From Chthonomonadaceae bacterium (GTDB lineage: Bacteria > Armatimonadota > Chthonomonadetes > Chthonomonadales > Chthonomonadaceae), in contig DAIDKH010000006.1 in assembly GCA_027450145.1 (NCBI GenBank), forward strand, positions 1-64,000: 64,000 bases of DNA. The letters run 5' to 3'. The position numbers and the translations under genes were made by a program. Positions 1 to 64,000 of this stretch are shown here, one piece after another; position 1 is the first letter of the stretch, and each line of letters starts with the position of its first letter. The notes under the pieces are model-generated. The model had not been told where the DNA came from. It searched no databases and was given only the letters and a program-made list of their open reading frames with translations.

Positions 1-1237
1 ACGTGATAGACTCCAGAAGAATTGCCTTCTTTTCGTCGCAAAGTGTGTCACCAGTTTGCGTATCCTTAAGACCTACGATCGCGGCAATGTCTCCAGCATA
101 AACAGAGTCCACATCCTCACGTGTATTGGCATGCATTCGTACAATTCGACCCACACGCTCCTTGCGACCCTTTGTCGCATTGAGAACGGTTTGACCCGTG
201 CTGAGAGTGCCGGAGTAGACTCTAAAGAATGTAAGAAGGCCATACTTGTCGGTTGCCAGTTTGAATGCAAGAGCGCTAAATGGCTCCTCATCGCTAGGAT
301 GGCGCAGGTCATCGGCACTTGTATCAGGATTCTTTCCTGGGATCGCTTCTACATCATCCGGAGCAGGCAGATATTCAATTACCGCGTCCAACAGGGGCTG
401 CACACCCTTGTTCTTGTAGGCAGAACCACATAGAACGGGAACGATCTTATTCTCGATAGTTCCCCGGCGAAGGGCTTGTTTGATCTCTTCGGAGGAAATG
501 GCTTCGCCTTCAAGGTACTTCTCGATGAGAGCCTCATCAACCTCAGCTACTGCTTCTACAAGTTTTGCGTGGTACTCAGCGGCTTTTTCCTGCATGTCGG
601 CGGGAATCTCTACCACCTCGAATTCTTGGCCTGCGTCGTCCAGATACTTTACGGCCTTCATCGCTACGAGGTCGACAATTCCTGAGAAGTCGGCTTCCGC
701 ACCGATTGGCAGTTGTACAGGAACAGCATTTGCGCCGAGTCTCTCAACGATCTTTTCGACAACTGCGTAGAAGTTGGCGCCCATGCGATCCATCTTATTT
801 ACGAAAGCAATTCTGGGAACCTTGTATTTGTTGGCTTGGCGCCATACAGTCTCCGATTGGGGCTGTACGCCACCGACCGCGCAGAAGATAGCGACGGCGC
901 CATCCAAAACGCGTAGTGAGCGCTCAACCTCTACGGTAAAGTCAACGTGCCCAGGCGTATCAATGATGTTGATGCGGTGGGATCGCTCGCGGTGGCCAGT
1001 TTTGGGATCAACATTAAGCCCCCAGAAGCAGGTGGTAGCAGCGGAGGTGATAGTGATGCCACGCTCCTGCTCTTGTACCATCCAGTCCATGGTGGCAGCG
1101 CCCTCATGCACCTCTCCGATCTTGTGGGTGCGTCCGGTATAAAACAGGATACGCTCGGTACATGTGGTCTTGCCAGCATCAATATGCGCTGCAATTCCAA
1201 TATTTCGTGTTTTACTTAGGGCGTATTCTCGTGCCAT
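1..1237 (-). CDS. fusA: Elongation factor G (partial, C-terminal part outside window)
   Basis: EF-G is the cytosolic GTPase that drives translocation and, with RRF, ribosome recycling. Reading leftward from an ATG at 1237 gives [20 protein letters not shown], then the P-loop AHIDAGKTT, the G2 region [17 protein letters not shown] and NKMDRMG, all typical of the G domain. After it come the G' insertion and the start of domain II ([23 protein letters not shown]). About 412 codons are present and the frame is still open at base 1, so roughly the last 40 percent of the usual ~695 residues is missing. It follows rpsG by 39 bases in the conserved rpsL-rpsG-fusA order and should be co-transcribed from the str promoter. 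Confidence 0.97.
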
Positions 1238-1276
1238 TGTTTAATTTAATCCCTGAATTTGACTTATGAAAGTGAA

Positions 1277-1756
1277 TTAGAATCGATAGTGTGCAAACGC
1301 CTTGTTTGCGTCTGCCATTCGATGGATGTCTTCGCGCTTCTTAACCGACGCCCCAGCGCCGTTAGCAGCATCAAGCAGTTCCCCAGCAAGCTTTTCGGCC
1401 ATGGAGCGACCGGCGCGCTTGCGCGAATTAGTTACCAGCCACCTAAGAGCAAGTGCGTACCTGCGCGCATCACGTACATCCACCGGGACCTGGTAGGTAG
1501 ATCCACCTACACGGCGTGGCCGAACCTCAATGACAGGTGCAACGTTACGAATGGCCTGTTCAAAGATCTCGATCGCCGGACGGCGGCCGCGTGTCTCCAT
1601 GTGCTCCATCGCTGCGTAGAATACACGTTCTGCAACGCTCTTCTTGCCATCTACCATTAAGCGGTTAATAAACCTCTGCACGAGAACGCTATCGTAAACA
1701 GGATCCGGCGCGATGTGACGGGGGCGTACGCCACCCTTCGGTGCATTTCTAGGCAT
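1277..1756 (-). CDS. rpsG: 30S ribosomal protein S7
   Basis: S7 binds the 3' major domain of 16S rRNA and nucleates assembly of the small-subunit head. The 159-residue product has the normal bacterial length and the family landmarks: MPRNAPKGG start, [29 protein letters not shown] and a C-terminal [12 protein letters not shown]. It lies 47 bases after rpsL and 39 before fusA, the standard str operon arrangement. In many bacteria S7 also represses its own operon by binding mRNA between rpsL and rpsG; the short spacer here leaves little room for such a site, while a candidate control element lies ahead of rpsL instead. Confidence 0.98.
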
Positions 1757-1803
1757 TCCTTAATTCTTCTCCTGGATCCGCGTGCTAGCGGATATCTGTA
1801 GCA

Positions 1804-2178
1804 TCAAACCTTCGGCTTCTTTGCGCCGTATTTCGATCGGCTAGATTTGCGGTCGCGAGTTCCAGATGAGTCTAGCGCACCGCGAACAATATGGTATCGA
1901 ACGCCGGGTAGGTCCTTGACGCGTCCGCCACGAATCATTACAACAGAGTGCTCTTGCAAGTTGTGGCCTATGCCAGGAATGTAAGCAGTAACTTCCATCT
2001 TGTTGGTAAGGCGTACGCGAGCAATCTTGCGCATAGCTGAATTCGGCTTCTTAGGCGATTGTGTGCGGACAATGGTGCACACGCCGCGAAGCTGCGGGTT
2101 TCCCTTAAGTGCCGGCGCCTTTGTCTTCTTGATTACGCGCTTGCGGCCTTTGCGTACTAGCTGGTTAATGGTAGGCAT
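1804..2178 (-). CDS. rpsL: 30S ribosomal protein S12
   Basis: S12 sits at the decoding centre of the 30S subunit. The 124-residue protein starts [13 protein letters not shown], exactly where the family starts; the frame is open further upstream, but the SD sequence GGAGG lies about 11 bases before this ATG. The PKKPNSA segment keeps the lysine whose replacement gives streptomycin resistance, so the protein is of the sensitive type. The second conserved loop ([20 protein letters not shown]) is intact. It is the first gene of the str operon and is preceded by an approximately 215-base leader containing an intrinsic terminator. Confidence 0.98.
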
Positions 2179-2392
2179 TCTATGCCACTTCCTCCGGTTC
2201 ATATGAGGCTTGGCGTTAAAACAAGAGGCGCACAAAAAAGCCCTGTTGCTTACGCAATGGGCGGGGCGACAAATACCAGTCGGCTATGCAGTCATTTACC
2301 GCAAATCATACCGGTGGCGAGGGACAAATCCCTCAAAGGCGCCTCCTGCAGAACGTTTTTGCCCTATCGCGTAAAAACCTCTTGACGCTAAC
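2179..2392 (-). promoter_or_regulatory. Structured 5' leader of the str operon
   Basis: The leader runs from about ten bases after the promoter to rpsL. Besides the terminator it contains a perfect hairpin (GAGGGA, loop TTTG, TCCCTC; 2319-2334). It also has a long-range complementarity: GAGGCGC at 2339-2345 can pair with GCGCCTC at 2225-2231, just after the T-tract. Pairing of these two segments would close a multibranched structure around the terminator. Which ligand or protein acts on it is unknown; ribosomal-protein leaders with this layout usually answer to a protein encoded in the same operon. I do not match it to a named family. Confidence 0.5.
2234..2262 (-). terminator. Intrinsic terminator within the rpsL leader (putative attenuator)
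   Basis: On the minus strand GCCC-A-TTGC, loop GTAA, GCAA-CA-GGGC forms a hairpin followed directly by six T residues. It lies about 55 bases upstream of the rpsL start codon and downstream of the promoter, so it would end transcripts before the operon unless prevented. That is the usual architecture of an attenuator. Confidence 0.7.
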
Positions 2393-2398
2393 CTGACT

Positions 2399-2428
2399 AG
2401 TGTACTTTACCAAGGGGGGAATTGTCAA
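2399..2428 (-). promoter_or_regulatory. Sigma-70-type promoter of the str operon
   Basis: On the minus strand TTGACA (2423-2428) and TACACT (2399-2404) are separated by 18 bases. The -35 is a perfect consensus match and the -10 matches four of six. Position and direction fit rpsL-rpsG-fusA, with initiation near 2392. Confidence 0.7.
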
Positions 2429-2545
2429 CCTGAAGTCACGCCTATTTTGCCCGCATATGGCCGTTGTTCCTACAGGTTGAATGGTCGCAAATTTGGGCAC
2501 GTAGTCCCTAAATGCAGTTTAGAAGTGAGGGACGCTAATTACGAA

Positions 2546-3415
2546 CTAATGGCTTCCGTCTGGCTGTTTCGGCGTTCCAGGCACCTCGGACGTTCCGTGA
2601 GCAGTTTGCGTGTCATTCACTTTCGCTACAGTTCTTACGAGATGATGGTCGCGCAGTGGGGAAGCGCTCGGTACGAGCAAATCACTTCGAACAATATCCG
2701 GGTTTTGTTGATAAATCACGCGAATAGCGCGGCCCACCAATCTTGCAAGCGGCCAATTCTCGGCCGCGAGCGTTGGCTCTAGTATGTGCAGTAATGGTAG
2801 TGATTGTGGATCAGCGAGCTGCTCCAACGCCAAAAGAATCACATTCATTGCCTGTGGAGTACGACAGATTTGAAGCCCACTGATAAGGTGCTGCACGCTG
2901 TGGCCCGTCAGTAGCGCTCTAACGCCACTTGCCAGTGGGCTGGTACCCTCGGCTTCATCCCGGTCGAATACTCGCCAGAACTCCGCCAATTGTGACGGTT
3001 CTAGTAGCCTGATGCTTTGAGAAAGGGTGCTGGTAATGCCGCGTTTTTGAGCAATGGAGAGTCGTGTAACCCAGTCGCCGCGTTGCAGTGCTTGGTAGCC
3101 TGTAATCACACTTTGGCACCACCGTTCATGTGGGAAATCGCGCTGTAGTGCAAAGGCTGCGGCAACGTCAGTTTCCGGACTTCGTGATGGGGGCGCAGAG
3201 AACAACCCAAGCGCCACATGTGCGCTGAGCTTGCCGAGAGACTCCGTGGAACAACTGGTATTTGGGTCCGTGTGAACGCACCTCACAAGCGCCCGTGAGA
3301 GCCTGTCACGTGTTGCTTCAGCGCTGGTGTGGGCGCCATATATACTGGCAGCAACAGAAAGCGACACTTCGGAATTGTTGGACCATAGTGGTGCAATATC
3401 GCCCTGAAATATCAT
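2546..3415 (-). CDS. Unknown protein, HEAT-like helical
   Basis: I do not recognise this 289-residue protein. It is mainly alpha-helical with repeated leucine/alanine-rich segments (for example LISGLQICRTPQAMNVILLA followed by LEQLADPQSLPLLHI), the pattern of HEAT or Armadillo repeats. No signal peptide, membrane segment or catalytic motif is visible; the last 40 residues look disordered. The ATG start has an excellent SD (AAGGAGG). It follows another HEAT-like gene by 42 bases in the same direction, so the two are probably co-transcribed. HEAT repeats usually mediate protein contacts; the partner cannot be inferred. Confidence 0.65.
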   Translation of the reverse strand: MIFQGDIAPLWSNNSEVSLSVAASIYGAHTSAEATRDRLSRALVRCVHTDPNTSCSTESLGKLSAHVALGLFSAPPSRSPETDVAAAFALQRDFPHERWCQSVITGYQALQRGDWVTRLSIAQKRGITSTLSQSIRLLEPSQLAEFWRVFDRDEAEGTSPLASGVRALLTGHSVQHLISGLQICRTPQAMNVILLALEQLADPQSLPLLHILEPTLAAENWPLARLVGRAIRVIYQQNPDIVRSDLLVPSASPLRDHHLVRTVAKVNDTQTAHGTSEVPGTPKQPDGSH

Positions 3416-3457
3416 GATCCTCCTTCCACGGTGTGGTCAATCTCCTCCACCCTGCCA

Positions 3458-4486
3458 CTAGCTAATCGATTGGAGATCCTCGGCGGTTGACGTTTGTATG
3501 GAATGCAGCATCTCATTTGGCTCTATAAAATCGGTGGTCGCAGGACGCAAAAGGTGGCGGCCGATGCCATTGGATTGACGGTATTTGATTCGGTTCATCG
3601 CCATAGTAGCAGCAAGCCGTACCTGTCGGGACTGAGCTTTACGGGCGGTCATAAGATCACTAAGCTCACTGATCGTACCCATTCGACCCACTGCGTCAGC
3701 TGCTGCGGCCTGAACCCTGGGCTGCCTGTGGTGGTGCAGAAGTTCCAATGCAACCGGAATGGCTTCGCGGCTCGAGATGGCGACTAGAACCGCGATGATA
3801 CAGGCCTGTTGTGCGGGCGTATCCCACTGCGACTTGTCGGCCAATACAGAGTTCTTGTGGGCCGGCATGTTCGCAAGTGCATGGGCTGCCATCGCGGTGA
3901 GGTGGCGACTATCCTCTTTGTTGACCCGCGCTATAACGGCAGGTTCCATTAATGTGGTAATGAACGAAAAGAGTTCTTGATGGGCCTCGTGGGCTTTTAA
4001 GCGAGCGATTGACTTGATTATATCGCGACATGTGCTCAGCACATTAAGATAGAGTGAACCGGAAAGGAATGAGTAGTTCATGTTGGCCATGCCGCGAAGT
4101 TCTTGGCACTGATGACGCAGCATGTCCCGAAGGCAGTGGTGAACCGCCAGTAGTGCAGTTGGCAGGTCTGTTGGCATGACCGGATTGGCTTTTTGAAGAT
4201 TTCGTACCAACATTGGTGCGAATGCACCGTAGCGGGGCATGATTGGCGACGTACGGTCACCGTAAGCGAGCTCCAAGGCGGTGCAATTCGAGACGTTGGA
4301 GTCGCTTGACCACAGGCCGGCTAGTTCGCGCGACGGCGATGGAGATACTGGTGAAGTGATGCGATGGCCGCGATGACGGCAACTAACCCCTGTAACGGGT
4401 GTTCGCGTCTCGATGGGTTCATCGGAGCACGTTATGGCGGCACAAGGATTAACTGATAAAAACAATTTGCCAGTGTCCACTCGCAA
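3458..4486 (-). CDS. HEAT-repeat-like protein of unknown function
   Basis: 342 residues. The C-terminal half carries HEAT-like helical pairs, best seen in EAIPVALELLHHHRQPRVQA and AAADAVGRMGTISELSDLM, then a basic stretch RQVRLAATMAMNRIKYRQ. This resembles PBS-lyase/HEAT repeat scaffolds without any enzyme motif. The first 75 residues are low in predicted structure. The start is TTG, chosen because GGAGG lies seven bases before it; a GTG two codons on is the alternative. It probably forms a two-gene unit with the next HEAT-like protein and may serve one complex with it. No function is claimed. Confidence 0.65.
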   Translation of the reverse strand: MRVDTGKLFLSVNPCAAITCSDEPIETRTPVTGVSCRHRGHRITSPVSPSPSRELAGLWSSDSNVSNCTALELAYGDRTSPIMPRYGAFAPMLVRNLQKANPVMPTDLPTALLAVHHCLRDMLRHQCQELRGMANMNYSFLSGSLYLNVLSTCRDIIKSIARLKAHEAHQELFSFITTLMEPAVIARVNKEDSRHLTAMAAHALANMPAHKNSVLADKSQWDTPAQQACIIAVLVAISSREAIPVALELLHHHRQPRVQAAAADAVGRMGTISELSDLMTARKAQSRQVRLAATMAMNRIKYRQSNGIGRHLLRPATTDFIEPNEMLHSIQTSTAEDLQSIS

Positions 4487-4611
4487 GGTTGAGCCTCCGG
4501 CACTTCGTTTGCTTTGCTAGTAATAACCTTAGTACGATTGATGTGCGCGAATTGCACCTGTGTAGCTACTGTAATTGTTTCGGTAAATTGCTGGCGGGAG
4601 TGCAGCTCCCG

Positions 4612-5631
4612 TCAGGATTTTGCGGTATCCGGTGGCGGTGGGGGACTGCTGCTAAAATAGAGCCTATCTCCCTGGGCCAGGAATCTGTAGCAGATTTCTG
4701 ACTTATCGCGGCTCGTCGAATTCACCGGCGCCCAAACAGTTTTGTCCGTGCTCATCGATAACGAAAAGTCATCGCGAAGTAATTGGGGATCAGTAATGCG
4801 TATTAGAACTTCGCAGTCGCGAGACCACAGGAGAGAGAAGCCAATTTCATTCTGATGGTGTTCGGCAGAGACTTCCACATCCACTGCGGTATAGCGCCCG
4901 GTTTTGTCGCAAACCGCATTCACGCGCCGAATTTCGGCACACGACCCATTAAATCCAGCCTCCCCTTCGGGCTTTGCATATGCCCAACCGTATGGGCACG
5001 TGGCCAATCCCGTGCGCACTGCCCAGGCCGAATCGCCATAGGAATAGTGCCAATACTCGTCTCGGCAATTGCTGAATCCGGCTCCTAACATCGCTTCCAC
5101 CATGATCATTCTGTTTTTCTTGGCGTCAGGAGATATCTTGTCTGACCATGTGTAAGCGGCTTCCCATCCCGAGGTGGGCGCAATCATATCAAGCGGCTCA
5201 CCATTTTCGTCAAGCAACCCAACATCAATGGCGCCACCCGTGCAATGTCCGGGAGGCGCGGGCTGATCGTAAGGTGCAAAATACTTGTTGGTAGCCCGCC
5301 GCAATGCCGAAAGCGGCCACTGCGGGTGTTCCTCTTTCATGCGCTTAAAATAATTATCCCAGCCGCCTTTTTGCATGTGCAGAGTGCGAAGTGCCGTTCC
5401 TGCTCGTAACCTGTACCCTGGCGGGAGTGAAGCCGCTGCAGCGTTAGCCATTTCCGCTACGGTTTTGCGCAGGTATGGGCACACATGGTCCTGCCACACA
5501 ATGTCCGGGCAAACAACGCGAACATCCACTAGTGGTTCACGCTGTTCAAGAGGTAGGCTGTATTCGAGGATCTTCACCCTGTTGAGCGCCGCGATGGGCT
5601 CAGGAGCGCCCTTAAGTATTTGCTTCGGCAC
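4612..5631 (-). CDS. VanX-type D-Ala-D-Ala dipeptidase (peptidase M15D)
   Basis: Members of this zinc peptidase family hydrolyse D-alanyl-D-alanine. The 339 residues hold the family's zinc site: His129 and Asp136 in GHCTGGAIDVG, and Glu192 and His195 in DEYWHYSYGD, corresponding to the SxHxxGxAxD and ExWH signatures of VanX. A C-terminal extension after residue ~245 is not part of the core fold, and the protein ends in a proline run. No signal peptide is visible, so a cytosolic role such as recycling of cell-wall dipeptide or defence against free D-Ala-D-Ala is likely; no vanA/vanH gene is near. The GTG start shares its first base with the last base of the TAG stop of the upstream gene, indicating translational coupling. 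Confidence 0.85.
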   Translation of the reverse strand: MPKQILKGAPEPIAALNRVKILEYSLPLEQREPLVDVRVVCPDIVWQDHVCPYLRKTVAEMANAAAASLPPGYRLRAGTALRTLHMQKGGWDNYFKRMKEEHPQWPLSALRRATNKYFAPYDQPAPPGHCTGGAIDVGLLDENGEPLDMIAPTSGWEAAYTWSDKISPDAKKNRMIMVEAMLGAGFSNCRDEYWHYSYGDSAWAVRTGLATCPYGWAYAKPEGEAGFNGSCAEIRRVNAVCDKTGRYTAVDVEVSAEHHQNEIGFSLLWSRDCEVLIRITDPQLLRDDFSLSMSTDKTVWAPVNSTSRDKSEICYRFLAQGDRLYFSSSPPPPPDTAKS

Positions 5632-5969
5632 TAAAGGTCTTCCTCCTCTGGGTTGTCCTCGTCTATATCGTCAATTGTACCAGAGCAGTCAGTGTACCGG
5701 CTAATCTCTTCCCCCCGAAACACGTGTGCTACAAAATCCTCTCGTTCAAACCTAGGAAGGTATGAGGAGACAATATCGTCGTCAATTTGAGCCATGATCT
5801 CCTCTTCATCCGCAATAGGGAGATCAGTCTCAAAAATGACAGTGGCGTGAATCGTGTCGTTCGCAAAATGAACATCCACCTGCCCTACGCGTTGGTCACC
5901 GTTCCAGAGCAGGTAGATTTCTGATGACTGTGTGCGAACCAACCTGGTGATCTTGTATTTAGAGTCCAT
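5631..5969 (-). CDS. Small acidic protein of unknown function
   Basis: 112 residues beginning MDSKYKITRLVRTQSSEIYL. The start is set by GGGAGG five to six bases upstream; the reading frame is open further back but would overlap the preceding gene. The sequence alternates short beta-like stretches (VGQVDVHFANDTIHATVIF) with an acidic helix (ADEEEIMAQIDDDI) and ends in a strongly acidic tail (DDIDEDNPEEEDL). No known domain is recognised. Its stop codon overlaps the start of the dipeptidase gene by one base, so the two are probably made together; it may be a regulator or partner of that enzyme, but that is inference only. Confidence 0.75.
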   Translation of the reverse strand: MDSKYKITRLVRTQSSEIYLLWNGDQRVGQVDVHFANDTIHATVIFETDLPIADEEEIMAQIDDDIVSSYLPRFEREDFVAHVFRGEEISRYTDCSGTIDDIDEDNPEEEDL

Positions 5970-6030
5970 GAGCGCCTCCCATCCTGCTGTTTGCCACGAA
6001 TTGCGTCTGCGCTCCCAACTCTGCCGATGG

Positions 6031-7386
6031 CTAGGCTGCCTCCTGAAGAGGCGTTGCAAGCACAGATTTACCGCCCGCACTGCGAGTAAAAGCGCTAGCA
6101 GTAACAGGCGATTCTATTTGAGTAGCGGCAGTTCCTATTCGGAGCCAAACCGCTGGATAAACTGTACCTTTAAATACTAGATTGACATTGGTATTAGCCC
6201 TGCTCCCAATTGCAAGTAAGCGCTTCTCACTGTGTATTTCGCGAATTCTACTCTCCTGGGCATGTGCCTGCTCCTGCAGTCGTTGAACCAGCTGTTTTTT
6301 ATCCTCGGGCAGACTCGCATGGGTAGTCACATTCCCAAACGGTCTTAGCACGAGTTGAATGCGCTTCACATTCTCTTCCGCAGAGCACAAATCCTCCTCT
6401 AACTCCCTTAGCCTCACCGACGAAAATGAATCTACACCGGCGTTTATTTCGGTAATTACGAAGCTGTCACTGCCTACTGTGCCAGCCTCACACCCATTCG
6501 TTGCTGAAATGCTGCCGCCTACTACAATTGATGCGGGCGTTCCTAGCAACCGCCCGGGAGTATTCACTTCACAGTTCTCCAGCCGTGAGGTGAGGTAGAT
6601 GTTTCCGTCAGCAATGATAGTGCAGTCAGTTGCGTCGTTAATAAACACATCGCCGCGCGCACGTATACGACAGCCCCTGATATGAGTACAGGCGTAAACG
6701 AATCCCGAGGCAGAGATAGACGCACCCGTGGTATCGGCTTTCAGGCAAACGGCCCCAGTGTAACGATATGACCCACCATTAATAGCCTCGTCAACCAGAT
6801 TTAATGGTTCCACGCTCAGCTTCTCAGCGTGGTAAATCACTGCACCGGCCTCCCGGGCGGTAAGCCGAGTTCTGTCATCGCTTACAGATACATTATCGCC
6901 CACAGTAATGGGTGCCGCTTTCACCGGCTTAGGAGGAATTGGTTGTATCGGCAGGGTTAAGGTCTTACCCGGAGTGCCATTATGAGGCAAAACTATGTGG
7001 GCAAGTTCGGTCCCAGCTGACGCCATACGTGCAGGGCCAATAGTCGAATAGTCTGGTAGACCACTCCAGTGGCGTGGAATCGGTTGCGAAATGGCGGATA
7101 GGTCAACCAAAAACTTCACAGAGCCGTCGGTTCCGTCTTGCGGCAGAACACCCTGGGCGGCAACTACCGTAGCGGCAGTGGAAGTTTCCGATACAGTGTG
7201 AACGGCGTCCCGGATAGCGCTATCGCGTATTCCGTAGGTAACCCCCATACCTTTCAAGCGGTCAGCAACATCAGCGGCAGTGATGTCCTTACCGCCGCCA
7301 CGTGGCGGATGTATCGTGGCGAGCACTTGAGAGCGATCTGCATTAAATTTTAATTCCAACGAACCGTTAACCTGTATATTGGCCAT
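6031..7386 (-). CDS. FapA-like DUF342 protein
   Basis: This 451-residue protein belongs to the DUF342/FapA family. An N-terminal alpha/beta region (MANIQVNGSLELKFNADRS, then ADRLKGMGVTYGI) precedes a right-handed beta-helix-like core with the recurring pattern GFVYACTHIRGCRIRARGD, NIYLTSRLENCEV and SIVVGGSISATNGCEAG. A coiled coil (about residues 330-395) follows. In Vibrio FapA controls polar localisation of a PTS component and flagellar assembly; in many Bacillota DUF342 proteins lie among motility genes. The flhG/fliA genes in this window are 45 kb away, so the link is indirect. AGGAG precedes the ATG. It heads a likely three-gene unit with the acidic protein and the dipeptidase. Confidence 0.8.
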   Translation of the reverse strand: MANIQVNGSLELKFNADRSQVLATIHPPRGGGKDITAADVADRLKGMGVTYGIRDSAIRDAVHTVSETSTAATVVAAQGVLPQDGTDGSVKFLVDLSAISQPIPRHWSGLPDYSTIGPARMASAGTELAHIVLPHNGTPGKTLTLPIQPIPPKPVKAAPITVGDNVSVSDDRTRLTAREAGAVIYHAEKLSVEPLNLVDEAINGGSYRYTGAVCLKADTTGASISASGFVYACTHIRGCRIRARGDVFINDATDCTIIADGNIYLTSRLENCEVNTPGRLLGTPASIVVGGSISATNGCEAGTVGSDSFVITEINAGVDSFSSVRLRELEEDLCSAEENVKRIQLVLRPFGNVTTHASLPEDKKQLVQRLQEQAHAQESRIREIHSEKRLLAIGSRANTNVNLVFKGTVYPAVWLRIGTAATQIESPVTASAFTRSAGGKSVLATPLQEAA

Positions 7387-7609
7387 GTAAGTTGGCTCCT
7401 AACGATAAAATGAACATAAATTCAAGTGCTTATTCCACATCGATTTGATTGAAGTAAACGGAATTAATTTGCGCGGATACGAGACCTGGTAACCAAACCA
7501 TGCATCGGCAGGCGTGCCTCCACAAATGGACAACCCGATATAAGCGAAGAGACGGTGTGTATTCAAGGTAAAATAGTTCGGAAATCATGATCAAGAACCA
7601 GAGGAACGT

Positions 7610-8707
7610 ATGAAAACAGGCATTATTGGCCTCGCCCACAGTGGGAAGACCAGCCTTTATAACGCACTTACAAGAAGCCAGGTAAACCTCGCAACATATG
7701 GTAGTAACGAAGTGAACACCGGTGTGATACCTGTGCCGGATGAGAGGTTTGAGTACGCCGTTAAGCAGTGCAATCCCAAGAAAATTACACCGGCAACAAT
7801 TGAAGTAACTGAGGGTGGGGCGCGCATAGAACGAACGCCTGAGGGGGGCAAGCGAGACAAATTTGGTGCAGACTTTTTCGCGAATGTGCGAAATATGGAT
7901 GCCCTGGTCCTCGTTGTAGCTGCCTTTGAGAATGCTCTTTCTGCTGGAGCTTCTGTTGATCCTGCGCGCGATGCTAACCAGGTTCTTGAGGAGCTTTTGC
8001 TCGCGGATCTCACGGTGATTGAGGGCCGCATAGAGCGCCTAGACAAAGCTCGCCTACAAAAGCGTCAAACACCAGGGGAGGCAGCAGAACAGCAGGTACT
8101 TCAGCGCATTCGCGAGCACCTTGAGAAGCTACAACCCGTGCGCACCCTTGAGTTAAGCGAAGAAGAACAGAGATCAATTCGGAGTTACGCTTTTGTGTCT
8201 GGCAAGCCCATTATCATCGCCGTAAATGTGGCTGAGGATGCTACAGCAGAAGCTGTGGCTGATGTGAGTAAGGACATAAGCGCGTACTGTAAAGAACAGC
8301 ATATCCAGATGATTACCCTCAGCGCACGTGTTGAAATGGAAGTTGCGCAGATGGAACCGGACGACGAACGTGAATTCCTGGCGGCAATGGGTATAACCGA
8401 AGCGGCAAGAGATCGCCTTATAAGAGCCTGCTATGCTGCCTTGGGCGTAATGAGTTTCTTTACAGTAGGCGAAGATGAGGTTCGTGCTTGGACGATACCC
8501 AATAACGCTACCGCACTTAAGGCCGCCGAAACCATCCATAGTGATCTTGCACGCGGGTTTATTCGCGCCGAGGTTATTGGCTTCGACGATTTTCGGTCGG
8601 CTGGAGGATGTTGGGATGAAGCGCGAAGTGCTGGGAAGATGCACCTGGAGGGGCGCGAATACCTCGTGAAGGACGGAGACATACTTCATGTGCGATTTAA
8701 GGTTTAA
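7610..8707 (+). CDS. ychF: YchF/Ola1-family ATP/GTP-binding protein
   Basis: YchF proteins are cytosolic P-loop NTPases of the Obg group that bind ribosomes and prefer ATP. The 365 residues show the P-loop GLAHSGKTSLYNALT (residues 7-21), a switch region, a coiled-coil insert (about 120-175), a degenerate G4 (AVNVAE instead of NKxD, as expected for YchF) and a C-terminal TGS domain ending LVKDGDILHVRFKV. The P-loop reads AHSGKTS where the classical form is PNVGKST, so this may be a paralogue of the main YchF. AGAGGA precedes the ATG. The divergent neighbour is the FapA-like gene; pcp follows after 15 bases. Confidence 0.88.
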   Translation: MKTGIIGLAHSGKTSLYNALTRSQVNLATYGSNEVNTGVIPVPDERFEYAVKQCNPKKITPATIEVTEGGARIERTPEGGKRDKFGADFFANVRNMDALVLVVAAFENALSAGASVDPARDANQVLEELLLADLTVIEGRIERLDKARLQKRQTPGEAAEQQVLQRIREHLEKLQPVRTLELSEEEQRSIRSYAFVSGKPIIIAVNVAEDATAEAVADVSKDISAYCKEQHIQMITLSARVEMEVAQMEPDDEREFLAAMGITEAARDRLIRACYAALGVMSFFTVGEDEVRAWTIPNNATALKAAETIHSDLARGFIRAEVIGFDDFRSAGGCWDEARSAGKMHLEGREYLVKDGDILHVRFKV

Positions 8708-8722
8708 TGCGAGAGTAGGATT

Positions 8723-9340
8723 GTGAAGCCCAACCGCAAGGTGCTGGTCACAGGGTTTGGTGCCTTTGGCGGTGTTAGGAGTAATCCAACCCAGCGGGTG
8801 GTTGATCACCTAAACGCCCAACCACCTACTGATATTGATGTAACCGCGGTAACGATGCCAGTTTCTTGGCAGGAAATGCCAGGCCTGCTTCAACGACATC
8901 TTGCACTAGAGAATTGGGATTCGGTCCTACTCTTGGGTGTCGCGGCATCCCGCTCGTGCTGGAGCGTAGAGACTACTGCTTTCAACCGAACGGCTAATGT
9001 TCCCGACGCAAGCGGGCAACTTCCCACTAGCATCCACCTGCTACCAGGGGCTCCAGAGTGCCTTCACTCAACATGGGAAGCCTCAAAGGTTTTTAAATCA
9101 ATTGAAGAGGTGAATTTGCCCGTGCAAATTTCGGCGGATGCCGGTACCTACCTGTGTAATGCGGCGCTTTACCTCTCGCTGCATGAGTTGGGCACCGCAG
9201 GTACTCCTGTGGGATTTTTACACGTTCCGCCAGATTGCGACACTATGGCAGCTAGCACCATGAACGGCGCCTCGAACGGTTTTGCATTTTCAAACCATCT
9301 GGATGCAGTGCGTGCTGTGTTGCTGGCACTTGTCTCGTGA
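8723..9340 (+). CDS. pcp: Pyrrolidone-carboxylate (pyroglutamyl) peptidase
   Basis: Peptidase family C15, a cytosolic cysteine peptidase that removes N-terminal pyroglutamate. The 205 residues start VLVTGFGAFGGVRSNPTQ, the family's N-terminal signature, and hold the triad Glu83 (in SVETTAFNRTAN), Cys145 (DAGTYLCNAALY) and His167 (GFLHVP), at the spacing of known enzymes (E81/C144/H168). The start is GTG, 15 bases after ychF, suggesting co-transcription. The length is close to the usual 200-215 residues and all key residues are present, so it should be active. Confidence 0.93.
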   Translation: MKPNRKVLVTGFGAFGGVRSNPTQRVVDHLNAQPPTDIDVTAVTMPVSWQEMPGLLQRHLALENWDSVLLLGVAASRSCWSVETTAFNRTANVPDASGQLPTSIHLLPGAPECLHSTWEASKVFKSIEEVNLPVQISADAGTYLCNAALYLSLHELGTAGTPVGFLHVPPDCDTMAASTMNGASNGFAFSNHLDAVRAVLLALVS

Positions 9341-9423
9341 ACACCGGTGTTGGGCAGGAAAAGCACCTCCTTTGGGCGAATTATCAACATTAATATTGCA
9401 GCTACCTATACGGGAGATCAGTT

Positions 9424-10314
9424 GTGGAATTTGATTTACAGGGATATTTGAAGGTTCGCCGAACGATGGTAGAGGATGCGCTGAATACTTTACTGCCGGT
9501 GGAAAGCGAGCGGCCGCAAAAGCTTAACGAGGCGATTAGGTACAGTGTACTTGCTCCCGGCAAACGTCTGCGTCCCACTCTGGTTATTGCTGCCGCAGAA
9601 GCTTTAGGGAAAGCGGCAGAAATGGTGATGCCCGTGGCCTGTGCGCTAGAGTGTATTCACGTTTTTAGCCTCATACACGACGATTTGCCCTGCATGGATA
9701 ACGACGATTACAGGCGCGGTCGGCTAACGAATCATAAAGTATACGGTGAAGCTATGGCATTACTCGCTGGTGATGCGCTACTGGCGCTCGCATTTGAACT
9801 TGTAGCGGCAAATCCGTGTTCAGTTCCGCTAGATTGTGTAGTTAGAACCATCCACATTATAGCTCGCGCTTCGGGAACGCGGGGTATGGTTGGCGGTCAA
9901 GTTGTCGATATGGAAAGTCAAGGGCGGGAAGTTTCTGAGGAGACTCTCTTCTACATCCACGAACACAAGACGGGCGCACTTATTCTAGGATCGGTAGAAG
10001 CTGGAGCAGTAATGGCTGGGGCCTCACAACCGGAGTTAGAAGCTCTTCGGGTTTACGGCCGCCAGATCGGTCTTGCATTCCAAATAGCCGATGACATTTT
10101 GGACGTTGTCGGTGATGAGGCCCGAATAGGGAAGCCTGTTGGGAGCGATCAGGAACGAGATAAGGCAACATATCCCAGATTGTTCGGCTTGGAAAAATCG
10201 CGTGAAATGGCCCATTTTCACGTACAACAGGCCTTATCCGCGTTAGGCCCGTTTGGCCAAGGGGCGGATCCATTGCGAGCTATTGCGTCCTACATTGTTG
10301 AACGAGATTTATAG
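9424..10314 (+). CDS. ispA: Polyprenyl (farnesyl/geranylgeranyl) diphosphate synthase
   Basis: Condenses isopentenyl diphosphate with allylic diphosphates to give C15-C20 precursors for undecaprenyl phosphate, quinones or carotenoids. The 296-residue protein has the first aspartate-rich motif HDDLPCMDND (Asp86, Asp87, Asp92), the GKRLRP substrate motif (47-52) and the second motif QIADDILD (about 220). The bacterial DDxxxxD form of the first motif points to an IspA-type short-chain enzyme rather than a long-chain one. The start is GTG with GGGAGA about seven bases upstream. Exact chain length cannot be decided by eye. Confidence 0.92.
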   Translation: MEFDLQGYLKVRRTMVEDALNTLLPVESERPQKLNEAIRYSVLAPGKRLRPTLVIAAAEALGKAAEMVMPVACALECIHVFSLIHDDLPCMDNDDYRRGRLTNHKVYGEAMALLAGDALLALAFELVAANPCSVPLDCVVRTIHIIARASGTRGMVGGQVVDMESQGREVSEETLFYIHEHKTGALILGSVEAGAVMAGASQPELEALRVYGRQIGLAFQIADDILDVVGDEARIGKPVGSDQERDKATYPRLFGLEKSREMAHFHVQQALSALGPFGQGADPLRAIASYIVERDL

Positions 10315-10403
10315 CCCGTGCCCTCCAAATCGGACTGGTTCGGGCCGATTCTATTTGCAAAAGTGCACTACCTGCAGGCGTTTTTCGCACATAGGACACC
10401 ATA

Positions 10404-12710
10404 GTGTTTTTAACTGTAAAAAGTTTGTATTCCGCAGCTCTAATCTGTTCGTGTGTAACACTGTGCACCTTAAAGGCAAGCGCCTCCGAGGGCAGCACAA
10501 AGGACATGGATACGCCGCACCTGGAGCATTCGTGCGTTCCCAATCTAAGCGCGGATACGCTCCCAATTCATCACGGTTTTTTGACAACTCATTCCGATGG
10601 CCACTTTTATTGGCCAAACGGACAGCGACAGAGATTTTGGGGAATTAACGTTAGCAGCACCCGTGTTCTCATACCTACTCCCCAAATCGATGAAACCGTA
10701 AAGCTGTTTCAACGCACGGGCATAAATCTGGTTCGATTTGAGGCTATTGACAACCGCAACTGCCTACTTGGCAGCACCAACTCACCCAACTCGCTCCATA
10801 TGGATTCTCGGTATCTGAATGCACTGGACTACTGGATAGCTGACCTGCACAAGGCGCACATCGGTTATTATTTGGATTTACTAGACTTGCGAACCTTTAA
10901 GCTTGGTGATGGTGTGCCGAATGCCAATTTGCTTCGCAGGGCAGCAAGACCCTACGCCTTTTTTGATCAGAAACTCATTGATCTACAGATGCGCTATGCA
11001 AAGCAGTTGCTCACGCACGTTAACCCATATACAGGTGTTGCACCCGCACACGATACAGACTTAGTGATGTTGGAAATTTGTAATGAGAATGGTCCGTTTT
11101 TGTACATGAATAGGCTGGCGCACCTTGTTTCACCCTATCGCCAGGAACTCGCGGCATTGTGGAACGATTGGTTGCTAAAGCGCTATCAAACTAGAGCGGC
11201 ACTACAAAGAGCATGGTCGGTGCCCGGCAAGGGATCTCCTCTATTTCCTTCAGAGCATTTGCTTACCGCAACCATAGCATTGCCTGCATTCACGAACAGC
11301 GCTTCTGCAATATTGCACAATCCAAAGCGATTAGCAGACGGGGTAAGGTTTCTGTCAAGCATTGAGGTCCGATATTTTCGCAGGATGAAAGACTACCTAC
11401 GCGGACTTGGGGTGAGGATTCCAATCACTGGTGTGGTCTCCAGCACGATCGTGCCGGACCTTGCCTCAGTAGTAAAAACCTGTGACTTTACCGCCGAGAA
11501 CTGGTATGGTGAAGCTGTCGACTATGATAGTCACATACCTGGGCGCAGGTACTATGATGACAACGATCCATTGGGTAGCGATGGCTTGGGAGGCTTCGCA
11601 CCGTTCACATCGTGCCTGCATTGGGCCGGCAAACCCGCTGTTATCCGCGAATGGGATACCACTTGGCCTAACCAGTGGCGGTCATCCTCGGTACCGGAGG
11701 TGCTGGCTTATGCAAGCCTACAGGATTACGATGCGGTTATTCTATTTGGCTACCAAACGAACAGAGCCTTGAACGGAGCCGGGCCGCAAGTTCTAAACGA
11801 TTTTGCGGTGCAGGCAGACCCCACCATCTGGGGATTGTACGGTTTAGCTGGCTGGGCGTTTATGCACCACGATCTTTCGCCTGCGATCCACACCGTCACA
11901 CTTAACTATCCCAAGGGAAAGTTAAGCCGCTGGCCAAATGACATTACAGAGGTCGCTAAGGCTGCGTGGAGCGTTAAACTAGAGAGCAATATTGCCGCAC
12001 CTGAGGGGTTACTCACCGTCATCCCAAGTCGTAGTCAAAGTACGGAACAACTTCAGAATCTCATGACTGAACTTTATAAACGGGGGGCTAACATAAGCGC
12101 AACGTCCCCTAAAACGGGTACCTGGCTTAGCGACACCGGGGAAATTACACTAACCACGAGCCAGCACCTGCTGGTTGTTAATGCACCTTCTGTGGCCATT
12201 ATTGCGGGAAGGTTCATACCCGGTCACCTTTACCACGTAGGCAGTTTGAGTTTCACTACTGCCACCCCATATGGTGCATTGATGGCAGTGGCGCTAGACG
12301 GCCGCATGATTCGATATTCCCGCAATCTTGTTATCAAAATGGTTTCAACTGCTGTAAATTATGGACAGCAACTTACAAAGTCGCCTGCTGGGGCTCCCGC
12401 GGCGTGGATGCTAACAGACGCAGGTACCCTACCAGTTTTAACCGGTGGCGCACCTAGCGCACTTGCCACTAAGGTTTGGATTCAACCAGAAAAGTCTACC
12501 ATGCACGTAAACCCGCTCCTCTCAATGAACTTGCAGAACGGTGTATGGGAACTGGATCTTGTTGACGGAAAAGCAAACCTCCTATGTGACACCGCCGGTA
12601 TAAGCGGGGTTGCCACAGGATTGAGTTTTGTGACACCTGCCGTCGGAAGTGTGAAGGCCGGCACCCTTGCGCAAGTAGCCCTAACGGGCAATATTGAGAA
12701 TGGACATTGA
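10404..12710 (+). CDS. Secreted clan GH-A glycoside hydrolase, GH5-like
   Basis: 768 residues with a signal peptide (hydrophobic core AALICSCVTLCTL, cleavage near ASA-SEG), so probably periplasmic or exported. The catalytic part begins FYWPNGQRQRFWGINVSS, typical of bacterial cellulase-fold enzymes. A likely acid/base Glu near residue 228 lies in LEICNENG (the Asn-Glu pair at strand 4), and a candidate nucleophile Glu near 416 in VIREWDTTWP (strand 7). The last ~250 residues are beta-rich and probably form accessory domains. Substrate cannot be deduced; beta-mannan or beta-glucan is plausible. The start is GTG with AGGA seven bases upstream. The 3' end overlaps thyX. Confidence 0.82.
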   Translation: MFLTVKSLYSAALICSCVTLCTLKASASEGSTKDMDTPHLEHSCVPNLSADTLPIHHGFLTTHSDGHFYWPNGQRQRFWGINVSSTRVLIPTPQIDETVKLFQRTGINLVRFEAIDNRNCLLGSTNSPNSLHMDSRYLNALDYWIADLHKAHIGYYLDLLDLRTFKLGDGVPNANLLRRAARPYAFFDQKLIDLQMRYAKQLLTHVNPYTGVAPAHDTDLVMLEICNENGPFLYMNRLAHLVSPYRQELAALWNDWLLKRYQTRAALQRAWSVPGKGSPLFPSEHLLTATIALPAFTNSASAILHNPKRLADGVRFLSSIEVRYFRRMKDYLRGLGVRIPITGVVSSTIVPDLASVVKTCDFTAENWYGEAVDYDSHIPGRRYYDDNDPLGSDGLGGFAPFTSCLHWAGKPAVIREWDTTWPNQWRSSSVPEVLAYASLQDYDAVILFGYQTNRALNGAGPQVLNDFAVQADPTIWGLYGLAGWAFMHHDLSPAIHTVTLNYPKGKLSRWPNDITEVAKAAWSVKLESNIAAPEGLLTVIPSRSQSTEQLQNLMTELYKRGANISATSPKTGTWLSDTGEITLTTSQHLLVVNAPSVAIIAGRFIPGHLYHVGSLSFTTATPYGALMAVALDGRMIRYSRNLVIKMVSTAVNYGQQLTKSPAGAPAAWMLTDAGTLPVLTGGAPSALATKVWIQPEKSTMHVNPLLSMNLQNGVWELDLVDGKANLLCDTAGISGVATGLSFVTPAVGSVKAGTLAQVALTGNIENGH

Positions 12711-13641
12711 TTGGACTATGAACTCTTTGGTCACACTTCCGGACGAGCTATTAAATCTCGTTAAGCTGGACAATATGGGGTACTCGCACGTCGATGCCGC
12801 AGCTGAGGCCACTGCAAACGGGACTCCATACCTTAAGGAACCTGGTGTGGCACTGTTGGCACGGTCTCAGTCGTCGTTAGGTGGGTTTCGCCCATTCCTA
12901 GAAGGGTTTAGCCCAGACCTGCGGTTTCCAGAGTATCTTGATGATCCTGGCTTGCTTGAACCCGGCGCCCAGCTATGCAAGGCGGCAGGGCAGCTTTGCT
13001 ACGCCTCGTTTGGCCCCAAGCGAACCCATAATGCCGATGCCGGGCGTTACTTTGCGAATATTAGGAGCAGTGGGCACGGATCTGTTTTAGAGCACGCCTC
13101 GTTCAGCTTTTTGTTATATGGCGTGAGCAGATCCGTAACTCATGAGGTTGTACGCCACCGCGCAGGTATGGCCTATAGTCAGATTTCCCAGCGCTATGTA
13201 TCTGGTAGAGTGTTGCGATTTGTAGAGCGGCCAGAATACCAGAACGATCCGGAACTGCATCGGCAGTTCGAGCGCCGGATTGATCGGGCTGCCGCTGACT
13301 ATGAGTCCGTGGCGAATCACCTTTTGGCGCTTCAGAAGGACGGTTTAGAGACTTTGAGCGGTGATGCCGCCACCGACAGACGGAAGAAAGTACAGCAGGC
13401 GGCTCGTTCACTGCTGCCAAATGAAACTGAGGCGCCATTGGTGATGACCGGTAATGCCCGATCGCTTCGTCACTTTATAGAGATGCGTGGTAATAGCCAT
13501 GCTGAAGTAGAGATAAGACGGTTGGCATTGCGAATGTATCTCTGTCTATCTGTTATTGAGCCAGACTTGTTTGGTGATTATGTTGTGAGTAAAGAGGCTG
13601 ATGGACTATGGAGCGTCCTCACCGACACGCCTAAAGTATAA
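12700..13641 (+). CDS. thyX: Flavin-dependent thymidylate synthase
   Basis: ThyX converts dUMP to dTMP with methylene-tetrahydrofolate and FADH2. The product (about 313 residues) is longer than the usual ~220-250, with an extra N-terminal segment of ~75 residues. The flavin/dUMP motif is RHRAGMAYSQISQRYV and the substrate region NARSLRHFIEMRGNSHAEVEIR is intact. Between RHR and SQxSQRY it has five residues where the actinobacterial form has four. The ATG at 12700 overlaps the preceding gene by 11 bases; ATG 12718 is an alternative since no clear SD supports either. thyA was not seen in the window. Confidence 0.9.
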   Translation: MDIDWTMNSLVTLPDELLNLVKLDNMGYSHVDAAAEATANGTPYLKEPGVALLARSQSSLGGFRPFLEGFSPDLRFPEYLDDPGLLEPGAQLCKAAGQLCYASFGPKRTHNADAGRYFANIRSSGHGSVLEHASFSFLLYGVSRSVTHEVVRHRAGMAYSQISQRYVSGRVLRFVERPEYQNDPELHRQFERRIDRAAADYESVANHLLALQKDGLETLSGDAATDRRKKVQQAARSLLPNETEAPLVMTGNARSLRHFIEMRGNSHAEVEIRRLALRMYLCLSVIEPDLFGDYVVSKEADGLWSVLTDTPKV

Positions 13642-13648
13642 TAAAGGT

Positions 13649-14812
13649 ATGACTCCACTTCCAGCGGAGCAGGATGTTTCTGCTCCCTTCAGATTAGGCG
13701 TGATAGGCTGCGAGCAAGCTCGACTGCGCTACCACGCTGCACTGCATGGTAACCCGCGCCTAAAGGTGGTCGCCATTAGCGATCCGGACGAACGCTACGC
13801 AAAGGTTTGGGCACGTGAACTTGGTACAAAACCAGCAGTTGCAGCGGATGCCGCGGATCTTTCAGCGCAGGACCTGAATGGCGTACTGGTATGCCTACCT
13901 CTTGATCAGCGAGCAGAGGCTATAGCCGAGGCCCTTCGCGCGGATTTGCCGGTACTGGCCGAGGTACCGGTAGCCGATAACCTCACTGTACTAGACGACC
14001 TGTATGCGCTGGCAGTGAGCCACAATGTGCCCCTGGTTCCTGCGCTTCCGCGCCGTTTCGACCCGTACGTATTAAAGGCTACTGAAATCGTTACCTCGGG
14101 TATGCTGGGTACTGTGCAACACACTCGCTGTTCTTGGGCGTACCCCATTGAAATCCCCGTTCCCGACGCTGACACGATTAGTGGTAGCTGGAGCACTATT
14201 GTGCAGGCAATGGCATGCCAAACCGCTGACCTGGTGGATATGTGGCACGGTGAACCCTTTACCGTAAGCGCAGATGTGGATGTAAGTCTGTTTCGAAAGC
14301 GGGAGCAGCCAGCAGGCCGCCAGAAACCAGACGCAACGCTTGCAACAATTATTACGGCACACGCATGCGGCCAGGCAACGCACCAGTTAATGCGTACACG
14401 GTCGGTGCGCCCCGATGAACGATACCACCTAACAGGATCTCGTGGTCAGCTTGAACTGACGTTGAACGCGGGCCCAACCAGCAACCCCGCGCCCGCACTG
14501 GTCATACAGATTGCAGGCGAACCAGCAGTCACAGTGAAACCGGAAATCGAGACGCATGAAAAGCGAATATCATTACCCACATTGCGAGCCTTGCGAATGC
14601 TGGACTTCTTCAGCGATTGTGCACGTGGTAACGCAAAACCTTTGCACAGCCCTCGGCAGTTCAGAGTTTTGTTAGAGGTCGTACATGCTACGTTCATCTC
14701 TACACTAGAGGCATCTAAGGTGAACCTGCCTCTGCTTCGTTCGCCCGATTTAGACGCCGTAATACGAACGATGCTAGGTGACTTCAAGGCGCTGCCACCA
14801 TCGCCCCACTAA
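13649..14812 (+). CDS. Gfo/Idh/MocA-family oxidoreductase
   Basis: NAD(P)-dependent sugar or cyclitol dehydrogenase family. 387 residues from an ATG at 13649; the frame is open earlier but overlaps thyX. The N-terminal Rossmann domain has RLGVIGCEQARLRYHAAL and an acidic end of strand 2 (VVAISDPDERY), followed by LNGVLVCLPLD and LPVLAEVPVADN. The last matches the EKPxA loop of the family, but Lys is replaced by Val, and that Lys is normally catalytic or cofactor-binding. The C-terminal half is the beta-sheet substrate domain. Loss of the EKP lysine makes dehydrogenase activity doubtful; it may have a binding or altered role. It starts 7 bases after thyX. Confidence 0.8.
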   Translation: MTPLPAEQDVSAPFRLGVIGCEQARLRYHAALHGNPRLKVVAISDPDERYAKVWARELGTKPAVAADAADLSAQDLNGVLVCLPLDQRAEAIAEALRADLPVLAEVPVADNLTVLDDLYALAVSHNVPLVPALPRRFDPYVLKATEIVTSGMLGTVQHTRCSWAYPIEIPVPDADTISGSWSTIVQAMACQTADLVDMWHGEPFTVSADVDVSLFRKREQPAGRQKPDATLATIITAHACGQATHQLMRTRSVRPDERYHLTGSRGQLELTLNAGPTSNPAPALVIQIAGEPAVTVKPEIETHEKRISLPTLRALRMLDFFSDCARGNAKPLHSPRQFRVLLEVVHATFISTLEASKVNLPLLRSPDLDAVIRTMLGDFKALPPSPH

Positions 14813-14840
14813 GGCGTTCATAACTGACGGGGGATTTGCT

Positions 14841-15980
14841 CTAGCCACGCCGTTCAATGATACTAACCGGATCCAATGCCCGTAGTCGCATACCCACGGT
14901 GATGACAGCAAAGATCACGATGATCGCAGGTAGCGGTATCGTGAACATGAATGCGCGCGGGTCTTCTGCGTTTAGCAGTAAGCCACGGGGGTGGAGTACA
15001 AATGCAGAGAGGGCCATGAGCAGCCCAATTGTGACGCCAACGCCCGCGATCCAGCCAATAATGCACAAAATTGTGGTCTCACCAACGGTTCGCCGCAAAA
15101 GCATACCTCGCGTGTAGCCAATGGCAGAGAGTGTAGCTACCTCGGGTAGCCGCTGGGTAAAGTAGATATTGGAAAGGAGAGCGCATACAAACGCAATAGA
15201 GAAGATGATGATTGTGATCACAATATTCAGGATTAAGTAGAGATTTGAGAGTGCGCTTCTCGTTTCCCGCACAAGGCCCGCGAATCTCCATACGTGCACC
15301 TGTGTGCGATCCGCTGTCTTCGCAATAGCATTATCCAGTGCCCGCTGAGCGGCCAGGGTGCCGTTTGGTGCGAACGCAAGATAGCCAGAGAACGTGAGCG
15401 GGGAATCCTTATCCGGAAGCGATCTATCCATTAGGCCCACCCAACACGGTCCTTTTAAGAGGCCCACCAGCTTTATAGGTACCGGCGCATAGTCATCGCG
15501 CGAGTTAGGCTGCAGCAATACGCTACCAAGGTGCACACCAAGATTGCGAGCAACATCACTAGAAATTGCAGCCTCGGCACTGCCGGGCCTAGGCAAATGA
15601 CCTGCTTCGAGGCTTACTCCTGTGCGCTTCATCATAAGATGCATGGCCTGTGGAGGCAGACCAAAAACGGGAAAGGGCATCTTGCCAAAAATTGTTTTAA
15701 TGAAGAGCTGGTAGGAGTGTGTTCTGTAGATAGGACCAGCTTGGGGTAGTTTACGAAACTTGGCAATCTGATCAGCGGGTATCTCAAGAGAATTACGCGG
15801 GGTAAGACCTGTGAGGTACTTGTTGTAGCCGTAAAGCGTGTATATTGTGAGATCAACCGAGTGAATAATGCTCACTACGCTGGCAACCAGTACTACAGCG
15901 AGCACAATAACGGTTGCAATGGGTGCGGCTTTGCCAGGATTTCGCCGTACATAAAGAAGCGGGCTGAGAGTAGGGTTCAT
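14841..15980 (-). CDS. FtsX/MacB-type ABC transporter permease, orphan
   Basis: 379 residues with the layout of a MacB/FtsX permease: one membrane helix near the N-terminus (about 20-42), a large extracytoplasmic domain (45-245) and three C-terminal helices (about 250-275, 295-325, 350-370). It ends in RLRALDPVSIIERRG, a close fit to the conserved LxxLDPVxAL end of such permeases. Such proteins couple with a LolD/MacB-type ATPase in lipoprotein release, efflux or cell-wall signalling. No ATPase lies beside it and it is convergent with the gene on its left, so its partner must be encoded elsewhere. Confidence 0.82.
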   Translation of the reverse strand: MNPTLSPLLYVRRNPGKAAPIATVIVLAVVLVASVVSIIHSVDLTIYTLYGYNKYLTGLTPRNSLEIPADQIAKFRKLPQAGPIYRTHSYQLFIKTIFGKMPFPVFGLPPQAMHLMMKRTGVSLEAGHLPRPGSAEAAISSDVARNLGVHLGSVLLQPNSRDDYAPVPIKLVGLLKGPCWVGLMDRSLPDKDSPLTFSGYLAFAPNGTLAAQRALDNAIAKTADRTQVHVWRFAGLVRETRSALSNLYLILNIVITIIIFSIAFVCALLSNIYFTQRLPEVATLSAIGYTRGMLLRRTVGETTILCIIGWIAGVGVTIGLLMALSAFVLHPRGLLLNAEDPRAFMFTIPLPAIIVIFAVITVGMRLRALDPVSIIERRG

Positions 15981-16150
15981 AACTTCACTACATATACCTC
16001 ATGCCCAATACGAACAACACAATGTTGTTCGTTGCCGTTAAGTGGTTGGGGCAGGGTATCCTCTACAAATCAGGCGCGAACCATACGCGGCACGCAGTAC
16101 AAACCGCAACATGTACTGATAAAATCACAACAAAAAATCTAAGGCTTACA

Positions 16151-17989
16151 ATGCATTCTAATGATGAAGCAGAAGCGGGTGTTACCGACCAGGCTTCTGT
16201 ATCCGGGCAGTCGTACTATTACGCCGCCGCATTCGCGTTACTGCTGTTCATTCTCTTTTTCGTGCGCTTGGGCAGTGCAAGAATATTCGATCTCGACGAG
16301 GGTCTGTACGCCGACTGTGCGCGTAATATGGCCGTGCATAACAACTGGATCACCCCGCTGCTCAACACGCATCCACCGTTTAATCGCCGTGTGTCGTTTA
16401 CACCATTTTTTGAAAAGCCGGCGCTAATCTACTGGCTTGGGGCAATCGCTATAAAAGCTGCTGGCGTGAATGCGCTTGCCGTGAGGCTGCCTGGCGCTCT
16501 TCTGGCGGTTGCAACGGTATGGCTTATCTACTGGTTTGGCACCAAATGGTTTAACAAGCGTTCAGCACTTTTGGCTGCTCTCGTCTACGCCGCATGTCCC
16601 TTAACTGTGCTGGATGCAAGACAATATACAACAGACGGTCCCTTAGTTTTTCTGTTTACCGTGCAGATGTTCAGTTTTTGGCAGGCACTTACTGCCCACC
16701 GACGAGGGGCTGCTGCACTTCGTAACCGTTACGTCGTAATCTACTGGGTATTTACTGCACTTGCCATTTTGATGAAGGGCGCGGTAGGAATGCTTCTCCC
16801 GCCCATTGTGTTTGCGGTATACCTCGTGCTTCATAGCGCAGCCGTTCGAGTGGATCGTAAGCGGGGCGTTCGTCTACGGGGTAACGTGCAATTCAATGAG
16901 ATGAAATCACTCATTCCGGTGGTGAAGTCGCTGGCGCCGGTGGGTGCTTTGCTACTCTGTATTGCTATAGCGGCACCGTGGCACTATTTGGTTTGGCGAG
17001 CCGGCGGCAGAGACGAACTGGGGCATACCTGGGTTCAGGAATATATCATACGCCAGCATATTGGTAGGTTCAAAGGGTTAGATAAGGTACATGATGCGCC
17101 GTTGCCCACCTACTTTATCTACTTTTTAATTGGGTTCTTTCCATGGGCGGGTTTTGTACCAGCTGCGTTACGACTTACTCGTGGAGCATCCGCAGAGCAG
17201 CGTGATATTGAAAAGTACCTGGTCATCTGGTTTTGGGTAATTTTTGGCGGGTTTAGTGTTGCTGCAGCCAAGTTGCCTACGTATATCGCCCCCGCATACC
17301 CGGCCGCTGCACTGCTTTTGGGGCGCTGGTTAGATTGTGCTTGGAACACGACTGTCAATACCGCGCAGAGACTGACCTTTCAACGTGCCACTGCCACGGC
17401 AGCATGGGTGTGTGGAGTACTGGTGGCCGCTGCTTTTGTGGGACCTCACTTCGTGCCTAAATCGGCGCCTATACCGGGCAGCCTGGTATCGTTTGTGCAA
17501 CTGCTTACGGTGACGCTACTTATTGTCAGTGGGGTTGCATGGGCAGTAAGCCGTTTTTCCGCCACTCTACCTACCGGTATGGTCATCGGTTTGCTTACCA
17601 CATTGGTGATTGTGCTTGCCGTAGCCGGCAGCACACAAGGATATGCCGATGCCAACAGGCTGGTCATTGGTCCCTATCAGCGAACAGCCTCTGCTGCTGA
17701 GGCGGATGCGCAACGTGGGCTGCCCGTTATCTTTTACCATATCATTCCCCGGCGGCCCAGTATGCTGTTTTATGTAGATTACTCGCCCTATGAGCAGAAG
17801 CATCGTGCATTTTTTAGCTGGGCCTATGCTGACCCGGTTCCTCATGGTGGTTGGGTAGATGTGGTTACCAGTACTCGAGACTATCGCCGTGATTTAAGAC
17901 CCCGCCTAGGTAAGCGCGGAGTTAAGCCGGAAGTTTTACGCGAAGAACGGGGCTGGCTGCTGCTGCGGCTGCAGGTGCCACTTCGTTAG
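16151..17989 (+). CDS. GT39/ArnT-like membrane glycosyltransferase
   Basis: A multi-pass GT-C glycosyltransferase of 612 residues that should use a polyprenyl-phosphate sugar at the periplasmic face. The first helix (AAAFALLLFILFFV) is followed by the catalytic loop with FDLDEGLYADCARNM, containing the acidic pair expected for the PMT/ArnT family. A further 10-11 helices follow, then a soluble C-terminal domain from about residue 510. The ATG at 16151 is chosen because the upstream open frame has no SD or conserved sequence. Targets could be lipid A, as with ArnT, or proteins; Kdo genes elsewhere in the window make an LPS role possible. Confidence 0.85.
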   Translation: MHSNDEAEAGVTDQASVSGQSYYYAAAFALLLFILFFVRLGSARIFDLDEGLYADCARNMAVHNNWITPLLNTHPPFNRRVSFTPFFEKPALIYWLGAIAIKAAGVNALAVRLPGALLAVATVWLIYWFGTKWFNKRSALLAALVYAACPLTVLDARQYTTDGPLVFLFTVQMFSFWQALTAHRRGAAALRNRYVVIYWVFTALAILMKGAVGMLLPPIVFAVYLVLHSAAVRVDRKRGVRLRGNVQFNEMKSLIPVVKSLAPVGALLLCIAIAAPWHYLVWRAGGRDELGHTWVQEYIIRQHIGRFKGLDKVHDAPLPTYFIYFLIGFFPWAGFVPAALRLTRGASAEQRDIEKYLVIWFWVIFGGFSVAAAKLPTYIAPAYPAAALLLGRWLDCAWNTTVNTAQRLTFQRATATAAWVCGVLVAAAFVGPHFVPKSAPIPGSLVSFVQLLTVTLLIVSGVAWAVSRFSATLPTGMVIGLLTTLVIVLAVAGSTQGYADANRLVIGPYQRTASAAEADAQRGLPVIFYHIIPRRPSMLFYVDYSPYEQKHRAFFSWAYADPVPHGGWVDVVTSTRDYRRDLRPRLGKRGVKPEVLREERGWLLLRLQVPLR

Positions 17990-18015
17990 CGGTCTCCTTT
18001 GCGGCATATAACAGG

Positions 18016-21000
18016 CTATGTACCTGTACTAGGTGAACCAGCTCTAGCTGTCAATAGTGCAGCAGGCTGTAATGGAGGCTGATCTTCTGCGCGTACGGAA
18101 GGTAGTATGCGTGTAATGGCGCTCATACCGCCCGCATACATACGAAGCTGGCTGGAGAGAGGTTCTACTGCTTCAACCAGAATGGATACTCCACTGCCTT
18201 TATGTTTTACAATACCGGTAACTGTCACTGCTGGTGATGTAAGGAAAACTGGGGCGCACGCATCCATATACTGGCCCGTACAGATAATCTGTATGAAGTC
18301 TGTTTCATCTTCAACGGTGGTGAAGAGTGTGGTGCGACCAGTCCGGGTAGGTGGTCGGTGTGGCCTTAGGTTGAGACCCGCCACGCTTACTCTGCGGTTG
18401 TGGCTGGTTCTATTAGCCTGCCATGCAGTTATGACGTGCTGTTCACTTAGCGCGTCACGATAGTATGCCAGTGGGTGGCACGATGAGGCTACCCCGCACA
18501 TGCGCCATTCCCACTGAAACTTTTCATACGGTGAGAAATCTTCAATGTCATAAGCACATGGCGTGGGCACATTGCTGCTGCGCGGAAAACAGATAACCGG
18601 TTGGCTGTTAAACTCTTCGGTGCGAAACAGGAGTGCTTGCGCTATGGTTTCATCCAGACGCCATAGCAGCCCTCTAGTATGTGGGTGAAGGTTTTGAAAA
18701 GCACCGCATAAAATGAGATTTTCCAGCCGATTACGGTGTAGTGGCACTCTCGCGCAGAAATCTAGAAGCGAGTGGAATTCAGACTGTCTTCTTGCGGTAA
18801 GAATGGTGTCTATATCTTGTTGGCGCAGTTCTTCTACCAAACGCAGGCCCACGCGTATACTCTCATCCGTAGGGGTGGTACATACCTCTTCGCTTTCGTT
18901 AATGTCGATGGGGAGAATGGTAACTCCCCGACGCCGTGCCTCGGCTGCCAAACTGTTGGCAGAGTAGTAGCCCATTGGCTGGCAGCTCATGAGTGCCGCA
19001 AAGTATTCGGCAGGGTGGTGGCAGGAAATGTAGGCGCTACGTTGCGCGGTAATTGCAAAAGAGGCTGCGTGACCTTCTGTAAAACCGTAGCCACTCCAGC
19101 TCTCTATCTGCTGCCATATAAGCTGAGCAGTTTCTACACTTAGGTCACGATGATATTGTGTGGCTTTGCCGATAAATTCCTCGCAGGCTTGTTGCATGGT
19201 TCCCTGCCGGTCATGCTTCGAGAGACGTTTTCTCATTCTATCGGCTTCTGCTTCTGATATTCCTGTCATTGCTGCGAGTACCTGCACTACTTGCTCTTGA
19301 AAAATAACACATCCATATGTTTTGGCCAATACCGGCTGCAGTGCAGGATGTAGCACATCTGCCCTGGCCCAGCCATTACGACATGCAACAAAACGCCGCA
19401 CTGCAAAACTTCGTATGGGGCCTGGGCGAATAAGAGCCACGCTGGCAACAAGATCCTCAAACTGGCGAGATTCCAGTGTGCATGCCAGTGCCATTTGTGC
19501 CGGAGATTCTAACTGAAATGCTCCCATGGCTTTACCAGATCTTAACAGGCGATAGGTGTCTTCATCTTCTGCAGGTATGTTGTTGTACTGAAAGCCGTGA
19601 ATGCGTTCTGCTATCTGTGAAGATGCTTGCTCTACGGCAGTGAGTATGCGCAGGGATAGGACGTCTAACTTCATACCTCCAACCTCTTCCACATCGTCCT
19701 TATCTAGTGTGATAAGTGGCAAGATGCCTCTTGCAGTTGGCTGCATGGGGGCTAAGGTATGCAGCGGCTGTCTAAACACAACTACCCCGGATGAGTGGGT
19801 GCCAATGTGACGGGGAAATCCTGCAATACGTTTGCAGAGGCTAAAAAGCAAGTGGCACTGTTTTGTAAGTGCAATGTGTGGCTTTAGCTCTGGCACATGT
19901 GAAAATGCATCTTCAATATGAGCGGCTCTTACGAAATGGGCAACATTCTTACTGAAGAACTTTAGTAATTCGGGTGGCAGCGCCAGTGCTTTACCTACAT
20001 CGCGTAATGCGGATTTTGCTCGGTAGGTATGAAATGTGCAGGCCATGGCTACGTGTTCGGCACCATATTCGGCTGCAATAAAGCGGAATACCTCATCGCG
20101 GCGGTTGGCGTCGAAATCAAGGTCTATATCCGGTGTTTTGCCAGGAGAGAGAAATCGGGCGAAAGGCAGATTGCGCGATATAACGTCTACATCAGTAAGC
20201 ATGAGAGCGTATGCGGTGCAGGAATCTGCAGCGCTACCCCTTCCTGTGCAGCGAATTCCCATGCTGCGCGCCCAGCGTGCTGTCTTCCATGCGAACAGGA
20301 AGTAGTTTGCAAAGCCCATACTGGTAATAATTTCTAATTCATGTTGTAGACGTGATTCTACTGCTTTTGTAAAGGGACGATAACGATAGCGTGCTCCTTT
20401 ATAGGCGAGATGACGCAGGTATTCGTTTTCGTTGGTGCCTGGTGGACAGTGGTGTACCGGGCTAAAGTTACTTACTTGTACAAGAGAATCGGTACACATG
20501 CTAGCAATGGCGGCACTGTTAGCGAGTACCTGAGGACAGTGTTCAAAAAGCTGCCGCATTTGCTGTTCCGATTTTAAATAGCGTTCTGAATTAAGCGGAC
20601 GAGCCCAGTGAGGTGTATTAAGATCGATACCGTACCGTATACATGTAAGGATATCATGCGCTGCAAAATCTTCGGCCCGCGCATAATGTACGTTGTTGGT
20701 GGCTACGGCTTGCACTTTGCACTCTGCGGCGAGTTGCAGCAGTTCTAAACACACACGCTGCGAATGAGGGGTGAGGTCATCTTGCAGTTCTACAAAGAGG
20801 CGTTCATCCCCAAATATCTTTATGAGCACTTGCAGGGTTTGGCGGGCTTCAGTGTATCTATGAGTTTCTATCAACCTGAAAATGTTACCTCGGCGGCAGC
20901 CAGTAAGGCAGAGTACTCCTTCGTTATAGTCCTGTAGTGCCTGTATCGGCAGCAGGGGGTGTAGTCTTTCGCCTGTTTGTGCTGCTATGGTAAGCAGTCG

Positions 21001-21264
21001 GCAAAGAGTTGCGTATCCTGTTGAATTTATTGCAATGAGTGTAAGATGACTATTATCCTGCAGCGTAACCTCGGCGCCAAAAATGGGCTTAATACCATAT
21101 GCATGACAGGTGGTATGGAATTTTACGGCAGCTGCCAATGAGTCATGATCGGTAAGTGCAAGAGCGGGCATACCCATTTCGGCGGCTCGAGATACCAGTG
21201 TCTCTATATCAGATGCGCCATCTAGAAAACTATATGGGCTGTGTACATGCAAATGAATAAACAT
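18016..21264 (-). CDS. dnaE2: Error-prone DNA polymerase III alpha subunit DnaE2/ImuC
   Basis: C-family polymerase of the mutasome that performs lesion bypass. In 1082 residues: PHP domain with HLHVHSPYSFLDG (4-16) and LTDHDSL, the TDHD form typical of DnaE2; palm with the catalytic aspartates in TPDIDLDFD (near 380); fingers; a helix-hairpin-helix region; and a C-terminal OB fold (about 960-1060, RVSVAGLNLRPHRP and VEDETDFIQI). The active-site residues are present and the C-terminal tau-binding part of replicative DnaE is absent. ATG has GAGAGG five bases before it, lying in the end of imuB, nine bases upstream, so the two are one transcription unit. Confidence 0.93.
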   Translation of the reverse strand: MFIHLHVHSPYSFLDGASDIETLVSRAAEMGMPALALTDHDSLAAAVKFHTTCHAYGIKPIFGAEVTLQDNSHLTLIAINSTGYATLCRLLTIAAQTGERLHPLLPIQALQDYNEGVLCLTGCRRGNIFRLIETHRYTEARQTLQVLIKIFGDERLFVELQDDLTPHSQRVCLELLQLAAECKVQAVATNNVHYARAEDFAAHDILTCIRYGIDLNTPHWARPLNSERYLKSEQQMRQLFEHCPQVLANSAAIASMCTDSLVQVSNFSPVHHCPPGTNENEYLRHLAYKGARYRYRPFTKAVESRLQHELEIITSMGFANYFLFAWKTARWARSMGIRCTGRGSAADSCTAYALMLTDVDVISRNLPFARFLSPGKTPDIDLDFDANRRDEVFRFIAAEYGAEHVAMACTFHTYRAKSALRDVGKALALPPELLKFFSKNVAHFVRAAHIEDAFSHVPELKPHIALTKQCHLLFSLCKRIAGFPRHIGTHSSGVVVFRQPLHTLAPMQPTARGILPLITLDKDDVEEVGGMKLDVLSLRILTAVEQASSQIAERIHGFQYNNIPAEDEDTYRLLRSGKAMGAFQLESPAQMALACTLESRQFEDLVASVALIRPGPIRSFAVRRFVACRNGWARADVLHPALQPVLAKTYGCVIFQEQVVQVLAAMTGISEAEADRMRKRLSKHDRQGTMQQACEEFIGKATQYHRDLSVETAQLIWQQIESWSGYGFTEGHAASFAITAQRSAYISCHHPAEYFAALMSCQPMGYYSANSLAAEARRRGVTILPIDINESEEVCTTPTDESIRVGLRLVEELRQQDIDTILTARRQSEFHSLLDFCARVPLHRNRLENLILCGAFQNLHPHTRGLLWRLDETIAQALLFRTEEFNSQPVICFPRSSNVPTPCAYDIEDFSPYEKFQWEWRMCGVASSCHPLAYYRDALSEQHVITAWQANRTSHNRRVSVAGLNLRPHRPPTRTGRTTLFTTVEDETDFIQIICTGQYMDACAPVFLTSPAVTVTGIVKHKGSGVSILVEAVEPLSSQLRMYAGGMSAITRILPSVRAEDQPPLQPAALLTARAGSPSTGT

Positions 21265-21273
21265 GGCAGCCTC

Positions 21274-22692
21274 TCAGTCGGCAATCGCGGTAAGGCACCA
21301 TCGGCTGCCTATTCTAGTAAGTTCACAGCAGCCCATGCGCCCGCAAAGTATTCTGTACGCAAATTTATCTACATAACCTTGGTCAGTCCATGTAGTTTCA
21401 TTCCATCGGTTTTCTACAGAATCTACGGGGTACTCTTTACCTCGCCATACCACACGTATGGGGTTTCCATTGGAGCCTGTAATGACTTGAATGGGCTCTT
21501 GGCATTTTCTACCCAATCCATGAATCCAGGTTTGAATAGAGCTAGATCTCACCAACTGATCGGCTTTTACTACTTTACCGCCGCCATATTTTTTGCTGAT
21601 GTACCCAAGGGATTTATGCAGTCTGTCATGGCGTTCGTGCGGATATCCTGCAATAGACTGGTTATCATCTAACAGGGCAAGCTGGCGTGCGGTACCAACG
21701 CCAAACGCTCCAACACGCAAGGTAATTCGCTGCACCGGTTGAGCAGGGCTAAGCTTGTACAGCAGGCGCTCACCTGCCTCGGCAATTATAAGCGGGTTTC
21801 GTGTAGCGTGCTCCAGCTTCAGTTCTGCAATAGCGGGTAAGCCGGTTTCAGGTTCAAGTTCCAGTGCAATCCATGCACACAACTCCTGACGAGCAGTAAG
21901 TTTACGCGCAAGATAGGCTGCCAAACGCGGCAATATTTTTTGCAGTAACCCGAGGTCATTTATGGGTTCTTCATACCAGTGTGATCGTTGCAAGCAAGGA
22001 GGAGGCCATACCGGGCATAAACGGTTGTCATCCTGCCCCATAGCCAGGCGCATTACCTGGTGAGCGGATGCACCAAATTGGCGTATCAGCTCTGTTAGGG
22101 GAGTACGCATGAAGTCACCAGCGGTACGAATGCCCAACCGTTCTGCACGCTTGATAATGGCAGGGTCTATGCCTGGCAGCATTATAAGGCTGATACCAGC
22201 CATGAATAGCAGTTCGTTTTCCTGCGATACCAGCTTTATTTTTCCGCGCCCCACGCGCAGCGCAGCCAACTGAGCAATAAGTTTACTGCTGCCAATACCC
22301 ACACTGGGGCGCATGCCATATATCTGGCTAACGTGCTTGCAAAGTTCTATTGTACGAGGAAGTAGGTCCTTCTCTTCTGCAAGCAGGAAACACCATTCTG
22401 GACCGTTAGGTTCTACCACGGAACTTTCAGCAGCAGCCAGCCACCATAATTTATTGGCTGCTTCCAGATAGATTTCCCTGTTGTACTCTTTAAACAAGGT
22501 ATTGGGATGCATTGCGAGAATACCGGTCTTGCTTTGGCCGGGTACAATGCCTCTTTTTTCAGCCTCACCTGAAATAACTACGGCCTGGTCTTCTTCGTTT
22601 AGCAGTACTAACGGCTTGTTGAGCAGTTCTGAATTAAGCCTGGTCTCAGCATAGATTCCCATTTGGGGTAAATACAGAGATAATGTAATCAT
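21274..22692 (-). CDS. imuB: ImuB-like Y-family polymerase homologue (probably catalytically inactive)
   Basis: 472 residues with Y-family palm, fingers and little finger, followed by a C-terminal segment (IRVVWRGKEYPVDSVENRW) like the DUF6504 tail of ImuB-type proteins. The N-terminal motif that is DMDAFFASVE in active polymerases reads YLPQMGIYAET here, with no aspartate, and the SAD/DE motif is also missing (AAESSVVEP). It is therefore expected to act as ImuB does, as a hub that recruits DnaE2 to the beta clamp. No imuA or ImuA' recA-like gene is adjacent. ATG is preceded by no real SD; a strong promoter lies 32 bases upstream. Confidence 0.87.
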   Translation of the reverse strand: MITLSLYLPQMGIYAETRLNSELLNKPLVLLNEEDQAVVISGEAEKRGIVPGQSKTGILAMHPNTLFKEYNREIYLEAANKLWWLAAAESSVVEPNGPEWCFLLAEEKDLLPRTIELCKHVSQIYGMRPSVGIGSSKLIAQLAALRVGRGKIKLVSQENELLFMAGISLIMLPGIDPAIIKRAERLGIRTAGDFMRTPLTELIRQFGASAHQVMRLAMGQDDNRLCPVWPPPCLQRSHWYEEPINDLGLLQKILPRLAAYLARKLTARQELCAWIALELEPETGLPAIAELKLEHATRNPLIIAEAGERLLYKLSPAQPVQRITLRVGAFGVGTARQLALLDDNQSIAGYPHERHDRLHKSLGYISKKYGGGKVVKADQLVRSSSIQTWIHGLGRKCQEPIQVITGSNGNPIRVVWRGKEYPVDSVENRWNETTWTDQGYVDKFAYRILCGRMGCCELTRIGSRWCLTAIAD

Positions 22693-22757
22693 TTGTCTAC
22701 CAAAAGATTAAGTGTATATCTGTATTATACGAAGAAAGTGTATTTTTGTCTACTAAA
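22692..22757. repeat. Pair of 13-base direct repeats flanking the imuB promoter
   Basis: TTTGTCTACCAAA (22692-22704) and TTTGTCTACTAAA (22745-22757) on the plus strand differ at one base. Their centres are 53 bases apart, about five helical turns. One overlaps the -35 box, the other the start codon. Each is partly palindromic (TTTG-N5-YAAA). The placement is what one expects of operators for a damage-responsive repressor, but the sequence is not the GAAC-N4-GTTC or CTG-N10-CAG LexA box. Confidence 0.6.
22724..22752 (-). promoter_or_regulatory. Strong sigma-70-type promoter of imuB-dnaE2
   Basis: On the minus strand TAGACA (22747-22752, five of six to TTGACA), a 17-base spacer and a perfect TATAAT (22724-22729). 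Initiation near 22717 leaves an approximately 25-base leader before imuB. The -35 is embedded in one copy of a 13-base repeat, suggesting repression at this promoter. Confidence 0.75.
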
Positions 22758-22775
22758 TTATATGGGCACTATAAA

Positions 22776-23498
22776 TTAATTGGTGGGTTGTTGTGTTTGA
22801 AGAACGAGGAAGACATTGTATGCTGCTGTGGTTTGTCGCATAACCTCTTCACCATTTTCGTGTTGCAGCAGCGTGCGGTGAGCTGTAGTCCACTCTGTTA
22901 GATACTGAGGGTTATGAGGGTCGTTAAGCAGCATGCACATAGCGGCGTAGGCGTTGCAAAAATCGATGTACTGTGGAGTTACTGCTAGAGAAGCAGCCTG
23001 TTGAAAGTGCTGTTGGGCCTGCTGCCAGTGCATTCGCGCCATGCAGTGTGCGGCGAGCAGCCAGTGGGCACGTGCCGCAAGAGCGGGCTCTTCCTGATTT
23101 TCCTGTGAAAGACGCAGGTAGAGTCTGGCGGCTTCCATACCAAAGAGCAGGTGAGTGTCCTGTATGACCAGATCTGGTGAATTCCAGCCAGGCCATGTAG
23201 CTGATGCAAGCCTGCCAGCCAGTTCTGCAGCCTGTTGCCGTAGGTGCGCCGCTGATTGTGGACTTTCTGTTTTTAGTGTAATGGAGTTAGCAAGGCAAAA
23301 TTGAATACCGGCATGTACCAGTACTACCATGCTGTTTAAATCTGTACTTTCCTGCTGTAAATGAGCAGCTAATTCATTCAGCAATCTGCCAGCCGCTAGA
23401 GGTGTGATGGTTGCAACCATCTCCTCAATCGCTGCATAAATATCCTGTTCGTGCCATCGCGCAATAAAGTGGTGAACATGGTTATCGTCCCAGTCCAT
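22776..23498 (-). CDS. Unknown helical (TPR-like) protein
   Basis: 240 residues, rich in Ala, Gln and Leu, almost wholly alpha-helical. Segments such as ARAHWLLAAHCMARMHWQQA followed by QQHFQQAASLAVTPQYIDFC look like tetratricopeptide helices. No signal peptide or membrane helix is seen. The ATG is firmly set by GGGAGG seven bases upstream. It lies between the GAF protein and imuB in the same direction, but imuB has its own promoter, so a role in the mutasome is not implied. No known domain recognised. Confidence 0.65.
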   Translation of the reverse strand: MDWDDNHVHHFIARWHEQDIYAAIEEMVATITPLAAGRLLNELAAHLQQESTDLNSMVVLVHAGIQFCLANSITLKTESPQSAAHLRQQAAELAGRLASATWPGWNSPDLVIQDTHLLFGMEAARLYLRLSQENQEEPALAARAHWLLAAHCMARMHWQQAQQHFQQAASLAVTPQYIDFCNAYAAMCMLLNDPHNPQYLTEWTTAHRTLLQHENGEEVMRQTTAAYNVFLVLQTQQPTN

Positions 23499-23572
23499 CT
23501 GTAAACCTCCCTGCGATATTGCCGCAGTGTTGCCATCGCTCTTATGGGATTGGCTGAAGAACGCTTATAGGG

Positions 23573-25531
23573 TTATTCTAATGGTTGATTAAAAGCAAAC
23601 CGCTCCGCAAGTCGTGCGCTACGTGCAAATTGTGTTAGCAGTTCTTCTTCCCCATTAGAAAACGTGCCAGATTTGTGTGAAAACACCTCTAGAACACCCA
23701 CTGTGTGTCTACCCTCTTTAATGGGGACACCCAAATACGATTTAAAAGGACCAAGGGTATGTTCTAACGTAACTTGAGGAGGTATGCTATTGCCTCCCAC
23801 GGCAAGAACGCGGCCATAACGGGCGACCCATGCAGTATGGCTTTTTATGTCGCTGCTGTTCATCCATGAAATGTCATCGTCTGGTTTATTTATAAAGGCA
23901 ATAGGTAGCAATTCACCTGCTAGAACCGCGTGCATGATGCACGTATCGGCGTGTACCATTTCACGTATAATCGTTGCTATTGTCTCGGTTGTTATCCCGG
24001 TGCTAAGTTTTAGGCTGGCAGCTATGCGGTTAAAACCGCGCTGCACTGTTCGGCTGTGTTCATTATGCTGGCTGCTGAGCTGGTTGTTTTCTAGCGCTGT
24101 AGCAAGGTGATTGGCAATAATATCCAGCAGATTGAGTTCGTGTTCTGCCCAGTGGCGCCTATGCGGTGACATGGCAAGCAGTACGCCCAATTCGTTGTCA
24201 ACCGTAGCGAGAGGTACTCCCATAGCTGATCGCACACCCAAAACACCCAACGGATGTGAGGCGTTACGCACATCCATTTCAATATCGGTTATTCGTGCTG
24301 GCGTAAGCCATTGATATATCCAGCCGGGTATTGATTCGCCTGGTGCACATTTGAAAGCCGCCGCCCCACCCGTTAGCCCGCTGCTGCTACGCATGTGCAG
24401 CATATTTTCGTGCGAGTCATACATCAATACCGCAAACTGGGTAACAAGCAGCAGTTCCTCTACTGCCTTGCTGACCGCGCGCAGGTTTTTGTCATCATCA
24501 TGTGTACTGGCGAGATCTCTGGCGAGCCTGTAGAGGGTCTCGGTTTCCATTTTGCGCAGTGAAAGATCCTCATACATGAAGGCGTTATGCACAGCAGTAC
24601 CCGCCTGTGCAAGGAGAGTTTCCACCAGGCGCATTTGCCTGTTAGAGTAGGGGTTTTCTGTTTGTCGTGCGGCTACCAGTACTCCTAGCACCTCACCGCC
24701 GCTCTCTAGGGAAGCAACTAATCCGCTTTGCAGAATGTCGCAATCTAGCAGCGTATGAAACTCTTGCAACTGTTCGCTGTTTAACGAATAGACACCTGGA
24801 AACTGCAGTGCCTGACGAACCATGAGGCCCTGCACGTCCAGTTGTACCTCTCGTCGGTCTTCGGGTACACCGTCGGAACAAGCCGGCAACAGGTGAGTTC
24901 GTGGATCGTTGAGCATAAAGACGGCTGAGAACGAGGGTTGTAGCAGGTCTTTAAGGCCGTCGAGTAGTGATTGAAGTACAATTTGGATGTTGAGGCTGCC
25001 ACTAATTGTGCGTGCCGACCTATGCAGAATGGAGAGGTCGTGTTCTTTTTGCTGAAGCTGCTGACGAATCTCTGCACTATTAAGAGCAAGCCGAATCGTC
25101 CGTTCAAGAATAGCGAGTGCGCTTAGTTCCCGTGTGCTAAAGCCTACCCTGGTGCATGTTATTTCAATGATGCCCAGTGCATCATTCTCGGGCCCAAGCG
25201 GGTAAAGGAGTGTGTGGTCGCCTGAGGGCAGTGCGAGGGTTGTGGGTTTTCCCTCGGGCATCTCGGTGCGGGCTCTCTCAATACGTGCCGGAAGGTTTGC
25301 TGCATGAGAAAATGGGATTGCGCTTCCTGCCAGCGCATGTGGGCCAGTAGGGTTATCTGCGGTAGGAAAGAGCCCTATCAGCACGCTGTCGGCATCCAGT
25401 ACCGCAGCAAGCTCATCTGCGGCAGCCTGAAGCAGCACACGCACCGCAGAACGAGCGTGTGCTGCTATAGCTTGTTGGGCGAGGGCGATTCGTTCCACCA
25501 TCTGTGCACTGTATCCCGCCACATCAGACAA
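23573..25531 (-). CDS. Multi-GAF-domain protein without visible output domain
   Basis: 652 residues made of about four successive GAF domains (roughly 20-160, 175-320, 340-480, 500-645), linked by helices that may form a signalling coiled coil. Repeated GAF features are LGIIEITCTRVGFSTRELSA, VLGVLVAARQTENPYSNRQM and LGVPIKEGRHTVGVLEVFSH. No kinase, GGDEF, EAL, HD-GYP, PP2C or DNA-binding domain follows, so it is probably a sensor or scaffold acting with another protein. TTG is taken as start because GGGAG lies seven bases before it; a GTG three codons later is possible. A cytosolic redox or ligand sensor is a guess. Confidence 0.8.
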   Translation of the reverse strand: MSDVAGYSAQMVERIALAQQAIAAHARSAVRVLLQAAADELAAVLDADSVLIGLFPTADNPTGPHALAGSAIPFSHAANLPARIERARTEMPEGKPTTLALPSGDHTLLYPLGPENDALGIIEITCTRVGFSTRELSALAILERTIRLALNSAEIRQQLQQKEHDLSILHRSARTISGSLNIQIVLQSLLDGLKDLLQPSFSAVFMLNDPRTHLLPACSDGVPEDRREVQLDVQGLMVRQALQFPGVYSLNSEQLQEFHTLLDCDILQSGLVASLESGGEVLGVLVAARQTENPYSNRQMRLVETLLAQAGTAVHNAFMYEDLSLRKMETETLYRLARDLASTHDDDKNLRAVSKAVEELLLVTQFAVLMYDSHENMLHMRSSSGLTGGAAAFKCAPGESIPGWIYQWLTPARITDIEMDVRNASHPLGVLGVRSAMGVPLATVDNELGVLLAMSPHRRHWAEHELNLLDIIANHLATALENNQLSSQHNEHSRTVQRGFNRIAASLKLSTGITTETIATIIREMVHADTCIMHAVLAGELLPIAFINKPDDDISWMNSSDIKSHTAWVARYGRVLAVGGNSIPPQVTLEHTLGPFKSYLGVPIKEGRHTVGVLEVFSHKSGTFSNGEEELLTQFARSARLAERFAFNQPLE

Positions 25532-25662
25532 AACAGTACTCCCATTTCACTGCAAACTGCAGACAAAGGCAATATTACCGCCCCATTGCCGTGTGCACTG
25601 TGTTTACTGACGGAACCTGTTGTGCACTAGTTCACACATACGTGTCATTAGCGGCGACACGC

Positions 25663-25884
25663 CTATACTCGTGTTCCCACCACCGCGCTTAGCGCTGATT
25701 CGCTGGTGCATAATCTGCCGTCTACTGGACGTACGGCAAGTTGGTGAGTGCTGGCGGGTGCATAGATCTGAGCGGAACAGATTCTACATGAGCCAACCAT
25801 AGAAAGCTCTCCATGGCGGGTTCGTACGATTGTTGGCTGGCTGATCTCCTGATGACACCTGCAGCGAACACAGTAAGCGATCAT
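25663..25884 (-). CDS. Small zinc-ribbon protein, DUF5679-like
   Basis: 73 residues from an ATG supported by AGGAGA five bases upstream. The first 42 residues form a zinc ribbon: AYCVRC (Cys5, Cys8) and GSCRIC (Cys33, Cys36), with HQEISQPTIV between, the pattern of DUF5679 (YCVKC...EI...GxCPxCG). The 30-residue tail is low in order. Such proteins are small cytosolic nucleic-acid or protein binders of unknown role. It stands behind a leader of about 370 bases with a strong promoter, unusual for so small a gene. Confidence 0.7.
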   Translation of the reverse strand: MIAYCVRCRCHQEISQPTIVRTRHGELSMVGSCRICSAQIYAPASTHQLAVRPVDGRLCTSESALSAVVGTRV

Positions 25885-26253
25885 GGTCTCTCCTTTTGCC
25901 TCGTTGAACTGCAGTGCAGTCACGCGGCATATAACTGGAAGGGGGCTGTAGTTGCCTCCAAATACAGCATCGGCCCTACCAGGCTCCGGTTATGCGATGT
26001 TCTGTTTGTGCTAGGTTCCTAAAGATTAGGACTGCACGGGGATGTGCCGTGCCGCACACCCCGTAATCGCTGCTGACGTTCGTTGACGTCGTACTGTCGC
26101 GCAGGTAAATGCCGGAGGACCCCTGGCATCCCTGCATTACGCAGTAATCTGCAGCTTGTATGATGGCTAATTGCTATTTCAAAAGTGCAATAGAAGGAAC
26201 ATTGGCAAACGCGCACGGTGGCTAGAGACTGCCCAGTTACGCTTTGCTATTGA
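25885..26253 (-). ncRNA. Structured RNA candidate: long leader of the zinc-ribbon gene or separate small RNA
   Basis: The transcript expected from the promoter at 26260-26288 runs about 370 bases before the zinc-ribbon start. It holds a chain of hairpins: ACGGGG-TGTGC, loop GGCACG, GCACAtCCCCGT (26035-26063), CTGC-AG-ATTAC, loop TGC, GTAAT-GCAG (about 26130-26152), GACGT-CAACGA-ACGTC (about 26075-26090), and ATGCC to GGCAT around a GGGG/CC core (about 26109-26130). No open frame with an SD explains it. I do not find RNase P, tmRNA, 6S or SRP signatures with any confidence. Confidence 0.45.
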
Positions 26254-26259
26254 GGTTGT

Positions 26260-26288
26260 ATTATACGCGCAGTTTACGGGCTTGTAAA
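26260..26288 (-). promoter_or_regulatory. Strong sigma-70-type promoter
   Basis: Minus strand TTTACA (26283-26288), 17-base spacer, perfect TATAAT (26260-26265). It points toward the structured leader and the zinc-ribbon gene. Initiation near 26253. Confidence 0.7.
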
Positions 26289-26587
26289 TGGTTGATTCAA
26301 CTTATTTTTATGTTGTTTGTTTATAATTAATGATATCTAATCACGGCTAATAACAATCTTAGTAGATTACCGACAGGCATATTTTAGCCTAGTTATTTTG
26401 GGCTTCGTTTCTGTGAATTTGTAAGGTTTACATCGCCATGCAAGTGTATGCCTAACTGTTTCTGCTGGCGTAATAACCCGTGTGATGACCTGGCGCAACA
26501 TTCGGCAGCATCCTGAGTAACCTGCCTATGCCTTACCCGTAAGCAGAGATGGCACAAGCCGAAGAGGAGTGTAATCTAACAGGCAGT
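26289..26587. other. AT-rich intergenic region, no gene seen
   Basis: Between the promoter of the structured RNA and the end of the HEAT-like membrane gene. The part 26289-26400 is clearly richer in A and T than its surroundings. It has TATAAT-like boxes on the plus strand without a well-spaced -35. No tRNA, convincing coding frame or T-tract terminator was found. Confidence 0.5.
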
Positions 26588-28087
26588 TCACTGCGTTGTC
26601 GCGTTTGTACCTTTCAGCATATCTTCGTTCTGCTCTGGTGCGCTTGAACCCTGTACCAGGTTTTGTTTTGTATCTGGAGAGCTTATCAAGAGAAGTTCTG
26701 AAGGCTGCATCATTCGTAGTTCAACCGCATTAAGGCACCGTTGAACCTTATCGTAATAGGTGCTCGGGATGCCCTGCTGCTGCAACTCTCTTAGCATTTG
26801 TGCGGTAGACATATCACCAATATGAGAAAGTGCAGCCAGAAGATTATTCGTTAAGTCGGCGTGTATTATATCCTGGTGGGTGGTAGCAAAGTCGCTTGAG
26901 GTGATGTGGTATAGCGCTAACTGGTTGAGTAAGGCAAGTTGAGCAGGGTGAATGTGGGTACTGCACTTGGCGGTTATGTTACTCAGCACCGTTGACAACA
27001 TGAAATAGTACAACCAGTTTTCGCGGTCTACGGACCGGGTCGTTAGCAAGAGTTTGAGGGAATCTGGATCGTCCTGGCTAACGGCACTGTAAAGTTGTTG
27101 GTACTGCTTATTGTCCTGCACTGCTTCTATTCCCAGTAATGGAAGGGCGCCAAGAACGATTATAATGGCCAAGATGAACGCAGTGATTACGAGCACTATT
27201 CCAGTATCCCGTATTGGTACCGTGTTTACTGATAGTGCACCCATACCCCCCAGAAAACAGGCTACGAGAAATCCACTTAGGCGGAATATGACAGTTACCG
27301 GCCTCGTGAATCGTGCACGTGAGTAGCCTTTAGCCGACATAACGGGTGCCTGACGAAGTGCATGATGTGCCTGTTTCGGGTTGAGCGCATGCAAAGCCCG
27401 CAGTGATGCTGCCCTAATCCGTCGTGAATTCGTGAAGGTTGCTCGATTCGTTAGCGCGGTTGTAGCTCGTTCGCCTCCGAGCATTTGTAGAGCATGGATG
27501 GCTGCGGGCAATAGAGTCGTTTTCACTGCGAGCCAGTTGATACTTTTCACAGGTTTATGTTGGTGTCTTTGTTCCGTTTCGACGACTTCGCAGATGAGGG
27601 CTTTTTGCTCTTCAGTAAGGTTTGTAGCCTGTTCATGAGTGAGGTTCGCCAGGTAGTCTTTTGCTTTAACTACCCAGTGAGCCTCTAAACGCGTAGGGCG
27701 GCTGGATTGTAAAAATGCTCCTGTTAGGTCCAGAAAAATCTGCGGATCATTCTCTATTTCGCGCCCGGGGTATTTGCTTATTGTGTCCTTAATGTTGGTG
27801 ATGTTTCTGCACTCCAGCACCTTTCGAGCATACCACCATGGAGCGAGCAAGAGGCAGCAGGCAGTTACCCCTATTGTAATATTAGTTGAAACATGAAGTA
27901 TAGGCATTGTTACTGCTATGGCTGCAGCTGAACCTATGGCGCTTCTACAATTGTCTGCGTAGATCCTGGCGGTGCGCTGATGACGACGAAGTGTAGACAA
28001 CTGTTCGTCTAGCGACTGCTGTGCTAGTTCCTGCAGGTTGGCAGGAGGAGCCATTGCACCACGGGTTTTGTTCAGGAAATCTAACAA
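26588..28087 (-). CDS. HEAT-like membrane protein of unknown function
   Basis: 499 residues. Two membrane helices near the N-terminus (SAAAIAVTMPILHVSTNI and ITIGVTACCLLLAPWW, about 50-87), a cytosolic helical part with HEAT-like repeats (LPAAIHALQMLGGERATTAL and RIRAASLRALHALNPKQAHH, about 190-240), two more helices (FLVACFLGGMGALSV and VLVITAFILAIIIVLGALPL, about 275-320), then a second helical repeat part and a Gln/Pro-rich tail. It recalls the two soluble HEAT-like proteins at 2546-4486 in style but is not obviously homologous. The start is TTG with a weak AAGG; an internal ATG 11 codons on is possible. Function unknown. Confidence 0.7.
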   Translation of the reverse strand: MLDFLNKTRGAMAPPANLQELAQQSLDEQLSTLRRHQRTARIYADNCRSAIGSAAAIAVTMPILHVSTNITIGVTACCLLLAPWWYARKVLECRNITNIKDTISKYPGREIENDPQIFLDLTGAFLQSSRPTRLEAHWVVKAKDYLANLTHEQATNLTEEQKALICEVVETEQRHQHKPVKSINWLAVKTTLLPAAIHALQMLGGERATTALTNRATFTNSRRIRAASLRALHALNPKQAHHALRQAPVMSAKGYSRARFTRPVTVIFRLSGFLVACFLGGMGALSVNTVPIRDTGIVLVITAFILAIIIVLGALPLLGIEAVQDNKQYQQLYSAVSQDDPDSLKLLLTTRSVDRENWLYYFMLSTVLSNITAKCSTHIHPAQLALLNQLALYHITSSDFATTHQDIIHADLTNNLLAALSHIGDMSTAQMLRELQQQGIPSTYYDKVQRCLNAVELRMMQPSELLLISSPDTKQNLVQGSSAPEQNEDMLKGTNATTQ

Positions 28088-28566
28088 CGCCTTAGTCCAA
28101 TCTCTGCCGTTAGCGCGACCGACTATTTGTACTCGTCGAAATCATGCGCAAACTGCTTACTCTCAATTTTTAGGTGCACAGGTGTAAAGGTATTACTCAC
28201 TAAATTATAACTCTTCTTATAGCGTGCTTATCGTTACCGTGTATTGTTAATTCTGCGCCGTTGCACGACCTGCTGCAGATGATATATGGTGCACTGCACC
28301 TGGCGTTTGCGGCTTCCAATGTCAGGTTGTTGCCAAAGCATTTCCTCTTGTGACTTTTTGGGCCAGCTCTAAGTAGTACTGCAGGGCATTCGTTCGAAAG
28401 GTGTAAAGAACCGCGCGCTTATGGTCATTTTGGGCACTTAGTGGACTATGGTGCGCATTCGTTGGTTTCTAATGTGGCAGACCCGTGGTGCTACGGCCTT
28501 GTTGTGCGTACCTCACGAGCGGGTAAAGTGTATAATCCCTACATACTGCGAGTACAGGGGGCACGA
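28088..28566. other. Divergent intergenic region
   Basis: Lies between the oppositely oriented HEAT-like membrane gene and rnhA. It contains a perfect 13-base palindrome GGTGCACTGCACC at 28288-28300 and, 31 bases before the rnhA start, a perfect TATAAT (28531-28536) without a good -35 box. On the minus strand TATAAT occurs near 28200 facing the HEAT-like gene. No gene was recognised. Confidence 0.45.
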
Positions 28567-29064
28567 ATGGGGGCGGATGATGCTGCGGGGCCTAAATCGG
28601 TTGCCATTTACACTGATGGTGCTTGCCAGGGTAACCCGGGACCGGGTGGATATGGTGTCATTCTCGTCTATGGTGAGAAACGGAGAGAAATTTCGGCGGG
28701 GTATAGATTGACCACCAATAACCGGATGGAGATTCTGGCAGTCATTACAGGGCTGGAGCAATTGAGGTATCCATGTGCAGTGACGGTTTACACGGACTCT
28801 CAATATGTTGCAAATAGCATGTCTAAAGGCTGGGCACGCAGGTGGCGGGAAAATGGGTGGATGCGTAACCCTAAGGAGCGCGCGGTAAACGTTGATCTTT
28901 GGCAAAAAATGCTTGCACTTTGCGAGTTGCACAAGGTTTCCTTCGTTTGGGTGCGCGGCCACGCAGGGCACCCGGAAAACGAACGGTGCGATGCACTTTC
29001 TGTGGCAGCCGCAAAGGGTAAAGATCTCCTGATAGATGAGGTTTATGAGCGTGAAGCCCGGTAA
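28567..29064 (+). CDS. rnhA: Ribonuclease HI
   Basis: Degrades the RNA strand of RNA-DNA hybrids. 165 residues from an ATG with GGGGG six to seven bases upstream. All catalytic residues are present at E. coli-like spacing: Asp17 (YTDGACQGNPG), Glu55 (NNRMEILAVI), Asp77 (YTDSQYV), His132/135 (RGHAGHPENE) and Asp142 (ERCDALS). The basic protrusion (KGWARRWRENGW) used for hybrid binding is present. It is a typical type 1 enzyme and cytosolic. Confidence 0.96.
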   Translation: MGADDAAGPKSVAIYTDGACQGNPGPGGYGVILVYGEKRREISAGYRLTTNNRMEILAVITGLEQLRYPCAVTVYTDSQYVANSMSKGWARRWRENGWMRNPKERAVNVDLWQKMLALCELHKVSFVWVRGHAGHPENERCDALSVAAAKGKDLLIDEVYEREAR

Positions 29065-29160
29065 TTCGGCATCGGTGATACCCCACACTATCTACGACTG
29101 CCCATTGTGGTTAGCCTGGGCTGCTTCTCCACGTTACAGCTTGTTAGAGGAATACTCAAC

Positions 29161-29607
29161 GTGAAGAAAGAACTTGAGCCTAGACCAAATATTCAGCAGG
29201 CAGTACCCTTCTTCCGCGTGGCCAACGTTACCGAGTCGGTGCGTTTCTACGTGGACGGACTGGGTGGCGAAGTGCTTCATCATTGGACAGTAGACAACAA
29301 GCTGCGGTGGTGCTGGATTAAGCTGGGTGATGCCGCCCTGATGCTTCAGCAGCAGCCGCAGGTAGACGGTGACTATGGGCAGTTGAACGAAACACGTGGT
29401 GCAGGCGTTTCCATCAGCTTTCAATGCCGCGATGCGCTGGCACTATACAGGGTTTTTCGTGAAAGGGGCCTCAACCCTCGGCGCCCATTTGTTGGCAATG
29501 GAATGTGGATAACGTCTTTGGCGGATCCTGATGGATACCAACTAGAATTTGAAAGCTTTACGGACGTTGCCGAGGACACTCTGTTTGATGACGAACTCAG
29601 CGAGTAA
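29161..29607 (+). CDS. VOC (glyoxalase/bleomycin resistance) superfamily protein
   Basis: 148 residues with the paired beta-alpha-beta-beta-beta modules of the vicinal oxygen chelate fold: AVPFFRVANVTESVRFYVDG at the start, GDAALMLQQQPQ, then FRERGLNPRRPFVG and the closing LADPDGYQLEFES. The last acidic residue is a usual metal ligand; the expected first His is missing, so catalytic function is uncertain. The start GTG at 29161 has AGAGGA nine bases before it; a longer frame exists upstream without SD. Function could be anything from detoxification to antibiotic binding. Confidence 0.8.
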   Translation: MKKELEPRPNIQQAVPFFRVANVTESVRFYVDGLGGEVLHHWTVDNKLRWCWIKLGDAALMLQQQPQVDGDYGQLNETRGAGVSISFQCRDALALYRVFRERGLNPRRPFVGNGMWITSLADPDGYQLEFESFTDVAEDTLFDDELSE

Positions 29608-29697
29608 CAGGATCACGATTAGGGTTGCTAGTAGTTATCGTAATATCTCGATGGATCACCGTGTGGATCTCAATTTTAATGAAAGGTGTTTATTAGA

Positions 29698-30693
29698 ATG
29701 ACATCTTCGTTTGCGCAAGATCGCTATGATACAATGCAATACCGCAGGTGCGGCCGCAGCGGGCTATTACTGCCCGCTATATCGCTTGGCGCTTGGGAGA
29801 CCTTCGGTGGGTACCGCGATGCGGAGGTGGCCAAGGCGTGCCTGTTTAGAGCCTTCGATTTGGGCATAACGCACTTTGACCTTGCTAACAACTATGGCAC
29901 ACCGCCCGGCAATGCAGAAATTGTTTGTGGTCACGTCATAAAGGAGATGCCGCGGGACGAGCTGATTATCTCAAGCAAGGCTGGCTATCGTATGTGGCCC
30001 GGGCCTTATGGTGAGTGGGGAAGCCGTAAGTACATCATTGCAAGCTGCGATCAATCGCTGAAGCGTATGGGCTTGGAATACTTTGATATCTTTTATTCTC
30101 ATCGTCCCGACCCTGACACGCCTCTGGAAGAGACAATGGGTGCACTAGATACGCTCGTAAAGCAGGGCAAGGCACTGTACGCGGGTGTCAGTAGTTACAG
30201 CGGAAAGACATTTAACGCTGCCGTGCGTGTTACCGAGTCGCGTAATATGGCGCCAATTACTATTCATCAGCCCTACTACAACATGTTGGGACGGGGTATA
30301 GAAAGTGATTTGCTGCCGCATACGGAAGCGGCAGGTACTGGTGTCATTCCGTTTTGTCCGCTCGCAAGCGGTTTGCTTACAGACAAATACCTAGGCGGGG
30401 ATATTCCTGCGGAGAGTCGCGCGGCGGAAAAATGGGGCAAAGAATGGGTTGCTAACAACCTTACTCCCGAAAAGCGGAACGCGCTTATTCAATTGAACCA
30501 GTTGGCAAAGGAGCGCGGACAGACGCTCGCACAGATGGCGCTTGCCTGGATATTGCGACTTCCCGGTGTAACCAGCGCACTCATTGGAGCATCCAGTGTG
30601 AAACAGGTGGAAGAAAACGTTGCTGCGCTGGGTTGCCTTGCATTCTCTGATGCAGAGTTGCGGCGTATTGACGAGTTGGCGCCAGCCCGTTAA
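29698..30693 (+). CDS. Aldo/keto reductase, YghZ-like
   Basis: NADPH-dependent carbonyl reductase of the AKR superfamily; closest in pattern to YghZ/L-glyceraldehyde-3-phosphate reductase and the Kv-beta group. 331 residues. The catalytic tetrad is visible: Asp and Tyr in HFDLANNYG, Lys in IISSKAGY and His in FYSHRPDPD. SRKYIIASCDQSLKRMGLEY and the nucleotide-binding IGASSVKQVEENVAAL are also diagnostic. ATG is preceded by AAAGGTG nine bases upstream. Probably a cytosolic detoxification or sugar-reduction enzyme. Confidence 0.9.
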   Translation: MTSSFAQDRYDTMQYRRCGRSGLLLPAISLGAWETFGGYRDAEVAKACLFRAFDLGITHFDLANNYGTPPGNAEIVCGHVIKEMPRDELIISSKAGYRMWPGPYGEWGSRKYIIASCDQSLKRMGLEYFDIFYSHRPDPDTPLEETMGALDTLVKQGKALYAGVSSYSGKTFNAAVRVTESRNMAPITIHQPYYNMLGRGIESDLLPHTEAAGTGVIPFCPLASGLLTDKYLGGDIPAESRAAEKWGKEWVANNLTPEKRNALIQLNQLAKERGQTLAQMALAWILRLPGVTSALIGASSVKQVEENVAALGCLAFSDAELRRIDELAPAR

Positions 30694-30719
30694 AACTCTG
30701 GCGTTTACCGTACCTCTCC

Positions 30720-30753
30720 GTGGGCAGGTTTTGCTTTGGCTTGTCCTGCCCAC
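30720..30753. repeat. Inverted repeat after the aldo/keto reductase gene
   Basis: GTGGGCAGG and CCTGCCCAC pair perfectly around a 16-base loop. No T-tract follows on either strand, so termination is possible but not supported. The rest of 30694-30979 holds nothing I can name. Confidence 0.4.
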
Positions 30754-30979
30754 TAAGGAGTAACGGTTTAAACAGAGGGTAACAGCAATTAATCACGCGA
30801 TTTTCGACTATCAGCGTATTATCTGGTGCGGTTACCCGCTTCTAAATGCTAGTCTCGCTGGTTACTGGAGTATTAGCTTCCGCTATTCCACTTGCTGAAA
30901 TGGCTTATCCATATCCCGGGTACGGTCCCAGCAGGTTCAGTCAGCCAACTCCTCGTGTCGTGGTGCAGGCTTAGACCAT

Positions 30980-33178
30980 CTACGACGTTGTAACCTGCAC
31001 ATCATATGCATCTTTATGCCGTCGAGCACGCGAATCCGTCGCAACCGCTTCAAGCCTCACTGCGCCTGCTTCAATGTCACCGCACGTCCACAGGGCGATA
31101 CCGCCGATTACTGCTTGCACTCCCTGTGATTTGCCATTTACCCACAGTTCTACAGTGTTACAGTTTGTGTATGCCTTCACTTGCCAACTCCCCGCTGGCC
31201 GGGGGGAAAACCTGCGATCGCAAATGTGGACAAAGGGCGCTGACGTCCACTGAGCCTTGTAGAAATAGAATGCATCCTTTTTTGTTTTGCGGTCGTACGT
31301 GATTAGGCCCTTGTCGTTTCGTCCGGGGTTGGCACCTTCATTGCGACCCGATGAGGAAAAATCGAACATTACCCATAGCGTAGTTAGCCAGAGCCACGGC
31401 CGTTCGGAAATTGCTTGCCATGCCGCTTCGTGCACCACGCATTGCCATTCCTCTGGGTGAAATTGCCCGCCCGGATTAGGCTGTTTTACGGGGTACTGAT
31501 GTTGAAATGGATTAGCCCCTGCGCCGTACTCGCTCAACCCAATACAGCGCCCTGGCATTCTAGAGTGTACATCGTGTTTCAAGCCGTCTAAGGTGCTTGG
31601 CCACGAGGCAGGTGTGCCGCCGTACCAACCCTCATAGCGGTTAAATGCTATAACGTCAGTGATGTAATTAATTGGGTGCAATGCGTTTTGGTCGGTAGCG
31701 GCAACCGTGAGTCGTGACGGATCGAGGTTGTGTACAAGCTGATTGAGACCAAATAGGAGATTCCACGCAAGATGCAGTTTTCGCGGTGGTAGATTGGCAA
31801 AATGGTACTGCGAGGTCAGCACCGGCGTCTGAGGAAAATCCAGGTCTAGTTGTGACGCGGGTGCAGTGCGGAATGAAAGTTCATTATAAAGGCTCCAAAC
31901 GATTACCGACGGGTGATTGTAATTCTGTTTTACAAGCTCAATAACTTGTTGGCGAGCATTCTCCTCAAACGCTACGTCATCCTCAAGATGATTAACAAGC
32001 CCGTCTTCGGTCCATACAAGGATTCCTTCACGGTCGAACGTGTTGTACATCACTTGATCATGCTGATAGTGCGCGAGGCGAACAATGTTAGCGCCTATCT
32101 CTTTGATTAGTGAACAATCTTCCTCGTAGTTAGCAGTGGGAGCCGCCCTGCCTATATTGGGACGGTCGTCATGGGCGCACACACCACGCAGCGGGTAGCT
32201 TTTGCCGTTTAGGTAAAAGCCCTTTTGGGGGTCTACATGAAAAAACCGCAATCCAAGCGGCTGTTCCACGATATCTAGCAGTTCGTCATGGTGGTATACC
32301 ATCGCACGCACTGTGTAGAGGTGAGGATCAGCAACCCCATTCCAGAGGTGTGGCGAGGTGATACGCATCTTAGTATGAACCTCACCCGACGCAGCAGCGC
32401 CAAGCTTGGTTGTTTGGTGTGCGGTCGCAACGGATTGGCCGGCGGCATCCAAGGCTTGCCAATGAACGACCACGGACGCGTCCTGATTAGAGGCATTGCG
32501 GAGCACGGCAGTAAGGCCAATTTGCGCAACCTCTGATGAGACCTGCTCCTGCAGAATATAGACTCCAGAGGAACCATAGTCCAGTGGTGAAATGGAGACC
32601 TCGTTAAGAATGAGAAGACGAACGGAGCGGTAAAGGCCACCGAAGATGTTAAAATCCCCTGCAAGAGGCGGTATGTCCTTGTTGAATGAGTTGTCAACTT
32701 TCACGGCAATGCTCGCAAAGCCGTGAAAGTTTAGCGCAGGGGTAATATCGAAGCAGAATCCCGCGAAATTGCCTTGATGAACGCCAATTGGTGTTCCGTT
32801 CACAAAAACTGTCGCGACAGTTGCTGCACCGTCAAAATAGAGGTAGTAGCGCTTTCCCTTAACAATTGAGAGTTGTAGGCGCCTTCGGTACCACGAGGGC
32901 CCTCGGTAGTAGTGCCCGTGCTGTTCACCGTCGACGCCGTTAAATGTGTGTGGAAGTGTGATTGTCTGCCAGTTTGAGTCGTCAAAATGCTGCTGGTTGG
33001 CATTGGGCACATCACCGCGAAAAAACTGCCAATCATTATCAAGTGAAATCGCATTGCGAACAGCCGGTGGACCACTGTCCGCTAGTGCAGCTATTGGTTC
33101 CAAGGCTTTTCCTGCAGCGGCGGCACTGCCAAGCAGGAGCAGTTCGCGCCGTGAAATAGGATTTATATCCACCCTCAT
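30980..33178 (-). CDS. Glycoside hydrolase family 2 (beta-galactosidase/beta-glucuronidase-like), exported
   Basis: 732 residues. The N-terminus INPISRRELLLLGSAAAAG has a twin-arginine-like motif and hydrophobic stretch, so export by Tat is likely. Domain order is GH2: sugar-binding jelly roll (LDNDWQFFRGDVPN, WYRRRLQL), immunoglobulin-like domain, TIM barrel. The acid/base Glu near 432 lies in SLYNELSF and the nucleophile Glu near 551 in GLSEYGAGANP. A C-terminal Ig-like domain (VKAYTNCNTVELWVNGKSQG) follows. GAGAGG lies seven bases before the chosen ATG; the frame is open for another 89 codons upstream without family similarity. Substrate is not determined. Confidence 0.9.
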   Translation of the reverse strand: MRVDINPISRRELLLLGSAAAAGKALEPIAALADSGPPAVRNAISLDNDWQFFRGDVPNANQQHFDDSNWQTITLPHTFNGVDGEQHGHYYRGPSWYRRRLQLSIVKGKRYYLYFDGAATVATVFVNGTPIGVHQGNFAGFCFDITPALNFHGFASIAVKVDNSFNKDIPPLAGDFNIFGGLYRSVRLLILNEVSISPLDYGSSGVYILQEQVSSEVAQIGLTAVLRNASNQDASVVVHWQALDAAGQSVATAHQTTKLGAAASGEVHTKMRITSPHLWNGVADPHLYTVRAMVYHHDELLDIVEQPLGLRFFHVDPQKGFYLNGKSYPLRGVCAHDDRPNIGRAAPTANYEEDCSLIKEIGANIVRLAHYQHDQVMYNTFDREGILVWTEDGLVNHLEDDVAFEENARQQVIELVKQNYNHPSVIVWSLYNELSFRTAPASQLDLDFPQTPVLTSQYHFANLPPRKLHLAWNLLFGLNQLVHNLDPSRLTVAATDQNALHPINYITDVIAFNRYEGWYGGTPASWPSTLDGLKHDVHSRMPGRCIGLSEYGAGANPFQHQYPVKQPNPGGQFHPEEWQCVVHEAAWQAISERPWLWLTTLWVMFDFSSSGRNEGANPGRNDKGLITYDRKTKKDAFYFYKAQWTSAPFVHICDRRFSPRPAGSWQVKAYTNCNTVELWVNGKSQGVQAVIGGIALWTCGDIEAGAVRLEAVATDSRARRHKDAYDVQVTTS

Positions 33179-33695
33179 AATCAAACCTCTCATGCGGCGT
33201 AGTGCCCGCTCGTCTGCTATCGGACTGGCAAGGTTAGAACGCGAAGCAACGCGGGCTGATACGGAAACAGACGACCAACACTTAGAAGTGTTACGGGATA
33301 CCCTCGCCATTGCCATTGGCTGCAAGTGCCAATTTGGTCTTTCAATAGTGTTGAATTTAAAGTCGAAATGATCCAACGCGTGTGTGAGATAGGCCTGGTA
33401 CCCGAGCGTTAATGTGGATCTGTTTGCTGCAAACATATCGGTCACTATTAATGCCTAGGCCGCGCAAAATCGAGCGATTGAGTGTGGCCATGGTAATTCG
33501 AAGCAGGCGCCACGGCAAAATGAGCCATCCTTAAAGATTTGCCAGGTATTGATAGGGATGAGTTGTGCGATATTATTTGACATAAGCGGCTTAAACTGGC
33601 TATACTTGCATAACTACAATGACCCGGGTGTAGCTTTGCACCACGGGTCTAATTCTACTTTTCAACCCCGTCCGGAGCAGAGAGGCAGTTCTGGC
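33179..33695. other. Divergent intergenic region between the GH2 gene and murA
   Basis: Contains the murA promoter and, on the minus strand, an open but probably untranslated stretch ahead of the GH2 start. No palindrome or RNA gene was recognised. Confidence 0.45.
33577..33606 (+). promoter_or_regulatory. Sigma-70-type promoter of murA-mreB
   Basis: TTGACA (33577-33582), 18-base spacer, TATACT (33601-33606). Initiation near 33613 rules out start codons further upstream in the murA frame and supports the TTG start. Confidence 0.75.
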
Positions 33696-34979
33696 TTGGA
33701 TAGCATAATTATAAACGGGGGCATTCCCCTGCATGGTGTGATAGAGGTTGGCGGCAGCAAAAATGACGCGCTGGCGATTATCGTGGCTGCGTTGCTGGTA
33801 CCCGGCGAAACTGTGTTACATAACGTGCCCCATATTAGTGATGTGGCACGACTACTAGACATCTTACGACACCTAGGTGCTCGCGCGCAGTTTCGCGACG
33901 ACGGAGCCTTGGTGATTGATGCGTCGCGCCTTACTACTTCCGAAGCGCCGCAGGAATTAGTGCAGCAGATGCGAGCCTCCTTCAACCTTCTGGGGGTGTT
34001 ACTGTCCCGATTTGGCACCGCATCCGTGGCCATGCCTGGCGGCTGTAACATTGGCGCGCGACCGGTGAACTTTCACATCAAGGGCTTGGAACAGCTTGGT
34101 GCAACATTGCAGTTGGATCACGGCGTTTACCATGGATCGGTAAAGCGATTCACAGGAACCAATCTCTACCTGGAATTTCCGTCAGCCGGCGCCACTCAGC
34201 ATCTCATGAGTGCGGCATGCTGCGCACGCGGTGTTACCGTGATCGAAAATTGTGCTCAGGAACCGGAAGTAGTGAACTTCGCACACTTTTTGAATAGCTG
34301 CGGTGCCCAAATTACGGGGATCGGTACAAGCACGATAGTTGTTAAAGGTGTCGATTCGCTTAGGCCAACCGAATTCAACGTATTGCCAGATCGGCTTCAA
34401 GCAGGGACATACATTATCAGTGCTGCGATTACTGGTGGTGACGTCATAGTGCGAAACGCAGTAGCTGAACATAGCCGTCCGCTGCTCAGCAAGCTCGCAG
34501 AGACTGGCGTTGAAATCACGACGATGGCTGACGGCATCCGTGTTCGGCGAACCGCGAGAATACACAGCACGGACATACGAACCTTGCCACATCCCGGGTT
34601 TCCAACCGACCTTCAACAGCCGTTCGCAGCAATGTTGTGTCTTGCGGATGGTGTCTCGATTCTTACTGAAACCGTTTATGAAAGTAGATTCAGGTATACC
34701 ACTGAATTGCAGCGGATGGGGGCAGATATCCGTGTTGAAGGATCCACTGCCGTTATAACCGGTGTGCCGCAGCTAACAGGCGCTCCTGTGGCATGTACCG
34801 ATTTGCGTGGTGGTGCGGCGGTTGTAGTTGCCGGTTTGGCGGCTCACGGCGAGACTGTTGTGACAGATCTCGAGCATCTAGATCGTGGTTACGAGGATTT
34901 GGTCCGCAATTTGAGAACACTGGGTGCGAATATCCGGCGTGCCACAACTGACGCCGTTGGGAGGCCTATCGTTGTTTAG
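33696..34979 (+). CDS. murA: UDP-N-acetylglucosamine 1-carboxyvinyltransferase
   Basis: First committed step of peptidoglycan synthesis: transfers enolpyruvate from PEP to UDP-GlcNAc. 427 residues, normal length. The catalytic cysteine (fosfomycin target) is in MPGGCNIGARPVNFH, so the enzyme should be fosfomycin-sensitive. Also present are VGGSKNDALA near the N-terminus, DRLQAGTYI and HPGFPTDLQQP. TTG is chosen as start: DSIIINGGIPLHG aligns with the usual MDKFRVQGPTKLQG beginning, GAGAGG lies ten bases upstream, and the promoter excludes earlier starts. Its end overlaps mreB by eight bases, so wall synthesis and shape control are translationally linked. Confidence 0.95.
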   Translation: MDSIIINGGIPLHGVIEVGGSKNDALAIIVAALLVPGETVLHNVPHISDVARLLDILRHLGARAQFRDDGALVIDASRLTTSEAPQELVQQMRASFNLLGVLLSRFGTASVAMPGGCNIGARPVNFHIKGLEQLGATLQLDHGVYHGSVKRFTGTNLYLEFPSAGATQHLMSAACCARGVTVIENCAQEPEVVNFAHFLNSCGAQITGIGTSTIVVKGVDSLRPTEFNVLPDRLQAGTYIISAAITGGDVIVRNAVAEHSRPLLSKLAETGVEITTMADGIRVRRTARIHSTDIRTLPHPGFPTDLQQPFAAMLCLADGVSILTETVYESRFRYTTELQRMGADIRVEGSTAVITGVPQLTGAPVACTDLRGGAAVVVAGLAAHGETVVTDLEHLDRGYEDLVRNLRTLGANIRRATTDAVGRPIVV

Positions 34980-35979
34980 TCTCGTGCCTGAACTGGGAGT
35001 GGATCTGGGCACCGCAAATATACTGGTTTACGTTAGAGGTAAAGGTATCGTACTAAGGGAGCCTTCGGTTGTTGCAATTTCTGAGAACACTAAAAAAGTT
35101 CTTGCTGTAGGTGAGGAAGCCCGTCTCATGCTTGGTCGCACGCCAGGTTCTATTGTGGCGATACGACCAATGAGCGATGGAGTAATTGCAGACTACACCA
35201 CTACGCGAAAGATGTTAGAGTATCTGTTTCGCAAAGTGGTGGGACACAAGTTTGTTCTAAAGCCACGCGTTTTGGTGTGTGTTCCGTCTCAGGTGACGAG
35301 CGTGGAGAAGCGAGCAGTACGGCAGGCCGCGTTAGAGGCTGGCGCCGGTGAAGCCAACACCATTGAGGAGCCAATGGCTGCTGCTATTGGGGCAGGGCTG
35401 CCCATCTCCAATCCCGGCGGAAATATGGTCGTGGATATTGGCGGCGGTACCACAGACATAGCTGTCATTTCGTTGGGTGGTATAGTAGCCAGCGAAAGCC
35501 TGAGGGTTGCAGGTAACCGTATGGACGAAGTGATTATTCGCCACGTGAAGAGTGCGCACAACCTGATGATTGGCGAACGTACTGCCGAAGAAATAAAGAC
35601 GCGCGTGGGTTCCGCCTATCCTCTTGAACAGGAGACGCGATTCACTGTACGGGGCCGCGACCTTGTAGAGGGACTGCCCAAAACAGTGGAAGTGACATCC
35701 GAGGAGATTAGGGAAGCTCTGACGGAACCTGTTAATGCCATCATTGAGAAAGTAAAGCGCGTCCTGGAGCAGACACCGCCGGAGCTCTCTGCAGACATTA
35801 TTGAGCGGGGTATCGTGTTAACTGGTGGGGGAGCCTTGTTGAGGGGGCTAGATCACCTGCTGTGCGCGGCCACAAATATACCCGTATACGTTGCTGAAGA
35901 TCCTCTGTCGTGCGTAGCCGTCGGCACCGGACGTGCGCTGGAAGAATTATCGGTTATTCGCAAAACTAAGGAACATTAG
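34972..35979 (+). CDS. mreB: Rod shape-determining protein MreB/Mbl
   Basis: Bacterial actin that organises the elongasome. 335 residues. Nucleotide-binding motifs: LGVDLGTANILVYV (phosphate 1), VVDIGGGTTDIAVISLGG (phosphate 2), TGGGALLRGLD (adenosine). TTG is the start: GGGAGG lies seven bases before it and the next residues fit the family start. It overlaps the end of murA in another frame. A murA-mreB neighbourhood recalls murAA and mbl in Bacillus. No mreC/mreD follows, so this may be a second MreB (Mbl-like). Confidence 0.95.
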   Translation: MFSLVPELGVDLGTANILVYVRGKGIVLREPSVVAISENTKKVLAVGEEARLMLGRTPGSIVAIRPMSDGVIADYTTTRKMLEYLFRKVVGHKFVLKPRVLVCVPSQVTSVEKRAVRQAALEAGAGEANTIEEPMAAAIGAGLPISNPGGNMVVDIGGGTTDIAVISLGGIVASESLRVAGNRMDEVIIRHVKSAHNLMIGERTAEEIKTRVGSAYPLEQETRFTVRGRDLVEGLPKTVEVTSEEIREALTEPVNAIIEKVKRVLEQTPPELSADIIERGIVLTGGGALLRGLDHLLCAATNIPVYVAEDPLSCVAVGTGRALEELSVIRKTKEH

Positions 35980-36034
35980 GCAGTCCCTAACCGGCATCCG
36001 GGAGGAACTGCCGGTTCGCAAGGAACCTATTGAC

Positions 36035-36709
36035 ATGATTAACAAGGCATTTGTGGCTATGGTTGGGGGGCTCATCGTTGCGGAGACAGTGGCTTTCGCT
36101 TTGCCTCGCGATGTTAGCCGGAATTCCTGGGCAGCGGGAGCCGTTCAGGAGACAATAGCCAACAAAGTTCTGGTTCCGCTGCCAGATGGGCGCTTCCACG
36201 GTAACATGCCCGTGTCACGAGCGCAGTTGGTCCTGGCTCTAGCGGCGGAAGGGCGGACACTAACCGCGCACAAATGGCTACACCATTCCAGCAGTCCAGT
36301 GCCCGATTCCGTCGCAAGTCAACTGCGCTCGGGTGATTGGCGATCCAAGCCCGTTACACGGTATATGCTGGCCTCGGTTCTGGCACGGTTAGGTGATTAC
36401 ATCAATAACGGCATCCACCCAGCTTCGCCAAGCGCCAAAGATACGAATAAGTCGTCGGTGATACCGGGTGTGAGGAAGCTGCCCATACCTGCGCACAGTC
36501 CCTACTATTCTGCGCTGCGCTACCTAGCTTCCAACAAGATGGTATGGCCCGGTTCGGTGCTACTGTACGCCAACAACACCCATGTTACAGCCGCACAACT
36601 GAGTACTGCGCTGGTGGAGTTTACAGAAGGCGTGAACAATAGACTTACATCGCTTGGGCTTGACAAGAACGGCAGCACTCCAGATCGAACATTCCACAGA
36701 AAGAAGTGA
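36035..36709 (+). CDS. Exported SLH-domain-like protein
   Basis: 224 residues from an ATG with AAGGA ten bases upstream. An N-terminal hydrophobic stretch (AFVAMVGGLIVAETVAFAL) acts as signal peptide. Next comes an S-layer-homology-like repeat (SWAAGAVQETIANKVLVPLP and MPVSRAQLVLALA), then looser ones (LRYLASNKMVWPGS). SLH domains bind secondary cell-wall polymers or, in diderms, anchor peptidoglycan to the outer membrane. Location right after mreB suggests a role in envelope attachment. The tail is basic and disordered. Confidence 0.75.
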   Translation: MINKAFVAMVGGLIVAETVAFALPRDVSRNSWAAGAVQETIANKVLVPLPDGRFHGNMPVSRAQLVLALAAEGRTLTAHKWLHHSSSPVPDSVASQLRSGDWRSKPVTRYMLASVLARLGDYINNGIHPASPSAKDTNKSSVIPGVRKLPIPAHSPYYSALRYLASNKMVWPGSVLLYANNTHVTAAQLSTALVEFTEGVNNRLTSLGLDKNGSTPDRTFHRKK

Positions 36710-36784
36710 GTCGGTTCTGTACCGCAATGCATCAATGGGTATAGTGGCTAAAAATGCGGTGAAAGGAACGTCATACTAGCAGAC

Positions 36785-37294
36785 ATGCAATCACAGGAGA
36801 ACATTCCGCGCTGCAGCTGTAGAAAGCATGAGCCAACCAGATTGGCATGTGCCCGCTGTGGTGCACCTATATGTCCCTCATGTTCTGTCGTAACGCCAAC
36901 TGGTATGATCTGCCGTGCATGTATGCGCAACGCGCGTTCGCCGCTGGAGAAGATTGAGACGGTTCAACTCATAAAAAGTTGGGCTGTCTCGCTTATTTGC
37001 GGTACTGCTTTAGGCTGGATTATGCTGTGGCTCAGCTCCTTTGGGGTGTTCGCACTCTTTGCCGCATTTTTATATGGCACAGCCATGTCTTATGCCGTGT
37101 TCACCATCACAAGCCGCAAACGCGGTCGCGCCGTCGAGCTTATGGCTGTCGGTTCAACAATAGGTGGTCTGTTTGCTGCGGTACTTCTAGGATGGGGCGC
37201 TAACGCCGCTTTGGGTGAGTTGGTAAATCCCTGGTTTATCCTGACAGTGGTCATATCTGGCTATACCGCCTACAATCGCAGCAAGTACATTTGA
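36785..37294 (+). CDS. B-box zinc-finger membrane protein
   Basis: 169 residues. The N-terminal 55 residues carry a zinc-binding B-box-like array: CSCRKHEPTRLACARCGAPI, then CPSCSVVTPTGMICRACMRN. Three to four membrane helices follow (SWAVSLICGTALGWIMLWL, FALFAAFLYGTAMSYAVF, VGSTIGGLFAAVLLGWGAN, WFILTVVISGYTAY). Proteins with this plan (B-box zinc finger plus TM) are common in Gram-positives and Armatimonadota; their role is unknown. It is first in a tightly packed operon ending with the acyl-ACP-reductase-like gene. Confidence 0.78.
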   Translation: MQSQENIPRCSCRKHEPTRLACARCGAPICPSCSVVTPTGMICRACMRNARSPLEKIETVQLIKSWAVSLICGTALGWIMLWLSSFGVFALFAAFLYGTAMSYAVFTITSRKRGRAVELMAVGSTIGGLFAAVLLGWGANAALGELVNPWFILTVVISGYTAYNRSKYI

Positions 37295-37310
37295 TGACGG
37301 AGACGTAAGA

Positions 37311-38216
37311 TTGAAACGTGTTGTGAGCGTGAGCCTCGGTGACTCTTCGGGTGACTTTCTGCGGAATGTGAATTTGGCCGGCGTTGATGTCGAAATGAGC
37401 CGGATAGGTTGCAATGCAGACATGGATCTTGCTGCCATAACCCTTGAAAACCTTGATGGTGAGGTAGATGCCATTGGTTTGGGTGGAATAGACATCTTTT
37501 TGCGAGTGGGGAGTGAAGAATTTATCATTGGTGACGGTTTGCGCCTTTCGCAGCACGCCGTAAAAACACCCGTTGTGGATGGCAGTGGATTGAAAGAAAC
37601 ACTGGAACGAACCACTGTGGAGACGATGCTCCGGAACGGTGACTTACGTCGGGGAACGAAAGTGTTGATGGTCAGTGCTTTGGATCGTTTTGGAATGGCC
37701 GAGGCATTGGTGGCGGCTGGATGCGAATGCAAGTTCGGCGACCTTATTTTCAATTTGAAGATTGACTACCCTCTAACAACCCTCGACGAGCTGAAAGATT
37801 TGGCTAGGAAATATCGTTCAAGGCTCTTAACAGTGCCATTTAGAATGCTGTATCCTACTGGTAGCGCTCAGAACGAACGTGCGTCCGACAACAAATTTGC
37901 TCACTATTTTCATGAAGCTGATGTTATTGCTGGAGATAGGCATCTTATTTTAAGACACATGCCGCAAGAGTTGCATGGTAAGATAATACTTACCAATACC
38001 ACGAGGCCAACCACTGTGGACGAATTGCGCCGGGCAGGTGTACAAACGCTGGTAACGACCACACCAGATCTCGATGGGGTGTCCGGGGGAACAAATCTAA
38101 TGGAGGCGGCAGTGGTGGCACTTGCCGAAAAACCGCGAGCTGCTCTAACCCGTGAAGATTATGTAGAGTGGTGTCAGCGTCTTGGTTGGCAGGGTGAAAA
38201 ACACGTTTTAAACTAA
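37311..38216 (+). CDS. Uncharacterised protein of the family auto-annotated as quinate 5-dehydrogenase
   Basis: 301 residues. Recognisable landmarks are MKRVVSVSLGDSSGDF, EVDAIGLGGIDIFL, TPVVDGSGLKETLERTTVE, VLMVSALDRFGMAEALVAAG and TTTPDLDGVSGGTNLMEA. I recall this family from Bacillota and Armatimonadota genomes under the name quinate 5-dehydrogenase. I see no classical GxGxxG Rossmann motif and no link to quinate nearby, so the name is probably unreliable. The start is TTG with GGAGA eight bases upstream, 16 bases after the B-box gene. Its constant association with the lipid-type genes downstream suggests a role in the same process. Confidence 0.65.
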   Translation: MKRVVSVSLGDSSGDFLRNVNLAGVDVEMSRIGCNADMDLAAITLENLDGEVDAIGLGGIDIFLRVGSEEFIIGDGLRLSQHAVKTPVVDGSGLKETLERTTVETMLRNGDLRRGTKVLMVSALDRFGMAEALVAAGCECKFGDLIFNLKIDYPLTTLDELKDLARKYRSRLLTVPFRMLYPTGSAQNERASDNKFAHYFHEADVIAGDRHLILRHMPQELHGKIILTNTTRPTTVDELRRAGVQTLVTTTPDLDGVSGGTNLMEAAVVALAEKPRAALTREDYVEWCQRLGWQGEKHVLN

Positions 38217-38230
38217 AACAGGAATGCTAC

Positions 38231-38584
38231 ATGTCGACTAATGAAGAGTTGTCGCACAGTCTGCGTACATTTGCAGACGACTGCAATGCCAACGAGAAGC
38301 TCCGCGTTATGAACCGCGATTGGAACAGGGTTATACATATTCATGCGGATGATACCCAGGCCGATTTTACGCTTACCTCGAACGACGGTACAGTGGTGTA
38401 CAGCGATGGAGCTCCATCGACGTGCGATCTGCGCGTCTCCGCTAATTGCGAAATACTGACACAGGTCTTCTACGGGGAAGTGTCTCCAAATGAACCATAT
38501 AACGAGGGAACACTGCGGGTGGACGGTTCCGAGGACGACGTGCTTAGATTAGACTTTATTACCGCAATGTTGTGGGAGGAGTGA
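38231..38584 (+). CDS. SCP2 sterol-carrier-like lipid-binding protein
   Basis: 117 residues with the SCP2 pattern: an N-terminal helix, the strand WNRVIHIHADDTQADFTLTS, a helix-strand part DLRVSANCEILTQVFYGEVS, a GTLRVDGSEDDVLRLDFITA stretch and no export signal. SCP2 domains bind fatty acids, acyl-CoA or other lipids in the cytosol and hand them to enzymes. Next to an acyl-ACP-reductase homologue this suggests a lipid substrate for the operon. Its end overlaps the permease start by 13 bases. Confidence 0.78.
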   Translation: MSTNEELSHSLRTFADDCNANEKLRVMNRDWNRVIHIHADDTQADFTLTSNDGTVVYSDGAPSTCDLRVSANCEILTQVFYGEVSPNEPYNEGTLRVDGSEDDVLRLDFITAMLWEE

Positions 38585-39972
38585 CCGCCCCTCAGAACGG
38601 TCTTCGCCGGACAATCGGTCTGCGAACCGTCATTTCTACCAGTGCGGGGTTAACGTTTGCTTCATCGACATTTTTGGTTGTAGTTACAGTTGGTATGTTG
38701 ATGGGAGGAAACGGTGCTTGGTTGCCAATCTGCATTGCCGGGATACTGTGCGCCATTGCCGCAGCTGCATTTGCAGAGCTTTGCGGTCTCTACCCAAATG
38801 CGGCAGGTATTCGAGTCTATGTGCAGCGTGCTTTTGGCGAAGAGGCGGCGCAGGTAGTCGCCCTTACCTATATGAGCGTAGTGACGCTGGTTGTAGGTGC
38901 TGAGGCGTATGTCCTCTCCTATGTTCTGCATACGGCAATACCACAGATTCCGCCGCCAATTTGGATTGTGCTTATGATCACGCTCGCAACAGTTGCCAAT
39001 TTTCGCGGCCTGAAGGTTGCGGGAATGCTGCAGGATATAATCACGTACTCGGTTGTGGTTTCCATCGTATTGATGAGCTTGTTTGCGCTAAACACAGGTG
39101 CATTTCACCCTGCAGCCTTGATGCATCCTGGCTCTCCAGGCTCACTGTTTACGGCTGTTGGAATCGCTATTTTTCTCTTCGTGGGATTTGAATGGGTTAC
39201 CCCGTTGGCGGAGGAAGTAAAGGACCACAGGTCTATCGCACGGGGAATGTTTGCAGCGGTCATATTGCTCACAGTGGTCTATTCGCTGGTGGCTACCGCA
39301 ATGTTTGCCACCACGGGCCGCGCTGCACTCTTTGGTACCGTAATGCATCGTGTGCCAACGCCGCACCTTGTATTCGCGTTAACCGCGTTGGGGCGTGCGG
39401 GGGCGTGGGTGATGATCGTGACTAGCCTCTTTATGTCGCTCACTACCTTTAATGCAGGCCTCATAAGTGTCAGCAGGTTTATTTACGCGTCTGCCAGGGA
39501 CCATGTTCTGCCTCCTCGATTTGCCCACGTTTCTCTAAAGTATGCCACGCCAGATGTGGCTGTGTTCACGATTTACGTGGTCGCTCTGGTCGTTTCAATG
39601 GCGGTCTATTTCACGAGGTCGTTCGTTACACTTATTAACCTGGCGGCTGTGACAGAGGCGCTCATCTATTCGTTTGCTCTCGTTACGGTTGCAAGCTTGC
39701 GCAAAAAGGATGCCTCCCGCGAGCGGCCTTATAGAATGGTGGGCGGTTCTGTTCTGGCCATCTCTGGCTCGGTGCTGTTCTTATTAGTGGGACTGGGAGT
39801 TGTTTTTCAGAACAATCCTGCGGCGTGGGGGGCAGGTATACTGCTCGTGGTAATTGCTGCGGGATGGTTTGCGTATGTACGAAAAGTAGTGTTGCCGCGC
39901 AAGGAGCAACTGAAGCTGCAGCAAAAACAGCGACGTGCCAGCAGGCGACCGCAGTCTTCTGAGGAGCTGTAA
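38572..39972 (+). CDS. APC-superfamily permease
   Basis: 466 residues, about 12 membrane helices, of the amino acid-polyamine-organocation superfamily. The first helix contains TSAGLTFASSTFLVV where the unwound substrate-binding motif lies, followed by the usual CIAAAAFAELCGLYPNAAGI (helix 2-3) and FLFVGFEWVTPLAEEVKDH (helix 6). The tail is basic (KLQQKQRRASRR). Substrates are normally amino acids or amines. GTG at 38572 is used; a GTG at 38581 directly after GGGAGGA is the alternative. It is within the operon, and its last base is the first base of the next gene. Confidence 0.87.
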   Translation: MGGVTAPQNGLRRTIGLRTVISTSAGLTFASSTFLVVVTVGMLMGGNGAWLPICIAGILCAIAAAAFAELCGLYPNAAGIRVYVQRAFGEEAAQVVALTYMSVVTLVVGAEAYVLSYVLHTAIPQIPPPIWIVLMITLATVANFRGLKVAGMLQDIITYSVVVSIVLMSLFALNTGAFHPAALMHPGSPGSLFTAVGIAIFLFVGFEWVTPLAEEVKDHRSIARGMFAAVILLTVVYSLVATAMFATTGRAALFGTVMHRVPTPHLVFALTALGRAGAWVMIVTSLFMSLTTFNAGLISVSRFIYASARDHVLPPRFAHVSLKYATPDVAVFTIYVVALVVSMAVYFTRSFVTLINLAAVTEALIYSFALVTVASLRKKDASRERPYRMVGGSVLAISGSVLFLLVGLGVVFQNNPAAWGAGILLVVIAAGWFAYVRKVVLPRKEQLKLQQKQRRASRRPQSSEEL

Positions 39973-41117
39973 TGCAGCGATTTGCCTTCATAATCCATCC
40001 TATCGACGCTAAACGGGATGTTGCGCGAAAGTACCCTATTGCGCGGTACCTCCCTGAAGCTCTACTTGAGCAGTTTATAAAAACTAGAGACCCTATGACT
40101 GTTGCTGCCGTGCAAGGCGTTAAGAGCAACACAGGCGAGGAGCTGGAAGGCTGGCTAATCGCTTGCCCGTTAACACCGCGTCAATTTGTAACTCTGCCAC
40201 TGGATTTTGTGTATCACAGATTAGAGCAGTGTGGGCAAATTGCAATTGAGCTTGGGGCCAGTATTATTGGCTTGGGGGCGTTCACTTCTGTTGTAGGTGA
40301 CGGTGGGATAACCTTAGCCTCCCGGTTGAAGGGAATTGCGGTTACCACCGGAAACTCGTACACCGTTGCTACAGCTATTCAGGGTGCCGTTAAAGGGGCT
40401 GAACTAATGGGGGTTGCGTTGCGAGATGCCACTGTTGCAGTGGTAGGAGCAGGTGGATCCATTGGAGGAACTTGCGCTGAAATTCTTGCTGCGGACGCGG
40501 CCAGCATCTCTTTGGTGGGGCGTGGTCTTCCTGCCTTGGAAGCTACTGCTGAACGGGTGTCCTCTCGTGCCCGCTCCACGGTCAGGATGTTCACCGATGT
40601 GGCTCAGGGCTTGCGCGATGCGGACATTGTCATTACTGTGACCAGTGCAGTGGATGCAGTTATTCTGCCCGAGCACATTAAATCTGGCGCTGTTGTTTGC
40701 GATGTGGCACGACCTCGAGATGTTTCCACTCGCGTGGCAGCTGAACGCAATGATGTGTTAGTCATTGAGGGGGGAGTGGTGCGGGTTCCGGGTGACATGA
40801 GGCTGCCAAAGTATGGCAAACCCGACGAACAGTTTAGTTTCGGTTTTGAACCGGGTACTGCATACGCCTGTATGTCCGAAACAATGATACTTGCCCTAGA
40901 AGGGCGGTATGAGAATTTTACACTAGGCAAAGAGGTGAGTGTACACCAGGTGGAGGAAATCAGCAGTCTCGCTGATCGCCACGGTTTCCATCTGGAAGGT
41001 TTTAGATCATTCGAACGTGCAGTAACGGCGGAGCACATAGAAAATGTTCGTAATGCGGCCCACCGATCGCCGCTAACGACAACGTGCAATGAGCCGGAGA
41101 GCAGCCTGCCGCTTTAG
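39972..41117 (+). CDS. Homologue of cyanobacterial acyl-ACP reductase (AAR)
   Basis: 381 residues. The order of motifs follows the fatty-aldehyde-forming acyl-ACP reductase of cyanobacteria: GLGAFTSVVGDGG (100-112), TTGNSYT (125-131), the Rossmann motif VVGAGGSIGGTCAE (157-170), then AYACMSETMILALEGRYENF (297-316), which aligns with FACFAESMLLEFE around the catalytic Cys294. Cys300 here is the counterpart. Databases often call such proteins shikimate dehydrogenase. No aldehyde-deformylating oxygenase is nearby, so the product may be an aldehyde or alcohol rather than an alkane. It shares one base with the permease stop (TAATG). Confidence 0.75.
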   Translation: MQRFAFIIHPIDAKRDVARKYPIARYLPEALLEQFIKTRDPMTVAAVQGVKSNTGEELEGWLIACPLTPRQFVTLPLDFVYHRLEQCGQIAIELGASIIGLGAFTSVVGDGGITLASRLKGIAVTTGNSYTVATAIQGAVKGAELMGVALRDATVAVVGAGGSIGGTCAEILAADAASISLVGRGLPALEATAERVSSRARSTVRMFTDVAQGLRDADIVITVTSAVDAVILPEHIKSGAVVCDVARPRDVSTRVAAERNDVLVIEGGVVRVPGDMRLPKYGKPDEQFSFGFEPGTAYACMSETMILALEGRYENFTLGKEVSVHQVEEISSLADRHGFHLEGFRSFERAVTAEHIENVRNAAHRSPLTTTCNEPESSLPL

Positions 41118-41247
41118 GCAGTGCTAATTGCCGGAAGTGAGGCAGGGAATGCGGTACAATAAGGTGGTACCTACCTGTTGAATAGAACAAGCTGAGCCCC
41201 TTTCGTAACCTATCGAGGCAAGGCCCAGTGAGAGAGTTATCACACAC

Positions 41248-41829
41248 ATGGCTAAATATACGACTGAGATTTCGCTGCATGATTCTGGTTCTCCTAATCC
41301 CGATTTTGGGCCAGGTAGTTCACCATTTGTGCTCGCCCGGATGGAAGAACTGGTTAATTGGGCACGGCGCAACAGCCTGTGGCCACTCACCTTTGGTTTG
41401 GCATGCTGTGCGATTGAGATGATGGCTTCGGCGGCTACACGGTTCGATCTTAGTCGGTTTGGGTCTGAGGTTTTTAGGGCTTCGCCGCGGCAGGCTGACG
41501 TTATGATTGTAGCCGGCAGGGTTTCAACAAAAATGGCGCCGGTGCTTAGGCAGATTTACGACCAGATGCCTAATCCAAAGTGGGTCATAAGTATGGGAGC
41601 CTGTGCCAGCACCGGCGGTGTCTACAATAACTACGCAATACTTCAAGGGGTTGATCAGATAGTACCCGTGGACGTGTATGTCCCGGGTTGCCCGCCCAGC
41701 CCGGATGCCCTCATATATGGCATTATCAAGCTGCAAGAGAAGATCAAGGCGCAGGGGTCTGGCAAGGTAATCGAACTGGGACCGCTGTTTCAGCGTCCAG
41801 TAACTAATCCCGTCCCGGGGAGCAAGTAG
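41248..41829 (+). CDS. nuoB: NADH-quinone oxidoreductase subunit B
   Basis: Carries cluster N2 of complex I at the quinone site, on the cytoplasmic side. 193 residues. The four cysteine ligands are present: Cys53-Cys54 ([10 protein letters not shown]), Cys119 ([10 protein letters not shown]) and Cys148 (VPGCPPSP). The first gene after the lipid operon, it is followed two bases later by nuoI. Other complex I genes (nuoA, C, D, H and so on) are not adjacent, so the complex is encoded in several places or this pair serves a smaller oxidoreductase. Confidence 0.93.
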
Positions 41830-41831
41830 TA

Positions 41832-42353
41832 ATGGGCTTTTTATCTGGAGTGAAAGAATCAGTTGGGAAAGCTAAGGACAGTGCTGACGGCGCAAAGGCG
41901 ATTGCCACGGGATTTGCAATCACTTTTCGGCATTATACCGAACAGCAATTGAAGCTAAAACCCTCGCTCACAATTCAGTATCCCGAAGAACGCAGGGAAC
42001 AGTTCCCTAGAACACGATGGCGTCACGCACTTACCCGCTACGATAACGGACTGGAAAAGTGCATTGGGTGCAGTTTATGCGCAGGCGCGTGCCCGGCTCG
42101 CTGCATCAACGTGGTGGCGGCAGATAACACCGATGAAAACCGGGTTTCACCTGGTGAACGGTACGCGTCCACCTACGAGATCAATATGCTGCGGTGTATC
42201 TTCTGCGGATATTGTCAGGACGCATGTCCAACGGGAGCCATTGTTTTGCGCAAGGACTTCGAACTCGCCAGTTACACCAGGGCAGACAATCTGTACACCA
42301 AAGAGATGCTATTGGAACCGTCTTTAACGGCCGTGGCAGATTCTACGAAGTAG
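41832..42353 (+). CDS. nuoI: NADH-quinone oxidoreductase subunit I (2x[4Fe-4S])
   Basis: 173 residues with two ferredoxin-type sites: CIGCSLCAGACP (Cys77, 80, 83, 87) and CIFCGYCQDACP (Cys122, 125, 128, 132). These hold clusters N6a and N6b that pass electrons to N2. The surrounding sequence (YPEERREQFPRTRWRH, ENRVSPGERYASTYEINMLR) is typical NuoI rather than a generic ferredoxin. It follows nuoB by two bases. A strong terminator hairpin begins 20 bases after its stop. Confidence 0.93.
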   Translation: MGFLSGVKESVGKAKDSADGAKAIATGFAITFRHYTEQQLKLKPSLTIQYPEERREQFPRTRWRHALTRYDNGLEKCIGCSLCAGACPARCINVVAADNTDENRVSPGERYASTYEINMLRCIFCGYCQDACPTGAIVLRKDFELASYTRADNLYTKEMLLEPSLTAVADSTK

Positions 42354-42373
42354 GCAAGATATTTCCGTTTATT

Positions 42374-42417
42374 GCCCGTGGCACGTTCTATGACAAAGAC
42401 GTGTCACGGGCTTTGTT
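42374..42417 (+). terminator. Intrinsic terminator after nuoI
   Basis: GCCCGTG-g-CACGT and ACGTG-t-CACGGGC form a 12-pair stem with one mismatch and a 12-base loop, followed by TTTGTT. Confidence 0.7.
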
Positions 42418-42432
42418 ACTGAATTTGCTGGG

Positions 42433-43920
42433 TTAGGGCTCGGGAGTTAATAAGTAGCCGTCCAGTCCCCACATATACCCTACAGACTGATCACTTTTGC
42501 CCTTGTTTGTGATCGTCAGCGCGTGCATTCCTGCCGTTAATAGTACATGAGGGAAGACGACTGAATGCTCCTCAATACCATCGTGGTAGAAGTCAACAGG
42601 GTCACCAAGGGGATGACCGTCTATGGAGAACTGGTAGACTCCGTAGTCGTGGGCGTAAGTACACAGTGCAAGGAACTCATACGTTCCTGCTGTAGTAACC
42701 TTTAGTGGCAACGTAAGTACCCCGTCTGCGTGATGAGGGGTATACCACAATTGCGCGCCCCCGCTGTACCCGCCTAGATTCTGTACGCTTATGGCGCCGT
42801 GGTTTGCCTTTGCTGCAGGCACAAGTGATTCGCCCTCAACGATATTGGTAAAGTCGTGATACAAGAGTTTTGTGCCATATGGCATTGGCGGATAGGGTCG
42901 ATGTTGGCCGGTTTGGTACCAAAATGCGACCGATGAAAAGTCGTCGAATCGTTCTCCGAAGCCTGTTTTGACCGCTCCGGATTTGTGAAAAGTGACGCCC
43001 ATGTGTTGTATGGTCACCAGAAGTGAGTGCTTAAACGCAACCGGATCGGGAATGTGCCACCTGTACGCCGTGGTTTTATCGCCTGCGTCATTGCCTTGCA
43101 TCACTGGTGTACCCGTGAAAAGGCCCGTGCCTTTGTGTAATCCCCATCCATCGTTGAAGTAGTCTTCGCTGCCGGTGCCTTTTAATGACGGCGTCGTCTC
43201 CCCATCCACGTAGAAATAGTCGTTTCCTTCACCCCACCATCCACCTGTAAGCTGCCTTACACTTAGTACAGTTCCCACATATTCACCTGTGCCGGTAATG
43301 TTGGCAAGCACATATGGTTTACCTGCTATGCAAGGGTACTCTTGCCGGTAACTGGCATGAAATGTAGGAGTATTAGCTGGGAGGCTGTTCATCCTGCGCC
43401 AGTCAATCTGATAGTAGAATGCGCCAACGGGAGTACTACCTTCATTGGTGACCGTAATCAGTGCTGATGAATGGAATGGCATTACCCAGTAGCAGTTCCT
43501 GGCGCGACCGTCCGAGGTGTCGCGAACCGGCAACGAGTCAAGATTGGCGTCAATACCGTGGCCCACCCCAAAAAAGTCCCCCAAGGGCGCTTCAACACTG
43601 GGTTGCTTTTCACCATCCCAATACATCCGCAGAATTAGAACACGTGAGTAATGTCGTTCGGAGTCTGCAACCGTGTTCCAGAAGTGTGTAATTTCACCCG
43701 GGCCCGTAAGATTCGCAAGTACCAGCGTAGCGCCAGGTGCAATGGGCCGGGCGTCTCCGTTTCCGTGCTGCCAGTCGGGGTCGGTGGAGGATGCTCGTTG
43801 GGAGGTGTAGTCCGGAAGTACGGTAAGGCCCTGAAGCAGGTTGCCATTTAGTTGCGCAGCAGCCATTGTTGGCATCATTGCAAGCACGGCTGCTAAAGGG
43901 GCAAATGTCATAAATCTCAT
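42433..43920 (-). CDS. Secreted DUF2961 protein, probable carbohydrate-active enzyme
   Basis: 495 residues with a signal peptide (MRFMTFAPLAAVLAMMPTMA, cleavage near AAA-QL). The DUF2961 core shows GPGEITHFWNTVAD, LRMYWDGEKQPSVEAPLGDF, WWGEGNDYFYVDGE and GTGSEDYFNDGWG; the Glu and Asp of these motifs are conserved in the family. Recent work places members among glycosidases acting on fructofuranose or arabinan-like linkages. A C-terminal beta-domain (AHDYGVYQFSIDGHPLGDPV) completes it. The ATG at 43920 is preceded by GGAG eight bases away; 12 codons upstream a longer start is possible. A perfect inverted repeat lies just upstream. Confidence 0.85.
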   Translation of the reverse strand: MRFMTFAPLAAVLAMMPTMAAAQLNGNLLQGLTVLPDYTSQRASSTDPDWQHGNGDARPIAPGATLVLANLTGPGEITHFWNTVADSERHYSRVLILRMYWDGEKQPSVEAPLGDFFGVGHGIDANLDSLPVRDTSDGRARNCYWVMPFHSSALITVTNEGSTPVGAFYYQIDWRRMNSLPANTPTFHASYRQEYPCIAGKPYVLANITGTGEYVGTVLSVRQLTGGWWGEGNDYFYVDGETTPSLKGTGSEDYFNDGWGLHKGTGLFTGTPVMQGNDAGDKTTAYRWHIPDPVAFKHSLLVTIQHMGVTFHKSGAVKTGFGERFDDFSSVAFWYQTGQHRPYPPMPYGTKLLYHDFTNIVEGESLVPAAKANHGAISVQNLGGYSGGAQLWYTPHHADGVLTLPLKVTTAGTYEFLALCTYAHDYGVYQFSIDGHPLGDPVDFYHDGIEEHSVVFPHVLLTAGMHALTITNKGKSDQSVGYMWGLDGYLLTPEP

Positions 43921-43957
43921 GGGGAAAACTCCAAGCCGAACTAGAATATACAAATAT

Positions 43958-43986
43958 TTTGCAGGATCTTGCGTTTATCCTGCAAA
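43958..43986. promoter_or_regulatory. Perfect inverted repeat upstream of the DUF2961 gene (operator candidate)
   Basis: TTTGCAGGAT and ATCCTGCAAA, ten bases each, separated by nine. It lies about 40 bases before the gene, over the expected -35 position of a TATATT box at 43945-43950. The symmetry and placement suggest a regulator binding site; the stem could also form in RNA. Confidence 0.55.
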
Positions 43987-44143
43987 TCTCGCAGATTTAT
44001 ATCTCATATTCGTTAATTCGCCAATGGTATGAATGAGGCAGAATTAACTGGAACTTTCATAAATTACAATTAATCATTCTCTGTTAATTGGCTTGTACCG
44101 GAATTTGTATTTGCTGACACTATGTCATAATGTAAGACGAAGT

Positions 44144-44170
44144 TAAACTCTGCAGCAGACGAGCCGATAG
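44144..44170 (+). promoter_or_regulatory. Sigma-28 (FliA)-type promoter candidate
   Basis: TAAA (44144-44147), exactly 15 bases, then GCCGATAG (44163-44170); consensus is TAAA-N15-GCCGATAA, so one of twelve positions differs. It faces the ANTAR regulator gene, about 60 bases downstream of the expected start point. A fliA gene is present in the window. Confidence 0.5.
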
Positions 44171-44238
44171 TATAGATTAATGTTACGGCCCCCGTTACGC
44201 ATGAACATGCCAGGCTGCATTAAAGCGAGATCGTGCTT

Positions 44239-44817
44239 ATGGAAGTTCTAAAAGCAGTAATAGCGGAGGACGAGCAGCTCACCCGCACAATAGTACGTGC
44301 GCGTCTCGAGAAGCTTGGACATATCGTGGTGGCCGAGGCGGGCGATGGTTTGGCAGCCGTGGAAGCCGCGAGGCAGCACAGGCCAGATGTTATCATCATG
44401 GACATCAAAATGCCGGTAATGGACGGTATTGAGGCGGCTAGGCAAATTATCTCCGAAGTGCCCTGTGCGATACTCTTTCTCAGTTCTTTTGGTGAGCAGG
44501 AGCTTGTGGAACAGGCGGGTGAGGCGGGCGGGCTTGCCTACCTAATTAAGCCGTTCCGTAAAGAGGATCTTGCGCCAGCACTAGAAATTGCTGTCCGTAG
44601 GTACCGTCAAATTGCAGCTCAGTCGAAAGAGATTGAGCAGCTAAAAGAGACTTTGGAGACGAGGAAGCTCATTGAACGGGCCAAGGGCATCCTTATGGAT
44701 CGGCACCATATGAGTGAAGAAGAGGCCTTTAAGCGTATTCACTTTCAGGCACGCAACCAGAATAAAAAAATGCGCGAAATTGCCCAATCGATCATTACTG
44801 CCGCGGATCTTATGTAG
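44239..44817 (+). CDS. Response regulator with ANTAR RNA-binding domain
   Basis: 192 residues. Receiver domain with acidic pocket (AEDE, residues 9-12), phosphoacceptor Asp55 (VIIMDIKMP) and Lys104 (YLIKPF), then a coiled-coil linker and an ANTAR domain (ETRKLIERAKGILMDRHHMS, about 135-190). ANTAR proteins act as antiterminators by binding paired hexaloop hairpins in leader RNAs once phosphorylated. No histidine kinase or clear target leader is adjacent. ATG 44239 is used; GTG two codons earlier is possible. A sigma-28-like promoter lies upstream. Confidence 0.92.
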   Translation: MEVLKAVIAEDEQLTRTIVRARLEKLGHIVVAEAGDGLAAVEAARQHRPDVIIMDIKMPVMDGIEAARQIISEVPCAILFLSSFGEQELVEQAGEAGGLAYLIKPFRKEDLAPALEIAVRRYRQIAAQSKEIEQLKETLETRKLIERAKGILMDRHHMSEEEAFKRIHFQARNQNKKMREIAQSIITAADLM

Positions 44818-44863
44818 CAAAGAACCACATGTGTCTAGTGGTAAATCACCCTTGGTAATGCCC

Positions 44864-44889
44864 CGGTCTGGTCGATTACGACCAGACCG
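44864..44889. repeat. Perfect 11-base inverted repeat between ANTAR gene and maf
   Basis: CGGTCTGGTCG, loop ATTA, CGACCAGACCG. A very stable hairpin, 24 bases before the maf start codon, with no T-tract. It could block readthrough, protect the mRNA end or regulate maf. Confidence 0.6.
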
Positions 44890-44912
44890 ATGGCCACCGA
44901 TGAGACCGATAT

Positions 44913-45518
44913 TTGTCTAAATCTCAAGACCTCCCTCTGGTGTTAGCTTCTTCTTCTCCGCGTAGGTTGGAGTTGATGCGCCTCCTCCAGCGCCCGTTTT
45001 CGGTAGAACCAAGTAGGTACAACGAGCCCTCTGCACCTGATGAACAGATAGACATCGCTCAGCTTGTGAAGGAGCTTGCTCTTCAGAAGGCTCTGGAGGT
45101 CGCGGTCAGAACCGAACGAGGATACGTTATAGGTGCCGATACCCTGGTTGGTCCGGACAACCAAATTGGCATACCATTTGGAAAACCACGTAACCACGAC
45201 GACGCACTTTTTATGTTGCAGCAACTTTCTGGCCGTTGGCATCGAGTTACTACCGGTGTAGCTATAGTCTCTGCGGCGGATGCGGGGGAGTGTCGTCAAC
45301 AGGCGATTGATGCGGTTACTACCAGGGTTAAATTCCGCAGTATGACCAATAGGCAGATCGAGGATTACATCGCTACTGGAGAGCCGTTCGACAAGGCCGG
45401 CGCATATGGCGCACAGGGCTTTGCGGCTCAGTACATTGAGCGCGTAGATGGCGACTTTTTCAACGTAGTTGGCCTTCCAATTTGTCGTTTGTCAATCATG
45501 CTTGACAAACTGCTCTAA
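44913..45518 (+). CDS. maf: Maf-family nucleotide pyrophosphatase
   Basis: Maf proteins hydrolyse non-canonical or modified NTPs (dTTP/UTP and similar) and affect septum formation. 201 residues: LVLASSSPRRLELMRLL (8-24, phosphate binding), VIGADTLV, GKPRNHDDALFMLQQLSGRWHRVTTGVA split over about 92-119, the EDYIATGEPFDKAGAYGAQG block (about 148-167), and RVDGDFFNVVGLPI. All key residues of the YhdE/BSU Maf type are there. The start is TTG; no strong SD is visible, so the first residues are less sure. Confidence 0.93.
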   Translation: MSKSQDLPLVLASSSPRRLELMRLLQRPFSVEPSRYNEPSAPDEQIDIAQLVKELALQKALEVAVRTERGYVIGADTLVGPDNQIGIPFGKPRNHDDALFMLQQLSGRWHRVTTGVAIVSAADAGECRQQAIDAVTTRVKFRSMTNRQIEDYIATGEPFDKAGAYGAQGFAAQYIERVDGDFFNVVGLPICRLSIMLDKLL

Positions 45519-46325
45519 AGTCGTCGAATCGCGCACTTGGACTAACTTTACAATTTCAATTTCACAAAGTAGTTAGTAATTGGATTTGCGCCCCTCCCAT
45601 CTCGCGGTATCTATTTAACAGGGGTGCGACGGGCAATTCCAATTGGCCCTTGCTGCACCACACTTATTACTCACTGTCGCCCGTGATCAGGATACGAATT
45701 GACCACGATGACTGTGGGTCCGTCGTCGGCTGTATGCAGGTAGGAGGCTTTGAGCAACTAACCGTCATCACATATGAGGTTTTGAGCCGAGGGTGTGTTG
45801 GTGATTTTGGTCACTTGCATATCGGTACTACAGGTCTATTTTAAGCTGTACTATTTGCACGTGAGTGTGTCCAGCTAGATCACCCGCAGTACAACTGCGA
45901 TCCTACAAGAACTGGTGAGATACGCGAACGGCACGTCGGTGCCCTCTGTAATTCAACGAGTGAAAGGCTCTGGTAAATCATGGCAATATTATGAATATCG
46001 CCAATAATGTCACGGCGGTTCATATTTCCCGCTGTGAATTTCACGGTTTTGGTCGGAACGGCACGCATTTGCTCATTATTTAACTGCTCGATTGGATTAT
46101 TTGCGGGTTACCACTTGACATATTGTTAAGAAATCGTTACAATGACTCTAATGCGGTGACCCCGCATATATGATCGACCAAAAGCATAGTTGCTGTACGT
46201 CCGGTTTGTTATGAAGTCAGTGTAAGCTGGTTCGTGATATTCCTGTGCGTGCGGCGTTTTGTTTTTGGGGGGTCGCTATTTTTTACGGCTCATGTGCATG
46301 CCGATTTTTTTAGTGGAGGGTTATA
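45519..46325. other. 807-base intergenic region ahead of prepilin gene
   Basis: No convincing gene in the first 590 bases; open frames there lack SD sites and family resemblance. It includes a near-palindrome GGCAATATT-atg-AATATcGCC at about 45980-46003. The right end holds a strong promoter and an approximately 175-base leader with several T-rich stretches (46258-46312) before the prepilin SD GGAGG. Confidence 0.5.
46115..46143 (+). promoter_or_regulatory. Sigma-70-type promoter of the first prepilin gene
   Basis: TTGACA (46115-46120), 17-base spacer, TACAAT (46138-46143). It leaves a leader of about 175 bases with TGCGG-TGACC-CCGCA near its 5' end. Confidence 0.75.
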
Positions 46326-47177
46326 ATGACCGGACAGAACAACCGGAGCAGCCGCAACGGCTTTACGTTGATTGAGCTACTCGTTGTTATTGCTATTATT
46401 GCGATATTAGCCGCAATACTCTTCCCCGTTTTTGCTCAGGCGCGCGAGAAGGCTCGTGCAATATCATGCCTCTCCAACATTAAACAGGTTGGTCTCGCAT
46501 GGATGATGTACACGCAAGATTACGATGAACAGACAGTAATACCGTTTTCAGACCCAACAGGAAACGTGTATCAATTTCCAACTAGTGCCAACGATCCTAA
46601 GGCAGCGCACTGGTGGCCGGATCTGTTGTTGCCATATTTCAAGAGTTGGCAGATCTTCGTATGTCCAAGCGAGGGCGATGCCGCTAACATTTTTGGCAGC
46701 GGTCCATATTCGTGGTGGTGGAACCAGATGCAATTCACTAGCATTGGTTACAACTACAGCCACCTTGGTGATTGGCAATATCCGCAGGGATTCAGCACAG
46801 GCACCTCACTAGCTGCATTGACCGCACCGGCTAATACCATTGCATTTGTTGACTCAGAATTTGATAATGGCGCTAATAAAGCGCTTGGCTTCTGTGATGT
46901 GAATGCGCCCGATACGGGCCAGTGGTATCCGTCGCCAACGGTAAATGTTTGGGCGAGTGATTGGACTTGGCCAGCGGGAAGCCCGTCACCTACCAATTAT
47001 GGTAGCATGGGACCACGGCATTTCGAAGGCGTAAATATTGGTTGGTGTGATGGGCATGCCAAGTACCTAAAATGGCAGGCTACTATCGCCGGGACTAATT
47101 TCGGGCCCGGTGTAGCATACACTTCAGTCGTTGTCAACAATCCGTCTGCCTACCTTTGGAGTAAAACAAAGCCGTGA
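46326..47177 (+). CDS. DUF1559 type IV-like prepilin / pseudopilin
   Basis: 283 residues. Class III prepilin signal [19 protein letters not shown]: cleavage after Gly by prepilin peptidase, with the essential Glu at +5 of the mature protein. It is followed by [19 protein letters not shown] and a DUF1559 beta-domain with [20 protein letters not shown], the family's H-x-G-DGH signature. Such proteins form pseudopili or surface structures and occur in large families in Armatimonadota and Planctomycetota. GGAGG lies eight bases before ATG. The next gene overlaps by four bases. Confidence 0.93.
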
Positions 47178-47371
47178 GATCATTGATCGCAGTGATTAGT
47201 GCTGTTGCCGCTATAACCTTCTTAACGGGATGTTCCGGTACGCAACCCACTCCAACAACTTCAGCGCCAAGTGTTGCTGGCGGTGCAGCAGCACCTAAAG
47301 CTACACGATCCGCTCAAGCAGTGGCGGCGCCAAGTTGGGTGCATACTGGTACCCAGGGCGGTCTAAAGTAA
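47174..47371 (+). CDS. Small lipoprotein
   Basis: 65 residues: hydrophobic signal with lipobox FLTGC (Cys20), then a Thr/Pro/Ala-rich linker. Mature part only 46 residues. The GTG start overlaps the prepilin stop (GTGA), so the two are translationally coupled. An anchored accessory to the pilin system is plausible but unproven. Confidence 0.8.
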
Positions 47372-47460
47372 TGCAACGACCCCGCCGGAAGCACATGCTA
47401 CACCGAAAGCAGGCATGATCGCTTTTCTCCCGTCGTAAGCTAAAAGAGATGATGAACAGT

Positions 47461-47496
47461 GAAAATACCACGGTAGTATACTACTGTGGTATTTTC
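47461..47496. terminator. Bidirectional-looking intrinsic terminator
   Basis: GAAAATACCAC-g-GTAG, loop TATA, CTAC-t-GTGGTATTTTC: a 15-pair stem with one mismatch and A/T-rich ends providing a T-run on both strands. It ends the prepilin-lipoprotein unit. The following stretch 47497-47785 shows no gene, only a weak promoter (TTGCAG-16-TAGATT, 47721-47748) facing the ClpS-like gene. Confidence 0.75.
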
Positions 47497-47785
47497 GTTC
47501 GCCGGAATATGTGCAGTTGAGGACGTTGTATGAAGCGGTAGCCGCCTGCCCCGACCGGGTTCAGCCCATTATTAAATCGCTTGATAATGCAGGAACTAAC
47601 CTTAGTGTTATTTTTAGCGCGTGACGGTATTGCAGGGCAATAAGGCGTCGGTGTGTGGCCATGTTCCGAGGCGGCATGTGACACGAAGCTAAAAGTATCC
47701 GCGATGCTATTTGGGTCAAATTGCAGCACCGTAAGGGTAGAATAGATTGCGTATTCATTTCTGGTTTAGAAGGTTTGGGGAGTAA

Positions 47786-48088
47786 ATGGCTACTTCAATC
47801 GAGCAGCTTTCACCCTCGATCATTGAGGATATTAATTCGCTGGATACGGGTGCGGTAGACAAGCCGTGGCATGTTGTGCTTTACAACTGCGACTGCCATT
47901 CCGCGGATGAAGTTGTGCTACAACTCCTGAAGGCTACCGATTACACAGTGCGGCGATGCATTCACATTATGACCGAGGCCCACGTGCTTGGCAGAGCAAT
48001 TGCCTATCGCGGCACAGAGGAGATGTGTGTACGCTGTGCCAAGATCCTCGCTTCCATAGGCCTGCGCGTGGAAGTTCAGGGTAGTTGA
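47786..48088 (+). CDS. clpS: ClpS-like Clp protease adaptor
   Basis: ClpS delivers N-end-rule substrates to ClpA/ClpC. 100 residues: disordered N-terminus, then the core KPWHVVLYNCDCHSADEVV, ATDYTVRRCIHIMTEAHVLG and RAIAYRGTEEMCVRCAKILA, ending LRVEVQ. The substrate pocket of E. coli has Asn34-Asp35-Asp36 and His66; here it reads Asn-Cys-Asp, with the His kept in EAH. The protein is unusually Cys-rich (five). No clp ATPase gene is adjacent. The Cys substitution could change the substrate range. Confidence 0.82.
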   Translation: MATSIEQLSPSIIEDINSLDTGAVDKPWHVVLYNCDCHSADEVVLQLLKATDYTVRRCIHIMTEAHVLGRAIAYRGTEEMCVRCAKILASIGLRVEVQGS

Positions 48089-48244
48089 TCTCAGGTAGAC
48101 CCGGCACTGCAATGTGCTTTAACCCTCCCCACCATTTGCGGCACGGTATGATTATCGTGGACAGTTCACTGGTTGCTCGATAAATACATGTCTACTGCAT
48201 TGCAAATCTCGTGCTGATATTTTGCAGAAAGCAACAGGCTGCCA

Positions 48245-49102
48245 ATGGTAGCAGAGTCACCTCGAAATAAGCCACTGCTTCGCAAGACTGATGACCGCCC
48301 GACGGTAGGTTGCCTTACGGTCCTGACGCCAGAGAATGCTGAAATAGTGTTCAAAACCGCAGGATTTACTACACGTCTCGCCGCGTTTGTGGTAGACCTG
48401 CTTATACAGATAGTGCTGGGTGCTCTATTATCGGGACTCGCTGGAGCAGTTCTATACGTCACTGGTAATGCCCTCTTGGGCGCAGGTAGCATTCTAGCCG
48501 CTATTTGCGTGGTACTGATGTTTCTTGTGATTTTCGCATATCCAACGGCATTTGAAATGTTTTGGGCAGGCCAAACGCCAGGGAAGCGACTCCTTGGTAT
48601 TCGAACAGTAACAATGGATGGAGCTGCCGTTACACTTCTTGGAAGCGTTCTGCGCAACTTGCTAAGAATTGCTGACCTTGGAATTATTCCTCTCTTTGGA
48701 GGGCTCTTTTTCGCGGGCTTACCAGCATTCTTCTGCATGGTGATCTCCAGGCAAAGCCGGCGAATTGGCGATTTTGCTGCCGGTACTGTGGTGATTGTTG
48801 ACCGAGGGGCAACACCATACGGCGCTTCGCGTACAGTTTTAGATGTCGCCACGGTAGAAAACTATGCGAATGCCGCGCACAATATCGACGTTTTAACCGT
48901 AAATGATTACAGGCTTCTACGTCGGTTTGTCGAGCGACGCAAATCTATGGATACTGCAGTACAGGCCGCAGTGGGGGAGTTCCTTGTTCGGCCGCTATTG
49001 GACAAGATGAATGCGGACATTACGGTCTACTACCAAATAGATTTTGCTGACCTTGCGGAAATACTAGAATTGAAATACGCGGAGAAAAATGGACTCCTAT
49101 AG
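48245..49102 (+). CDS. RDD-family membrane protein
   Basis: 285 residues. RDD domain: GFTTRLAAFVVDLLIQIVLG (helix 1 with the Arg and Asp that name the family), a second helix pair about 75-105, the loop FWAGQTPGKRLLGIRTV and DGAAVTLLGSVLRNLLRIAD, and a last hydrophobic part ending RRIGDFAAGTVVIV. The C-terminal ~100 residues are cytosolic. RDD proteins are small transport-like membrane proteins, often next to SpoIIM-like genes. It overlaps the next gene by 14 bases. Confidence 0.88.
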   Translation: MVAESPRNKPLLRKTDDRPTVGCLTVLTPENAEIVFKTAGFTTRLAAFVVDLLIQIVLGALLSGLAGAVLYVTGNALLGAGSILAAICVVLMFLVIFAYPTAFEMFWAGQTPGKRLLGIRTVTMDGAAVTLLGSVLRNLLRIADLGIIPLFGGLFFAGLPAFFCMVISRQSRRIGDFAAGTVVIVDRGATPYGASRTVLDVATVENYANAAHNIDVLTVNDYRLLRRFVERRKSMDTAVQAAVGEFLVRPLLDKMNADITVYYQIDFADLAEILELKYAEKNGLL

Positions 49103-51185
49103 CTCAGACGAAACCACAGGTGAGTTACCGCCTCAGTCTACCATGCAGGTTGAGCTAAAAACCTTTCCAGACACTCGGGCTACCTGCTCCTGGAGCAGTG
49201 TGGTGAGCCTTGTGTTGGCGAGCTGCGCTGTAGGTCTATTTACAGCGTGGACCATACTCGCTACGGCGCTCCTTCCGCACATTCTGAAGCCGGCACAGGG
49301 TATAGAATTTCAGCAGGTGGCCTCGCGCATCCCGGTTCCACACCTACTGTCGTGGAACCTGGAGACCATCAACCGCCTAATTGCCCTTCGTGATATGAAC
49401 GGCTCGTTTCGAGTTATTATCGCCATATTTGTTTTCGCGTTCTTGTGGTTGCTCTTCTCGAAAGTCCTTAACCCAGACTACCATCCTTTAAGGCTGCACA
49501 TGCCGCGAAAGGGCGGTTTGCTTGAAGGGGCATTTGAAACGGACAACCCGCTACGAACGTTCCTGGCGGTTGTATTTACAATGCTTGCGTTCGTGGTTGT
49601 GTACTTCATAATGAGGCCGTCGCAAACGCATTTAAGCAGCGTATTTCTCTATCCCCAGCATGACACGGTAGTTTGGCTGTTTCGATTTGCGGCGTGGGGC
49701 ACAATATTATGGTTATGCCTCACTCCGGCCGGACTAATAGACGTACTCATACACCCTGAGAAGACTGTTAACATTTTGCGATCTGTACTATTTGCTTTAA
49801 TGGGAGTATTGTGGGGATTATTAGCGTTTGTGCCATACAGGCTATTTGTACCGACATCGCTCGACGTGCTGCTACTGCGCTTACAGCAACTTGGGCCGTT
49901 CAATATGCATCTCTATCACGCGGTCACTGTGCACTACCTGGAATTAATTACAGGTGTGTGGACAGCAGCAATGTTTTGGGCAATTGTTCTCGCTCCCCGT
50001 AGCACGCTAATCCAGCGCATTGCAGCCACCAGTGGAGCGCTCGTTTGCATTGGTTTGTGCGGGCTCAATTCCACCTGGTTTTCACCTTACCACATCATGA
50101 GCCGCTACGATATCTCGGTGCAATCTACTAACGCAGTCTTATTTCCCTACAACCCGAATCACCCTGTTTCAGGGGTTCCCGACGGCGTGCCCGCCGCAAA
50201 ATTGCTTGCCGAAAAACTTCACATAAATTTTATGGAGAGCGCCAGTTCTCCGCCACATTCGCTGTTAGTATTTAGATCTCACGGACAGCCTGTTTCCTTG
50301 CTACTGCATGGTTATACAGTAGACGGTCTGAATGCTTCTACACAAGCTACTCGGGCAACTGCAAAGTTTTTGCAGCGCAAGAAGTACCGATCAGCGCTCG
50401 CATGGCCTGCGGTCGAGCACCTGTTTGACTGCTACACGCTTCGATTTGACACTACCGCAGCACTGAATGTAATAATGGAGGACCTAACGCAGGGCCCGTT
50501 TGCGAGCCAGTGCAACCCTGCTGCGCTAACCATGTTTTTCACGTGTGCAGCCAGCAGAAGCAATAGAGAGTTATTGGATGAGTGGGCAGACTCGCGTAGG
50601 TTTACCCATCCGGATCGATTTAGCCGGCGCTTGATTGGTGACCTTTACAGGCGGTTTGGACAGAAGCAGAAGGCACTTTACTGGTACCGCCTGGCAAATA
50701 TGCCGCCCTCATTTATGGCGGCACGCATACAGGAGAAGCCGATGTTTCATCGGGGAGGAGCTTCAGGCACTATCCTACTAAACGGTAAGCCGCTGGTTGG
50801 AGCGAGGGTAGGGGTTATGCCTTGGCGAATGAATGGCCTGCCAGTCAGTCTAGCGTTTGAACTCCACAATGCAATTGGCGAGATTTATGCTGTTCGCCCC
50901 AGTAGTCCTATTTTTGGACCTTTTCAACCCGGACCATTCGCTTTACGTTGGCTGTCGGAGGGAACGAAAACTGACGATGCTGGAACGTTCCACTTCGATG
51001 ATTTGACCGAGGGACAATATCGCCTTCTTGTCGAATTGCCTGCCTCTGTGCATCTTACTATCCCACTAGACCCTCACCTTACCGTATTAGGTGGAGTCGC
51101 GCCTTTTGTAGTAAGCTACGCGCATCCACTACACCAGTGCGGAATGATCAAGCTAATGCTACATGGTGCTGGAACTCTTCACTAG
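49089..51185 (+). CDS. Large membrane protein of unknown function with C-terminal carboxypeptidase-regulatory-like domain
   Basis: 698 residues. About seven membrane helices in the first 330 (for example VVSLVLASCAVGLFTAWTIL, VIIAIFVFAFLWLLF, FLAVVFTMLAFVVVYFIM), an extracytoplasmic helical part with TPR-like pairs (LIGDLYRRFGQKQKALYWYR) and a C-terminal Ig-like fold (GTILLNGKPLVGARVGVMPW and TDDAGTFHFDDLTEGQYRLL) of the CarboxypepD_reg type. The start lies inside the RDD gene, so the two are coupled. In other bacteria an RDD gene is commonly beside a SpoIIM-like membrane protein; this gene may take that place, though I do not recognise the family. Confidence 0.68.
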   Translation: MDSYSSDETTGELPPQSTMQVELKTFPDTRATCSWSSVVSLVLASCAVGLFTAWTILATALLPHILKPAQGIEFQQVASRIPVPHLLSWNLETINRLIALRDMNGSFRVIIAIFVFAFLWLLFSKVLNPDYHPLRLHMPRKGGLLEGAFETDNPLRTFLAVVFTMLAFVVVYFIMRPSQTHLSSVFLYPQHDTVVWLFRFAAWGTILWLCLTPAGLIDVLIHPEKTVNILRSVLFALMGVLWGLLAFVPYRLFVPTSLDVLLLRLQQLGPFNMHLYHAVTVHYLELITGVWTAAMFWAIVLAPRSTLIQRIAATSGALVCIGLCGLNSTWFSPYHIMSRYDISVQSTNAVLFPYNPNHPVSGVPDGVPAAKLLAEKLHINFMESASSPPHSLLVFRSHGQPVSLLLHGYTVDGLNASTQATRATAKFLQRKKYRSALAWPAVEHLFDCYTLRFDTTAALNVIMEDLTQGPFASQCNPAALTMFFTCAASRSNRELLDEWADSRRFTHPDRFSRRLIGDLYRRFGQKQKALYWYRLANMPPSFMAARIQEKPMFHRGGASGTILLNGKPLVGARVGVMPWRMNGLPVSLAFELHNAIGEIYAVRPSSPIFGPFQPGPFALRWLSEGTKTDDAGTFHFDDLTEGQYRLLVELPASVHLTIPLDPHLTVLGGVAPFVVSYAHPLHQCGMIKLMLHGAGTLH

Positions 51186-51437
51186 CCGCAATATTTGTGG
51201 TTTATAATGCAATATAAACAATTAAAATTGCTACAAATCGTTTTATTCTGCCAAATTTAAATCATATTAACTTTTTTTGGAAAATCACTGTAATTCTTGG
51301 CCCGTGCTGCGTCTAACTATTGGTTCGTGCGAAAACCATAAGGCATGGAAACGCAGAAAGGTGCAATCTTATCCTGAAACTTGTGGTTGTAATGAACTAT
51401 GGTGATTGTCGAATATATAAGTAGGAGAGATGCAGGA

Positions 51438-52328
51438 ATGACCACCTCGCAACGGCGACAGACCTCTGGGCCATCCGGAGGATTTACACTTATTGAGCTG
51501 CTTGTAGTTATTGCTATCATTGCAATACTAGCAGCAATTCTATTCCCCGTTTTTGCTCAGGCTAGAGAAAAAGCACGTCAGGCCACCTGTCTGTCGAATG
51601 AGAATCAAATTGGCCTCGCCCTTCAAATGTACGTCCAGGACTACGATGAGCACTTTCCCTGTGGAAGTATTCCCGTACCAGGCCAGATCAACAATGGTAT
51701 TGTGGGTATGGGGTGGGCTGGTCAGATTTATGCCTACACCAAAAGCCCACAGGTTTTTACATGCCCTGACGATCCTACGCAGCCGTTGGCGGCTACAGCC
51801 AACTCGCCAGCGCTTTACACCGACTCGTACCTCATGAACAGCAACATCACCGTTTACGGTGGCGATGCAGATGCCTCCTTAAGCACACCAGCCTCGATAG
51901 TCCTATTGGCAGAAATTGGCGGCGTACGAACGAACCTCGTTACGTCAAACGAGCTTCCCTACTCCACAGTGGTACCAACTGTGCAGTTTTCGGCATCCGG
52001 AGACGGATTAAACACGCTATACACCAACCTGAAGGGTGTTTATGCGGGCACTTACGAAACAGGGCTGATGGGCGGCTATGGCGGCTGTTTCAATCTCCCC
52101 GGCATTGCGGCTCCCAACTGCAACCTGTATGATGCAACCAATCCTACTGGAAGGCACAGCACGGGGTCTATATTCGCATTTGCCGATGGCCACGTAAAGT
52201 ACCTAAAGGGTGGTGCCGTTTCACCTGGGTTTACTGCTCAGGCCTCTTCTAACAACGAGGATCAAGTGAACCATTACGCTGCAGGCACGTCGTCTTCCCA
52301 ATATTCCATTACATTCAGTACCCAATGA
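51438..52328 (+). CDS. DUF1559 type IV-like prepilin / pseudopilin
   Basis: 296 residues, paralogue of the prepilin at 46326. Leader peptide with [18 protein letters not shown], then [20 protein letters not shown] and the DUF1559 domain with [12 protein letters not shown] and [20 protein letters not shown]. Cys residues in the mature part could form disulfides. The ATG at 51438 is used (AGGAGA nine to ten bases upstream); a longer frame begins further left without signal function. A strong terminator follows. The 250 bases before it are AT-rich and hold no gene. Confidence 0.93.
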
Positions 52329-52354
52329 CCCTGGGCTAAGTATTGGATCATATT

Positions 52355-52389
52355 CGCGAGGGGAAATTCTTCTCCTCGCGTTTTATTTT
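52355..52389 (+). terminator. Intrinsic terminator after second prepilin gene
   Basis: CGCGAGGGGA, loop, TCTCCTCGCG (one G-T pair) followed by TTTTATTTT. Confidence 0.85.
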
Positions 52390-52548
52390 GCCTTTTACCA
52401 AATCACCCTGATGAACGACCTATGGAATAGCCGAATATAACATCAAGAGCAGGGTTTATCGATCATTTATGGTTGTGCCACAGAAAACAGGCCCACCATC
52501 AATGAATTAGGAATAACTGCTCAACATCGATTTCAGGAGACTAAGGTT

Positions 52549-53529
52549 ATGCCCGATCAGGCTCAGGGACTACGCGCACTTATGACCAGAGCCCGTGGGA
52601 ACACGGCTGTGTCCGCGGCGCCGCAGGAACCCACTGAACTGCCGGATGCCGCAGTTGTTTACGACTCGCGGCCAGTCAGCAAGTGTCAGCAAGTCTCTCA
52701 TGCACGAGTCATTGCTGTAACCAGCGGCAAGGGCGGGGTGGGCAAAACCAATTTCTCCTCCAACCTTGCGTTGGCACTAGTCCAGTCTGGCAAGCGCGTG
52801 ATGGTGGTAGATGCAGACCTGGGATTGGCAAATCTGCATGTCATTTTAGGTATTAATCCCCCGTTTACACTAGAACACGTGATGAGGGGTGAGAAGAACC
52901 TTGAGGAAACCATCTTCACAGGTCCGCTAGGCCTCAAGGTACTCGCTGGAGCTAGCGGAATGACAGAACTTGCCAATCTCGATAGCGCTCGTAGAGATTG
53001 CTTTCTGGAGCAGATAGTCGATCTTGACAGGGCTGCAGAGATTATCCTACTGGATACTGGTGCCGGCGTTTCAGACAACGTTGCTGCCTTCCTCAGTGCT
53101 GCGCGAGAGGTGATCGTGGTGACCACCCCAGAACCAACTGCACTTACAGACGCCTACGCAACGATCAAGGTCATTTCCCGACAGAGCAGCGATGTGGATC
53201 TTAAGCTCGTAGTGAATATGGCTAACAATGAGGTGGAAGCGCGTGCAGTAACAGAGAGGCTGACGAGCATATCCAGGCGCTTCCTTAACATCGAACTAAA
53301 GTCTCTAGGTTATGTTCCTAATGATGCCACAGTACCAAAGAGCGTAAGGGCGCAGTATCCGTTCCTGCTTTCAAGTCCCAACTCTGCTGCGGCGCTCTCA
53401 ATCGTCAAGATAGCAGGTAAACTTATATCATCGGGCGAGAGTGAACTGCGAGGTGCGGGCCTTGCGGATATGCTGCAGCGCATGAGCCGGTTCTTTCAAC
53501 GGCGCTCTGCTGCGGGTGATCGCTCATAA
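52549..53529 (+). CDS. flhG: FlhG/YlxH-type MinD-like ATPase
   Basis: 326 residues. ParA/MinD deviant Walker A KGGVGKT (about 61-67 in TSGKGGVGKTNFSSNLALAL), Walker B LLDTGAGVSDN, switch VVDADLGLANLH. The N-terminus DQAQGLRALM matches the DQAxxLR motif by which FlhG stimulates the GTPase FlhF. FlhG controls the number and place of flagella, or of pili in some bacteria. The C-terminus may form an amphipathic membrane helix (LADMLQRMSRFFQRR). No flhF lies upstream; the gene follows the second prepilin terminator. AGGAG precedes the ATG by nine bases. A small membrane protein and fliA follow. Confidence 0.88.
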   Translation: MPDQAQGLRALMTRARGNTAVSAAPQEPTELPDAAVVYDSRPVSKCQQVSHARVIAVTSGKGGVGKTNFSSNLALALVQSGKRVMVVDADLGLANLHVILGINPPFTLEHVMRGEKNLEETIFTGPLGLKVLAGASGMTELANLDSARRDCFLEQIVDLDRAAEIILLDTGAGVSDNVAAFLSAAREVIVVTTPEPTALTDAYATIKVISRQSSDVDLKLVVNMANNEVEARAVTERLTSISRRFLNIELKSLGYVPNDATVPKSVRAQYPFLLSSPNSAAALSIVKIAGKLISSGESELRGAGLADMLQRMSRFFQRRSAAGDRS

Positions 53530-53583
53530 GTATTGTTTGGAAACCTTGGCGTGTTTAAAGATCTAGAAGTCGGGGATCTGCCA

Positions 53584-53886
53584 GTGAAATCGTTTGTTCT
53601 GCAATTACCAACTATACTTGGATCGCTAGCCGCAATGCTTGTCGCTTTTGTGTCTATGGTGAGCGGTACCTCGCCAGGAACATGCGTGGCGAAGTCGGCA
53701 GCAGCGTTCCTTGTCTTTGCGGGATTCGGCCTTGTGCTGCGCTTCGCACTAGTGGAAGTTGTAGACTCAGCGGCCAGCCTTGCCGCCGGAACGGAACATG
53801 GCGACGGTGGCGGACTGGATGTTATCGTACCAGGTTCATCGGTTGCAGACCTGTTGGGAACTGGACCAGAAACATCAGACAAATAA
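53584..53886 (+). CDS. Small two-helix membrane protein
   Basis: 100 residues: two membrane helices (PTILGSLAAMLVAFVSMV and AAAFLVFAGFGLVLRFALV) with a short Ser/Gly loop and a disordered tail. GTG at 53584 is taken as start because GGGGA lies eight bases upstream; TTG 53533 and GTG 53551 in the same frame lack SD support. It lies between flhG and fliA. I do not recognise a family; a motility or pilus accessory role is inferred from position. Confidence 0.6.
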   Translation: MKSFVLQLPTILGSLAAMLVAFVSMVSGTSPGTCVAKSAAAFLVFAGFGLVLRFALVEVVDSAASLAAGTEHGDGGGLDVIVPGSSVADLLGTGPETSDK

Positions 53887-53966
53887 ATTAAAGTGCGCAA
53901 TGCTTATTACGGCGTTATAATGTAGATGGGCTTGGCGGGTTATACCAGAAGGGGAGAGACGAACAT

Positions 53967-54737
53967 ATGAGTAACGGCGATGTTCTTGACCGGTGGCGTA
54001 CCTATAAAATAAACAACGACTTAGAATCACGCAGCTGGTTAATCAGACACTTCGCCTACCTGGTGAAAATAACGGCTGGGCGCGTCATCACAAACCTACC
54101 ACCTAGCCTGGAACGCGACGACCTCGTGAGCGCGGGCATCATGGGCCTGATAAAGGCAGTGGATCAATTTGATGTGAGTCGCCAGGTGAAGTTCGAGACC
54201 TATGCGATTGCGTTGATTCGTGGCGCCATTTTGGAGATGTTGCGCGAGGATGACTGGGTTCCGCGTTCTATACGTGAACGTGTAAAACTATTGGAGCGCA
54301 CTTACAACGCCGTTGAATCACGTTTGGGGCGTCCAGGTACCGACGATGAGATGGCCACGGAGTTGGGTGTAGCGCCGGAGGAGTACCAGAAAATGCTGGT
54401 TGAAACTGGCCGTACTTCTCTGCTGTCGCTTGAGGACATTCTGGTAGGTAGTGATGCCGGTGAGAAACTGCACCTTTCCGACGTGTTAAGCGATGATAAC
54501 GCGCCCCCTTCAATAGAGGCCGAGCTTCACGAGAGAAAACGAATGCTTGGCAAAGCGGTGGAAAGACTGCCAGAGCGTGAACGAATGGTCATTGCGCTCT
54601 ATTACTATGAGGGTCTAACGTTTAAGGAAATAGGGAAGACCCTAACGATTTCCGAGTCGCGGGTTTACCAGTTACATACTCAGGCAGTTATACGCCTTCA
54701 AGGCTACCTGCAACGAGATCTTGAACTATTTCATTGA
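53967..54737 (+). CDS. fliA: RNA polymerase sigma factor of the FliA/WhiG group
   Basis: 256 residues, sigma-28 group 3. Region 2: DDLVSAGIMGLIKAVDQFDV and RQVKFETYAIALIRGAILEM, the FliA hallmark, with WVPRSIRERV; region 3; region 4 with LPERERMVIALYYYEGLTFK and ISESRVYQLHTQAVIRL. FliA transcribes late flagellar and chemotaxis genes in most bacteria, while WhiG relatives control development. In bacteria lacking flagella it may control pili. GGGGAGAG lies upstream of ATG. No FlgM was recognised in the window. Confidence 0.93.
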   Translation: MSNGDVLDRWRTYKINNDLESRSWLIRHFAYLVKITAGRVITNLPPSLERDDLVSAGIMGLIKAVDQFDVSRQVKFETYAIALIRGAILEMLREDDWVPRSIRERVKLLERTYNAVESRLGRPGTDDEMATELGVAPEEYQKMLVETGRTSLLSLEDILVGSDAGEKLHLSDVLSDDNAPPSIEAELHERKRMLGKAVERLPERERMVIALYYYEGLTFKEIGKTLTISESRVYQLHTQAVIRLQGYLQRDLELFH

Positions 54738-54776
54738 GATGCGGCTCAGCCGGAACGCGTCCGGCAGGAGGGCAGA

Positions 54777-55076
54777 TTGATCGACGGAAGTTCTGAGATT
54801 AGGCCAATATTCGCCATTCAACCGCCAAACTCCATTCGTCCAATTACCGAACAACATGCCCATGATCGTCAGCAGCGCCAGCGCGGCGGACGTCATGATG
54901 CTCAACAGGACGATGAACAGGAAAGCACGGTCGATACTATTGAACTGAGCGCACAGGCGCAGTCAATTATCCAGCATACGGGAGACATTCCCGGCGAAAA
55001 CGCGCATTCTGAACCTTCTGAACAAACGCCCACCAATGCGACTCCAGCGGACTCCCACCTTGATATCTCCGTTTGA
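54777..55076 (+). CDS. Small disordered protein downstream of fliA
   Basis: 99 residues beginning with TTG, set by AGGAGG five to six bases before. The sequence is hydrophilic and rich in Gln, Pro and Glu (HAHDRQQRQRGGRHDAQQDD), without helix or membrane segments; the C-terminal ADSHLDISV may be a conserved end. It lies 39 bases after fliA and 56 before the SwrB-like gene. Flagellar loci of Bacillota often have such a short uncharacterised gene near sigD. No function claimed; an anti-sigma role cannot be excluded. Confidence 0.65.
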   Translation: MIDGSSEIRPIFAIQPPNSIRPITEQHAHDRQQRQRGGRHDAQQDDEQESTVDTIELSAQAQSIIQHTGDIPGENAHSEPSEQTPTNATPADSHLDISV

Positions 55077-55132
55077 CAATCGGCGTGTGACAACCGTATG
55101 CTATTTTCCGTATGTGAGAGAGGAATGATGTT

Positions 55133-55720
55133 ATGCTGCAGTACATAGTGCTGGCACTGCAAATAGTACTGCTAGCGGTAAGTTGGGTCCTATTTCAGCA
55201 AGCGAAGACCGAGCTGAACGCCAAAGCTGCCGAGATGCCAGTGCTTACCGAAGTTCAAGCCCTGCACGACAGAGTGAAGCAGTTGCTTGGTGAGCTTGAA
55301 CGTACAGCTGAAAGGGAAGCCGACAAGCTGGCTAGCGAGTGTTCGCGAGCCGAAACTCTGTTGGCAGCGATGCAGGTTGCAGCTATGCAGGGTGTTTGCG
55401 GACCGGTTTCTGCCAATTCAACACCAGAAGCAATTGGGAATTTAGAAGCATTAGACGACGTCTCTACACTCACGAATCCGTCCTATTTGTCGGGCCGCCA
55501 GGTGGAAGCACAGGGTATTGAGAGTGGCCAAGACACTGACCACGCCATCGTAGCAAAGCCACAGGGCAATTCGGTCAACAGAGGCTCCGGTAATCCCATG
55601 TCCCGACGAGAGGCAATAATACGGCTTGCAATGAAGGGTGAGTCCTCTGCAGCGATCGCTCGCACCCTGGGTGTTTCGGAAGGAGAAGTCGAAACTGTGG
55701 TAGGGCTTCTCAGGTCGTAA
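55133..55720 (+). CDS. SwrB/DUF6115-like membrane-anchored protein
   Basis: 195 residues. One N-terminal membrane helix (YIVLALQIVLLAVSWVLF), a coiled coil (about 25-85), a low-complexity linker, and a C-terminal helix-turn-helix-like unit AIIRLAMKGESSAAIARTLG followed by SEGEVETVV. This plan matches SwrB/YlxL of Bacillus and DUF6115, which follow sigD and promote assembly of the flagellar export apparatus. The position after fliA agrees. SD AGAGGA lies eight bases before ATG. Confidence 0.72.
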   Translation: MLQYIVLALQIVLLAVSWVLFQQAKTELNAKAAEMPVLTEVQALHDRVKQLLGELERTAEREADKLASECSRAETLLAAMQVAAMQGVCGPVSANSTPEAIGNLEALDDVSTLTNPSYLSGRQVEAQGIESGQDTDHAIVAKPQGNSVNRGSGNPMSRREAIIRLAMKGESSAAIARTLGVSEGEVETVVGLLRS

Positions 55721-55836
55721 CTCGTGAAAATGTCAGACTTGTTGGTGCTGTCTTCAACATCTCCGCCTAGTTCGGTATAATATGTGCAGTTTGTAGCAAT
55801 ATTTACTTTTTTGTCTCCGAAGGAGAACCGATCGTC

Positions 55837-56970
55837 TTGATTTCGAATATACGCAGCCATGCTGCGGCATTTGCTGTGCCGGGGTTGCTGCTGTCACTAT
55901 GTGCTCTCTCCGGGTGTCAAGGTAAAAAAGTGGTAGCCCAGCTGGGAAGCACCTCGTTCACCGAAAGTGCGTACCTCAAGCGTCTTGAGACCATTACACC
56001 AGCCGACTTTACTCAAGATGAAACCTTAGCAGGATTTCCCAACGATCCGTCTCTAACTGCAGGCTCTGTCGCGCTAATTGATATGATTCGCGAGACCGCT
56101 CTGGCTAATCTGGCCGCTCAAAAGAAAGTAGTCATCTCCGACAGTGACATCGATCAGCTGTTGAACGTCCAAAAGCAGATGAACCCGTCGCTTGATAAAG
56201 CTATCCGAGTGGGACTGGTGTCCGAGACAAATATACGACGCACCATCAAGATGCAGCTTGAGATTACCGGAATTGGCTCTGATAACGCCACTATCACTCC
56301 GGCAGAGATACAGCAGTTTTATAACCAGAACATTAACGCATTTAAGTTGCCCACTCTTTACGGTTTGCGAATGGTGACCGTGCCTAACAGCACACTGGGT
56401 ATTCAGGTGCTAAATGAAGTGAAAGCCACTGGCAATTTTCCTGCAGTAATGCAGAAGTACAACATTCCCGCCAGTCCGCCGCTTGACGGCCACGAACAGA
56501 TACTTTCGGAAGCACAGCTAAAAACTATTGCGCCACTTTACCAAGCGGTCACCAAGCTCACACCTCTTCAATTTGTCACCGCACCGGTACAGTATAAGGC
56601 ACCTGGCGGGCAGACCTTTGCCATCGTCGCGCAGCTCACCAGAACGATGCCCGCGCATACACTTACTTTAGCGGATGTAACGCCGCTTATAAGGTTGCAG
56701 CTGCTGCACCAGAAATTCCCGGATTACCAGCCTCATACGTTTCAACTATTGAATACCTATTTGAAGAATCAGAAGGTCGTGATTTACCCGACGGGATTGG
56801 CGGCAACCGTTTCCAGATATCTGTTGGCGGTTCCACCCGCGTCGACTACAGGTATACCGGCGGCTCCTCAAGCAGCGCCGGCGACGAAGCCAAGCGCACC
56901 CAGTCCTTCAACCAGCACTGCGGCCCCTGCCGCAACACCGGGCGGATCTAACCTGCCGGCACTACCGTGA
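55837..56970 (+). CDS. SurA/PrsA-like lipoprotein with degenerate isomerase domain
   Basis: 377 residues. Lipoprotein signal with LCALSGC (Cys27). Then a SurA_N-type chaperone part: VVAQLGSTSFTESAYLKRLE, LIDMIRETALANLAAQKKVV, ISDSDIDQLLNVQKQMNP, and ITPAEIQQFYNQNINAFKLP. In place of a parvulin domain the sequence TLYGLRMVTVPNSTLGIQVL is only weakly similar, so isomerase activity is doubtful. The tail is Ala/Pro/Ser-rich. It should act as a periplasmic folding helper. The start is TTG with AGGAG 11 bases upstream. It overlaps mazG by four bases. Confidence 0.8.
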   Translation: MISNIRSHAAAFAVPGLLLSLCALSGCQGKKVVAQLGSTSFTESAYLKRLETITPADFTQDETLAGFPNDPSLTAGSVALIDMIRETALANLAAQKKVVISDSDIDQLLNVQKQMNPSLDKAIRVGLVSETNIRRTIKMQLEITGIGSDNATITPAEIQQFYNQNINAFKLPTLYGLRMVTVPNSTLGIQVLNEVKATGNFPAVMQKYNIPASPPLDGHEQILSEAQLKTIAPLYQAVTKLTPLQFVTAPVQYKAPGGQTFAIVAQLTRTMPAHTLTLADVTPLIRLQLLHQKFPDYQPHTFQLLNTYLKNQKVVIYPTGLAATVSRYLLAVPPASTTGIPAAPQAAPATKPSAPSPSTSTAAPAATPGGSNLPALP

Positions 56971-58511
56971 TAGAGCTTGTTGGAATGGGTCCTGGTAGTT
57001 TGATGGACCTATCGCGCAGGGCGGAAGCTGCCCTGCGCGCCGCGTCGGAGGCACACGTTTCGGGCACAGGTAAGCTCTTATTTCGCACGGCACGCCATCC
57101 AGCTGCTCAGGAACTTCAGGCCCAGGGACTTGTCTTCGAATCATTTGACTCCCTCTACGAGACAGCCTCTAGTTTTGGAAACCTCTATCAACAGATCGCC
57201 AGCGAGGTAATCGCTGCGGCAGCGACACAACCGGTCACCTATGTTGTACCTGGCAGCGTGACTACTGGTGAGGAAAGCGCCCGACTCATACTGCAGATGG
57301 CGGTAGAACGAGGTATACCCACCAGCATTCTACCAACTGCAGATTTCGTTGCTCCTGTCCTTGCGGCAGTTAGGACGGCGGCTTCCTCAGGGTACGATGT
57401 GCGAGACGCACTCTCACTACACGGTGCGGATGCCGTTGACGCGCAAGGCTTTCCGTCGTCATCCCGGTTGTCGACAGACAGGCCACTCATACTGTTCCAA
57501 ATATATGATCGTGATATTGCCTCAGCAGTGAAGCTTGCACTTATGCGAGACTATCCCGACGACTGGCAAGTGGCACTTGTACAGGCTGCGGGCACAAGCC
57601 AGGAAGCCGTAAGGTGGGTAGAATTATGCCGACTCGATAGGGAGACACCCGATCACCTTACTTCCCTTTACATTCCTGCACTGCCACCGGAACTCCGTCC
57701 CCGGGATTTTGCGGCACTGACTGGCATCATGGCACGATTACGCGCACCCAATGGCTGCCCCTGGGATAGAGAACAGACGCACCAGACCCTAAAGCGATAT
57801 TTGGTGGAAGAGATTTACGAGGTGATTGATGCGATTGATTCTGACGATCCGGAGAGTCTTTGCGAGGAGCTAGGCGATGCTCTTCTCCAGTCTGTATTTC
57901 ACGCGCAGCTGGCAGCTGAAGAGGGCGTATTCAACATTGACGATGTGGTTTCGGGTATCGCTACGAAGTTAATTCGAAGACACCCGCACGTTTTCGGTGA
58001 CGTTGACGCGGCGGATAGTGCCGCTGTACTGGTAAATTGGGAGAAGATCAAGCGCAATGAGAAGGGTGGTGCAGTGGCTGAAAAGCGCAAATCCGCCCTG
58101 GATGGCGTTCCTCTATCCATGCCGGCATTGGTGCGAGCTATGGAGATCAGCCGGAAGGCAGTGAAAGTAGGTTTCGATTGGCCTGATCTTGCAAGCGTAA
58201 TGGAGAAGGTCCATGAGGAAATTGGCGAACTAGGTGCAGAATTGCATCAGGAGACCATAAACCGCGAGGCCGCAGGGCGAGAGATTGCAGATCTGCTGTT
58301 CACTCTGGTACAGGTAGCTCGGCACCTTGAACTCGATGCCGAAGAGCTGCTTCGAGCAATGCTCAAGCGGTTTGAGTTAAGATTTCGCCACATGGAACAG
58401 TCTGTTGCGGCCGAGGGTAAAGCACTCGGCGCTTGTTCAGCGGATGAACTTGAGGCATTGTGGCAACAAGCGAAGGCACAGGAAAAAGCGAGCGAAAGTA
58501 ACCCTCGCTAA
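56967..58511 (+). CDS. mazG: MazG NTP pyrophosphohydrolase with N-terminal tetrapyrrole-methylase-like domain (YabN type)
   Basis: 514 residues. The N-terminal half (1-215) has the methylase fold with ELVGMGPGSLMDLS at the start and VPGSVTTGEESARLIL; it is a degenerate methyltransferase in such fusions. The C-terminal half holds a full MazG: GCPWDREQTHQTLKRYLVEE, EEIYEVIDAI, CEELGDALLQSVFHAQLA, then the second copy HEEIGELGAELHQE and REIADLLFTLVQVARHL. MazG clears (d)NTPs under stress or starvation. The GTG start overlaps the preceding stop (GTGA). Its 3' end overlaps that of the convergent kdsD by four bases. Confidence 0.93.
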   Translation: MIELVGMGPGSLMDLSRRAEAALRAASEAHVSGTGKLLFRTARHPAAQELQAQGLVFESFDSLYETASSFGNLYQQIASEVIAAAATQPVTYVVPGSVTTGEESARLILQMAVERGIPTSILPTADFVAPVLAAVRTAASSGYDVRDALSLHGADAVDAQGFPSSSRLSTDRPLILFQIYDRDIASAVKLALMRDYPDDWQVALVQAAGTSQEAVRWVELCRLDRETPDHLTSLYIPALPPELRPRDFAALTGIMARLRAPNGCPWDREQTHQTLKRYLVEEIYEVIDAIDSDDPESLCEELGDALLQSVFHAQLAAEEGVFNIDDVVSGIATKLIRRHPHVFGDVDAADSAAVLVNWEKIKRNEKGGAVAEKRKSALDGVPLSMPALVRAMEISRKAVKVGFDWPDLASVMEKVHEEIGELGAELHQETINREAAGREIADLLFTLVQVARHLELDAEELLRAMLKRFELRFRHMEQSVAAEGKALGACSADELEALWQQAKAQEKASESNPR

Positions 58512-59491
58512 AGGCCAGCGCGAACGAGGTCATGTACCCGGATGAAGCCTCGGAACTGTGATTCGTCGTCCAGCACTGGTGCTACCGATACCGGCCTTTC
58601 GCGTTCGGTCATCCGTTGCAACGCATCGTAAGCGAGTTCCTGCGGCTTGGTAGTAACTGCCGGAGAGGCATTCATGAAGTCGGCTGCCCGCTGCGCAAAG
58701 CCATTGGTTAGTCCTTCAACGAGCGCGCGACGCATATCCGCCTCTGCAATAATCCCCGCCAAAGCTCCGTTCGCATTAAGCACTGCTACTGCGCCAAAAT
58801 GACCAGCCGTAAGGGCAAATACGACATCTGTAAATGAGGCATCGGGTGCCACTGTTGCCTTACTGTAATCCTGTGACTCAATAATGTCGATAACCCGCAA
58901 AATCAGTCGACGACCCAGGCGGCCACCAGGATGGTTCACGGCATAATCTTCCGCCGTTCGGCCCCTCACTTTTTGCAGGGTCATTGCTAGCGCATCGCCT
59001 AGAGCAATCGCCACAACGACGCTGGCTGTGGGGGCGAGCAGTAATGGGCAGGCTTCACGTTCTACAGAGGCATCAATGACAACCTGTGCCCGCTGAGCCA
59101 GCGTTGAATGAGGGTTGCCCACTAATGCAATAATTGGCGCACGTTGGGTTAGGTATGGCAGAAGGTCGTTGAGCTCTGTGCTTTCACCACTGTGGCTCAT
59201 AGCGATCACTATATCGCCTTGCTGAACGATACCCAAGTCGCCGTGCATGGCCTCGGCTGGATGTAGAAAAACCGCAGGACAGCCCGTTGATGTAAGCGTG
59301 GCTGCGAGTTTGCGAGCTGCAATGCCGGATTTACCTACACCTGTGGTGATAACTCGACCTTTGCATTCGTTCATTAGACGAATTGCATCTCTAAATGCAC
59401 CAGTAAGCGCGTGTGCCGCTCGCTCCAGCGCTTGAGCCTCAACTGTCAACACATCGGCCCCAAAGGTCAACACATCAAAGTCCTGTAGCAT
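58508..59491 (-). CDS. kdsD: D-arabinose 5-phosphate isomerase (SIS + 2 CBS)
   Basis: Converts ribulose 5-phosphate to arabinose 5-phosphate, the first step to Kdo. 327 residues. SIS domain with VITTGVGKSGIAARKLAATL, STGCPAVFLHPAEAMHGDLG and MSHSGESTELNDLLPYL; two CBS domains in the C-terminal 120 residues. The GKSG, HPxEAxHGD and SxSGxT motifs are those of KdsD/GutQ. ATG at 59491 shares its A with the upstream stop (TGATG); a GTG one codon earlier is possible. Its place after rmd and in one unit with kdsA supports KdsD over GutQ. Confidence 0.93.
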   Translation of the reverse strand: MLQDFDVLTFGADVLTVEAQALERAAHALTGAFRDAIRLMNECKGRVITTGVGKSGIAARKLAATLTSTGCPAVFLHPAEAMHGDLGIVQQGDIVIAMSHSGESTELNDLLPYLTQRAPIIALVGNPHSTLAQRAQVVIDASVEREACPLLLAPTASVVVAIALGDALAMTLQKVRGRTAEDYAVNHPGGRLGRRLILRVIDIIESQDYSKATVAPDASFTDVVFALTAGHFGAVAVLNANGALAGIIAEADMRRALVEGLTNGFAQRAADFMNASPAVTTKPQELAYDALQRMTERERPVSVAPVLDDESQFRGFIRVHDLVRAGL

Positions 59492-60444
59492 CACACAACC
59501 CCTTCGCGATTACGCCAATAGTTCAAGGTGTCTGCTAATGTCTGGTTCAGGCTAATTTGTGGCCGCCATGCAGTTGCCCTCGTCAGCTTCGAGCTGTCAC
59601 CCGTCGAGCATTGAATATCTGCTGGACGCAGGCGGTTTGGGTCTACCTCTACCGAGACAGACACTCGAGCCATTGCTATAAGGCGGTCTAGCAGCGACTG
59701 GGTTGTAAGCGGATTATTCGTTGCAATGTTATATGCCTCTCCTGGCACACCATGAGTTAGCAGGAGAGTGTAGGCCGTCACGACGTCGCGCACATCCAGA
59801 AAATCTCGCTTCGCGGCAAGGTTGCCCACCCTGATGATCGGCTCCTGCCTACCGGCTTCAATTTGAGCGATCTGGCGGGCGAAGCTGGAAAGCGCGAACG
59901 TAGGTGCCTGACCTGGGCCAATGTGGGTGAACGGGCGTGCAATCATGGTGAATGCCGGATAGTTACGAGCGCAGTTTTCCGCTTCAATTTTGCTGTCTGT
60001 GTAGGCGCCAAACCTCCATAGGGGCCCTAACGGAGATGTCTCCAATGCCGCGCCAATACCCTCTCGGTCACCATACACATAGCCCGAACTGATAAACAGA
60101 ACCCGCGGAAACGGAGTAATTTCTGCAGCGGCATCTAACAGCGTTCTCGTACCCTCAACGTTTACAGCGAAGATCTGGTCGCGATCTGTACCGGCACCAG
60201 CTGAGGCTGCGGCTAGGTGGACGATGTGCGTTGGCCTGTGTGCTGCCACGATGGCTGCAATCTCCTCCTTGCGTCCGAGATCCGCGTTAAAGTGGCGTAT
60301 GCGTTCGGTCGCAGGGCAAGCGGCTTCGGCCTGGCGATCGACACAAAGGAGCTCAGAAAAGGTATCGCCCTGAAGTAGGGATGACACGAGATGCTGGCCG
60401 ACGAAGCCGGAGGCGCCAGTGATGAGTATACGCGAAGCGTCCAT
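59491..60444 (-). CDS. rmd: GDP-6-deoxy-D-lyxo-4-hexulose reductase (RMD-type SDR)
   Basis: 317 residues, extended short-chain dehydrogenase. ILITGASGFVGQHLVSSLL (NAD(P) site), the Ser and YxxxK of the active site (SSGYVYG, AYTDSKIEAEN), and the C-terminal half with RPFTHIGPGQAPTFALSSFA and KRDFLDVRDVVTAY typical of RMD. It reduces the product of Gmd to GDP-D-rhamnose. Fucose formation would need a GMER-type epimerase-reductase; this sequence fits RMD better, so D-rhamnose is the likely sugar. It starts six bases after gmd. Confidence 0.85.
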   Translation of the reverse strand: MDASRILITGASGFVGQHLVSSLLQGDTFSELLCVDRQAEAACPATERIRHFNADLGRKEEIAAIVAAHRPTHIVHLAAASAGAGTDRDQIFAVNVEGTRTLLDAAAEITPFPRVLFISSGYVYGDREGIGAALETSPLGPLWRFGAYTDSKIEAENCARNYPAFTMIARPFTHIGPGQAPTFALSSFARQIAQIEAGRQEPIIRVGNLAAKRDFLDVRDVVTAYTLLLTHGVPGEAYNIATNNPLTTQSLLDRLIAMARVSVSVEVDPNRLRPADIQCSTGDSSKLTRATAWRPQISLNQTLADTLNYWRNREGVV

Positions 60445-60450
60445 CTGCAG

Positions 60451-61452
<1,002 letters not shown>

Positions 61453-62289
61453 CTAGCTTGAATGAGCGATTTTGTGTATGGCTAGCGCCGATTGTAGAAC
61501 AGCGCGCAGTTGATGCAGCGGCAACATAGTAGCAGCATCAGACAGGCCCTTTTCAGGGTCGGGATGTACTTCCAAAAACAGTCCATCAATCCCCACTGCA
61601 GCAGCAGCCCTAGTGAGGTGGGGGATGAATTCGCGGCGGCCACCTGACGAGGTACCCGCACCGCCAGGAAGTTGGAGGCTGTGGGTGCCGTCGAAGATTA
61701 CCGGATGGCCAAACTGCCTCATCTGCGGAAGAGACGTCATATCTACAACCAACGTGTTGTAGCCAAACGATACGCCGCGTTCGGTAAGAAGAAGGTTGGT
61801 ACACCCAGCTTCTGTCATTTTGTCAACCGCATTTTTCATGTCCCAGGGGGCCAGGAACTGTCCCTTTTTTATGTTGACGCATCGCTCGGTGGCGGCAGCG
61901 GCTAACAACAGGTCCGTTTGGCGAGACAAAAAGGCAGGAATCTGCAATATATCGACCACCTCAGCAGCTTTAGAGCATTGCCAGGTCTCATGCACATCGG
62001 TTAGGATTGGGACTTTAAACTCTTCTTTAATCTTTTGCAAAACCTCAAGGCCTTTTTCTATCCCGTTACCTCTAAACGATTTTGCACTGGTGCGGTTTGC
62101 CTTGTCAAAACTTGCCTTGAATACGTAGGAGACACCCAAATCAGCCGCGATCTGCTGTACTTCGGCTGCTACCTTTCTGCACAGTTCATGGCTTTCTATT
62201 ACGCACGGTCCTGCAATTAACAGCATAGGATGGTGAGGTGCGCCTATAGAGATGGATCCCGCGCGTGCAGGTGTTATGGACGCTGCCAT
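61453..62289 (-). CDS. kdsA: 3-deoxy-8-phosphooctulonate (Kdo8P) synthase, metal-dependent class
   Basis: Condenses arabinose 5-phosphate with PEP in the cytosol to Kdo 8-phosphate for LPS. 278 residues. AGPCVIES holds Cys29: a Cys here (Asn in E. coli) marks the metal-dependent class II. Other marks are [40 protein letters not shown] (His metal ligand) and FLEVHPDP with a later Asp. AAGGAG lies five bases before ATG. First of the unit kdsA-gmd-rmd-kdsD. Presence of kdsA implies an outer membrane with Kdo-containing LPS or capsule. Confidence 0.95.
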
Positions 62290-62764
62290 GTTGCTCCTTA
62301 AACGTGTAATATGTTAACAAACGCGATGATATGGTCGATGCTTCACGGGTCGGTCCAATTCATCGTCGAATCGGTACGGCGAGCGCCCCAGTCCTATTGC
62401 CAGCTGGACATGAGTTCGCATTTGCTAACCAGTTAGTAAATGCATAACCTTCCGCGAAATTGCTGTAAGTCGTTGAACGACGCCTTCCATACCGCAACCA
62501 TTACACAGTCGTGGCTTGATTTTGAGGCTGTACCGGTCGACGACGACTGCAACGGTTCCAATGTCCTCGCTACCTTAATCAGATACCAGAATTGTACACT
62601 ATATCCGGGTTGATACGCGGCTTGTGGTTCGCCTAATGATAACGCTTACGGGGCCCTCAACTACCTCACGTTGATAGGAATACCGTCTGAATAGGATAGT
62701 GAGCACCTAATAACTTGTCTTAACAAGGTGGCCAAAAGCCGCGGCACAATGCGATGAAGCCGCA
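62290..62764. other. 475-base intergenic region
   Basis: Between the kdsA start and the end of the GT4 gene, both minus-strand. TACAAT on the minus strand near 62594 has no good -35. No terminator for the GT4 gene, tRNA or small gene with SD was recognised. Confidence 0.4.
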
Positions 62765-63871
62765 TTATGTTCCTTCGCGCACGTGTCGTCTGCCCGATCG
62801 TGCAACCCGGGCGAGAACGTCGAGTATTGCCGGTGTAAGCCTCTCCACTGTGAAGTGGTTTTGAATGGTGTTCTTCGCAGCTTCTCGCAGCATCGACCTC
62901 TGTTCCTCGTCTGCAAGCATGTCTACAATGGCCCTTGTCAGTGCTTGGGGATCGGCCGGTGGTACCAAAACAAGTGAGCCTGGCTCCGCATTGCATTCAG
63001 GTGTCCCACCCACTGCGGATGCCACGCAGGCACATCCTGCTGCCATTGCCTCCAACACAGCTACGGGGAACATCTCGTCTAGAGACGGAAGCACATAGAC
63101 GTCTAAAGCGGAGAGAAGGCGAGGAATGTCACTGCGGTAGCCTAGCCATAGAATGTGGTTCACTACACCTAGCTTTTCAGCCTCGTGGCGCACTCTGTCA
63201 TAGTAATCGGGCTTGCGCACGTGGCCTGCGAATGCAACCATGGTATCCGGGGCGGACTTGAGGATTTCTGGTAAAGCGCGAACCAGGTACAACTGACCTT
63301 TGCGCGGCAGAAAATCACTTATTACGCCTACAAGTCGCTGCTCGGGTGATAGGTTTAGTTCTGTTCGTACTTCCTCCCGAGTGTCTTGTGGAAGGTTAAA
63401 ACGAGAGCTGTCAACAAAATTGTAAACCATATCCATCTTACGTCGCGGAATGAGGTTGTGTGTCTGGTGATACCGTCGCGTAACACCTGAGACCGCAATG
63501 ATGTGGCTGGCAAACTGCCAGTGAGGATGCATTTTATGTGACTGGGCGGTCGCCACGCAGGGAACATGCGTAAGGTGACTTAGAAAAACCCCGAAGTTAT
63601 GGGCCCTAGTCATGTGCGTGTGGATTATTTCAATTTGGTGCACCCTGATCATCCGAGCCACTTCATTTAGCTCATTTAAGGGCCAGCGATTAAGGTTGCA
63701 CTCATGGACTATGACATTAGCCGTTCCAGCTAATTCTCGCCCTATCCATGAATCCCGCCGACACACCATAATTACAGTATGACCGCATCGTGCCATCTCC
63801 TTTGTAAGGAGCAGTGCATGCATAATCGCACCGTTCACGTCTACGCCGGAAACAATTTCCATTACCTTCAT
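62765..63871 (-). CDS. GT4-family glycosyltransferase
   Basis: 368 residues, GT-B fold. The acceptor domain begins MKVMEIVSGVDVNGAIMHAL and includes EIIHTHMTRAHNFGVFLS. The donor domain has VGVISDFLPRKGQLYLVRAL, HILWLGYRSDIPRLLSALDV and the E-x7-E motif in DEMFPVAVLEAMAAG. GT4 enzymes transfer a nucleotide-sugar with retention and often build LPS or capsule. The ATG at 63871 is chosen (AGGAAG about 12 bases upstream). Proximity to kdsA and gmd-rmd suggests surface glycan assembly, possibly with GDP-rhamnose as donor. Confidence 0.88.
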   Translation of the reverse strand: MKVMEIVSGVDVNGAIMHALLLTKEMARCGHTVIMVCRRDSWIGRELAGTANVIVHECNLNRWPLNELNEVARMIRVHQIEIIHTHMTRAHNFGVFLSHLTHVPCVATAQSHKMHPHWQFASHIIAVSGVTRRYHQTHNLIPRRKMDMVYNFVDSSRFNLPQDTREEVRTELNLSPEQRLVGVISDFLPRKGQLYLVRALPEILKSAPDTMVAFAGHVRKPDYYDRVRHEAEKLGVVNHILWLGYRSDIPRLLSALDVYVLPSLDEMFPVAVLEAMAAGCACVASAVGGTPECNAEPGSLVLVPPADPQALTRAIVDMLADEEQRSMLREAAKNTIQNHFTVERLTPAILDVLARVARSGRRHVREGT

Positions 63872-64000
63872 TGTTATAACTCTTCCTGAAGCCATCCTGC
63901 TGAAATTGCAGTAGACAGCTCGCAGCACGCCGTGCCGCACACCACCTACGTGTGGTTAGATTTAATTGTATCGCAAAAAAGTGCGAGCCATTTTCTACTG

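Follow-up and report, generated by a model that had tools for sequence, protein, structure and literature searches.

The window, by which we mean the whole 64,000-nt stretch of Chthonomonadaceae DNA analysed here, encodes on its minus strand a unit composed of a promoter, a putative structured RNA and a small zinc-ribbon ORF (Table 1). The features reported for this locus by the first-pass annotation are real, but their strand had not been given; all lie on the minus strand. The strong promoter it proposed is present, with the −35 hexamer TTTACA at 26288–26283 and the −10 hexamer TATAAT at 26265–26260 separated by a 17-nt spacer (11/12 consensus positions, with hexamers and spacing unchanged in both congeners). 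A promoter scan returned 2 promoter-like sites against a mean of 1.5 in shuffles; as such sites are nearly as common in shuffled sequence, a single site alone is weak evidence. The 35-bp promoter region is 89–97 % identical among three congeneric genomes, and 369 nt lie between the promoter and the ATG at 25884. Judging from the position of the −10 box, the transcript would start near 26253. The AT-rich DNA upstream of the promoter (26 % GC over 26300–26399) may contain regulator sites or an UP element; direct-repeat operators were searched for and none was found.

Table 1. Features of the minus-strand promoter–RNA–ORF unit and its upstream DNA, listed in the direction of transcription (positions are those of the window)
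Feature	Position	Strand	Evidence
AT-rich conserved DNA upstream of promoter, unstructured	26289..26460	-	73–76 % identity; alifold z = −0.25
Sigma-70 type promoter, TTTACA-17-TATAAT	26260..26288	-	11/12 consensus positions; same hexamers and spacing in both congeners
Variable 5′ segment (nt 1–98), local hairpin poorly supported	26156..26253	-	52–68 % identity over 26160–26253; alifold z = −1.64
Core 1, putative three-way junction P1-P2-P3	26069..26155	-	91–93 % pairwise identity; 77/87 positions invariant
P4 hairpin GGGRUGUGC-GGCACG-GCAYAUCCY, loop invariant	26039..26062	-	paired in 3/3; three one-sided changes keep pairing
P5 hairpin GUGC/GCAC, inner UCCUN/NAGGA	26008..26037	-	inner pair A-U, G-C, U-A in three genomes
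Joining strand GCAUAACCGGAGC, mostly unpaired	25983..25995	-	fully invariant, 3/3
P6 extended hairpin (CUGG/CCAG, RGGG/YCCY, GCUGUA/UACAGC, UUG/CAA)	25935..25982	-	P6b compensatory A-U to G-C
P7 hairpin just 5′ of Shine–Dalgarno site	25897..25929	-	three pairs changed on both sides
Shine–Dalgarno region AGGAGAGACC	25885..25894	-	GGAGAGACC identical in three genomes
73-aa DUF5679 zinc-ribbon ORF, CxxC...CxxC	25663..25884	-	PF18930 match; congener identity; codon-position counts

The region had been said to end at a small DUF5679-like gene with a good Shine–Dalgarno sequence, and such an ORF is indeed found there: its ATG is preceded by GGAG, the Shine–Dalgarno core is invariant, and its product gives a marginal match to the DUF5679 profile (PF18930, 27.3 bits against a Pfam cut-off of 27). 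The protein is 92–93 % identical in both congeners, the cysteines of both CxxC pairs are invariant in 3/3 genomes, and the variable columns are distributed 6/4/40 over the three codon positions. Because of this congener identity and the location of the changes at third positions, we regard the ORF as a real gene. Among 17 family genomes, relatives at 92–93 % identity occur in the two congeners only, the other four matches being 27–33 % identical; a search of genome contigs with the protein returned matches on two contigs only, those of G001 and G002. A predicted model of the protein (mean pLDDT 69) gave 0 PDB matches at E ≤ 0.001 and is uninformative, and the name ‘DUF5679’ was found in no paper of the literature searched.

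A second DUF5679 gene is present elsewhere in the genome (G000:C4:69408; L030 1435–1665). It is the better match to the profile (54.7 bits) and the leader is absent there; genome searches with the covariance models described below (R1 and R2) found no second leader copy for this paralogue. The gene downstream of it we take, by resemblance, to be valyl-tRNA-synthetase-like.

Following the DUF5679 ORF, the next minus-strand gene encodes a multi-GAF-domain protein (23573–25531). It is followed, in this orientation, by an unassigned ORF of 240 aa, a gene for a Y-family polymerase whose end is DUF6504-like and one for a DnaE-type polymerase of the error-prone kind. The gene set at 18016–25531 is reminiscent of a mutagenesis cassette of the ImuB/DnaE2 type. 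The full-length GAF protein is 87–92 % identical within the genus, and its closest relatives in other family genomes are 28–33 % identical at best; a second, diverged copy is present in the three congeners too.

Conservation was assessed in three genomes of one genus, namely the assembly containing the window (G000) and the congeners G001 and G002. Both congeners retain the promoter–leader–ORF arrangement (3/3 genomes in all), with DNA identities of 83 and 76 % over 404 bp. Identity varies along the aligned stretch, from 89–97 % in the promoter to 52–68 % in the 5′ segment, 91–93 % in core 1, 74–85 % in the P4 region, 57–64 % in the linker and 82–91 % in core 2, an unevenness that would be expected of a functional element. 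Four-fold sites are 43–57 % identical in the GAF gene, 51–61 % in the DUF5679 gene and 35–43 % in the upstream 499-aa gene; as these sites are near saturation (35–61 %) compared with 91–93 % for the core, these comparisons indicate that core 1 must be under selection. One BLAST alignment (HSP) spans 26474 through the entire leader. The intergenic stretches 26475–26602 and 28088–28440, the latter close to the leader in length, gave no BLAST alignment in either congener.

At least four strong hairpins had been claimed for the leader; we find seven helical domains shared by the three genomes. The leader would be ordered as a variable 5′ segment, the junction P1–P3, P4, P5, an invariant joining strand, P6, P7 and the Shine–Dalgarno region. 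Core 1 comprises a closing stem (GCUGC...GCAGC), a long P2 arm and a P3 hairpin (GACGY/RCGUC), and the region encompassing it (26160–26066) returned an alifold z of −3.9, with a compensatory pair in P3. P4 corresponds to the hairpin that the first-pass annotation had named as ACGGGG-TGTGC. Its pairing is real, but the 3′ arm was misquoted and actually reads GCACATCCCCGT; only the inner 9–10 bp are kept in all three genomes. The P6 (core 2; 25998–25930) and P7 (25932–25885) regions returned alifold z values of −3.0 and −4.5, respectively, and in the window copy P7 ends two bases from the Shine–Dalgarno region. A putative pseudoknot between CUCCGG (nt 137) and CCGGAG (nt 265) was rejected: the two segments are perfectly complementary and do not vary, yet a complement as long turns up in 61.5 % of shuffled cores. 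Whole-length MFE folds differ among the three leaders in their predicted long-range part, and our claim is restricted to the local helices.

Folding the three leaders jointly with RNAalifold gave −99.9 kcal/mol vs −67.1 (sd 5.7) for column shuffles that preserve the conservation pattern (z = −5.77, 0/100 shuffles as low). The control regions returned z values of −0.91 (DUF5679 ORF), −0.25 (upstream DNA) and −1.60, +0.51 and −1.13 (three GAF-gene segments). When folded singly, the window copy had a z of −2.94 (0/100 dinucleotide shuffles as stable), and the congener copies −2.90 (0/100) and −1.86 (4/100; G002). The opposite strand folds nearly as well (alignment z = −4.29; for the window copy its MFE of −136.8 is lower than the −130.2 of the minus strand, z = −2.25). 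At many of the pairs that changed, a minus-strand G-U would read as C-A on the other strand; these variable pairs, together with the promoter and the ORF, lead us to assign the RNA to the minus strand.

Compensatory changes in the hairpins, which the first-pass annotation had put forward as a check, were detected in six pairs, although with n=3 sequences from one genus this covariation is below R-scape grade and of modest statistical weight. In a MAFFT alignment with a fixed 79-pair structure, 96.2 % of 236 cells were paired, a share inflated by construction since the structure was derived from the same three sequences, and six pairs changed on both sides (shuffle mean 3.0, with 5/500 shuffles reaching 6; slid partners give 0–2). 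A structure-guided count, a reading that leans towards the fold, yielded 77 pairs with 6 two-sided and 7 one-sided changes and 3/231 cells unpaired, and 0.5 % of 5000 shuffles reached six two-sided pairs. The two counts overlap without sharing the same six: the MAFFT count has a P2 pair (columns 130/152) and misses P5b, and the structure-guided count does the reverse. The clearest compensation is found in P5b (A-U, G-C, U-A), P3 (U-A, U-G, C-G), P6b (A-U to G-C) and three P7 pairs. Nine of the 17 helix segments never vary (P1, P2a, P2b, P2d, P2e, P5a, P6a, P6c and P6d) and hence yield no covariation evidence. We consider the covariation suggestive support for the fold.

The leader had been described as about 370 bases devoid of a supported gene, in agreement with which its 369 nt contain no ORF conserved among the three genomes. 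Indels interrupt in one genome frames that are open in another, and the variable columns are spread over the codon positions as 39/43/41, i.e. without periodicity, which is evidence against any conserved frame, whichever the strand. Leu-rich short ORFs near nt 46–56 were evaluated as a possible leader peptide and rejected, as they vary in start and length and the listed small leader ORFs have no Shine–Dalgarno motif. Within 25400–26600, no terminator-like site was found on the minus strand, including between the RNA and the ORF. The sole such site lies on the opposite strand, upstream of the promoter, and transcription attenuation is therefore disfavoured on the sequence.

To survey the distribution of the leader, we used covariance models R1 (131 positions; core 1 and P4) and R2 (116 positions; P6 and P7), each of which matched 3/291 phylum genomes at E ≤ 0.001, all of one genus and with one copy each. 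A class search of 31 genomes, with looser filters than the 291-genome search, returned the three known loci and two further matches per model (E = 0.01–0.07), all at different places and taken as chance. A DNA search of 61 genomes gave 3 strong matches, the remainder (E ≥ 0.0195) being short and likewise taken as chance, and the leader was found neither in plasmid and phage records nor in viral contigs. The RNA and the DUF5679 ORF occur together in 3/3 genomes and the RNA was detected in none of the rest of the 291; the best reading of these searches is that it is genus-restricted among the phylum genomes covered.

With Rfam 15, 0 matches at gathering score were returned in the window and 0 at E ≤ 10 over 25600–26500, in keeping with the novelty proposed for the leader, which is a candidate RNA family absent from that database. 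The congener loci gave microRNA matches only, at chance level and outside the leader. RNase P RNA was rejected as an identity for the leader, which has no RF00010 match; G001 carries, besides the leader, a separate full RNase P RNA (RF00010, 300 bits). RF00010 was found in G001 and in neither the 97 % complete assembly that contains the window nor G002, an absence that is probably an assembly gap. The window contains no tmRNA or tRNA.

Several known systems are comparable. Ribosomal-protein and other autoregulatory leaders likewise consist of a structured 5′ UTR before a small, possibly nucleic-acid-binding protein; unlike these, the leader described here has no demonstrated mimic of a known binding site, and DUF5679 is, to our knowledge, not a known ribosomal protein. 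Translation-controlling riboswitches similarly combine a junction with a hairpin beside the Shine–Dalgarno sequence and no terminator; the leader differs from them in having neither an Rfam aptamer match nor a conserved Shine–Dalgarno sequestering helix. Orphan leader motifs from intergenic searches, of the type treated in PMC8632094, are also long noncoding regions with a conserved fold, upstream of a gene and with no known ligand; the comparison with those motifs extends only as far as Rfam holds them. Under the ranking scheme of that paper, motifs with <5 representatives are typically low-ranking candidates, and three are found here. Literature on candidate structured RNAs or riboswitches and Armatimonadetes comprised general papers only, none of those listed mentioning Armatimonadetes.

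The first-pass annotation had suggested a structured RNA, either a regulatory leader or an independent small RNA. The folding energy (z = −5.8), the six compensatory pairs, the selection on the core and the lack of an Rfam match support this proposal, and we are confident that a conserved, selected RNA fold is real. Between the two options, a leader is favoured on this evidence because no terminator-like site precedes the ORF, the last helix abuts the Shine–Dalgarno region and RNA and ORF are linked in 3/3 genomes. The placement of the RNA between a promoter and the start codon of one gene, with this linkage, is that of the cis-leader class, and we think it reasonably probable that it serves the zinc-ribbon gene as a cis-acting 5′ leader.

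Transcription from the sigma-70 type promoter would produce an mRNA whose first ~370 nt form the folded leader, acting in cis, in response to a bound partner, on mRNA stability or the start of translation and not on termination. The location of P7, two bases from the Shine–Dalgarno region, suggests that it is ribosome access or mRNA stability that would be controlled. We found no conserved helix sequestering the Shine–Dalgarno sequence, which is predicted to be 0.39–0.56 unpaired with partners that differ per species, so a switch, if any, may use a bound protein. The likeliest partner would be a protein, perhaps the one encoded by the zinc-ribbon ORF, or a small ligand, which might then be bound by the invariant junction and joining strand. 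That the zinc-ribbon protein regulates its own synthesis is a guess based on proximity and on the general tendency of zinc ribbons to bind nucleic acid.

Compared with a leader, we give clearly less credence to the possibility that the promoter produces a structured small RNA that functions on its own, in trans or by binding a protein, and is processed or terminates near P7, the ORF merely sharing its transcript. A length of ~370 nt, a single copy per genome, a strong conserved promoter of its own, mostly local helices and a P4 loop predicted to be fully open in 3/3 genomes would all suit such an RNA; however, no intrinsic terminator-like site occurs before the ORF, the spacing from P7 to the Shine–Dalgarno region is nearly kept among the three genomes, and the RNA is never found apart from the ORF. 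It is improbable that the conservation stems from a function of the DNA itself (binding sites) or from a short protein that escaped recognition, with the hairpins being incidental. The near-invariance of core 1 does not by itself require RNA, conserved unstructured DNA does occur here (26289–26460), and each genome has very short ORFs within its 5′ segment. Against this stand the compensatory changes and the energy relative to shuffled alignments, as well as the even substitutions over codon positions (39/43/41), the frames broken by indels and the lack of a Shine–Dalgarno motif on the listed small ORFs. Least probable, and in our view very unlikely, is that the leader has diverged from an already described family, be it a riboswitch, a ribosomal leader, RNase P RNA or tmRNA. 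RNase P RNA and tmRNA are similar in length to the leader and the assembly containing the window gave no RF00010 match, yet 25600–26500 gave no Rfam match at E ≤ 10, the matches at the congener loci were to microRNAs alone, at chance level and not within the leader, G001 has its separate RNase P RNA and the window is free of tmRNA.

Returning to the cis-acting leader, we tentatively entertain the possibility that the locus represents a new, large, genus-confined RNA class, in which the junction and joining strand would sense a metal, a metabolite or a protein and control the zinc-ribbon protein, or in which a free RNA would be partnered with that protein. The promoter–RNA–gene unit is complete and hence transferable to a laboratory host for testing, and the putative leader would offer an initial clue to how the DUF5679 family is regulated.
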